A stretch of 33,951 bases of DNA from Pontiellaceae bacterium B1224 (GTDB taxonomy: Bacteria > Verrucomicrobiota > Kiritimatiellia > Kiritimatiellales > Pontiellaceae), in NCBI GenBank assembly GCA_029432815.1, contig JAROBA010000049.1, positions 1 to 33,951 of the forward strand. Direction: 5' to 3'. The notes beneath the pieces are model-generated. The model saw only the letters and a list, made by a program, of their open reading frames with translations, had not been told where the DNA came from and did no database searches. This document shows, piece after piece, positions 1-33,951 of the stretch. How positions within the stretch are numbered: position 1 is the stretch's first letter; every line of letters starts with the position of its first letter. The position numbers and the translations under genes are program-made.

Positions 1-98
1 GTACCAGCTTTTAACGAAGCCACGCCATGAAATGGTCGAGATAAAGCATCGGAGTAAATATCGTGCAGACGCAGCTTAAGGAAGTGCCATTCGGGACT
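1..98. other. Window edge without a recognisable gene
   Basis: No convincing gene is visible. On the plus strand, bases 2-79 form an open frame entering from outside the window and ending at TAA (77-79), with a basic tail that ends K-Y-R-A-D-A-A. This could be the last 25 codons of a gene that starts upstream, but such a short open frame is weak evidence and I cannot name a family. Confidence 0.2.
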
Positions 99-133
99 GA
101 CCCCTTCTCGACCCCTTCTCCTGACCCCTTCTC
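99..133. repeat. 11-bp direct repeat, three copies
   Basis: The unit GACCCCTTCTC occurs at 99-109, 110-120 and 123-133. The first two copies abut and the third is separated by two bases. It lies in non-coding DNA downstream of the VOC gene. Short arrays of this kind occur between genes and near mobile-element scars in several phyla, but no transposase is visible here. Confidence 0.7.
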
Positions 134-181
134 CCCAGAAAATTAAACGTTACCTCTATGATATTGATACTGCGGGTCGGT

Positions 182-226
182 AAAAAAAAATCGGGGAAGA
201 AGCTGGCGAACTCTATTTCAGTCGCC
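182..226 (-). terminator. Possible terminator of the EIIA-antiporter-VOC operon
   Basis: Reading leftwards from the VOC stop codon, the transcript could form a hairpin from 226 to 205: GGCGACT pairs with AGTTCGCC, with one bulged base and a seven-base loop. After 14 bases comes a run of nine U (A-run 182-190 on the plus strand). The gap between stem and U-run is longer than in classical intrinsic terminators, so this is tentative. Confidence 0.3.
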
Positions 227-239
227 GGTAAGGGGGCGG

Positions 240-671
240 TCAGGGTTTCTTCCCGGGCATTTCGAGGGGAATGATTTTTGTTTCGCGGGTGATGAATTCG
301 ATGCGGATGCCGCCGGGTTCAAGGCTCATGAAGTGAGTGCCGTTGCCCGATTCCAGTGCGACGGGCGGGCATTCGATTAAAACGTCCGGGGTGTTTTCCA
401 GGGTTTGGAAAAGCTGCTGTAGTTTATCCAGACTTTCCACGCGCAGGGCCAGGTGATGGAGGCCGATCTGGGCCATGCGATCGAAGGCGAAGGGATCGTC
501 CTCGGTCTGCCATAGGGTAATCATGATGGTTCCGTCGGAAACAAAGGAGGCCGGATAGTCCGGCACCCCGCCGACTTCTTCAAAGCCCAGAATGTCGGTG
601 AAAAATTTGCGGGTTTCCGGCAGGTCCCGGACTGCGAGTCCAACGTGATCGACGCCTGATGTGATGGCCAT
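240..671 (-). CDS. VOC-family (glyoxalase/dioxygenase fold) protein
   Basis: A 143-residue protein of one vicinal-oxygen-chelate unit made of two beta-alpha-beta modules. The opening D-H-V-G-L-A-V strand, the internal L-H-H-L-A-L-R strand and the late I-R-I-E-F-I strand carry the usual His/His/Glu metal-ligand positions. Substrate cannot be told; lactoylglutathione lyase-like or methylmalonyl-CoA epimerase-like roles are both possible. The start at 671 (M-A-I-T-S) is preferred because the longer open frame extends into the antiporter gene with a Ser/Pro-rich stretch unlike any VOC N-terminus. Its ATG is only 4 bases past the antiporter stop, suggesting translational coupling as the last gene of that operon. 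One TTCCAA-type palindrome lies inside (396-410) and is read F-Q-T-L-E. Confidence 0.85.
   Translation of the reverse strand: MAITSGVDHVGLAVRDLPETRKFFTDILGFEEVGGVPDYPASFVSDGTIMITLWQTEDDPFAFDRMAQIGLHHLALRVESLDKLQQLFQTLENTPDVLIECPPVALESGNGTHFMSLEPGGIRIEFITRETKIIPLEMPGKKP
396..410. repeat. TTCCAA-N3-TTGGAA palindrome copy (1 mismatch)
   Basis: TTCCAGGGTTTGGAA, one mismatch from the consensus. It lies within the VOC gene, whose strand reads it as F-Q-T-L-E in a helix before the second half of the fold. Confidence 0.75.
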
Positions 672-675
672 ATAA

Positions 676-1974
676 TTATCTCGTTGCTTTGTTGAGCTCG
701 CCGGCCTTGCCGAGTGCATATTTGGCAAGGATCGGGCCGATGATTTCGAAGACGATGCAGGTGGCGGTGATGGTGGTGATGACTTTGGTTCCGATCTGAT
801 CGCCGTGTGCAATCCCGTTTTCGTTCACCGTACCGAGTCCGGCGAATTCCGTTCCGACAATCAGCGCCAGGCCAATCGCCACCCCGGCCTGAGACAGAAT
901 ACCGAGGCCGACATACTTTTTAATCTTATCTTCCACATGCCCGAGAATAGCACCGAGCCGCGCGCCGCCGATGAGGCCGCCCGCCCTCCCGAGAATGTAG
1001 GCAATGCCGATGATTCCAAGGCTTGGAAGCGCATCGATCTGCAGATGCGCACCGGCCAGACAGAAAAACAGTACGAAGATGAGCGGCATAATTTCAAGTA
1101 GCGGAGCCGATACCTTATGAACCAGCGCTTCGCGGCGTGTATTGATCAGCACGAAGCCCACTACCATATTGGTGAGAATCAGGGAGAGGTGCCACATCAT
1201 CGAAAGGCCGGTTCCCAGTGTGATTAATCCAAAAACAATGATCAGCATGTCGCGTGTGTTTTTTACGAAGCGAACCAGTTGAGAAAGAACAAATCCGAGC
1301 ACCGTCCCCACCACAATGGAGAGAATAATCTCAATGGTGGGTGCTTTGAGCATCTGAAAGAATCCTTCGGAAACGTGGCCGGGCGTCTCGGCCAGCAGGA
1401 GGCTTTTGGCGATGGCGGCGGCGAAGCCGAAGATGATGATGGCGAGGCCGTCGTCGAAGCCCACCACGGCGTAGAGTGCCTGGGTCAGGCTGCCGCTGGC
1501 TTTGTATTCCTGAATAATTGCCACCGTCCCGGCCGGGGCACTGGCCGGAGCCATCGAGCCGAAAATCAGGGCCATCGGCAGGTCGCGCGTGATGAGATAA
1601 ATAATCCCCGTCACCACAAAGAAGGCCGCAAAGGATTCGGAAAAGATGATCCAGACAATGCCGTTCCCCAGTCGCTTCAGGCTTTTCATGCTCAGCTCGG
1701 TGCCGATGCTGAAGGCCACGAAACCGAGGGCCATCTGTGTGACGAATGAAAGGCTGTGCCTTACCGGTTCGGTGAAAAGCTCCAGGCCGAAGTGTTTAAA
1801 GGAGGGGCCGAAGAGCGCGCCCACCAGCATGTAGCCGATCAGGGAGGGCAGGGAGGTTTTTTTGACCAGCTTGCCGACGTAGAAGCAGACGATGAGCATG
1901 GCTCCGACCAGTGTGAAAAGTTCGGGGAGTCCTGCGGATGCTTCGGCGGCGTGTTCAATGGCGGGGGTAGACAT
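676..1974 (-). CDS. CPA2-family cation:proton antiporter
   Basis: A 432-residue polytopic inner-membrane protein with about twelve hydrophobic segments spread over its whole length. The N-terminal P-S-L-I-G-Y-M-L-V-G-A-L-F-G-P motif is typical of the Na+/H+ and K+/H+ exchanger (CPA2, KefB-like) membrane domain, as are the conserved internal G-F-D-D-G-L-A and S-Q-A-G-V-A-I-G-L-A motifs. Length matches a bare transport domain: there is no C-terminal RCK/TrkA-N nucleotide-binding domain as in KefB/KefC. The preceding gene, 26 bases upstream on the same strand, encodes a PTS EIIA-type protein, which suggests phosphorylation-dependent or ligand-dependent control of the exchanger. The transported ion (Na+ or K+) cannot be read from sequence. 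Confidence 0.9.
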   Translation of the reverse strand: MSTPAIEHAAEASAGLPELFTLVGAMLIVCFYVGKLVKKTSLPSLIGYMLVGALFGPSFKHFGLELFTEPVRHSLSFVTQMALGFVAFSIGTELSMKSLKRLGNGIVWIIFSESFAAFFVVTGIIYLITRDLPMALIFGSMAPASAPAGTVAIIQEYKASGSLTQALYAVVGFDDGLAIIIFGFAAAIAKSLLLAETPGHVSEGFFQMLKAPTIEIILSIVVGTVLGFVLSQLVRFVKNTRDMLIIVFGLITLGTGLSMMWHLSLILTNMVVGFVLINTRREALVHKVSAPLLEIMPLIFVLFFCLAGAHLQIDALPSLGIIGIAYILGRAGGLIGGARLGAILGHVEDKIKKYVGLGILSQAGVAIGLALIVGTEFAGLGTVNENGIAHGDQIGTKVITTITATCIVFEIIGPILAKYALGKAGELNKATR

Positions 1975-2000
1975 GAATTAAATCTTCCTGGATTGTGAAA

Positions 2001-2813
2001 TCAAATATTGAGACTGCCGGCGCAGTAGAACAGTTCCTGAACGGTCAACAGCATGTCGTCCCTTTCATCGAGCGACCCAACCTTCTGCTCGATGCGGCGG
2101 ATGGTTTCGTTGGTATCCTTTTTGTCCACCGTGGCAAGAATCACTTTGCAGAAATCGTCATTTTTATCGCTCCAGAAGCCAGCGAAAAGGGGCATTTTGT
2201 TGATGTAGTTTGCGGCAGGTTCCGCTTCGGAAACCATCACGGTGGTGGAGGTGAACCCTGCAAAAATCTTGACGACATCGTGAAACAGATCTTCGTTTTG
2301 AATCTGCACCCGGAACAGGTTTTTATTATCATGTTGCTTCGGGTCGGCTTCATCGCGCACATGGCGCAGGAAATTTTCGGCGAGGATTTCATTCGTCGGT
2401 GCGTTGATCATTTCCGCCACATGTTCCGGAACATTCAGCACCTGTGAAATGGCGGAGAGCACTTTGATATGCACGTTGGATTGGCTGGCCGGAGCAATGA
2501 TGAAAACAAACAGCTTTACCGGCTCGCCATCCATCGCGGCGAAATCAGTGCCGTTGGGAACGGAAAGAATGCCCACCACAAAATCATCAACTCCATCGAG
2601 GCGGCAGTGAGGAATAGCAATCCCGTTGCCGAAACCGGTGGTGCTCAACTCCTCGCGGTCCCGCAGACCCTCCAGAATGGCGGATTCTGTTATGCCATTC
2701 AGCACCGAAGATTTTTTTGCCAAGCGGGCAATGGTTGTGAGGACCTCATCCCGGTTCCGGCAGTCGGCCTGCGCCTCAACACATTCTCGTCTTAAAATTT
2801 CGATCAGATTCAT
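2001..2813 (-). CDS. PTS EIIA (PtsN/fructose type) regulator with C-terminal PII-like domain
   Basis: A 270-residue cytoplasmic protein. Residues 1 to about 155 match the fructose/nitrogen-type EIIA domain (PTS_EIIA_2), with the phospho-accepting histidine at H69 in the motif A-I-P-H-C-R. A linker leads to residues 165-270, whose pattern (V-Q-I-Q-N-E-D-L-F, M-P-L-F-A-G-F-W, K-V-I-L-A-T-V) resembles a PII-like ferredoxin fold. That second assignment is inference. No EIIB or EIIC gene is nearby, so this is probably a regulator rather than a sugar transporter. It lies directly upstream of the antiporter, a linkage known for PtsN-like proteins and CPA2 exchangers in several phyla. It is the first gene of the leftward operon. 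Confidence 0.85.
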   Translation of the reverse strand: MNLIEILRRECVEAQADCRNRDEVLTTIARLAKKSSVLNGITESAILEGLRDREELSTTGFGNGIAIPHCRLDGVDDFVVGILSVPNGTDFAAMDGEPVKLFVFIIAPASQSNVHIKVLSAISQVLNVPEHVAEMINAPTNEILAENFLRHVRDEADPKQHDNKNLFRVQIQNEDLFHDVVKIFAGFTSTTVMVSEAEPAANYINKMPLFAGFWSDKNDDFCKVILATVDKKDTNETIRRIEQKVGSLDERDDMLLTVQELFYCAGSLNI

Positions 2814-2865
2814 TTATTTTCTCCGCAATTCTCCCTTTGCCGACCCGGAGCACAGCGGACAACGT

Positions 2866-2880
2866 TTCCAACGATTGGAA
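2866..2880. repeat. TTCCAA-N3-TTGGAA palindrome, perfect, intergenic
   Basis: TTCCAACGATTGGAA with a matching T/A flank on each side (17-bp palindrome). It sits in the 122-bp divergent region between the EIIA gene and the secreted-protein gene, about 53 bp upstream of the EIIA start and 55 bp upstream of the other start. Confidence 0.9.
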
Positions 2881-2935
2881 ATTTGCCGGTCAGCAGGGTT
2901 GACGCAGTCGATTTATAGGACATAGTTTAAGACCC

Positions 2936-3868
2936 ATGAACAAGTCCGTCCAGATTCTATTACTTATTGCTCTGTTTCCAATGATTGGAAATGCACGCGA
3001 AGAGACGCTTGAAGAGCGTAAGCAGCGTATTGTCCGAAAATATATGCGGCAGAGTGTGGATATCACCCAAAGCGATATGATGATTCCCTCTGGTGTTGTT
3101 GAAGATGAGCGGATCATCGATTCGGAAAAATATCAGGATGCAAAAGTGAGTCTTCAAAGGGAAGACACATCCGCTTCGCCCATGATGCCTCCTCCGCAAC
3201 GCCCCCGCCCTGTGCCCCGTGCCGATAGTAACTGGTTACTGGGAAGTATGGATGAAACGGCCGATGCTTCAGATCCGTATGCGGATCTCTATACCGACCC
3301 GTATGCTTCCTCTTCAATCGATTCCGGCGAAGATTTATGGTCAACATGGGATACTGCATCTGAGACGCAGGCGTCCCCGACCCGTCAGGATCGGGGCTAT
3401 AATCCATATGCCCAAACGGATGGAAATCGCGGGATGACAGATGGTCGGTCTCAGCAGATTTATTCCGCGAACGGGCAACAGCAGAATTCCGGCTTTGGCT
3501 CCAGCTATTCCGGCCGGACGGGTATATTCGGGCAGTCGCGTCCAACCTCCGGTTATAACCTGCAGGGCAACGGAACCCGTTCCTATGGTTCCGACCCCTC
3601 AGAAGGATTGCTGAGTTCCACCTATCCCCAACTGGATTCCTCCTCAGAAGAGGAACAGAGTTCGACTACACAAGGGTATCAGCCGTATAAAAGCCCGTAT
3701 GTGCTGCAACGCGAACAGCGTTCGCAGCAGTGGGGTTCGCAACAGCAGTCAACGCAGGAATACAAGCGGCAGGATTCCTACCAACAGTTCAAAGATCGCA
3801 ACAAGACATGGAACCCCACGCAGGATGATGCCTATATCAATGAAATGATACAGACACCGACGCGTTAG
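2936..3868 (+). CDS. Secreted Gln/Ser/Tyr-rich protein of unknown function
   Basis: A 310-residue protein that I do not recognise. Residues 1-20 form a signal peptide (basic start, hydrophobic I-L-L-L-I-A-L-F core) with likely cleavage after G-N-A at residue 20. The mature part begins with a charged helix (E-E-R-K-Q-R-I-V-R-K-Y). It then becomes low-complexity, rich in Gln, Ser, Asp and Tyr, with recurring x-P-Y units (D-P-Y, N-P-Y, S-P-Y). This composition suggests an extended periplasmic or surface-exposed protein. The end of the signal peptide (F-P-M-I-G-N) is encoded by a perfect dispersed palindrome (2976-2990). No good ribosome-binding site precedes the ATG; AGGA is about 15 bases away. 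The gene is convergent with the next one and their stop codons overlap. Confidence 0.75.
   Translation: MNKSVQILLLIALFPMIGNAREETLEERKQRIVRKYMRQSVDITQSDMMIPSGVVEDERIIDSEKYQDAKVSLQREDTSASPMMPPPQRPRPVPRADSNWLLGSMDETADASDPYADLYTDPYASSSIDSGEDLWSTWDTASETQASPTRQDRGYNPYAQTDGNRGMTDGRSQQIYSANGQQQNSGFGSSYSGRTGIFGQSRPTSGYNLQGNGTRSYGSDPSEGLLSSTYPQLDSSSEEEQSSTTQGYQPYKSPYVLQREQRSQQWGSQQQSTQEYKRQDSYQQFKDRNKTWNPTQDDAYINEMIQTPTR
2976..2990. repeat. TTCCAA-N3-TTGGAA palindrome, perfect, inside a signal peptide
   Basis: TTCCAATGATTGGAA. It lies in the second gene region from the left on the plus strand and is translated as P-M-I-G, so it encodes the end of the hydrophobic core and the cleavage region of the signal peptide. 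Confidence 0.9.
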
Positions 3869-4209
3869 TTTTGCAGTTCCTTGTAGTTGATCATCTTGCC
3901 GTCCACCAGTATGACTTCGTATTTGGATTCTTTGAGTGACTGGCTCAGCTCATCAGCCCGGCGCTGAACCTCATCTGAGGTTTCGAGGTCGTTTGAAGAT
4001 GGCGGTAGCTCTTCCGCATAGGAATAATAAAGGTACTCAGCCCCGTCTTTTTCCATGGTGGAATCCGGTTCGCCGAGGATCTTTACAATCTGCTCTTTAT
4101 TCATCCCGTTCTTGACCTCGCTCAACTGCCAGGGTTTGAACGAGGTGGCACAACCTGCAATAAGCAGGGCCGCTGTGGCCGTAGCCAATATAGTTTTAAG
4201 AGTTTTCAT
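3865..4209 (-). CDS. BamE/SmpA-like outer-membrane lipoprotein
   Basis: A 114-residue protein with a lipoprotein signal peptide: basic M-K-T-L-K start, Ala-rich core and lipobox L-I-A-G-C with the lipidated cysteine at C20. The following segment, W-Q-L-S-E-V-K-N-G-M-N-K-E-Q-I-V-K-I-L-G-E-P-D, is the helix-turn pattern of the SmpA/OmlA (BamE) domain, followed by a Tyr-rich strand (E-Y-L-Y-Y-S-Y). It is probably anchored in the outer membrane. Whether it is the true BamE partner of the BamA encoded at 22801 or a paralogue cannot be settled here. It follows ftsH by 39 bases on the same strand and may be cotranscribed. Its stop overlaps the stop of the convergent gene. Confidence 0.75.
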   Translation of the reverse strand: MKTLKTILATATAALLIAGCATSFKPWQLSEVKNGMNKEQIVKILGEPDSTMEKDGAEYLYYSYAEELPPSSNDLETSDEVQRRADELSQSLKESKYEVILVDGKMINYKELQN

Positions 4210-4248
4210 GTTAGAAAGAATAGGTTCTGTTCTTCTGAATGTAAATAA

Positions 4249-6246
4249 TTATGCTTTATCGGATTCAGTGCTTTCAGAAGCTTCTTCCGCCGGGTTTTCT
4301 TCCGGCTGCTCCGGCGTTTCTTCCGTAATGACTTCTGCTTCTGTCTGTTCGGGCTCTTCCGGCAGTTTGCCGGTTTTCATGATGGCATCAACTTCGCTGA
4401 AATCCAGTACTTCACGCTCGATCAGCATTTCCGACAGCGTAATCAGCTGCTCCTTGTTATCCACCAGAATCTGCATACATTTATCGTATGCTTCGTTGAG
4501 AATACGCTGTACTTCCTGGTCAATCTTCAGGGCGGTTTCTTCGCTGTGTTCGTGGGAACCGCTGATGCCTTGTCCGAGGAAGACCGGTTGGCTTCGGTTT
4601 CCGAGATTCTGCGGGCCGAGCAATTTGCTCATGCCGTATTCGCAGACCATTGCGCGGGCTATGGCAGTGGAGCGTTCAATATCGTTATGTGCGCCCGTAG
4701 TTACATCGCCAAAGATTAATTCTTCCGCGGCACGACCGCCCATGAACGAAATCAGGTCGGCTTCAATTCGCTTCTGTGACTGGGTATAGCGGTCTTTTTC
4801 CGGCAACTGCATGGTGGCACCCAGCGCACGGCCGCGCGGAATGATGGTGACTTTGTGAATCGGTTCACATTCCGGGGTCTTATACATCGCAATGGCATGG
4901 CCGGCTTCGTGGTAAGCCGTCAGTTTCTTTTCTTCCGGATCCAGCACGTGACTGCGGCGTTCGCGGCCCCACATCACTTTATCGCGCGCTTCTTCCATAT
5001 CCTGCTGTTCCACAAAATCAGCATTCCGGCGGGATGCCAGCAGGGCGGCCTCATTCACCAGATTCGCCAGATCTGCACCGGAGAATCCGGGCGTTCCGCG
5101 GGCGGATTTTTTCAGGTCCACCTGATCGGAAAGTTTGACGTTGCGGGAATGGATCTTGAGAATCTGTTCACGTCCTTCGAGGGTCGGAAGGTCCACCACC
5201 ACCTGGCGGTCGAAGCGGCCGGGACGCAGCAGTGCGGGGTCTAGCACGTCGGGTCGGTTGGTGGCGGCGACAATAATAATGCCTTCCTGTGTGTCAAACC
5301 CATCCATCTCAACCAGCAGGGCATTCAGTGTTTGTTCGCGTTCGTCGTGTCCACCGCCGATTCCGCTGAAGCGGCTGCGGCCGACCGCATCGATTTCATC
5401 GATGAAGATAATACAGGGAGCATTCTTTTTGCCCTGTTCGAACATATCGCGAACGCGGGAGGCGCCGATCCCCACAAACATTTCAACAAAATCGGATCCA
5501 CTGATAGTGAAAAACGGAACATCCGCTTCACCGGCCACAGCTTTTGCCAGCAGGGTTTTGCCTGTGCCCGGCGAGCCGGAAAGCAGCACACCTTTCGGCA
5601 TTTTTCCGCCCAGATTCTGGAACTGTTTCGGGTTCTTCAGGAACTCAACCACTTCCTCCAGCTCTTCTTTGGCTTCGTTAACTCCGGCCACATCCTTGAA
5701 GGTGATCTTGTTTTTATCCTGTGTCATCAGCTTGGCTTTGCTCTTGCCGAAGCTCATGGCCCCTTTACCCGCATTTTTCATCTGGCGGATAAAGATAAAG
5801 TAGATAATGCCGAAGATCAGGATGAACGGTACGATATTGAGCAGGATGGAAGTCATCGCTGTTTTAAGCGGTTTACTTTCAATTTCCACGGAATGCTCCT
5901 GCAGCAGGTTTTGCAGCGGGGTGTCCTCGCGGAAGGGGATATAAACCTTGAACGTTGTGGTTCCGGATTCGTTGAGATCTTTCGACTCGCCGGTGGCAAA
6001 CTGGTTGCCGGAACTGTCGTAGGACAGAACGACCTTCGAAATACGGTCCTGCTCAATCAACTTGAGAAAGCTGGAATAACTCATTTCATTCGAGGGAGCG
6101 TTTGAATCGGATAAAAATTGGAAAGCGACCAGAAAAATGGCTACGGTCAGAAAGGTAATCGCCAATCCGCGCATGGGCATCGGCGGCGGTCCCTTTTTCC
6201 CGGGCTTATCTGATTTCGGATCTTTCGATTGCTTATTTTCTGCCAT
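4249..6246 (-). CDS. ftsH: ATP-dependent zinc metalloprotease FtsH
   Basis: A 665-residue membrane protease that degrades misfolded or short-lived membrane and cytosolic proteins. A Lys/Pro-rich N-terminus is followed by TM1 (about 28-45), a periplasmic domain, TM2 (about 134-154), the AAA+ module and the zinc protease domain. Walker A is G-S-P-G-T-G-K-T at 224-231, Walker B F-I-D-E-I-D is near 281-286, and the zinc motif H-E-A-G-H is at 446-450. The C-terminus is a long acidic Glu/Pro-rich tail. The start at 6246 (M-A-E-N-K) is preferred over an in-frame ATG 24 codons upstream because it has an AGAAG ribosome-binding site and the upstream peptide lacks FtsH character. The gene follows tilS, a pairing seen in many bacteria. 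Confidence 0.98.
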
Positions 6247-6330
6247 AATGATTACTTCTTTCGTTAAAAACCGCGCAAAAACTACCACCGTGATCCGGCG
6301 AATGCAACGCGTACACACACAAACTTGGAG

Positions 6331-7626
6331 CTAATCGGTGCGATTTTGTTCAAGTTTCAAATGGATTGCTTTTTCAGCGGCATTTTTCAGCTCCCAGCCC
6401 CGTGCAATTCGATAGCCCGGAATCCAGATAATTTCCGTGCCGCACAGGACCACCGGAACCTGGTTTCGCCGGGCCCGCGGGATTTTATGATCGGTCAGGA
6501 TATCCTGCAGTTTACGGGTTCCTTTCATTCCGAACGGCGCAAACCGGTCGCCGGGCCGAACGGCGCGGACTGCGAGTTTTCGGGCGCCCACCATTTTGGC
6601 TGACACCGAGGCTGTTGCCGGCAGCTCTCCCAGCCGGCTCTCATCCTTTTTCCAGCCGGTTCCCGGTTCTTCAGTCAGCTTCCAGGGCGTTTTCAATGGT
6701 TGGAACGGCTGCTCCTCAAAGCGCGGTGTGCCATATTCCACTACCACACGCTGGCGATCGTTCAGCTCAAAAATGGTCGAACCCTCTGCGGAATCCATCA
6801 GCTTGAGAATCTGTTCCACGGCCTCAAATCCGGCCGTTTCAACGCCCTGTTCAAACAGCCACTTCCGAATCGTGCGTCTTTTGGCGGCCAGGGGCGTTCC
6901 GGGGTCAAATATCAGGTTTCCTGTTTCCAGTTTCTCCATCCATTCATTTTCCGCGCGCAGAATATCCATGGTGCGCAGGATGGTTTCGCGGATCTTCGGG
7001 TTCAGCTCGTTTCCAAGCATTGGAAGAATCGTGTGGCGGACTTTATTACGTAGAAAACGTTCGTCGGAATTACTCGAATCCTCGCGCCACTTAAATCCGT
7101 TTTCTTCCAACCATTGGAAAATTCCAGCCCTTGGAAGTCCCAGCATCGGGCGGATGATCTGTAGATTTTCCAGCCGTTGGAAAAGCGGCATGCCGCACAA
7201 ACCTTCGGTTCCGGCGCCGCGCGCCAGCTTCAGGATGAAGGTTTCGACCTGATCGTCGGCATGGTGGGCCAGGGCAATCACTGCATCGTCGAATTCGGAA
7301 AAAAAGTCATGCCGTGCCTGGCGCGCGGCCATCTCAACCGACTGTCCGGTCGTTTTGGCCAATGCCTGAACATCGACCGATTTTCCAACCATTGGAAAAC
7401 CCAGTTCGTCGGCCAGCCTCCGGACAAATTGTTCGTCGGCATCGGATTCCGCGCCGCGCAACTGATGATTCATGTGTGCAACGGTGCAGGGAATTTCCAA
7501 GGTCTGGAACGCCCGCAGAAGCGCCACCGAATCCGCCCCGCCCGAAACACCAATCACAACGCGTTTCCCGTCGGGAATCAGGTTGTGGCAGACAATGGCA
7601 TCGCGAATGGTTTCAACAATGTTCAC
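6331..7626 (-). CDS. tilS: tRNA(Ile)-lysidine synthase TilS
   Basis: A 431-residue N-type ATP pyrophosphatase that converts C34 of the CAU-anticodon tRNA-Ile to lysidine, so that AUA is read as Ile. The PP-loop S-G-G-A-D-S is at residues 28-33 of V-V-I-G-V-S-G-G-A-D-S, followed by H-M-N-H-Q-L-R and the A-H-H-A-D-D-Q-V-E-T motif. The C-terminal region carries R-P-G-D-R-F-A-P-F-G-M-K-G, the usual TilS tRNA-binding end. It lies 15 bases after secA and 84 bases before ftsH. The gene is unusually dense in the dispersed TTCCAA palindrome, with seven copies between 6691 and 7509. These give F-Q-x-L-E-like or P-x-x-G segments in less conserved stretches. Confidence 0.95.
   Translation of the reverse strand: MNIVETIRDAIVCHNLIPDGKRVVIGVSGGADSVALLRAFQTLEIPCTVAHMNHQLRGAESDADEQFVRRLADELGFPMVGKSVDVQALAKTTGQSVEMAARQARHDFFSEFDDAVIALAHHADDQVETFILKLARGAGTEGLCGMPLFQRLENLQIIRPMLGLPRAGIFQWLEENGFKWREDSSNSDERFLRNKVRHTILPMLGNELNPKIRETILRTMDILRAENEWMEKLETGNLIFDPGTPLAAKRRTIRKWLFEQGVETAGFEAVEQILKLMDSAEGSTIFELNDRQRVVVEYGTPRFEEQPFQPLKTPWKLTEEPGTGWKKDESRLGELPATASVSAKMVGARKLAVRAVRPGDRFAPFGMKGTRKLQDILTDHKIPRARRNQVPVVLCGTEIIWIPGYRIARGWELKNAAEKAIHLKLEQNRTD
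6691..7509. repeat. Cluster of seven TTCCAA-N3-TTGGAA palindromes inside tilS
   Basis: Perfect copies start at 7011, 7105 and 7383. One-mismatch copies start at 6691 (TTTCAA arm), 7122, 7168 and 7495, and each is 15 bp long. The copies at 7105 and 7122 are separated by only two bases. On the coding strand they are read F-Q-P-L-K (6691), P-M-L-G (7011), F-Q-W-L-E (7105), P-R-A-G (7122), F-Q-R-L-E (7168), P-M-V-G (7383) and F-Q-T-L-E (7495). Confidence 0.9.
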
Positions 7627-7641
7627 GCATCAATGCGGAAA

Positions 7642-10600
7642 TTATTCAGCTCCGCAGCACTTTTTATATTTCCGACCGCTGCCGCAGGGGCAGGGATCGT
7701 TCCGGCCGACATTGGCGTTCGGGGCCTGACGAATGGGCTGCGGCTTGGGGGCTGGCGGCAGATCCATTCCGGGAGGCGGTGCGCCCATTGGTTGTGGTCG
7801 CCGCTGTGGCGCACCTTGCGGCGCCTGGGCCTGTGCGGCCTTGGCCTGAGCTGTTGCGGCCGCGAGGGCCGATGCCTGCGGATTGTGCGAAACGCGCATC
7901 TTGGACATCGATTGGAAGAATTCTTCGATTGCTTCCACGGAAGTGGCCGAGCGGAACATGGCCGTGGCAATTTCTTCGTAGATGCGGTCCATCAGATCCA
8001 TGAACAGGTTGTAGGCTTCGCGCTTATATTCAATCAGCGGATCGCGCTGGCCATAGGCCTGCAGGCCGACCGATTCGCGCAGGCTGTCCATATTGCGGAG
8101 ATATTCCTGCCAATGCTCGTCGATCGACTGGATGATCATGTGGCGCTCAAGCCGCACCAGCGATTCTTCGTCTTCGTGCGTGGCCTTCATCTCGTAGGCT
8201 TCCTTCACCGCAGCCATCACAAAGTCCGTGAGACTGTCCTGTGTGAGTTCATCCGGCAGCTGAGATTCACGCAGACCGAGCGGGAAGGTTGTGTTGACCC
8301 AGGTCACAAATTCGCGGCAGTCCTCTTTTTTCTTTGCGAGGGCAACGGCATCGGCTGCTTTGGAGGCAATCGCCTGTTCGGCAGTATGGTAAATCAGTTC
8401 CCGCGGCACTTCGCAGGTGAGGGCTTCCGAACGGAAATCATAAATTTCACCACGCTGGGCATTCATGACATCGTCATATTCCAGCGTGCGTTTACGCATC
8501 ATGAAGTTTTGCTGTTCCACCCGGCGCTGAGCGGTTTCAATGGATTTATTCAGCCATGGATGTTCGAGCACTTCGCCTTCTTCGATTCCGAGTTTTTCCA
8601 TGATGCTCGAAATCCGGTCGGAGCCGAAGAGGCGCATCAGGTTGTCTTCCAGCGAAACGTAGAAGCGGGTAACGCCCGGGTCGCCCTGGCGGGCAGAGCG
8701 TCCACGCAGCTGGCGGTCGATACGGCGGGACTCATGACGCTCGGAAGCGATGACATAAAGTCCACACGGTTTTTCTTCGAGCAGTTTGCGCAGGGTTTGC
8801 CCTTCCACTTTGCTGTCGAGGGAGAACTCTTTGGAAAGCAGATCTTCCTGTTTCAGATAAACCACTTCTTTTCCGAGTTTAATATCCGTACCACGTCCAG
8901 CCATGTTCGTGGCAATCGTGACGGCGCCGGGCTGGCCGGCATTGGCAACAATCTCGGCTTCGCGGGCATGGTTCTTTGCGTTGAGAACATTATGAATAAT
9001 GTTTTCGCGGCGCAGCATGCGGCTGAGCACTTCCGATGTTTCAACGGCAACGGTACCAACCAGCACCGGCTGCTTTCGGGCGTGTGCCGCTTTGATTTCA
9101 TCAATGACCGCACGGAACTTTTCGCGCTGTGTTTTGTAGACCTGATCGTTGAGGTCCACACGACGAACCGGGCGGTTGGTCGGGATCACCATCACGTCCA
9201 GACCGTAAATCTGGTGGAATTCGTCGGCTTCGGTTTCGGCGGTGCCGGTCATGCCCGAAAGCTTGGTATACATACGGAAATAGTTCTGAATCGTAATGGT
9301 GGCCAGCGTCTGCGTTTCGCGTTCGATCTGTACGCCTTCTTTCGCTTCAACGGCTTGGTGCAAGCCATCGCTCCAGCGGCGGCCAACCATCAGGCGGCCG
9401 GTGTGCTCGTCCACGATATGAACCTGACCGTCCTGCACCACATAGTCGACGTCTTTTTCGTAGACACTGTAGGCGCGAATCAGCTGGTCAACCGCGTGTA
9501 CGCGTTCGTTGCGCAATGCGTAGTCTTCCTGAATGGAGCGGCGTTTTTCCATGATCTCTTCCGGGGAGAGGTCGGTGGCGCCATCAAGCTCGGCCATCAT
9601 GCTCACCATGTCCGGCAGTACATACATATCCGGATCGTTCGGGTTCATTTCTGCACAGCCGATTTCACTCAGGTTCGCATCGTGTCCTTTTTCGTCGATC
9701 GAAAACAACAGTTCCTGACGAAGTTCACGGGCCTGACCTTCGTTTTCCTTCTTCAACATGTCCATCTGGGTTTTTTCAAGCAGCTTGCGGTATTTCACAT
9801 CCTCAATCAGATGCATCAGCTGCTTGTTTTTCGGCATACCCTCGAACACCTGATACATTTTCAGGCCGGCTTCATACTCCTCGCCCTTCTCCAGAAGGTC
9901 TTTGGCTTCTTTCAGCAGACGGGTGCAGAGATCGCGCTGACGGCGCACAAGGCGTGCGGCGGCCGGCTGCAGCTCTAGATATTGCGTGGAAGAGTAGGGG
10001 GCCGGACCGGAAATAATCAGCGGTGTGCGGGCTTCATCGATTAAAATCGAGTCGATTTCGTCGACGATGGCAAAGTTATGGCCCTGCTGCTGCACCATAT
10101 CTTCCGGGCTGTAGGCCATATTGTCGCGCAGGTAGTCGAAGCCGAATTCGGAGTTGGTGCCATAGGTGATGTCGCAGAGATATTGTTCGCGGCGCAGCGG
10201 CGGCGGCATCATATTTTTCAGACAGCCGACGGTCAGGCCAAGCCATTTATAGAGATGTCCCATCCATTCGGAGTCGCGCTGGGAGTGATAATCGGATGTG
10301 GTGACCACGTGGACGCCTTTTCCGGAAAGGGCATTCAGGTATACGGGTAGCGTTGCCACCAGGGTTTTACCTTCGCCGGTCGCCATTTCGGCAATCATGC
10401 CTTTATGAATGGCCAGCCCGCCAATCAGCTGCACATCGAAGTGCACCATTTCCCAGGCGATCGGGTGTCCGATCACATCCACTTCCGTTCCGCAAAGGCG
10501 GCGGGACGCATTTTTTACAACTGCAAAAGCTTCCAGCTCGATGTCTTCCAGCGTTTCTCCGTTTTGAACGCGGGTCTTGAATTCTGCAGTTTTAGCCTGT

Positions 10601-10725
10601 AGTTGTTCGTCGGTCAGTGCCTTGTATTCTTCGTCCAGTACATTGATCTTTTCGACCAATGGGCGCAGTTTTTTGAGGTCGCGCTCATTTTTTGAGCCGA
10701 GTATCTTCTTTAAAATCCAATTCAT
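7642..10725 (-). CDS. secA: Preprotein translocase ATPase SecA
   Basis: A 1027-residue motor that pushes preproteins through SecYEG. Walker A is in M-A-T-G-E-G-K-T (about 114-121) and the DEAD-like Walker B is in D-E-I-D-S-I-L-I-D-E-A-R-T-P. Then come the preprotein cross-linking domain, the second helicase motor with A-T-N-M-A-G-R-G-T-D-I-K-L-G, the helical scaffold, a Gln/Pro/Ala-rich linker and a C-terminal zinc tail C-P-C-G-S-G-R-K-Y-K-K-C-C. It is over 100 residues longer than the E. coli enzyme. Much of the excess is a charged helical insertion between the I-S-G-P-A motif and V-D-E-H-T-G-R, a region known to be expanded in several Bacteroidetes/PVC-type SecA proteins. An AGGA ribosome-binding site precedes the start. 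The gene is first in the leftward secA-tilS-ftsH run. Confidence 0.98.
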   Translation of the reverse strand: MNWILKKILGSKNERDLKKLRPLVEKINVLDEEYKALTDEQLQAKTAEFKTRVQNGETLEDIELEAFAVVKNASRRLCGTEVDVIGHPIAWEMVHFDVQLIGGLAIHKGMIAEMATGEGKTLVATLPVYLNALSGKGVHVVTTSDYHSQRDSEWMGHLYKWLGLTVGCLKNMMPPPLRREQYLCDITYGTNSEFGFDYLRDNMAYSPEDMVQQQGHNFAIVDEIDSILIDEARTPLIISGPAPYSSTQYLELQPAAARLVRRQRDLCTRLLKEAKDLLEKGEEYEAGLKMYQVFEGMPKNKQLMHLIEDVKYRKLLEKTQMDMLKKENEGQARELRQELLFSIDEKGHDANLSEIGCAEMNPNDPDMYVLPDMVSMMAELDGATDLSPEEIMEKRRSIQEDYALRNERVHAVDQLIRAYSVYEKDVDYVVQDGQVHIVDEHTGRLMVGRRWSDGLHQAVEAKEGVQIERETQTLATITIQNYFRMYTKLSGMTGTAETEADEFHQIYGLDVMVIPTNRPVRRVDLNDQVYKTQREKFRAVIDEIKAAHARKQPVLVGTVAVETSEVLSRMLRRENIIHNVLNAKNHAREAEIVANAGQPGAVTIATNMAGRGTDIKLGKEVVYLKQEDLLSKEFSLDSKVEGQTLRKLLEEKPCGLYVIASERHESRRIDRQLRGRSARQGDPGVTRFYVSLEDNLMRLFGSDRISSIMEKLGIEEGEVLEHPWLNKSIETAQRRVEQQNFMMRKRTLEYDDVMNAQRGEIYDFRSEALTCEVPRELIYHTAEQAIASKAADAVALAKKKEDCREFVTWVNTTFPLGLRESQLPDELTQDSLTDFVMAAVKEAYEMKATHEDEESLVRLERHMIIQSIDEHWQEYLRNMDSLRESVGLQAYGQRDPLIEYKREAYNLFMDLMDRIYEEIATAMFRSATSVEAIEEFFQSMSKMRVSHNPQASALAAATAQAKAAQAQAPQGAPQRRPQPMGAPPPGMDLPPAPKPQPIRQAPNANVGRNDPCPCGSGRKYKKCCGAE

Positions 10726-10816
10726 GTCAGTTCCTGTGTTTGCAAAAAGAGCAGGAAACGTAGCGCATTTGTCAGCCGCTCACAAGCTGTGATTGGGAAT
10801 AAGGATGTGGGCACCT

Positions 10817-10849
10817 TTCCAGTGTTTGGAAGAATTTCCGGCTTTGGAA
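10817..10849. repeat. Two TTCCAA-type palindromes upstream of the glycosyltransferase-STAS gene
   Basis: One copy with a single mismatch at 10817-10831 (TTCCAGTGTTTGGAA). A degenerate copy follows at 10836-10849 (TTCCGGCTTTGGAA), with a centre one base shorter. They lie in the divergent region between secA and the next gene, or in its first codons if translation starts at 10805. Confidence 0.6.
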
Positions 10850-10853
10850 AAAC

Positions 10854-10882
10854 TTGTAACCGTGCGCTCGGATAACTATCAT
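10854..10882 (+). promoter_or_regulatory. Candidate sigma70-type promoter for the glycosyltransferase-STAS gene
   Basis: TTGTAA (10854-10859) and TATCAT (10877-10882) are separated by 17 bases, matching the -35 box at four of six and the -10 box at five of six positions. Transcription would begin near 10889, three bases before the ATG at 10892, giving an almost leaderless message. If translation instead starts at 10805, this is coincidental. Confidence 0.3.
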
Positions 10883-10891
10883 CATTTTTTT

Positions 10892-12355
10892 ATGCAAAAG
10901 TACGAATCAACCCCGATCCCGCTGGTTATCTACGGTGTGCCGTTTCATAACGTCACATTCAACGAAGCCGTGGAATGGATTGTCGACCGGGTACGCTCTG
11001 GCCGCCCGGCCAATATAGCCACGGCCAATCTCGATTTCGTGACGAAGGCCTGGCATGATCCGGAACTTCAGCGCATCCTGATTGATGCCGATCTTGTACT
11101 GGCCGATGGGTTTCCAATGGTGAAACTCTCTCCTTTTTTCGGACCGCAGCTAAAAGATCGGGTGACCGGCTCCGACCTCACGCCGCTGCTGGCTGCGCGG
11201 GCCGCGCAGGATGGGTTGAGTGTGTTTGGGCTGGGCGGTGCGGCCGGCGTGGCCGAAAAAGCGCTCGAAATTCTTAAAAAGCGGCACCCGGAGCTGAAAA
11301 TTGCCGGAAGCTATTCTCCGCCCTTTGCTCCGCTGCTGGATATGGATCATCGCAAAATTCTCCAGCGATTGGAAAAAAGCCGCCCCGATATCCTGTTGGT
11401 CGCCTTTGGATCGCCGAAGCAGGAAAAATTTATCAGCATGCATGTTCGCGGCTGGAATGTGCCGGTGACCATGGGTATTGGCGCCTCGCTCGATTTCATT
11501 GCCGGAGCGCAGAGGCGCGCGCCGGTCTTCTTTCAAAAATGCTGTCTGGAATGGCTCTGGCGGATTTGCAGCAATCCACGCCGTCTGTTTATCCGCTATC
11601 TTGCCAACCTGCACTTCCTGTTTTCCGCCTCGAGGCAGATGTTTCTGATTAATCAGATGCGGGATAAACCCGGTCCGTTCCAGACATTGGAAGACAGCGA
11701 TTTCCAAACGCTGGAAAAAATGGGAATTGCAGCTGATCGTTTCCAGCCATTGGAAAGTGAAACGCTTGCGGCTGAGTTTGTAACCCGTATCGATGGGGTT
11801 GCTCAGGGGCGAAATCTGCTGCTCGACCTGCATGCCCTGCCGTGGCTCAACAGTCTGGAGCTGGGGGCATTGCTGGAAATAAATAAATTCTGCCGACAGT
11901 GGGGGAAGCGGCTCATTCTCTATGCGCCGCGATCGAAGGTCCGGCGCCTGCTCGAAATCTGTCGATTGACCGACTACTTCAATGTGGCCACCCGGATCGA
12001 TGAAGTGCAGGGTATCGTCGAGTTTATCGAAGAACATGTGGAAGGCGAGATGGCGTATGAAATGGGTGCGCTCAAGCTTGAGCTCCCTGTCGAACTGACC
12101 GCCGCAACCCTGCCTGCCTTTGAGCAGCAAATGAGCTTCATTCATGAAGAACTGAAGGAGAAGGGGGGGCTGAAAACGGTCGAAGTCGATGCCTCCCAAC
12201 TTGACTTTATCGACAGCTCCGGGCTTGGCTTCCTGATTTCTCTTAAAAAAACAACGCAGGGGAAGGGCGTCTCCATGTCCATTACCCATCTCGCACCCAA
12301 ACCCCGTCGTACCTTCGAAATTGCCCGGGTTGATAAAATTCTCCTGCACAGCTGA
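10892..12355 (+). CDS. WecG/TagA-type glycosyltransferase fused to two STAS domains
   Basis: A 487-residue fusion. Residues 1-250 are a GT26 (WecG/TagA/CpsF) glycosyltransferase, which in known members adds N-acetylmannosamine-type sugars to lipid-linked carriers. Visible motifs are T-A-N-L-D-F-V, A-D-G-F-P (Asp72), R-V-T-G-S-D, V-A-F-G-S-P-K-Q-E and G-I-G-A-S-L-D-F-I-A-G, with a basic amphipathic end near 220-250. A linker with three F-Q-x-L-E palindrome repeats (263-287) leads to two STAS domains. The first (about 290-385) has L-N-S-L-E-L-G in place of the usual D-S-S-G-L-G. The second (about 390-487) keeps F-I-D-S-S-G-L-G with phospho-acceptor candidates S442/S443. The start is uncertain: 10892 fits the family N-terminus, while ATG 10805 (and TTG 10793) would add a stretch containing two palindromes. 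The linkage implies phospho-regulated polysaccharide or teichoic-type synthesis (inference). Confidence 0.85.
   Translation: MQKYESTPIPLVIYGVPFHNVTFNEAVEWIVDRVRSGRPANIATANLDFVTKAWHDPELQRILIDADLVLADGFPMVKLSPFFGPQLKDRVTGSDLTPLLAARAAQDGLSVFGLGGAAGVAEKALEILKKRHPELKIAGSYSPPFAPLLDMDHRKILQRLEKSRPDILLVAFGSPKQEKFISMHVRGWNVPVTMGIGASLDFIAGAQRRAPVFFQKCCLEWLWRICSNPRRLFIRYLANLHFLFSASRQMFLINQMRDKPGPFQTLEDSDFQTLEKMGIAADRFQPLESETLAAEFVTRIDGVAQGRNLLLDLHALPWLNSLELGALLEINKFCRQWGKRLILYAPRSKVRRLLEICRLTDYFNVATRIDEVQGIVEFIEEHVEGEMAYEMGALKLELPVELTAATLPAFEQQMSFIHEELKEKGGLKTVEVDASQLDFIDSSGLGFLISLKKTTQGKGVSMSITHLAPKPRRTFEIARVDKILLHS
11678..11755. repeat. Three palindromes encoding the GT-STAS linker
   Basis: Copies at 11678-11692, 11702-11716 and 11741-11755, each one mismatch from TTCCAA-N3-TTGGAA, read F-Q-T-L-E, F-Q-T-L-E and F-Q-P-L-E. 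A two-mismatch copy at 11360-11374 (L-Q-R-L-E) lies in the glycosyltransferase domain of the same gene. Confidence 0.85.
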
Positions 12356-12418
12356 TAACTGCGTAAAAGAAGGTCGGAAGGGTTTTCCAATCCTGAGGAA
12401 ACCGCTAGATTTCACCGC

Positions 12419-13207
12419 ATGAATGAAGAATTAAAAGGTTTGATCGTTCCGTTGCTGACCCCGTTCGATGATGAAGGGGCGATTGACCAGCAGGCATTTA
12501 TCCGGCATCTGGAATTTTTGGCACAGCAGGGCGTTCGCCGTATTATGGTGAATGGAACCACCGCCGAATTTTATTCTCTGCTGCCGGAAGAGCGCTTAAT
12601 GCTGTTGAAACTGGCTCGCAGCCACTTCGCCGGGCAGCTGGTGCTGCATGCCGGCGGGCTTGGTCTGGCGCAGAATATAATCGAGGTGCATTGGGCCAAC
12701 GAGTTCGGGGCCGATGCCGTGGCGGTCCTGCCACCGATGTATCCGGCCGAGCTTTCAGCGGAAGGCATTATTGAATATTTCCAAACCGTGGAAGCCGAGG
12801 CGGAAGTGCCGTTTATTCTCTATAACTTTCCGAGGCATACCGGGAATGCCATCACGCCGGAAATTCTCAAGGCGGTGCCGCATTATGCCATCAAGGATTC
12901 GGCGCAGAATCTGGAGCTGATGGCGCAGACCCCCCGCTATTTCGTGGGATCGAGCTCCAACATCTATGCGCCGGTGCAGGAGGGGGCGGCTGGCTTTGTG
13001 GCGGCCACAGCGAATGTTCGCCCTGAACTCTATACCGCTCTTGAAATGCTCGTGGTAGCCGCCAAGGTGGGGGAAGCGGCCGTGATGCAACAGGAAGTGA
13101 GGGCATACAGCGCGCGGTTCAGTGCAGGCGGGGTACCCATGCTGAAGCAGGCTCTTGCAAGAAAGTTGACCGGCTATCCGACTGCTGTACGCTTGCCTCT
13201 GAAATAA
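12419..13207 (+). CDS. DapA/N-acetylneuraminate-lyase family class I aldolase
   Basis: A 262-residue TIM-barrel enzyme of the dihydrodipicolinate synthase/NAL superfamily, somewhat shorter than the usual 290-300 residues. The opening L-I-V-P-L-L-T-P-F-D strand, the carboxylate-binding G-T-T-A-E-F motif (46-51, usually G-T-T-G-E), the proton-relay Tyr135 in L-Y-N-F-P and the Schiff-base Lys159 in A-I-K-D-S are all present. The G-to-A change in the GTTGE motif and the short C-terminus argue for a divergent member. The true DapA, a sialic-acid or keto-sugar lyase, or a KDG aldolase role are all possible. It lies 63 bases after the glycosyltransferase-STAS gene. One palindrome copy (12779-12793, F-Q-T-V-E) lies inside. 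Confidence 0.8.
   Translation: MNEELKGLIVPLLTPFDDEGAIDQQAFIRHLEFLAQQGVRRIMVNGTTAEFYSLLPEERLMLLKLARSHFAGQLVLHAGGLGLAQNIIEVHWANEFGADAVAVLPPMYPAELSAEGIIEYFQTVEAEAEVPFILYNFPRHTGNAITPEILKAVPHYAIKDSAQNLELMAQTPRYFVGSSSNIYAPVQEGAAGFVAATANVRPELYTALEMLVVAAKVGEAAVMQQEVRAYSARFSAGGVPMLKQALARKLTGYPTAVRLPLK
12779..12793. repeat. TTCCAA-type palindrome copy (1 mismatch)
   Basis: TTCCAAACCGTGGAA inside the DapA-family gene, read F-Q-T-V-E. The mismatch is a transversion in the inner right arm. Confidence 0.65.
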
Positions 13208-13407
13208 ATGCGCGGAGACAATGGTTCTATTTGTTGACATATGAAGCATTTTTATTACTGGTAGTGAAAGAATCCCGGTTCTGCGGGTGCCGGAAAAAGG
13301 ATAAAAGTCCGCTTTCAAAAAGGATGCGAAAAAGGCACAGTAGGCGGTCGATTGTGATTTTCAGGTTGGGTAGGCTTGTATAACTGTAAAACAAGGAATG
13401 TTGGACT

Positions 13408-15147
13408 ATGAAGGATAAGAAGGAATTCTATACTCTGCTGGCTGAGCTGGATGGACAGCCGTACAGCGAATATCAGCAGTTGGTCGGGGACTTTGATTTC
13501 TCGCGCTATGTGATTAAATGCGGCGGTATCAATTTTGAGTCTGATGAGCTGGTGAGCCCGGTTTTCAGTATCCGCGTTCCGCAGACGATTGCTGAAACTC
13601 CTGAATATTTGTTCGACAGTCCTGTGCGCCGCACGGCCATGGAAGACCTGTTGCTTCGTCGTATGGCCAGTTGTATTGACCGTATTGCCAATTATGACCA
13701 GAACGGTGTTGCCCGTCGTCATATCAAGGTTGCAACTCCAAACCAGAAGATTCTTCCGCGGAACGCCCTGTTGCTGACTAAAGAATATATCGAAGTGCGC
13801 ATCGAGCTCACCCTTCCGGTGCAGACGATGATTGTTGATGGTGTGCCGATCGCTTCTATTGACGGCGCTATGGCACAGCAGATTTTCTACGAAGACCTTC
13901 CGGAAATCATCAGCAACAGCCTGCTCTACTGTAATATTGATATTGCCGAAGCGGATGAGCATGTAAACAACATGGAAGATGCCGACCGTCTTCGTCAGCA
14001 TCTGGGAGCCAGCGGTCAGGTTGCCTTTATTGCTTCCGGTGCTCTTGTGAGCCGCGAAGCTGGTTTGGATATTCCGGATTATACCCGCCTTTCTCCGGTT
14101 GAGGTTGATGAAGAGATTGTTGAGGAAGTTGAAGTTCCGCACACCGGTGCTGTTAAAGGGATGGGTATTCCAAATGGACTTACCTTGATTCTTGGTGAGT
14201 CCAACAGCGGCCGGGTGGATCTGATGGATGCCATTGCCCAGGGTATTTACAATCATATTCCCGGCGATGGTCGCGAGCATGTGGTGACAGTGGCGGATGC
14301 AGTCAGTATTCGTTCCGAAGTGGGGCGTTCCATTCAGCAGGTCGATATCTCCGCGTTTGCCAGCGAGTTGACGGATGGAGGAAATCCTTCGTCCTATTCC
14401 ACTAAGGGCGCCGGTTCCTTCACATCGCAGGCTGCCTCCACAGTGGAAGCGCTGGAGGCAGGTGCCCGTGTGTTGTTGTATGACGAACACAGCTCTTCAT
14501 CCACATTCCTTTCTTCAGATACCCGCGTCAGTTCACTGCTCGGAAAGTCTTCGCGTAACACGCTGGCCGCCCGCGCACGCCAAATGGTGGACGAGCTGGG
14601 TATTTCCATGGTTGTGGCTGGCAGTAGTCTGATTGCCGAGTTTATTCCGATTGCGGATAAAATTCTGAAAGTCGAAAACTTCTGCGTGTCCGATATCACC
14701 GAAGAAGCTAAAGCGCTCGACATTGTTCCGTCCACTCCAGTGAACGACAGTGTGAATCTTTCATCTATGCTCAGTCGCTCACGCTGGGTGATGCCGAGTT
14801 CGATTGATCCGAGCATTGGGCGTGAAGATTTAGTGATCGATGCCGATAGTGCCGAGTATCTTCAGTTCGGCCGTTCGTTGGTGGATCTGGATGCCATACG
14901 TCAGATTGCGGATGCCGATCAGGCGCGTGCAATCGGCTTTGTGCTCTACTATGCGAAGCTTCGTTACATGGATGAAGGGTATCCGATGCGCGAGATTCTC
15001 GACCTGGTCGATCGCGATCTCTCCAATGAAGGCCTGAATGCCCTCATTCGTGATATCCGCGGCGATCTGGCCCGCCCGCGCCGCTATGAAGTTGCCGCGG
15101 CCCTCAACCGTCTGCCGGCCTTCCGTGTTTCACATGTAACGGAATAA
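13408..15147 (+). CDS. Predicted ABC-class ATPase (COG3044/PF09818 type) with degenerate P-loop
   Basis: A 579-residue protein of the 'predicted ATPase of the ABC class' family. I recognise it from G-I-Y-N-H-I-P-G-D-G-R-E after the P-loop (279-290), the F-T-S-Q-A-A-S-T-V-E-A-L-E-A-G-A segment (338-353) and V-L-L-Y-D-E (355-360). The Walker A position reads G-E-S-N-S-G-R-V (263-270), where the family has a G-x-x-x-x-G-K-S/T motif, so both the key lysine and the following hydroxyl residue are replaced. The segment after Walker B, normally close to D-E-D-T-S-A-T-N-F, reads D-E-H-S-S-S-S-T-F. It may therefore bind nucleotide weakly or not at all. The function of the family is unknown. The upstream 200-bp gap has a TATAAC -10-like box (13379-13384) and an AAGGA near the start. 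No dispersed palindromes lie within the gene. Confidence 0.8.
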   Translation: MKDKKEFYTLLAELDGQPYSEYQQLVGDFDFSRYVIKCGGINFESDELVSPVFSIRVPQTIAETPEYLFDSPVRRTAMEDLLLRRMASCIDRIANYDQNGVARRHIKVATPNQKILPRNALLLTKEYIEVRIELTLPVQTMIVDGVPIASIDGAMAQQIFYEDLPEIISNSLLYCNIDIAEADEHVNNMEDADRLRQHLGASGQVAFIASGALVSREAGLDIPDYTRLSPVEVDEEIVEEVEVPHTGAVKGMGIPNGLTLILGESNSGRVDLMDAIAQGIYNHIPGDGREHVVTVADAVSIRSEVGRSIQQVDISAFASELTDGGNPSSYSTKGAGSFTSQAASTVEALEAGARVLLYDEHSSSSTFLSSDTRVSSLLGKSSRNTLAARARQMVDELGISMVVAGSSLIAEFIPIADKILKVENFCVSDITEEAKALDIVPSTPVNDSVNLSSMLSRSRWVMPSSIDPSIGREDLVIDADSAEYLQFGRSLVDLDAIRQIADADQARAIGFVLYYAKLRYMDEGYPMREILDLVDRDLSNEGLNALIRDIRGDLARPRRYEVAAALNRLPAFRVSHVTE

Positions 15148-15161
15148 GCCGCGAAGCGACT

Positions 15162-15259
15162 GTCAAAAGTCGAAAGTCATAAGGTCGAAGGTCTCTCATG
15201 GCTTTCGGCCTTTTCTTTTGAGTGGCCGACTTTGGACCATTGACCTTTAGACTTTGGAC
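15162..15259. repeat. Intergenic imperfect inverted repeat built of GTC/AAAG units
   Basis: Left arm 15162-15193 and right arm 15228-15259, both 32 bases, pair at 23 of 32 positions around a 34-base loop. Each arm is itself made of short near-repeats of AAAGTC/AAGGTC. It fills most of the gap between the ATPase gene and dtd, and could act as a transcription attenuator or be a scar of a repeat family. Confidence 0.7.
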
Positions 15260-15266
15260 GTATTTT

Positions 15267-15722
15267 ATGAAATTGGTTGTGCAGCGTGTAAAGCGGGCGT
15301 CCGTTACGGTGGACGCGGAACGTATTTCCGAAATAGGGCAGGGGTTGCTGGTGCTGTGCGGTGTGGGGCACGAAGACACTGTGTTCGATGCCCGGTTCCT
15401 TGCGAAAAAAACTTCCAACCTTCGGATCTTTGAGGATGCCGACGGGAAGATGAATCTCTCCGTGCAGGAAATTGGCGGTGAAATTCTATCGGTCAGTCAG
15501 TTCACGCTTTATGGCGACTGCAATAAGGGTAATCGCCCCGGTTTTATTTCCGCCGCCCGGCCGGAGCAGGGGGAGGCGCTGTTTAATGAATATGTCCAGG
15601 CATTGGAAAAACTCGGTTTTGTTCCAAACATTGGAAAATTCGGGGCTGACATGAAAGTAGAGCTGCTCAACGACGGACCCGTCACGCTGCTGCTGGAATC
15701 CACCGGGCGCGTTAAAGATTAA
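15267..15722 (+). CDS. dtd: D-aminoacyl-tRNA deacylase
   Basis: A 151-residue enzyme that hydrolyses D-amino acids (and Gly from mischarged tRNA-Ala) off tRNA. It has the family's opening [13 protein letters not shown], the catalytic S-Q-F-T-L-Y-G-D motif, the N-R-P-G-F segment and the C-terminal N-D-G-P-V-T motif of the cross-subunit Gly-cisPro type active site. Start 15267 is chosen over an in-frame ATG at 15222, which lies within the repeat hairpin and would add 15 non-family residues. Two palindrome copies near the C-terminal third (V-Q-A-L-E and V-P-N-I-G-K) lie between conserved motifs. Confidence 0.95.
15594..15636. repeat. Two TTCCAA-type palindromes in dtd
   Basis: 15594-15608 (two mismatches, read V-Q-A-L-E) and 15622-15636 (perfect TTCCAAACATTGGAA, read P-N-I-G). 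They are 13 bases apart and in different reading phases of the same gene. Confidence 0.75.
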
Positions 15723-15740
15723 ACGCTGATATTCCTTCAG

Positions 15741-15770
15741 CATTCGTGTGCATTCGTGTTAATTCGCGGT
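15741..15770. repeat. Decamer tandem repeat, three copies
   Basis: Three consecutive 10-bp units (CATTCGTGTG, CATTCGTGTT, AATTCGCGGT) fill the middle of the 68-base gap between dtd and argH. They end 20 bases before the argH start and leave room for its ribosome-binding site. Confidence 0.65.
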
Positions 15771-15790
15771 TAACAATTTGAGGTGAAACT

Positions 15791-17167
15791 ATGGCAAAAC
15801 AGAAAACGACCGTTGGGACGATTAATAATGAAACGCTGGCCTACACCGCCGGGCGCGATGTGGAGCTTGATCATGCGTTGATTACGGTCGACTGCATCGG
15901 GACTGCCGCGCATGTGACCATGCTCTCGAAAATGCCGGTGAAGCCGAAGTTGATCACCGAAGACGAGCGCAAACAGGTGATTGAAGGGTTGGTGGAAATC
16001 ATCGGCCTGGCGCAGCAGAATAAATTTAAAATCCAGCTGGCGGATCAGGATGTGCATCTGGCCGTCGAGCGCACGCTCACCAAAAAACTCGGCGACCTCG
16101 GTAAAAAAATTCACACCTGCCGCAGTCGGAACGACCAAATTGCCACCGACCTTCGCCTCTATGCCAAAGAGCAGCTGCTCCAGACCTTGGAAGAAGCCGC
16201 CGCGCTGGCTGCCGCCCTTACAGCCTTTGGAAAAAAATACGAGAAAGTTCCAATGGTTGGAAGAACTCACATGCAGCCGGGTATGCCGTCGAGCGTTGGT
16301 CTGTGGGCGACTGCTCACGCCGAAAGCCTGCTGGACGACTGCGTTTCGCTGGTGAATGCCTATGAGCTGAACGATCAGTGTCCGCTCGGTTCCGCGGCAT
16401 CATACGGCGTGCCGCTGCCGATCGATCGCCAGCTGACCTCCGACCTGCTCGGCTTCAGCCGCCCGACCCATAACGTGCTGTATGCCAATAACGGCCGCGG
16501 CAAGATGGAAAATATTGTGCTCTCGGCCATGTGTCAGGTAATGCTGACGCTGTCGCGCCTGTCGCAGGATTTAATGATTTTCACCATGCCGGAGTTTGAT
16601 TATTTCCAATTGCCGGCCGAGTTTTGCACGGGTAGTTCCATTATGCCGCAGAAGCAGAACCCCGACGTCTGCGAGCTGATGCGCGCGAAAGCTTCGCGCG
16701 TGAAAGCGGCTGAGCTGGGGGTGTATGACCTGATCAAAGGTTCGCCGACCGGATATAATCGCGACCTGCAGGATGCCAAAGAGCTCTTTATGGAGGGTAT
16801 TGCTACCACGCGGGGCAGCCTGCGGATCATGACGCCGATGATTAAAGACACAAAGGTGAATAAAAAGGCGCTGATCGATGGGTTTACACCGGACGTCTTT
16901 GCTACCGACCGTGCGTTGGAATTGGTGGGCGAGGGCATGCCGTTCCGCGATGCGTATCATTATATAAAGGAAAATCTCCAGGAGTTATCAACCATCGATC
17001 CAACCGAGGCGATCCTCTTAAAAACCCATATGGGCGCGCCGTTAGGCCTGAACTGGGACTACTTCAAGGACCGTATCGCCGCCGTGAAAGAAACTGTCCG
17101 CGAAGAACGGAAGGGGTTTAATAAAGCCGTGTCGAAGCTGTTGGGGACCAAGTATCCGATTGCGTGA
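15791..17167 (+). CDS. argH: Argininosuccinate lyase
   Basis: A 458-residue enzyme of the fumarase/aspartase superfamily that splits argininosuccinate to arginine and fumarate, the last step of arginine synthesis. The three conserved regions are visible: H-T-C-R-S-R-N-D-Q (substrate binding), V-G-R-T-H-M-Q-P (catalytic His) and the mobile loop G-S-S-I-M-P-Q-K-Q-N-P-D with the catalytic serine. The N-terminus lacks the common L-W-G-G-R-F motif and begins directly near the helix that usually follows, so it is slightly short there. A good GAGGTG ribosome-binding site precedes the ATG. No other arg gene is adjacent. The palindrome at 16248 falls on conserved active-site sequence (P-M-V-G-R-T-H). 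Confidence 0.95.
   Translation: MAKQKTTVGTINNETLAYTAGRDVELDHALITVDCIGTAAHVTMLSKMPVKPKLITEDERKQVIEGLVEIIGLAQQNKFKIQLADQDVHLAVERTLTKKLGDLGKKIHTCRSRNDQIATDLRLYAKEQLLQTLEEAAALAAALTAFGKKYEKVPMVGRTHMQPGMPSSVGLWATAHAESLLDDCVSLVNAYELNDQCPLGSAASYGVPLPIDRQLTSDLLGFSRPTHNVLYANNGRGKMENIVLSAMCQVMLTLSRLSQDLMIFTMPEFDYFQLPAEFCTGSSIMPQKQNPDVCELMRAKASRVKAAELGVYDLIKGSPTGYNRDLQDAKELFMEGIATTRGSLRIMTPMIKDTKVNKKALIDGFTPDVFATDRALELVGEGMPFRDAYHYIKENLQELSTIDPTEAILLKTHMGAPLGLNWDYFKDRIAAVKETVREERKGFNKAVSKLLGTKYPIA
16178..16262. repeat. Two TTCCAA-type palindromes in argH
   Basis: 16178-16192 (two mismatches, L-Q-T-L-E) and 16248-16262 (perfect TTCCAATGGTTGGAA, P-M-V-G). The second overlaps the conserved G-R-T-H active-site motif. 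Confidence 0.7.
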
Positions 17168-17172
17168 TGAGT

Positions 17173-17257
17173 GGCGTTTGAGGCGTGATTTGGCTTGGTG
17201 AATTCCAGTACTTGAATAATTGTCACGCCTCACGCCTCACGCCTCACGCCTCACGCC
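17173..17257. repeat. Five tandem heptamers TCACGCC with upstream inverted partner
   Basis: TCACGCC is repeated five times without interruption (17223-17257). Upstream, 17173-17188 reads GGCGTTTGAGGCGTGA, which is complementary to two adjacent heptamers and could pair with them around a 34-base or longer loop. The array sits between argH and the small membrane protein, nine bases before its ATG. Confidence 0.85.
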
Positions 17258-17265
17258 TAAAAAAT

Positions 17266-17457
17266 ATGCAAACACTTCTAAATCTTACATTCTGGCTCGG
17301 GATCATGGCCCTCGTGGATGGATCGCTGGGGTTGCTGTATCAGGAAAAGTGGCAGAAAATGGTCGAGAAGTGGAATATTCAAAAGATTGCTCTGATTGAG
17401 ATTGCGATTGCCTGGTGCCTGCTGGGGGTGCATTTTTTACTACGATTGACCACGTAG
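17266..17457 (+). CDS. Small two-helix membrane protein, unknown function
   Basis: A 63-residue protein with two hydrophobic segments (about 4-24, L-L-N-L-T-F-W-L-G-I-M-A-L, and 42-60, I-A-L-I-E-I-A-I-A-W-C-L-L-G-V) joined by a basic amphipathic loop (Q-E-K-W-Q-K-M-V-E-K-W). I do not recognise a family. The upstream in-frame ATG at 17185 would translate the heptamer array, so 17266 is preferred. No clear ribosome-binding site is seen: the heptamers run almost up to the start. Confidence 0.6.
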   Translation: MQTLLNLTFWLGIMALVDGSLGLLYQEKWQKMVEKWNIQKIALIEIAIAWCLLGVHFLLRLTT

Positions 17458-17500
17458 TTTCGTTATTCGGAGGGCTCTGTGGAGCGGCTTTTTTGCAGGG

Positions 17501-17514
17501 CCGCCTGCAGGCGG
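17501..17514. repeat. Perfect 14-bp GC-rich palindrome
   Basis: CCGCCTGCAGGCGG is a perfect palindrome in the 197-bp gap before the tRNA gene. It has no run of T directly after it, so it is not a standard terminator. It could be an operator or simply end the upstream transcript with help from other signals. Confidence 0.5.
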
Positions 17515-17556
17515 AACGACGAACCTTTTTACGTGCCTTTTCTGCCATTTGCCTGC

Positions 17557-17585
17557 TTGACTTATAACCTCCTGCTTTCTATGGT
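17557..17585 (+). promoter_or_regulatory. Candidate promoter of the tRNA-Gln - prs supercluster
   Basis: TTGACT (17557-17562) and TATGGT (17580-17585) are separated by 17 bases, with a near-consensus -35 box. Transcription would begin near 17592, about 63 bases upstream of the tRNA. It lies in the only sizeable gap before the long run of codirectional genes. Confidence 0.5.
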
Positions 17586-17654
17586 CTTCCGCTCTTTTGA
17601 ACTCGAGAAAGGAAAAGAGGCGGGATTGTTCGCTCCTTTTTCAGGAATTTTTGT

Positions 17655-17728
17655 TGCCCGATAGTGTAATGGAAGCACATGTGACTTTGACTCATAGGGT
17701 CCAGGTTCGAACCCTGGTCGGGCAACCA
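17655..17728 (+). tRNA. tRNA-Gln (anticodon TTG)
   Basis: A complete 74-base cloverleaf with encoded CCA (17726-17728). The acceptor stem TGCCCGA pairs with TCGGGCA, with discriminator A. The D arm is GTG/CAC. The anticodon stem TGTGA pairs with TCATA around loop CTTTGAC, giving anticodon TTG. The T arm CCAGG pairs with CCTGG around TTCGAAC. The U1-A72 first pair is typical of tRNA-Gln. It ends 16 bases before prs and is probably cut out of the same primary transcript. The order tRNA-Gln - prs - rplY - pth is known from other bacteria. Confidence 0.95.
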
Positions 17729-17744
17729 TGGTATAAAGAAGATT

Positions 17745-18677
17745 ATGAAGATAATTTCAGGAACAGGACATCGAAATTTGGCCGAACGCATCGCAACTGC
17801 TGCGGGTGTGGAGCTGTGTGATGTCGATATTACGCGGTTTCCCGATGGCGAAATCTTCGTGAAGATTGTGGAAAACGTACGTGGTGACGATCTTTATATC
17901 GTTCAGTCCGTATCGGTGAATCCCAATGAATACCTGATGGAGCTGCTGATTATGATCGATGCCGCCAAGCGCGCATCGGCCGACCGTATTACCGCCGTTC
18001 TTCCATATTACGGCTATGCGCGTCAGGATCGTAAAGATCAGCCCCGTGTTCCGATTACTGCGAAACTGGTGGCCAGCCTGCTGCAGGCAGCCGGTGCCGA
18101 CCGCATTCTCTGCGTCGATCTGCACGCCCAGCAGATTCAGGGCTTTTTCGATGTCCCGGTAGATCATCTTTATGCTTCACCTGTTTTTGTTAAATATCTT
18201 CGTTCGCTTGAATTGGATGATCTGGTGGTTGTTTCGCCGGATGCCGGCGGGCTGAAAATGGCCGATGCCTATGCGAAAATGCTGGATGCCGGTATTGCCC
18301 TCGTTGGCAAGCAGCGCACCAGTGCCGAGCATGTTGAGGCAAATCACCTGGTTGGTGACGTAGAGGGGCGCAATACCCTGCTGGTGGACGATATGACTTC
18401 CACGGCCGGGACGCTCACGGCGGCCGCGAAACTGTTGGAAAAAGCCGGTGCGAAGTCAATCCGTGCTGCCGTCAGCCACTCGTTGCTGACGCAGAAGGGT
18501 ATTGATCGCTTGAAAGATTCTGCAATCACTGAGCTGGTGACCTCGGATACGGTTCCTCAGCGGCAGTGGGAAGAATTTAATGTAACTGTACTATCGGTGG
18601 CCGATACATTGGCAGAAGCCATTTGTCGGATCCACAACGACCAATCCGTCAGCTCGCTGTTCCGAGTTGATAATTAG
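17745..18677 (+). CDS. prs: Ribose-phosphate pyrophosphokinase
   Basis: A 310-residue class I PRPP synthase that makes 5-phosphoribosyl pyrophosphate from ribose 5-phosphate and ATP, feeding purine, pyrimidine, His, Trp and NAD synthesis. The ATP-binding loop region R-F-P-D-G-E, the signature D-L-H-A-Q-Q-I-Q-G-F-F with metal-binding residues, and the PRPP loop V-D-D-M-T-S-T-A-G-T are present. Length is normal. It immediately follows tRNA-Gln and precedes rplY by nine bases. The ribosome-binding site is a weak AGAAG. Confidence 0.97.
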   Translation: MKIISGTGHRNLAERIATAAGVELCDVDITRFPDGEIFVKIVENVRGDDLYIVQSVSVNPNEYLMELLIMIDAAKRASADRITAVLPYYGYARQDRKDQPRVPITAKLVASLLQAAGADRILCVDLHAQQIQGFFDVPVDHLYASPVFVKYLRSLELDDLVVVSPDAGGLKMADAYAKMLDAGIALVGKQRTSAEHVEANHLVGDVEGRNTLLVDDMTSTAGTLTAAAKLLEKAGAKSIRAAVSHSLLTQKGIDRLKDSAITELVTSDTVPQRQWEEFNVTVLSVADTLAEAICRIHNDQSVSSLFRVDN

Positions 18678-18686
18678 GAGAGAATT

Positions 18687-19319
18687 ATGGAAGACACAAA
18701 ACTGATTGCAAAGAAAAGAGACCTCGAAGGTACTGGTAATTCACGTCGCATCCGTAGAGCAGGTGCTCTGCCGGGCGTACTGTACGGTGCTGCGAAGGAG
18801 CCTGTTTCCCTTGAACTGAATGCTCATGATTTGGAGCTGATCCTTCATCACCACACCAGTGAAAGCCTGATCATCGAAATCGAACTTGAAGGCGAAGGCG
18901 ATCTGACGGTACTGGTTAAAGAGGTGCAGCATCATCCTGTGACGGACGATCTGCTTCATGTTGACCTGCAGCGTGTTGTGGCAGGTCAGGCAATGACCAT
19001 GGATATCCAGCTCGAGCTGGTTGGCGAAGCGGCTGGTGTTAAGGCCGGCGGTACGCTGGATCACGTGATGCACTCGATCGGTGTTGAATGTCTTCCGAAA
19101 GATTTTGTAGAAGCCATCGAGGTTGACATTTCCGACCTGGAGATCGGCGATAACCTGCAGGTTTCTGACCTTGATCTTGACGCGAAGTTTAAGCTTCTGG
19201 TCGATGGAGAAGCCATTGTCTGCGCCATTGCCGCACCGAAAGTGGAAGCGGAAGAAGACGAAGAAGATGCAGTTGCTTCCGGCGAGCCGGAAGTCATTAC
19301 TGAAAAACCTGCTGAGTAA
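18687..19319 (+). CDS. rplY: 50S ribosomal protein bL25 (CTC/TL5 type)
   Basis: A 210-residue 5S-rRNA-binding protein of the long bL25/CTC class. The N-terminal L25 domain (residues 1 to about 90) includes R-D-L-E-G-T-G-N-S-R-R-I-R-R-A-G-A-L-P-G-V-L-Y-G. A C-terminal beta domain follows and an acidic Glu/Asp-rich tail ends the protein. The GGAGAG ribosome-binding site is well placed. It sits in the conserved prs-rplY-pth order. Confidence 0.96.
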   Translation: MEDTKLIAKKRDLEGTGNSRRIRRAGALPGVLYGAAKEPVSLELNAHDLELILHHHTSESLIIEIELEGEGDLTVLVKEVQHHPVTDDLLHVDLQRVVAGQAMTMDIQLELVGEAAGVKAGGTLDHVMHSIGVECLPKDFVEAIEVDISDLEIGDNLQVSDLDLDAKFKLLVDGEAIVCAIAAPKVEAEEDEEDAVASGEPEVITEKPAE

Positions 19320-19348
19320 TCAGCAATCACTTTTCCGGGAGGATTATT

Positions 19349-19924
19349 TTGAAACTGGTCGTTGGACTGGGGAATCCCGGAAAAGAGTACGAACGCACCC
19401 GCCACAATATTGGATTCATGGTGGTGGACGAACTGGCCCGGCGTCAGGGCGTTGTGCTCAAAAAAATGTTTTGGTTTCCCGCCCTGCAGGCGAAATGCAG
19501 GATCGGGGAACACGAGGTGAGGCTGCTTAAACCGGCCACCTTCATGAACCGCAGCGGTAAGGCGGCTTGGGGCGCAATGAAGAAATGGCGCGTTCCGGCG
19601 GAATCAACTGTTGTGGTATACGACGATGTCGACGTTGCATTCGGCGGCATCCGGGTTCGGGCGAAAGGCTCGGGCGGAAGCCATAACGGCATGAAGTCGA
19701 TGCTGGAGTGGTTACAGACGAAAGGATTTCCCCGCGTGCGGGTTGGAATCGGGCCCAAGCCGGCTGAGGCGGACATGGTTGAGTTCGTTCTGGGCGACTT
19801 TGCCGAACACGAGTATTTGAAGTTGGAAAAGGTTGTCGAACGTGCCGCCGATGCGGTAGAAAGCATCTTTTCCGTTGGAACTGAGCGAACCATGAACGCG
19901 TTTAATCAGTTGCAGATTGGATAA
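19349..19924 (+). CDS. pth: Peptidyl-tRNA hydrolase
   Basis: A 191-residue enzyme that releases tRNA from prematurely dropped peptidyl-tRNA. The opening L-V-V-G-L-G-N-P-G-K-E-Y, the catalytic R-H-N-I-G-F (His19), P-A-T-F-M-N-R-S-G, Y-D-D-V-D and G-S-G-G-S-H-N-G motifs are all visible. The start codon is TTG (19349), supported by a strong GGGAGGA ribosome-binding site eight bases upstream and by the exact family N-terminus. It lies 29 bases after rplY. Confidence 0.97.
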   Translation: MKLVVGLGNPGKEYERTRHNIGFMVVDELARRQGVVLKKMFWFPALQAKCRIGEHEVRLLKPATFMNRSGKAAWGAMKKWRVPAESTVVVYDDVDVAFGGIRVRAKGSGGSHNGMKSMLEWLQTKGFPRVRVGIGPKPAEADMVEFVLGDFAEHEYLKLEKVVERAADAVESIFSVGTERTMNAFNQLQIG

Positions 19925-19940
19925 GTTAAGGAGAAAGATA

Positions 19941-20249
19941 TTGAATACGTATGAAGGACTATTCATCTTTCCGGAAGCACTGGACGAAGAAGGACTCGAC
20001 CAGGCAATCGGACGTGTGAAGGAAGAACTTGAAAAGCTGGGGGGCTCCATTGAAAGCACCGCCCGTATGGGAAAGAAGACATTTGCCCGTCCGCTGAAAA
20101 AGCAGAAGGCCGGTCTTTACGTGGTTATCATGTTCAAGCTCGAAGGCACTCAGCTCGACGCCTTCAAAGCCCGCTTGAAGCTGACCACCAATGTGTTCCG
20201 TCACCAGTTTGTTGAAGCGAATGGAGTGGAAGCCGCACAGGAGGCGTAA
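19941..20249 (+). CDS. rpsF: 30S ribosomal protein bS6
   Basis: A 102-residue protein with the usual N-T-Y-E-G-L-F-I-F opening strand and the ferredoxin-like fold (G-L-Y-V-V-I-M-F-K-L strand). The start is a TTG at 19941, chosen over an in-frame TTG at 19917 inside pth because it follows AAGGAGA at proper distance and matches the family N-terminus. It begins the conserved rpsF-ssb-rpsR-rplI set, in which bS6 and bS18 bind together on the small subunit. Confidence 0.95.
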   Translation: MNTYEGLFIFPEALDEEGLDQAIGRVKEELEKLGGSIESTARMGKKTFARPLKKQKAGLYVVIMFKLEGTQLDAFKARLKLTTNVFRHQFVEANGVEAAQEA

Positions 20250-20252
20250 GCC

Positions 20253-20690
20253 ATGGCCAGCTATAACCGGGTCCTATTAATGGGAAATCTGACGCGCAAT
20301 CCGGAAATCCGGTATACCCCGTCAGGTACAGCAGTTGCCGATCTGGGACTGGCCGTTAGTGACAACTATAAAAATAAAGCAGGTGAAATGGTTGAACAAA
20401 CCTGCTTTGTGGATGTGGTTGTCTGGGGAAGGCAGGCCGAAACTTCGGCTGAATATCTCCACAAAGGATCGCCGGTATTTGTTGAAGGCCGGTTACAGCT
20501 TGATCAATGGGAAAACCAGCAGGGTGAAAAACGGAGCAAACTGCGCGTACGTGCAGACCGTGTTCAATTCCTCGGGACTCCCGGTAAAGGTACGGAATTT
20601 TCGGCGGCACCTGCCGCATCCGCTCCGCAGGACGCTGCTCCGCAGCAGCCTGCACCGCCAGCGGATGATGACGATGATGTGCCGTTTTAA
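20253..20690 (+). CDS. ssb: Single-stranded DNA-binding protein
   Basis: A 145-residue protein with one OB fold ([20 protein letters not shown], then V-D-V-V-V-W-G, then G-R-L-Q-L-D-Q-W). A Pro/Ala/Gln-rich linker and the acidic tip D-D-D-D-D-V-P-F recruit replication and repair partners. It starts three bases after rpsF and precedes rpsR, the usual arrangement. Confidence 0.97.
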
Positions 20691-20704
20691 GAAAGGATAT
20701 AATT

Positions 20705-20926
20705 ATGCGTCGTAGTAACAGTAGAGATAGAGATGATTACAAGCGCGACCCGGAGCTCCTGCGTGGAGTAACCTCGGTCGATTATAAGGATGCAGAACTC
20801 CTCAAAAAGTTCATGACTGACCGCGGCAAAATTCTGCCCGGCCGCATCACGGGTGCTAATGCCCAACAGCAGCGTCAGATTAAAAAAGCCATCCGCCGTG
20901 CCCGCGTGATGGGTCTGGTTCGCTAG
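20705..20926 (+). CDS. rpsR: 30S ribosomal protein bS18
   Basis: A 73-residue basic protein with the family core [24 protein letters not shown] and the C-terminal [11 protein letters not shown]. Length is normal. It binds next to bS6, encoded two genes upstream. Confidence 0.97.
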
Positions 20927-20944
20927 AAAAAGGAGTACGCACAA

Positions 20945-21397
20945 ATGGCTACTGAAGTTTTATTGATGGACCAGGTTGAAGGCCTGGGTATTGAAGGCGA
21001 CGTGGTGAAGGTTGCAGACGGCTATGCCCGCAACTTCCTCTTTCCGCGTGGCATCGCCACAGAAGTGACCGAAGGCAAAAAGCGCCAGATCGAGAAAAAA
21101 CGGGCGGAACGTCTCGTACAGCTCGAGAAGGAAAAATCTGCTGCCGAAGAACTGCTGAAGAAAATTGAAGGAATCGAATGCACCATCTCCGCTAAAGTCG
21201 GTGAAACGGGCAAAATGTTCGGTTCGGTCGGTATTCCGCAGATTCTCGAAAAAGTGGCAGAGCAAGGTCTGGAAATCGACAAATCTAAAGTTGTATTGGC
21301 AGCACCGCTGCATGAGCTTGGCGTGTTTGATGTTACCATCAAACTGCATCCGGAAGTTTCCGCCACACTCAAGGTGTGGATCGTCGAAGAGAAATGA
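20945..21397 (+). CDS. rplI: 50S ribosomal protein bL9
   Basis: A 150-residue two-domain protein. The N-terminal rRNA-binding domain includes G-Y-A-R-N-F-L-F-P-R-G, a long charged connecting helix (about 42-75) follows, and a C-terminal domain ends the protein. Its stop overlaps the dnaB start in an ATGA junction, indicating translational coupling. Confidence 0.97.
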   Translation: MATEVLLMDQVEGLGIEGDVVKVADGYARNFLFPRGIATEVTEGKKRQIEKKRAERLVQLEKEKSAAEELLKKIEGIECTISAKVGETGKMFGSVGIPQILEKVAEQGLEIDKSKVVLAAPLHELGVFDVTIKLHPEVSATLKVWIVEEK

Positions 21398-22779
21398 TCC
21401 CCGGGGATCCAGCCGGACTTCGAATCCCCCCGCACAGTGAAGAAGCCGAGCGGGGGGTTTTAGGTTCCATTCTGCTGGACCCTTCAGGCTCGCTCGATAA
21501 GTGTCTAGCAAAGCGCCTTGGTGCCGATGGCTTTTATGATCGGCGTCATCAGGCGCTTTATGAGCAATTGATAGATATGAGTCAGGCCAATGTGCCGATG
21601 GATGCCATCACTATCGGCGAATGGCTCAAGAATAAAAATGCGCTGGATAAAGTCGGTGGCTACGACTATCTCGTCCAGCTTCAGGACAGCACGCTGGTTC
21701 CTGCCCACGTTGAATTCTATTGCGATATCGTGATGGAGAAACGTTTGTACCGGATGCTCATTGAGCAATCCTCGGAAACGGTCGATTTGGCGTATAAGGG
21801 CGAAGAGGAAGCGTCTACACTGGTCAGCGAGGCGGAAGCCAATCTGTTCAAATTAAGTGAGCATGGTGCTGAACAGATTCCTGACTGGAAAGAATCGGTC
21901 CGGAATGCCTTTACCGAAATCGAAAACACCGATCCGAACCAGCTCGTCACCGGAGTAACGACCGGGTTTATGGAGCTGAACAAGCATCTCGGCGGCTTAC
22001 AGAAGACCGACATGATTGTGCTCGCGGCCCGTCCCGCCATGGGAAAAACATCACTTGCTTTAAACATCGCCGAGAACGCGGCAATTGGCCGTCACGGTGA
22101 TCCGGTTCCGGTGGCGGTATTCAGTTTGGAAATGTCACGTGAGCAGTTGGTGAAACGTATGCTGTTCTCCAACGCCAAAGTTGCGTCGTATAAATTGAAA
22201 GATGGGCGTGGTCTGACCAATGATGAACATGGACGATTGACGCGTGCCGTGGATCAACTGTCCAAAGCACAGATTTATATTGACGACACCCCGGGACTTG
22301 AAGCAGTCGAGTTGCGCTCACGCGCGCGCCGCCTGAAGAGTCGCTACGATATCAAACTTATCGTCATCGATTATCTGCAGTTGATGAACTATTCCAAGTT
22401 TGCCAAAGACGGCCGCCAGCGTGAAACCATGGCCATCTCCGGTGCCGTCAAGGCCATGGCCAAAGAGCTCGACGTGCCGGTCATCGTCCTTTCGCAGCTA
22501 TCCCGCGCGGCAGAAAGCACCGGCGACAATATTCCAAAACTATCGCACCTGCGCGATTCCGGGGCCATTGAGCAGGATGCCGATATGGTCTGGTTGCTTT
22601 ACCGTCCCAGCTATTATGAAAAGGGTGACGCACGCAACACCGACAATCTCGCGGTGCTCGATATTGCTAAATTCCGCCACGGCGCCACCGGCGATGTGAA
22701 ACTTTCATTCATTCGCGAATATACCCGTTTTGAAGATCGAGCAGAATATGAAGATGACTATGCTTCATCCGATGAATAA
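21394..22779 (+). CDS. dnaB: Replicative DNA helicase DnaB
   Basis: A 461-residue hexameric helicase that unwinds the replication fork. The N-terminal domain begins P-P-H-S-E-E-A-E-R-G-V-L-G-S, where it meets primase. The RecA-like C-terminal motor carries Walker A in A-R-P-A-M-G-K-T-S and Walker B in L-I-V-I-D-Y-L-Q-L-M. The C-terminal A-K-F-R-H-G-A-T-G motif and arginine region are present. The ATG at 21394 overlaps the rplI stop and is favoured over an in-frame GTG at 21376 inside rplI. No intein is present. Confidence 0.96.
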   Translation: MIPGDPAGLRIPPHSEEAERGVLGSILLDPSGSLDKCLAKRLGADGFYDRRHQALYEQLIDMSQANVPMDAITIGEWLKNKNALDKVGGYDYLVQLQDSTLVPAHVEFYCDIVMEKRLYRMLIEQSSETVDLAYKGEEEASTLVSEAEANLFKLSEHGAEQIPDWKESVRNAFTEIENTDPNQLVTGVTTGFMELNKHLGGLQKTDMIVLAARPAMGKTSLALNIAENAAIGRHGDPVPVAVFSLEMSREQLVKRMLFSNAKVASYKLKDGRGLTNDEHGRLTRAVDQLSKAQIYIDDTPGLEAVELRSRARRLKSRYDIKLIVIDYLQLMNYSKFAKDGRQRETMAISGAVKAMAKELDVPVIVLSQLSRAAESTGDNIPKLSHLRDSGAIEQDADMVWLLYRPSYYEKGDARNTDNLAVLDIAKFRHGATGDVKLSFIREYTRFEDRAEYEDDYASSDE

Positions 22780-22780
22780 T

Positions 22781-22795
22781 TTCCAACCCTTGGAA
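22781..22795. repeat. TTCCAA-N3-TTGGAA palindrome, perfect, between dnaB and bamA
   Basis: TTCCAACCCTTGGAA occupies 15 of the 21 bases between the dnaB stop (22777-22779) and the bamA ATG (22801). It sits where the bamA ribosome-binding site should be, and no AGGAG-like sequence remains. Confidence 0.9.
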
Positions 22796-22800
22796 TTTTA

Positions 22801-25113
22801 ATGAAAAAAGCATTAACCATTTTATCCGCACTGATCATTTCATCTGCCGCATTAGGGGAGCAGATCAAAGATATCCGTATTGTGAATCAGTCCGGCGAGG
22901 CCTACGACATGAGTTCGGTGGCGGCCTTCACCTCGTTTAAAATTGGAGAACAGGTTCCGGATCGTGAGACCATCCTTTCTTCCATTGCGGTCGATGTGAA
23001 CCGTATGCGCGAGTCCGGGCGATACTCCTATGTGAATGCCCGTATGGATGTGGAAAGCAATGGTGTCGTACTCGTCTATACGGTTGTTTCAAAAAAACGG
23101 CTACGCAGCATCGCTATCGTGGGTGGTGCAAAAAGCGGTCGTAAAATTAAGAAAAAAAGTGAGCTCGAAATCGGACAGTTTGCCGATGACTCCACCTTCG
23201 AAATCGCGGCCGCCAAAATTAAAGAGTCCTATCGGGATTATCGCTATCCTTTTGTTGATGTGACCTGGACCTCCGAGACTAACGAGGAACTGGGCACGGT
23301 GGATGTCACCTTCCTGATTGATAGCGGCCCGAAAATGAGCATCAACTATATCGAATTCGAAGGTAATGATATCATCGATGACAAAAAGCTTGAGAAGCTG
23401 ATTTCCCAGAAAAGGAAGCGATGGTGGTCCTTCATTACCGGTTCGGGAAAATACAAAGAAGAGGTGGTCGATTCGGATGTATATGTTCTGAAAACATTCT
23501 ACATGAACAACGGGTTTCTCGATGTGCAGGTCGCAGAGCCGTTGCTGGATGACAGCAACCCGAAGAAAACCCGCCTCATTTTCAAAATCGATGAAGGCCA
23601 GCGTTATCGCGTAGGAAAAATTTCAATTACGGGTATGGAAGAATATACCGAGCAGGAGCTGCGCCGGGGAATTCGACTGCGTACCGGCGATATTGCCGCG
23701 TTGGAAAGTGCGGAAGGCGGCAGCGAAGCCATTCGTGCGTACTATGGCAACCGCGGCTATGTGCGCACCTTGGTCAGGCCGATCTACGATGCAAATGCTG
23801 AAACCGGTATTGTTGACATTACCTATGACATCACTGAAGGGACTATCGGTTATATTCAGGGGGTAAACATCGGCGGGAACGAGCGGACGCTCGATAAAGT
23901 AATTCGTCGTGAGCTGGTCATATATCCCGGCGAAAAATACAACCGCAGCCGCATCAAGACCTCCGAAAACCGTCTGCAGAATCTGAACTATTTTGAGATT
24001 GTAACCATTAACCCCGATTCGACCGGGGTGGGGGATAAATACGACCTCAATGTACAGGTGAAAGAAAAAGCCACGGGTCAGTTTTCTGCCGGTGTCGGAT
24101 TCTCAAGTGTTGATTCGCTGGTTGGGTATGTTGAACTTTCGCAGGGTAATTTTAACTGGAAAACATGGCCGCCGATCGGCGCCGGCCAGAAATTTAAGAT
24201 TCGCGCTCAGCTTGGTACAGAGCGAAACGATTTGGATATTTCATTTGTTGAACCCTGGTTCATGAGTCGTCAGCTTTCATTCGGCATCGACCTGTTCCAC
24301 CATGAAGCGAATTATTTTTCCGATGTATATGACCAGGAGAACAATGGGTTCCGAGTAACGCTTGGCAAACCGCTGTCCCGTTTCACGCGTGGCAGTTTGG
24401 GCTACACCTTGGAACAGTATAATGTGTTCGACGTTTCATCGACCGCTTCGCAGGCCATTCAGGATGAAGCCGGGCGGCGTATCAGCAGTAACTTGGAATA
24501 TAACTGGACCTACGACTCCCGCGACCGCTATTTCAACCCGTCGCGCGGAACCAAAACAACCATAACGCCCTATGTAGCTGGCGGGCCGCTGGGAGGTCAG
24601 ACGGATCTCTACGGACTGCGGGTGCGTTCCTCAAAATATTGGGCGCTGATCTGGGAAATGATCTTCAACCTGCGCGGACAAATCGAATCGGTTGAAGCCT
24701 ATGGGGGCAGTAAAGCCAATGCAACGACCTACGGGGAGGGCGTGCCGATTTTCGACCGCTTGTTTCTCGGGGGCTCCTACACATTGCGTGGTTTTGAATA
24801 CCGCGAAGTCGGCCCCATTGATCCAGCCACCGATGATCCGGTTGGCGGAAACAGCTCGGCCTATTGGAGTGCCGAGCTGACCTATCCGATCTGGAATAAA
24901 ATCCGCGGGGCCGTGTTCTACGACTGGGGGTTTGTGAATGTGGAATCCTGGGATTTCGATCCTTCCGATTATGCGGATGACTGGGGCATTGGATTGCGCC
25001 TGGATCTGCCCGGGTTCCCGCTGAATCTCGACTACGCCTGGCCGATTACGTATGACGAACGCTACATGGACGGCAGCGGCCGCTTCAACTTCCTGATCGG
25101 ACATACCTTTTAG
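22801..25113 (+). CDS. bamA: Outer-membrane protein assembly factor BamA
   Basis: A 770-residue Omp85 protein that inserts beta-barrel proteins into the outer membrane. The signal peptide is M-K-K-A-L-T-I-L-S-A-L-I-I-S-S-A-A-L-G (cleavage near residue 19). About five POTRA repeats cover roughly 20-420, and the beta-barrel spans about 430-770. The barrel contains the conserved loop-6 motif L-R-G-F in Y-T-L-R-G-F-E-Y and ends in phenylalanine (G-H-T-F), the usual C-terminal barrel signal. It follows dnaB by 21 bases and ends the long rightward supercluster; placement after dnaB is not the common one. Confidence 0.96.
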   Translation: MKKALTILSALIISSAALGEQIKDIRIVNQSGEAYDMSSVAAFTSFKIGEQVPDRETILSSIAVDVNRMRESGRYSYVNARMDVESNGVVLVYTVVSKKRLRSIAIVGGAKSGRKIKKKSELEIGQFADDSTFEIAAAKIKESYRDYRYPFVDVTWTSETNEELGTVDVTFLIDSGPKMSINYIEFEGNDIIDDKKLEKLISQKRKRWWSFITGSGKYKEEVVDSDVYVLKTFYMNNGFLDVQVAEPLLDDSNPKKTRLIFKIDEGQRYRVGKISITGMEEYTEQELRRGIRLRTGDIAALESAEGGSEAIRAYYGNRGYVRTLVRPIYDANAETGIVDITYDITEGTIGYIQGVNIGGNERTLDKVIRRELVIYPGEKYNRSRIKTSENRLQNLNYFEIVTINPDSTGVGDKYDLNVQVKEKATGQFSAGVGFSSVDSLVGYVELSQGNFNWKTWPPIGAGQKFKIRAQLGTERNDLDISFVEPWFMSRQLSFGIDLFHHEANYFSDVYDQENNGFRVTLGKPLSRFTRGSLGYTLEQYNVFDVSSTASQAIQDEAGRRISSNLEYNWTYDSRDRYFNPSRGTKTTITPYVAGGPLGGQTDLYGLRVRSSKYWALIWEMIFNLRGQIESVEAYGGSKANATTYGEGVPIFDRLFLGGSYTLRGFEYREVGPIDPATDDPVGGNSSAYWSAELTYPIWNKIRGAVFYDWGFVNVESWDFDPSDYADDWGIGLRLDLPGFPLNLDYAWPITYDERYMDGSGRFNFLIGHTF

Positions 25114-25197
25114 AGCCGAAGAATATAGAATTACGAATGTCCAATTTCGAAGGGTTTATTTCATTCACAATTCGGAATTCTTCTGTTCTGCGGTTCT
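25114..25197. terminator. Long imperfect intergenic hairpin, possible bidirectional terminator
   Basis: The gap between convergent bamA and the YhcH gene forms an imperfect inverted repeat. The left arm (about 25114-25140, GCCGAAGAAT...GAATTACGAAT) resembles the reverse complement of the right arm (about 25168-25197, ATTCGGAATTC...CTGCGGTTC). The arms are built from near-repeats of GAATTxCGAAT. The position between converging genes fits a shared terminator, but no classic U-run is present. Confidence 0.5.
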
Positions 25198-25644
25198 TTA
25201 GTCCATCGCCACTTTAATCACGATCTTGTGAATTGGACCGGTTCCAATGCCTGGAAGATGGGCATCGGTCGGCAGGAAGATGGTAAACGATCCGGGCGGC
25301 ACTTTTATCAGCGCCTGAGGGGCTCCATCAAAAAACTCCAGATCGCGCTCGGCATCATAGCCGTCAGATAAGGTGAGGTCCGAAAGCGGACTCCAGCCCA
25401 TGCTTTCATCGCCGCTGATGATGTATTGAATATCAAAATAGTTACGGTGTGCTTCCAGCTTGCCATCTTCAACCTTGCGGCCTTCGTTCTTCTCAACAAT
25501 GGCAAAAACACGATCTCCCGAGATTTCATATTTACCGGGTTCCAACTCGGCCACGCCGGGCTGGTCCAAAAAGCCAAATCCTTCCGAAAGCCCTGATTTA
25601 AGCCCTGCATACTTTGCCGCATTTTCCAGTGTGTCCAGTATCAT
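25198..25644 (-). CDS. YhcH/YjgK/YiaL-family protein (DUF386)
   Basis: A 148-residue cupin-like protein of the YhcH/YiaL/TabA family, linked in other bacteria to sialic-acid or other sugar catabolism and to biofilm control. Visible metal-site segments are E-A-H-R-N-Y-F-D-I-Q-Y-I and F-L-P-T-D-A-H-L-P-G, containing the usual Glu/His ligands. It lies 19 bases after ligA on the same strand. A palindrome copy (25242-25256) is read P-G-I-G. The DapA/NAL-family gene at 12419 may be pathway-related, but the two are far apart. Confidence 0.9.
   Translation of the reverse strand: MILDTLENAAKYAGLKSGLSEGFGFLDQPGVAELEPGKYEISGDRVFAIVEKNEGRKVEDGKLEAHRNYFDIQYIISGDESMGWSPLSDLTLSDGYDAERDLEFFDGAPQALIKVPPGSFTIFLPTDAHLPGIGTGPIHKIVIKVAMD
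25242..25256. repeat. TTCCAA-type palindrome copy (1 mismatch)
   Basis: TTCCAATGCCTGGAA inside the YhcH-family gene, read P-G-I-G on the coding strand, just after the conserved D-A-H-L. Confidence 0.7.
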
Positions 25645-25663
25645 GTTTCGTCTCTCCGGTTAC

Positions 25664-27751
<2,088 letters not shown>

Positions 27752-29359
27752 TCAAACGGGGAGGCTGAGCGTGAACGAAACCATGCCATCGCTGTACGGA
27801 TTTAAGACGAGGTCGCCGCCGTGGGCGCGGGCAATTTCGCGGGCGAGGCTGAGGCCGAGGCCTGAGCCGGCGGTGGTACGGGATTTTTCAACCCGATGAA
27901 AACGTTCGAACAGCAGGGGGCGATCCGGATCCGGAATGGCGGGGCCGCTGTTGGCGAGTGTGAAACGGACGGTATCCTCGACCGGTTCCAGAGTGAAAAC
28001 AGCCCGTCCGCCTGGTTCCGCATATTTCGCGGCGTTGGAGGTCATGTTTCGGATCGTCTGGTTGAGCAGGGCGGGGTCGGCCAAAATTGTGATGTTCTTT
28101 GGAATGCGCGTTTCAACCTGCAGTTCGGGAGTCATGATTTCGATATCCTCCGCGGCGTTGGCGATCAGGTCGCTGAGGTCGACCGGCTGGCGGCTTACAT
28201 TGAGTCGGCCTTCGTCGGCATGCGCGAGCAACAGCAGTTTCTGCACGACCGCTTTCAGGTTGCGCAGCTCTTCGAGCAGCATACTGTAGCGCTGCTGTTC
28301 GGTGGAGCCGTCTTCCGAGGTTTGGATGGCGTTGTCGAGTTCGCCCTGCAGAATTGTCAGTGGAGTCTGCAGCTCATGTGCGGCATCGGCACTGAACCGA
28401 ACAGCCTGATGATAGCTTTTCTCCAACCGGTCGAGCATGTGGTTGGAGACTGTCACGAGACGTTCGAGTTCAATATCATTTCCAACCATTGGAATGCGTT
28501 GGTCGAGGCCTTTGGCGGTGATGCCTGCCGCGGTGTCAGCAATGGCCGCAACAGGTTTCATGGCCCGGTCGGCCAGATACCAGCCCATGAATCCGAGAAC
28601 GAGAAGGCCCAGCGGAACGGAAATCATGAAGGCGGTGCGGAACCGGTTGACCTCGGCATAGAACTCATCCATATCGAGGGCGGCAATAACAGTGATGTTT
28701 GGATTGCTGAAAATGCCAACGCGCCAGTTTTCAAAGGCCATGTTAACAGAGGTAAAGCTGGACTGGGTGGGCGGTCCGGGTTGATCCCCGAACATGGGAT
28801 GGCGGATTCCGGGGCGTCCCCCGGGATTGCCCCATTGTCGAGGAGGCGGAAGCTGTGCGGATTCTGCTGTATCGATAAATCCATCGTCATTTTGGTCGGC
28901 AGCTTCGAAGTCGTAGGCGGGGCCGTCAAACTCCTCCTTGGATACCTTTCCATCGGAGTCGAGGTCTCTTCTTGAAAGAAACAGCGGTTGTTGTGATTTG
29001 CTCCCGGTTTTGGACTGGATGAATTCAGGAGCTTCTGGGCGAGGCAGTGTTTTGAATTGGGCGCGCGCATTTTCGGTCTTAAACAACACCCGTTCATTGC
29101 GGTCCAGTACTGTGATAGAGATTCGTTTTGAACGGCCTTCGCCTTGAATGAATTGAATCGAGTTTTCAAATTGCGTCCAGTATTCGGGGGGATTATCTCC
29201 GCTCATCGGCACTTCCACCAGCGAGCGCAGTTCGCGGTCCATGCGTTCGATGCCTGATGAATAGATGAATGCAAAGAATGCGATCCCGAACGTGGTCAGC
29301 AGGGCCCCGGAGACCGCGAACGAAATCGTTGCTATTTTAAATTTGAAAGAGAGTTTCAT
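27752..29359 (-). CDS. Sensor histidine kinase with paired EF-hand loops in the sensor region
   Basis: A 535-residue membrane kinase. TM1 is about 9-33 and TM2 about 242-262, bracketing a periplasmic region of some 210 residues. This region holds two canonical EF-hand loops: 132-143 (Asp at 132, 134 and 136, Gly137, Glu143) and 155-166 (Asp155, Asn157, Asp159, Gly160, Asp163, Glu166). A Pro/Gly-rich stretch (about 170-200) follows. After TM2 come HAMP, the phospho-accepting His328 in D-A-A-H-E-L-Q-T-P-L, and the HATPase_c domain with G-S-G-L-G-L-S-L-A-R-E. The EF-hands imply Ca2+ binding outside the membrane (inference). The partner response regulator is 48 bases upstream. A perfect palindrome (28480) encodes P-M-V-G in HAMP. 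Confidence 0.92.
   Translation of the reverse strand: MKLSFKFKIATISFAVSGALLTTFGIAFFAFIYSSGIERMDRELRSLVEVPMSGDNPPEYWTQFENSIQFIQGEGRSKRISITVLDRNERVLFKTENARAQFKTLPRPEAPEFIQSKTGSKSQQPLFLSRRDLDSDGKVSKEEFDGPAYDFEAADQNDDGFIDTAESAQLPPPRQWGNPGGRPGIRHPMFGDQPGPPTQSSFTSVNMAFENWRVGIFSNPNITVIAALDMDEFYAEVNRFRTAFMISVPLGLLVLGFMGWYLADRAMKPVAAIADTAAGITAKGLDQRIPMVGNDIELERLVTVSNHMLDRLEKSYHQAVRFSADAAHELQTPLTILQGELDNAIQTSEDGSTEQQRYSMLLEELRNLKAVVQKLLLLAHADEGRLNVSRQPVDLSDLIANAAEDIEIMTPELQVETRIPKNITILADPALLNQTIRNMTSNAAKYAEPGGRAVFTLEPVEDTVRFTLANSGPAIPDPDRPLLFERFHRVEKSRTTAGSGLGLSLAREIARAHGGDLVLNPYSDGMVSFTLSLPV
28480..28494. repeat. TTCCAA-N3-TTGGAA palindrome, perfect, in the kinase HAMP region
   Basis: TTCCAACCATTGGAA, read P-M-V-G on the coding strand, at residues 290-293 of the histidine kinase. 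Confidence 0.9.
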
Positions 29360-29407
29360 GAGGTCGTGAACGGCGTCGATTGAGTCGTGATATGAAAGAC
29401 ACGAAGT

Positions 29408-30079
29408 TCACTCCGCTTTGAAGCGGTAGCCGACACCGCGGACGGTTTCGATGAGGGAAGTGGAATCGGGCGTATCGATCTTACTGCGGACCCGGCGGAT
29501 GTAGACGTCGACCACATTGGTTTGCGGATCGAAGTCGTAGCCCCAGACGTGTTCGAGCAGCTGGGTGCGCGAATAGACTCGGCCGGGCGAGCGCATTAAG
29601 AGTTCGAGTAAATTAAATTCGCGGCTGGTCAGTTCCAGAACCTCGCCGTTGTGTTTCACTTCGCGGGTGATGAGGTTGAGCTGAAGGTTGCCCTGATGGA
29701 TTACGCTGAGCTGGTCGCCGGAAGCGCGGCGGCTCACCGCAATGATGCGGGCAATCAGCTCCTCCATGAAAAAAGGTTTCGGCAGATAGTCGTCGGCACC
29801 GAGGTTGAGACCTTCCACGCGCTCGTCGAGCCCGCTGCGGGCGGTGAGAAGAATGACGGGTACCGTGTTCTTATCTTCGCGCAGGGCCCGTAGAATACTC
29901 AGTCCGTCGCGGCCCGGAAGCATGATGTCGAGCAGGATCACATCGTAGGTTTCTCCTGCAGCCAGATCATAGCCCTCGTCACCGTTGTGGCAGGCGTCCA
30001 CCACATAGCCTTGTTCCTTCAGCCCTTTTTGAACAAAGGCGGCAATCTTAAGGTCGTCTTCCACGATTAATAATTTCAT
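29408..30079 (-). CDS. OmpR-family response regulator
   Basis: A 223-residue regulator. The receiver domain has E-D-D at 7-9, the phospho-accepting Asp51 in I-L-L-D-I-M-L-P-G-R-D-G, Thr in L-L-T-A-R and Lys in L-P-K-P-F. The C-terminal winged-helix DNA-binding domain contains L-T-S-R-E-F-N-L-L-E-L-L and the V-W-G-Y-D-F-D-P-Q-T-N-V-V-D-V-Y-I-R-R-V-R recognition region, typical of the CopR/CusR-like branch. The start at 30079 (M-K-L-L-I-V-E-D) is preferred to an ATG 33 codons upstream, which would read through the candidate operator. It forms a two-component pair with the EF-hand kinase downstream. Confidence 0.95.
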   Translation of the reverse strand: MKLLIVEDDLKIAAFVQKGLKEQGYVVDACHNGDEGYDLAAGETYDVILLDIMLPGRDGLSILRALREDKNTVPVILLTARSGLDERVEGLNLGADDYLPKPFFMEELIARIIAVSRRASGDQLSVIHQGNLQLNLITREVKHNGEVLELTSREFNLLELLMRSPGRVYSRTQLLEHVWGYDFDPQTNVVDVYIRRVRSKIDTPDSTSLIETVRGVGYRFKAE

Positions 30080-30118
30080 GCTGACTGAATACCATAGACC
30101 ACCGTTTTCCGGCCAAGG

Positions 30119-30145
30119 ATTTATGATTACAAAAGGTTCATAAAT
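30119..30145. promoter_or_regulatory. Candidate operator: perfect 8-bp inverted repeat upstream of the response regulator
   Basis: ATTTATGA (30119-30126) and TCATAAAT (30138-30145) are exact reverse complements around an 11-base spacer, 40-66 bases upstream of the response regulator start. The spacing (19 bases centre to centre, about two helical turns) suits a dimeric DNA-binding protein. Autoregulation by the adjacent regulator is a reasonable guess; OmpR-type proteins more often use direct repeats. Confidence 0.45.
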
Positions 30146-30285
30146 TCGAACGGCTGGTTGCTGTTTCCCCGGGATCAATTGACCTTGTTTAAATTGAGGA
30201 GTGGGTGCCGCTTACGTCCTGCATTGTTTTCGGCTCTTTTTGTCTGGATTAAATTGTCTCTGCCTTCCTGTAATTTCTCCCCGGT

Positions 30286-30331
30286 TTTCAATGGTTGGAA
30301 GCACAATGACAACCACTTCCGACCGTTGGAA
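30286..30331. repeat. Two intergenic TTCCAA-type palindromes
   Basis: 30286-30300 (TTTCAATGGTTGGAA) and 30317-30331 (TTCCGACCGTTGGAA), each one mismatch from consensus. They are the last copies in the window; none follows in the AT-rich hydrolase unit. Confidence 0.75.
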
Positions 30332-30341
30332 TCTTGGATTT

Positions 30342-30354
30342 TTTCATGATGAAA
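30342..30354. promoter_or_regulatory. Perfect 13-bp palindrome TTTCATGATGAAA
   Basis: Six-base arms around a central G, 265 bases upstream of the first hydrolase gene. Related ATGATGA half-sites recur at 30444-30450 (direct) and 30413-30419 (inverted), so this may be a regulator binding region. Confidence 0.35.
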
Positions 30355-30618
30355 GGCGCCATGTTTTTTGAATGTGCGCTAAAGGAAAATTAATGAAATG
30401 TGGGCAAAAATATCATCATTAAATAATTTTTATAAAACTATGTATGATGAAAAATAATGAAAGATTATCTTGCGGCAATAAAAAGCCACTCCTATTGTTC
30501 TATATATCCGATCAGGAAATAAGTGATTCGGTTGGTGCTTGCGAAAATCCAAATTCAGGGCGGTAGAGGCGGACGGTGAGAGTCTGAACTTCGCAGACAA
30601 AAAAGATAAGGGGCTGTC

Positions 30619-31461
30619 ATGACAAAACAAGCGGTTATCTACATTCATGGGATCGGGAAGCAGCAGGATGGTTATTCTCGTAAGAGTGCAATCAAGTTGC
30701 AGGAAACGTTTGAGAAAATCCTCAAGAAGAAAGATGACTCCATCGAACCGCCGGATCTCATTTTCCGGGAAGTTAACTGGGCCACCATCACCTCCGGACC
30801 GCAATCCGTACTGTGGTCTCGGGTGAATAAAAAACATGATCTCGATATGGTTAAGCTCCGCAAGTTCATGGTCGCATTTGCCGGCGATGCGATTGCTTAT
30901 CAGAAAACAGGCGAGGGCGATGAAGTTTATTATGAGATCGATGCTAAGGTGCAAAAGAGCATCGATGCCGTTAAAGCGGAATATCCGGACGACGAAATTG
31001 AATTCACGTTTGTGGCGCACAGTTTAGGAACCATCGTTGTTTCAAACTATCTTTACGACCATTCCGACGACATCACTGCCACGAACCTGTTTACACTGGG
31101 ATCGCCCATTGCGGTCTGGGCCTTACGTTATGGCGATCCATCTAAAGCCGACAGCCCAACGCAGGTCGAGCGACCGTACGGAGCCTGGATAAATATTCTC
31201 GATGACGAAGATATTGTTGGCTATCCCCTGCGCGAATTAAACCCCCACTATAAAAAAGCGGTCGACATGGACTACGTCACCGAAATCGGCGGCGTCATCA
31301 GCATGGGAAATCCCATCAGTCATATTGGCTATTGGGAAGACAACAACGCCATAAAACCCATCGCCTACAAACTCATGCTCGACTATCTGCGCATCCACCA
31401 AGGGAAGTCGTACAGTAAACCCGCTTACCTGAAATACATCCGCTCGCTTTGGAATATATAA
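30619..31461 (+). CDS. AHSLG-type alpha/beta hydrolase, function unknown
   Basis: A 280-residue predicted cytoplasmic serine hydrolase of lipase/esterase fold. The oxyanion motif H-G-I-G is at 10-13, the nucleophile is Ser135 in V-A-H-S-L-G, and a candidate acid is Asp197 in D-D-E-D-I-V. A candidate base is His235 in P-I-S-H-I-G-Y-W. No signal peptide is seen. The segment 20-120 between the first strand and the nucleophile elbow is long and charged. The substrate is unknown. It is followed 105 bases later by a second, distantly related hydrolase, which shares H-G-x-G, A-H-S-L-G-T and the general order but little else. It is preceded by an AAGGGG ribosome-binding site. Confidence 0.8.
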   Translation: MTKQAVIYIHGIGKQQDGYSRKSAIKLQETFEKILKKKDDSIEPPDLIFREVNWATITSGPQSVLWSRVNKKHDLDMVKLRKFMVAFAGDAIAYQKTGEGDEVYYEIDAKVQKSIDAVKAEYPDDEIEFTFVAHSLGTIVVSNYLYDHSDDITATNLFTLGSPIAVWALRYGDPSKADSPTQVERPYGAWINILDDEDIVGYPLRELNPHYKKAVDMDYVTEIGGVISMGNPISHIGYWEDNNAIKPIAYKLMLDYLRIHQGKSYSKPAYLKYIRSLWNI

Positions 31462-31566
31462 TTCGATCAGCGAGGAATTTATCGAGTAGTAGGACAGGGG
31501 TGTTTCCTGAAAAATGCTGAAGTAAATATCTTTGATCGTAGATGAACGAAAACACAGGAGAAGATC

Positions 31567-32595
31567 ATGCCGAAAAGTACAATCATGCTTGTTCACGGAA
31601 TGGGAAAGCCTACTGATGAAATGTTCAATCAATGGCAAGCGGCACTTAAGCGTATCTATGAACAGTATTCAGAAGGAGAGCTCTTTGAAGATCGCTTCGA
31701 TTGTTTCAACATTGAATATGATTCAATCTTTGAAAACTTGCGCGATAATTGGAATGAGCAAATCGAGAGTATTTTGAATAGTGATGTAACCGGACTGCCA
31801 TTCCCAAGCGAGGATGACCTTTCGGCTCTTACAGAGGATAACTTCTATACAACTCATATTCAGGATGTGCTTCTGTACCGCTTTGTTCCCATGGTCGCTG
31901 AACATGTTCGATCGCATGTTATTGCCAAGATCAATGACGTGGTTCAGGCGGTGCATAGTTCTTCAAAAATTTCCATAATCGCCCATTCTTTAGGAACCTC
32001 CGTCATACACGATGCTGTGAATGCCATGTACAACACTCCGGGGGATAATGGGCAGACTCTTTCTCCGCTGGATTTTCGATTTCAAACGGTTGCAATGATT
32101 GCAAATGTCAGCCGGACGCTTAAGACCCGCTGGAACCCATACGATCCATTGGTAAGACCGGGACTTGGCAACTCAAGTAACTATGTCACCAATACGTTTC
32201 TAAGCACATCCCATAAATGGGATCCCCTGGTTTCGTTGCGAAGGTTTGCTCCGGCGGATAACTGGCCTGACGCTGAGACCGTTTCCAAAGGGCGGGTTTC
32301 AGTTGTTGAACCAAGTATTATTACACGGCCCAATATTCATGACTTTTTACACTACCTGGAAAACCCGCAGGTCAACATACCGTTGTTCCGGATGCTTCGG
32401 CATAAACGCTTTGTCAATCAAGGAGAGCAGGAGGCTGCTGAAAATGCATATTTTGCAGCAAATCCAATCAGCGCGTTCGATGATTATCGAAAGGAATTAA
32501 AGTCAATGCTTACAGGAGAGGCAGATTTCTCGTGGAAGCGTTTGATGGATGTATCCAAGGACTTTGAGATGCTGGTGAAAGATTTTACTGATTAA
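31567..32595 (+). CDS. Second AHSLG-type alpha/beta hydrolase, function unknown
   Basis: A 342-residue predicted serine hydrolase. It has H-G-M-G at 10-13, nucleophile Ser141 in I-I-A-H-S-L-G-T-S, candidate Asp219 in H-K-W-D-P-L and candidate His258 in P-N-I-H-D-F-L-H-Y. No signal peptide is seen. The W-D-P-L and N-I-H-D-F-L-H-Y context resembles DUF/lipase-like proteins annotated only as hydrolases. A clear AGGAG ribosome-binding site precedes it. The next gene starts 12 bases on, so the two are probably cotranscribed. Base composition is lower in G+C than the core genes. Confidence 0.8.
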   Translation: MPKSTIMLVHGMGKPTDEMFNQWQAALKRIYEQYSEGELFEDRFDCFNIEYDSIFENLRDNWNEQIESILNSDVTGLPFPSEDDLSALTEDNFYTTHIQDVLLYRFVPMVAEHVRSHVIAKINDVVQAVHSSSKISIIAHSLGTSVIHDAVNAMYNTPGDNGQTLSPLDFRFQTVAMIANVSRTLKTRWNPYDPLVRPGLGNSSNYVTNTFLSTSHKWDPLVSLRRFAPADNWPDAETVSKGRVSVVEPSIITRPNIHDFLHYLENPQVNIPLFRMLRHKRFVNQGEQEAAENAYFAANPISAFDDYRKELKSMLTGEADFSWKRLMDVSKDFEMLVKDFTD

Positions 32596-32606
32596 GGAGT
32601 TCAGTC

Positions 32607-33710
32607 ATGAGAAATAAACTTAATTCATATGCTGTCGCGCTGTTTGCACTCGCCATCGGCGCATGTATGGCTAGTGCTGATATATATAATTATGGAACAG
32701 ATGTTGAATCAGCATTTGCTGAGGCGATTGATGATGATAATGATGCCTTATTTGAAACAGCTAGTCTTTCGAATGTGTCAGCATCTGTATTCCAGTTTAA
32801 TGATGAAGATGTGAAAGATAATATCGTGCGACTTGAAAATGGATTGTCGTCGATGAAAGAGATCGTCTTTTATGCCCGTGAAAAGTTGGATTCCAGCGTC
32901 GAGTTAGAAGGCGACTTGCTTGAAGCAATTGAGAGTGTGTGGCGGCAGCTATCAGGGAGTGCTGCAACAAATATTCTAATTCGTCCAACCAGTTGGGAAA
33001 TTGATGGCGATTCATTTGTTCTGGAACTTGGCCCTCAGGAACAGATTCTTAATTTTCAAACAACCTACTTGGATAACGTTGCCTCAGCACCGGCTGCTTA
33101 CACAAATGCTATTGATACCCTTGGTATTCTCCAGTTGACATATCAAACGCTGAATTATGTTAAACGGAAGAATGCAGTTGGAGAAATCGGAGCAGTTGCA
33201 GAAGAGAGAAAAGCTCAGTGGGATGTCTACTTTAATGAATCCATTCCTCAGTGGCCCTGGGAACTGGCGCTGGTTAATGGACCCATTTATGCGCACTCGC
33301 TCAAAAATGAAAAGGGGTTCGGAAAGGTCCCGGAATGGCAGATGATCGTCGCCCATCCGGATCTGGCTATTGAGTATGTCAAGGATGCGGCTGATGGAGA
33401 TCAGTTTATGCCAGCACTCCTGATTGAAATTATCGGAGCTAACTTTTGGATATGGGAAGATGGCGACAAGCAAAAGGGGCCATGGGGATTCCCTGTGCCT
33501 CTCGGCGCAGGTGTTGTTGCTACATACTCTGATCGAGCTGGAATTGATGACTGGGGCTTCGGTGCCGTCATACACATCGACAATGTCTATAATATCGGAG
33601 CAACATTTCGAGGAAGCGATACAGGAGTTTTCTTTAGCCTGAACCTCGCGAAACTGTTTGAGAACAAGAGCAATGAAGCGAAAAAGTACCTAAACATGAT
33701 TGGAATGTAA
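32607..33710 (+). CDS. Secreted protein of unknown function downstream of the hydrolase pair
   Basis: A 367-residue protein that I do not recognise. Residues 1-24 are a signal peptide (K-L-N-S-Y-A-V-A-L-F-A-L-A-I-G-A-C-M-A-S-A). Cleavage after A-S-A at 24 is most likely; the internal G-A-C at 18-20 is a poor lipobox. The mature N-terminal half is acidic and helical. The last 80 residues are rich in Gly and aromatic residues with alternating patterns (W-G-F-G-A-V-I-H-I, G-V-F-F-S-L-N-L), suggesting beta strands. A strong AAGGAG ribosome-binding site and a 12-base gap tie it to the second hydrolase. A sampled stretch (32701-32760) is 37% G+C against 60% in a sampled part of prs. Confidence 0.75.
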   Translation: MRNKLNSYAVALFALAIGACMASADIYNYGTDVESAFAEAIDDDNDALFETASLSNVSASVFQFNDEDVKDNIVRLENGLSSMKEIVFYAREKLDSSVELEGDLLEAIESVWRQLSGSAATNILIRPTSWEIDGDSFVLELGPQEQILNFQTTYLDNVASAPAAYTNAIDTLGILQLTYQTLNYVKRKNAVGEIGAVAEERKAQWDVYFNESIPQWPWELALVNGPIYAHSLKNEKGFGKVPEWQMIVAHPDLAIEYVKDAADGDQFMPALLIEIIGANFWIWEDGDKQKGPWGFPVPLGAGVVATYSDRAGIDDWGFGAVIHIDNVYNIGATFRGSDTGVFFSLNLAKLFENKSNEAKKYLNMIGM

Positions 33711-33951
33711 TCGTACAGGTGACGAAACTGGTCCATTCCTTCTTAAGCTGAAAGCAACGGAACGCCTTGCGAAGGAAATCAAAGTGATAGCTCTGCTTCA
33801 GACTGGTGACATGGACGGCATCGTCCTCGAGCTCATGACCTTCGAACGTGTGGTGACAGTTTAGAAAATGTAGATGCGGGATCCTCCCGTATTGTAGTGC
33901 TAAGGACAGTTGTAACTGCAGGGAGAGGCAATTCTAAATGGAAAATGGGGG
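33711..33951. other. Right edge, possible short or decayed open frame
   Basis: No recognised gene. One plus-strand frame stays open from about 33700 (TTG, overlapping the end of the previous gene) to TAG at 33862-33864, about 54 codons. Its protein-like tail contains L-K-A-T-E-R-L-A-K-E-I-K-V. It could be a small gene, a remnant, or chance. The last 87 bases show nothing I can name. Confidence 0.25.

Follow-up and report, generated by a model that had tools for sequence, protein, structure and literature searches.

The gene at positions 10892 to 12355 of the window (the whole stretch of 33,951 nucleotides from Pontiellaceae bacterium B1224 that was analysed) encodes a glycosyltransferase of family GT26 that continues into two STAS domains. 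The reading I favour, with a probability of roughly 0.5, is that this protein catalyses the second step in a lipid-linked pathway to exopolysaccharide, and that its STAS tail provides the docking site and the switch element for control by a serine kinase/phosphatase partner system. STAS-type domains are normally on/off phosphorylation switches in bacteria. The features on which the argument depends are the following, the first seven in window coordinates and the last on another contig of the same genome.

10892..12355, + strand: GT26-STAS-STAS gene, 487 aa plus stop codon, with the same start Met in orthologues
10919..11518, + strand: GT26 (WecG/TagA/CpsF) catalytic domain, residues 10-209, from Pfam, the structural match to TagA/TarA and the alignment to 7mpk
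11519..11653, + strand: GT26 C-terminal appendage, residues 210-254, with membrane and active-site helices (helices 212-254 in the model)
11693..12037, + strand: STAS1, residues 268-382, motif W-L-N-S-L-E-L-G, from Pfam and a separate model
11852..11854, + strand: codon of Ser321, the acceptor position of STAS1 (Ser in 45/47)
12038..12352, + strand: STAS2, residues 383-487, motif F-I-D-S-S-G-L-G, from Pfam and a structure match
12215..12217, + strand: codon of Ser442, the acceptor position of STAS2, right after Asp441 (Ser 28, Thr 1, Cys 2 of 31)
L086:2398-6909 (contig G000:C111): cassette of Hpt, receiver-SpoIIE-HATPase_c_2, Bac_transf, stand-alone STAS and hexapeptide transferase genes

The gene is a single intact frame of 487 codons (start ATG at 10892, stop codon 12353-12355); an in-frame TTG lies upstream at 10793, but seven orthologues begin at the Met of 10892. 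In each domain the nucleotide differences from three close relatives cluster at third codon positions, a pattern that points to one conserved reading frame under selection from the glycosyltransferase through both STAS domains. The preliminary description of a GT26 enzyme followed by two STAS domains is borne out by Pfam, by NCBIfam profiles (TIGR00377 among them) and by AlphaFold models, and these profiles and models, together with the third-position bias in every domain, indicate that the fusion is a genuine protein. The alternative that a frameshift or misassembly joined separate genes was rejected and retains a negligible probability: no point in its support was found, selection holds one frame from end to end, and the same layout recurs in many independent assemblies from the Pontiellaceae and related Kiritimatiellota/Verrucomicrobiota, including that of the cultured Pontiella sulfatireligans. 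A 421-codon open reading frame on the opposite (-) strand (window 11150-12415), which overlaps the gene for most of its length, is presumably a side effect of codon composition rather than a gene. The surrounding genes in the window are secA, tilS, ftsH, a dapA-family gene and those for an ABC-class ATPase and a D-Tyr-tRNA deacylase. Two adjoining hydrolase-like open reading frames on the + strand, at 30619-31461 and 31567-32595, were also seen, the first without a Pfam match and the second with a weak match to the DUF676 serine esterases.

The enzyme part matches the Pfam profile Glyco_tran_WecG over residues 66-236 (3.3e-53, 180.4 bits against a cut-off of 27.4) and TIGR00696 with 121 bits, the cut-off being 69. 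In the AlphaFold model of the whole protein, built with 23 homologues (mean pLDDT 89.3, pTM 0.88), residues 9-209 superpose on TagA/TarA with a Z score of 24 at 35% identity. The key residues of T. italicus TagA, namely T37, N39, D65, R83, Q167, E168 and, in the appendage, R214 and R221 (PMC6493773), are all kept in the alignment to 7mpk as T44, N46, D72, R90, Q177, E178, R224 and R231, the last two being the appendage arginines. The protein shares its catalytic domain, C-terminal appendage and catalytic residues with the TagA/TarA and WecG family; unlike TagA, which stops at the appendage, the protein runs on for about 230 further residues that carry the two STAS domains. The GT26 domain would add the second sugar to a presumed lipid-linked primer. 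In TagA, activity requires that the C-terminal appendage folds at the membrane and so completes the active site (PMC6493773). As the STAS tail starts directly after this appendage, membrane engagement could plausibly be altered by a partner that binds the tail.

The Pfam STAS profile matches two stretches of the tail (7.9e-21), as does TIGR00377, and structure prediction gives a STAS fold for both domains. Residues 382-487 of the model match RsbV (Z 14.3), SpoIIAA and other STAS proteins (Z about 14), while STAS1, modelled alone with 12 homologues (pLDDT 90), matches the STAS protein TM1081 (Z 13.6) and also the SulP/SLC26 STAS domains and the YchM STAS domain bound to acyl carrier protein (Z 9.8-12.8). 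Acceptor motifs were counted in 47 GT26-STAS proteins, STAS2 being scored in 31 of them. The Asp of STAS2 is present in all readable cases and is followed by Ser in all but three (one Thr, two Cys), whereas the next residue, Ser443 here, is Ser in 12/31 and Ala in 17/31. STAS1 has Ser at the acceptor position in all but two proteins and Asp in 16/47; in the present protein it reads N-S-L-E, with the Ser retained, the Asp and Gly of the Asp-Ser-x-Gly motif gone and Glu in place of Gly. Within the class the STAS1 motif is W-L-x-S-x-E-[LI]-G, and outside it most relatives retain D-S-x-G or D-S-x-A. The acceptor-position residue is located at the start of a helix in the model. Since the phosphorylated Ser of STAS proteins comes right after Asp, the positions that matter are Ser321 and Ser442 rather than Ser443; in SypA, with its motif L-D55-S56-S57-G, the phosphorylated residue is S56 (PMC10120452). 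STAS1 usually lacks this Asp and has Glu for Gly, and may therefore not serve as a kinase substrate. The canonical D-S-S-G-L-G phospho-site initially noted in STAS2 thus stands for D441-S442, but Ser443 is not a conserved acceptor; likewise, the statement that L-N-S-L-E-L-G in STAS1 lacks the Asp and part of the acceptor region is right as to Asp and Gly but overlooks Ser321. The proposed division into one sensing and one structural STAS domain finds no support, as STAS1 has the full fold together with its acceptor Ser, and nothing indicates sensing.

Full-length relatives with 63-77% identity are present in further genomes of the same genus, and named Pontiellaceae carry them as well, among them Pontiella sulfatireligans F21T at 70% identity (on NZ_CAAHFH010000002.1). 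Other families of the class share the layout, with identities of 41-46%, and more remote examples come from further classes of the Verrucomicrobiota. Proteins that join GT26 to only one STAS domain were found in family f2, a member of the same order, in other Verrucomicrobiota and on individual contigs classed as Armatimonadetes, Acidobacteria (Bryobacterales) and Gammaproteobacteria; the f2 relatives (L069, L071, L072, L073 and L021) have lost STAS2 and keep a shortened STAS1 only. Matches from Chlorobium show no STAS domain in the frame read. Multi-enzyme fusions of the forms GT2-GT26-STAS-STAS (L084:2524-5121) and GT4-GT26 (L082:7776-10130) were observed too. The genome of the window itself, 5.38 Mb in size, encodes within a polysaccharide gene cluster an 823-aa protein that combines two GT26 domains with a VanZ-like N terminus (L085:8640-11108, contig G000:C88), and long frames with GT26 matches of this kind exist in other genomes of the genus. 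The opinion that no system of this exact architecture has been described agrees with the mostly open-access literature searched, in which no description of GT26-STAS-STAS was found; the architecture is nevertheless common in the lineage, and a different fusion is on record. PMC8256260 presents all4160 of Anabaena as a glycosyltransferase fused to STAS, citing a heterocyst envelope polysaccharide study for it, with the STAS domain at the N terminus rather than in a C-terminal tandem as here.

Among the genes within the window no kinase/phosphatase switch for the STAS tail was found. Cognate serine kinase and phosphatase functions, which the preliminary description had proposed to look for, are encoded elsewhere in the same genome, in the C111 cassette. 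Its receiver-SpoIIE-HATPase_c_2 fusion (546 aa), which has a counterpart of 73% identity in Pontiella sulfatireligans F21T, has intact N-box and PP2C metal motifs, and is accompanied by the Bac_transf sugar transferase (244 aa), the stand-alone STAS protein (113 aa, motif F-M-D-S-A-G) and a hexapeptide/Bac_transf-like protein of 472 aa. The layout is similar to that of an HptB/HsbR/HsbA set inside a polysaccharide operon, and D-S is present in every stand-alone STAS of such cassettes. The genome also has a 178-aa STAS gene directly before a GAF-SpoIIE phosphatase gene (L087:3961-5956, contig G000:C135). I did not retain this pair as the partner: in the tree its STAS is isolated at the end of a very long branch, and the surroundings showed no sugar genes, so that the C111 cassette is preferred.

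The tie between enzyme and cassette comes from relatives. In two genomes of other families (G273 and G221) the cassette genes directly adjoin the GT26-STAS-STAS gene, in G157 an Hpt-receiver-SpoIIE-HATPase protein is its divergent neighbour, and in G145 and G038 the kinase/phosphatase fusion is on the same contig, 12 and 18 kb off. Two genomes of another class (G243 and G140) have, within a few kb, a stand-alone STAS and a HATPase-SpoIIE protein whose domains are arranged differently, and on the Armatimonadetes contig Bac_transf, GT26-STAS, hexapeptide transferase and STAS genes are consecutive. Across 79 genomes of the class, which share ancestry, come from an incomplete class listing and were scored by the best candidates per genome, 22 carry both GT26-STAS and the full-length fusion, one GT26-STAS alone, two the fusion alone and 54 neither (Fisher p = 3e-16); counted by family, the figures are 8, 1, 1 and 20 (p = 1.3e-5). 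Standing beside a matching kinase and phosphatase in relatives, the gene is a strong candidate for an enzyme directly controlled by the switch. The earlier idea of a surface-polysaccharide enzyme under partner switching is to this extent borne out, by the adjacent exopolysaccharide cassette and by co-occurrence, while control of activity is what I infer from them. In the STAS tree most fused STAS1 domains, most fused STAS2 domains and the cassette stand-alone STAS proteins fall into separate groups, although its deep forks are unreliable because of few columns and long branches.

Membership of the GT26-STAS-STAS protein in an exopolysaccharide pathway is quite probable, and the chances that its STAS tail is phosphorylated seem about evenly balanced. 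The favoured reading draws on the computed domains and folds, the intact GT26 and kinase/phosphatase motifs, the conserved acceptor serines, gene linkage and co-occurrence. The Bac_transf protein would make the lipid-linked primer, to which GT26 would add the next sugar. A phosphorelay from Hpt to the receiver domain would set the response regulator-SpoIIE-HATPase protein as either phosphatase or kinase, and this protein would then dephosphorylate or phosphorylate STAS serines, namely that of the cassette stand-alone STAS, Ser442 of STAS2 and perhaps Ser321 of STAS1. Which STAS partner is bound would depend on phosphorylation, the tail being presumed to bind partners at all, and the bound partner would either permit or prevent the folding of the GT26 appendage onto the membrane beside the primer enzyme. 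Such direct control of GT26 activity or membrane engagement through the tail is suggested somewhat tentatively. With similar reserve, the switch may act on the polysaccharide enzyme itself and not on gene expression, the Hpt/response-regulator kinase-phosphatase toggling the glycosyltransferase's own STAS domains.

Several observations speak against a switch. The stand-alone STAS of the cassette is the more obvious substrate, and phosphorylation of the glycosyltransferase tail may be absent. The gene is unlinked to the cassette both in the genome of the window and in the rest of its genus, and has housekeeping genes as neighbours (secA; dapA family). Five f2 relatives do without STAS2, and in family f34 the cassette stands beside, and works with, a GT26 enzyme without STAS that is N-terminally fused to a degenerate sugar-transferase domain. 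The cassette is thus tied to GT26 enzymes generally, the STAS tail being one wiring option among several. Degenerate Bac_transf domains N-terminal to GT26 were seen at L170:4373-5752, L171, L172, L173, L176 and L179, mostly in a kinase/phosphatase/STAS cassette, with an additional GT4 domain in front at L176.

The main rival to the switch is that the STAS domains form a permanent, non-switching scaffold, comparable to MlaB, that places GT26 by the primer transferase or other pathway proteins. MlaB holds such a role in the Mla transporter. I consider this rather unlikely, even though the switch motif of STAS1 is without its Asp and Gly, STAS2 is absent from f2, the acceptor-position residue, sitting at a helix start, could be retained for structure, and the replacement of STAS by a sugar-transferase-like domain in another group would fit a role in proximity; D441-S442 is nearly invariant in STAS2, and the kinase/phosphatase fusion accompanies the protein in 22/23 genomes. 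STAS domains classically bind HATPase anti-sigma kinases, and the cassette does encode a HATPase domain of the kind that STAS binds, so that the signal might run in reverse, in which case a trigger enzyme would titrate the HATPase anti-sigma/kinase module with its tail and so let gene expression respond to the activity of the pathway. In the stretches read, however, neither a sigma factor nor a transcription regulator could be recognised beside the cassette, and the linked genes are those of polysaccharide enzymes, which leaves this reading improbable. Still less probable is a tail that senses a ligand such as a nucleotide, acyl carrier protein or lipid. Ligand sensing has been proposed for some SulP STAS domains, and the fold of STAS1 resembles these and YchM, but such likeness is common to all STAS domains and the genomic partners indicate kinase/phosphatase control.

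The partner switch proposed here would use chemistry like that by which two known systems control exopolysaccharide or biofilm; it is a candidate relative of these, with an enzyme as its target. In Vibrio fischeri, the response-regulator serine kinase/phosphatase SypE and the D-S STAS protein SypA govern surface polysaccharide (PMC4517449, PMC10120452); the parts and the polysaccharide context are alike, but SypE has the order kinase-receiver-phosphatase and SypA is a single domain, whereas here a pathway enzyme itself carries the STAS domains. In Pseudomonas aeruginosa, the Hpt protein HptB, the kinase and phosphatase response regulator HsbR and the STAS protein HsbA are co-encoded (PMC5085249), as are Hpt, receiver-SpoIIE-HATPase and STAS in the present cassette; HsbA targets FlgM and a diguanylate cyclase, while this cassette has sugar transferases and co-occurs with the STAS-fused GT26.

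STAS partner switches govern biofilm or exopolysaccharide in several bacteria, but the link from the STAS protein to the machinery of synthesis is still missing: for SypA, which acts 'below transcription', the target has yet to be identified (PMC10120452). A STAS tandem on GT26, in genomes with a matching kinase/phosphatase cassette, names a concrete and testable target, and if the proposed reading is true, the GT26 enzyme would be the direct output missing so far for SypA-type systems. Cultured Pontiella strains produce sulfated glycosaminoglycan-like exopolymers (PMC7356697), and the GT26-STAS-STAS module may bear on their regulation.

Follow-up and report, generated by a model that had tools for sequence, protein, structure and literature searches.

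Within the 33,951-nucleotide stretch of DNA analysed here (the window), from Pontiellaceae bacterium B1224, lies the gene for a membrane sensor histidine kinase with a genuine EF-hand pair in its periplasmic part, as chance statistics, its retention in eight orthologues and a model of the module's structure all indicate. A preliminary description of this DNA had proposed such a pair. We suggest tentatively, and with a little less than even confidence, a small, self-contained feedback circuit linked to a cation and made up of this kinase and a periplasmic EF-hand protein encoded with it. The host is a marine-type anaerobic bacterium whose genome groups with the Pontiellaceae (Kiritimatiellota). 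To our knowledge, the sensing of extracellular Ca2+ by bacteria is poorly understood, and bacterial EF-hand proteins mostly lack a defined link to transcription. If the proposal is correct, this would be the first kinase in which a paired EF-hand sensor module is shown to work via a cation common to the kinase and its product, and this private cation circuit would belong to the Kiritimatiellota and their relatives.

The sensor kinase and its EF-hand module

The kinase (535 aa) is encoded at positions 27752–29359 on the (−) strand, and its architecture was assigned from the open reading frame, Pfam, NCBIfam and hydropathy. Two transmembrane helices, placed by hydropathy at residues about 12–34 and about 240–262, flank an extracytoplasmic domain of residues about 35–240. 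They are followed by a HAMP region (residues 262–313; a Pfam match below the cut-off), a HisKA domain with its phospho-acceptor histidine (residues 321–384; Pfam, 2.6e-8) and a HATPase_c domain (residues 428–534; Pfam, 2.4e-20). By these assignments the protein has a complete set of working-kinase parts, and its predicted cognate regulator is of the OmpR/PhoB type, encoded directly upstream (29408–30079, (−) strand; start MKLLIVEDD; Pfam Response_reg and Trans_reg_C). The downstream neighbour, identified by eye, is an NAD-dependent DNA ligase gene, the apparent start of which falls inside the open reading frame at 25664–27751 (− strand). Its synteny with the kinase is conserved, and we do not think it part of the proposed circuit. 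Elsewhere in the window are two adjacent alpha/beta-hydrolase-like genes (30619–31461 and 31567–32595, both (+) strand), with weak matches to Lipase_3 and DUF676, followed at 32607–33710 by a gene for a protein of 367 aa that matches nothing in Pfam.

As a membrane sensor kinase the protein is unremarkable and falls in the broad CusS/HprS-like group, and the best solved match to its core is HprS (9epn). By NCBIfam score the nearest families are CztS/SilS/CopS for the kinase (TIGR01386; 218.4, against a curated cut-off of 292.55) and CztR/SilR/CopR for the regulator (TIGR01387, cztR_silR_copR; 242, against 279.2), so that neither reaches its cut-off. With CztS/SilS/CopS (CusS) and HprS, and their CopR/HprR regulators, the system shares its architecture, its HisKA/HATPase core and its regulator family; it differs from them in having an EF-hand module in the sensor domain. 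A search of the extracytoplasmic domain across the eleven members of the kinase clade described below found no conserved His or Cys, a further difference that disfavours a Cu/Zn-type sensor; Met230 and Met40 are nearly constant. Membership of the heavy-metal CopS family was rejected on the score cut-off and on this absence of conserved soft-metal ligands.

The two EF loops, DLDSDGKVSKEE (residues 132–143; 28931–28966) and DQNDDGFIDTAE (residues 155–166; 28862–28897), both on the (−) strand, were located by pattern match and are kept in eight orthologues. Each fits the canonical pattern, with D or N at positions 1, 3 and 5, G at 6, V or I at 8 and E at 12. They stand within a few bases of the range given for them in the preliminary description and, as it had also stated, between the two membrane helices. 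In a scan of all six frames of the 34-kb window these loops were the sole matches to the EF pattern, and among 200,000 shuffles of the extracytoplasmic segment one loop arose in 116 and two loops in none. One might still suppose that acidic sequence resembles EF loops by chance or through low complexity, as the surrounding linkers are variable and of low complexity, and Pfam EF-hand_5 gives the kinase 25.3 bits, narrowly below its cut-off of 25.9. The shuffling result, the retention of the ligands in eight kinases and an identity of about 39–50% over this stretch to dedicated, secreted EF-hand proteins, which themselves clear the EF-hand_5 cut-off, leave us giving this idea next to no credence, and the conservation of the loops has refuted it already.

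Modelled alone with two orthologues in AlphaFold2, the mini-domain of residues 118–174 (28838–29008, (−) strand), which includes part of the variable linkers, gave a mean pLDDT of 78.9. The model is a paired helix-loop-strand-helix-loop-strand-helix with strands in both loops, and the two hands are predicted to pair via short beta contacts. Its alignments with EF-hand proteins, NCS-1 and calmodulin among them, have a Z of about 7, a value that can reflect a common arrangement, and the top Foldseek matches to the module are EF-hand proteins, none of them below an E of 0.001. The model of the whole extracytoplasmic domain, and with it the sensor core, is poor (pLDDT 56) and therefore offers no structural support for coupling between module and signalling. 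The Foldseek list for the whole domain (PAS-like proteins, and CusS 5ku5 at E 0.41) was discarded on account of the same low pLDDT.

The loop starts are 23 residues apart, which leaves an inter-loop linker of 11 residues (FDGPAYDFEAA; 28898–28930, (−) strand). In typical Ca2+-responsive EF proteins the inter-loop distance is about 25 residues and in lanmodulin 12–13 (PMC10232371), and the earlier statement that the loops are spaced as in a real EF-hand pair is wrong for a pair of the classical kind. Across the fetched loci, intervals of 23 or 24 are by far the commonest (33 of 48), and this spacing is the local compact form in these bacteria. EF pairs spaced in the same way recur in many secreted proteins of the phylum, for example in proteins of about 490 aa (L102–L106).

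The 11-residue linker comes close to that of lanmodulin, in which adjacent loops are also set a short way apart (PMC10232371), and a sequence profile matches lanmodulin 6mi5 in register, albeit weakly. The module might thus bind another hard cation, such as a lanthanide. We consider this very improbable: Pro stands at loop position 2 in 0 of the 16 loops of the eight EF-bearing kinases, each module has only two EF hands, and closely spaced loops are usual in these genomes across many kinds of protein. Lanmodulin itself carries four EF hands, one or more of them with Pro at position 2 (PMC10232371), and the kinase has neither feature. Membership of the lanmodulin family was accordingly rejected on the missing Pro and the number of EF hands, despite the spacing and the weak profile match.

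Conservation and loss of the module

The closest named relatives, Pontiella desulfatans MAG_Ve_Sed_49 and Pontiellaceae bacterium B12227, are 70–71% identical and put the genome within or close to the Pontiellaceae. Homologues were sought in 43 genomes from the order and in 388 from the phylum. Eleven of the 30 kinases in a tree form one clade (support 99/98). The EF pair is present in eight of these eleven kinases, drawn from three families (the window, G004, G021, G028, G020, G003, G086 and G414). The ligands are kept in all 16 of their loops, with Ala allowed at position 8 in one; the spacing is 23 in every case and the linker conforms to FDGPxxxFxxx. All eight share, among other residues, D132, G137 and E143 of the first loop, F144, D145, G146, P147 and F151 of the linker, and D155, D159, G160 and E166 of the second loop. 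No kinases outside this clade were found to carry the EF pair in the 388 genomes searched across the phylum, in keeping with the earlier remark that such kinases are unusual in bacteria. The open-access literature was searched for a kinase whose sensor contains an EF-hand pair, and none turned up.

The module, carried on hypervariable, Pro/Gly-rich linkers, sits in a sensor loop that is flanked by conserved parts. Its identity to the window's module in the other seven kinases is 45–52% at any overall distance, compared with 5–43% for the linker before it and 14–50% for the linker after it. Since the loops, their spacing and the FDGPxxxF linker are kept while the flanking linkers are hypervariable, the pair would appear to be a selected mini-domain. 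Loops missing from close orthologues would have told against the preliminary description. Its claim stands for the closest relatives, all of which keep the pair, and fails for three other clade members (G017, G013 and G206), from which the pair is absent; the pair is therefore a module that the conserved sensor core can do without. The simplest history is an ancestral EF pair followed by two or three losses, because the earliest-looking branch (G414, L093) has the pair, the long G414 branch itself being placed unsurely. In the G013 kinase (L050 1544–3382, (+) strand) a long Tyr/Pro/Gly repeat, GQTSPYNFGP-like, occupies the position of the EF module, and the kinase gene is followed by a CotH gene.

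It is likely that the module binds Ca2+. What the ion would do there is a separate matter, as it could be a signal or else a structural or docking cofactor only. Seawater Ca2+ is millimolar and a marine periplasm is normally rich in Ca2+, so that in such a habitat the sites of an ordinary EF pair would mostly be occupied. The EF pair might then be a constitutively Ca2+-loaded module, always folded in seawater Ca2+, that holds the kinase to a partner (for example the secreted EF-hand protein) or stabilises a long loop, the real signal being read by the conserved core. The hypervariable linkers on which it sits in the sensor loop, the other clade kinases that have no module or an unrelated low-complexity insert, the compact 11-residue linker and the marine habitat of the described Pontiella strains (PMC7356697) are all in favour of such a role. 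Against it, every ligand is strictly kept in eight kinases while other loop residues are free, which suggests that metal binding matters, although a metal with a structural role would leave the same trace; moreover, any such partner is hypothetical. On balance we judge a purely structural or docking role possible but rather unlikely.

Secreted EF-hand proteins and an operator-like site

In six of the eleven clade genomes the two-component system has beside it a gene for a secreted protein made of this EF pair. In five of them (G021, G028, G003, G017 and G206) the gene is divergent from the response regulator gene or lies a little upstream of it, and in G414 it lies downstream, after the kinase. 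Outside the clade, the EF-hand gene next to a related kinase (G373, L098) is divergent from its regulator gene too. Two of the three clade kinases that lack the pair (those of G017 and G206) have an EF-hand gene beside the system. The presence of a secreted EF-hand protein supports a role for a divalent cation, and fits a docking or a feedback role equally well. In G004 the divergent slot (L044 1314–3158, (−) strand) is taken, in place of the EF-hand protein, by an Lcl_C protein that matches TSP3 and has an EF-like loop. At L093, L096 and L110, related kinases are adjoined by secreted proteins of the Lcl_C or YHYH kind that contain EF loops.

Comparison of upstream regions revealed a conserved operator-like site of 25 bases, ATGAACCTTTTGTAATCATAAATCC, upstream of the response regulator gene (30117–30141, (−) strand); the regions compared share ATGAATNTTTTGTAATNATAAATCC. 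When the genome of the window was scanned with up to three mismatches, this was the one copy found, and a reversed-pattern control gave 0. Five further genomes (G004, G017, G020, G021 and G028) have one copy each, at this locus, and G013 has the site at this locus and one further copy, both at three mismatches. Genome scans found no site within three mismatches in G003, G206, G086, G414, G002 or G012; by eye only, divergent copies can be made out before the EF-hand gene in G003 and in the shared intergenic region in G206. A wider regulon was sought in these scans, which gave one copy per genome where the site was found at all, and two in G013. Most simply, the site would be an autoregulatory operator, with the EF-hand gene as a second target in the divergent arrangements.

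A plain Ca2+-responsive system, as the preliminary description had envisaged, would be one in which Ca2+ on the EF pair switches the kinase and the regulator controls Ca2+-dependent genes. The sensor does contain canonical loops, and in relatives the genes next to the system or divergent from it are often for secreted proteins that bear Ca-type motifs (EF-hand, or Lcl_C with EF or TSP3). However, the spacing of the loops is short, the module has been lost within the clade, and the loops are likely to be saturated in a marine habitat. Furthermore, the occurrence of the site only once or twice per genome argues that there is no wide regulon. We therefore think it quite unlikely that the system is of this kind.

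A putative cation-linked circuit

The feedback circuit is the reading we favour, because the same module recurs in the kinase and in the neighbouring secreted protein. In this proposal a compact EF pair, built into a loop of the extracytoplasmic sensor domain on flexible linkers, would most likely bind Ca2+, or a hard cation like it, on the outer side of the cytoplasmic membrane. The kinase would sense some condition of the envelope, tuned by cation occupancy of the EF module, and its response regulator would act at the one conserved site before its own gene. In several relatives this putative operator lies between the regulator gene and the divergent gene for the periplasmic EF-hand protein, which the kinase would induce. 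The induced protein would have its presumed ligand in common with the kinase, and it may either compete with the kinase for that cation or dock to it, so closing the loop. The more specific idea that the common EF pair makes the kinase and the product it controls compete for, or bridge through, one cation is doubtful, if worth entertaining. What the sequences show is the loops, their conservation, the neighbouring EF-hand genes of relatives and the conserved site with its single copy; the binding of a cation, the function of the site as an operator and any coupling between module and kinase activity are inferred from them.

Several observations weigh against the circuit. The three clade kinases without the pair imply that it is unneeded for a working sensor core, and five of the eleven clade genomes, the window's own included, have no adjacent EF-hand gene within the stretch examined. 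The site is not found within three mismatches in four of the genomes that have the EF-hand gene or the EF-bearing kinase (G003, G206, G086 and G414). In addition, the spacing is unlike that of Ca-responsive EF pairs, and the sensor core, modelled at pLDDT 56, leaves the coupling of module to signalling structurally unsupported.

The proposed arrangement has known parallels. In CpxP/CpxAR and ZraP/ZraSR, a periplasmic accessory protein is encoded divergently from its two-component system. The likeness is that in the relatives studied here the gene for a small secreted protein is divergent from the regulator-kinase operon and the two have an intergenic site in common. The present case differs from CpxP and ZraP in that its accessory protein is of the EF-hand type and its module is found inside the kinase as well. 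It departs from their layout in that the accessory gene is adjacent in only six of the eleven clade members and lies elsewhere in the window's own genome.

Among Ca2+-linked sensors, the parts of PMC10574481 drawn on here name CarSR, CvsSR, PhoPQ and LadS, the last of which is described as binding Ca2+ through DISMED2. These are likewise membrane sensor kinases, tied to external Ca2+, but an EF-hand pair is not attributed to them in those parts of the source (PMC10574481). Stand-alone periplasmic EF-hand proteins are known in EfhP of Pseudomonas (PMC4053335) and CaBP of Caulobacter (PMC13171946), which are also envelope proteins with canonical EF loops and a link to regulation; here, unlike in those cases, the EF pair occurs within the kinase as well as in a stand-alone protein. 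There is also a precedent for the gene context, in that an EfhP homologue of P. syringae adjoins kinase and regulator genes (PMC4053335). As far as sequence comparison can tell, what is new in the present system is the secreted protein of the same EF pair beside it in six of the eleven clade genomes, together with the conserved single-copy operator-like site. The EF-pair kinase, its orthologues with and without the pair and the EF-hand partner would make a compact system for the study of Ca2+ binding, output and feedback.

In the genome of the window the slot next to the system is filled by unrelated genes, and a search upstream of the regulator within the window found no relic of an EF-hand gene. 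The likely counterpart of the partner gene, apparently relocated, is on contig C44, at about 69026–69526 (L051 9027–9527, (−) strand), and has no recognisable copy of the operator-like site. Since the partner gene is thus on another contig and without the site, the circuit may be partly unwired in this genome. The gene is followed in L051 (G000:C44:60000–79900) by genes for a ferric-reductase-like membrane protein (7944–8591, (−) strand) and an FAD protein (6230–7957, (−) strand) that has a fumarate-reductase C-terminal match. The ferric-reductase neighbour is common to C44 and G003, and the FAD-protein neighbour is shared by G028. Upstream of the C44 gene, at about 9640–9670 of L051, is a direct repeat, CTTAATCTCCGCTTAAG, that resembles an OmpR-type site and lies about 3 kb from a different two-component system; the EF-hand gene may have changed its regulator.
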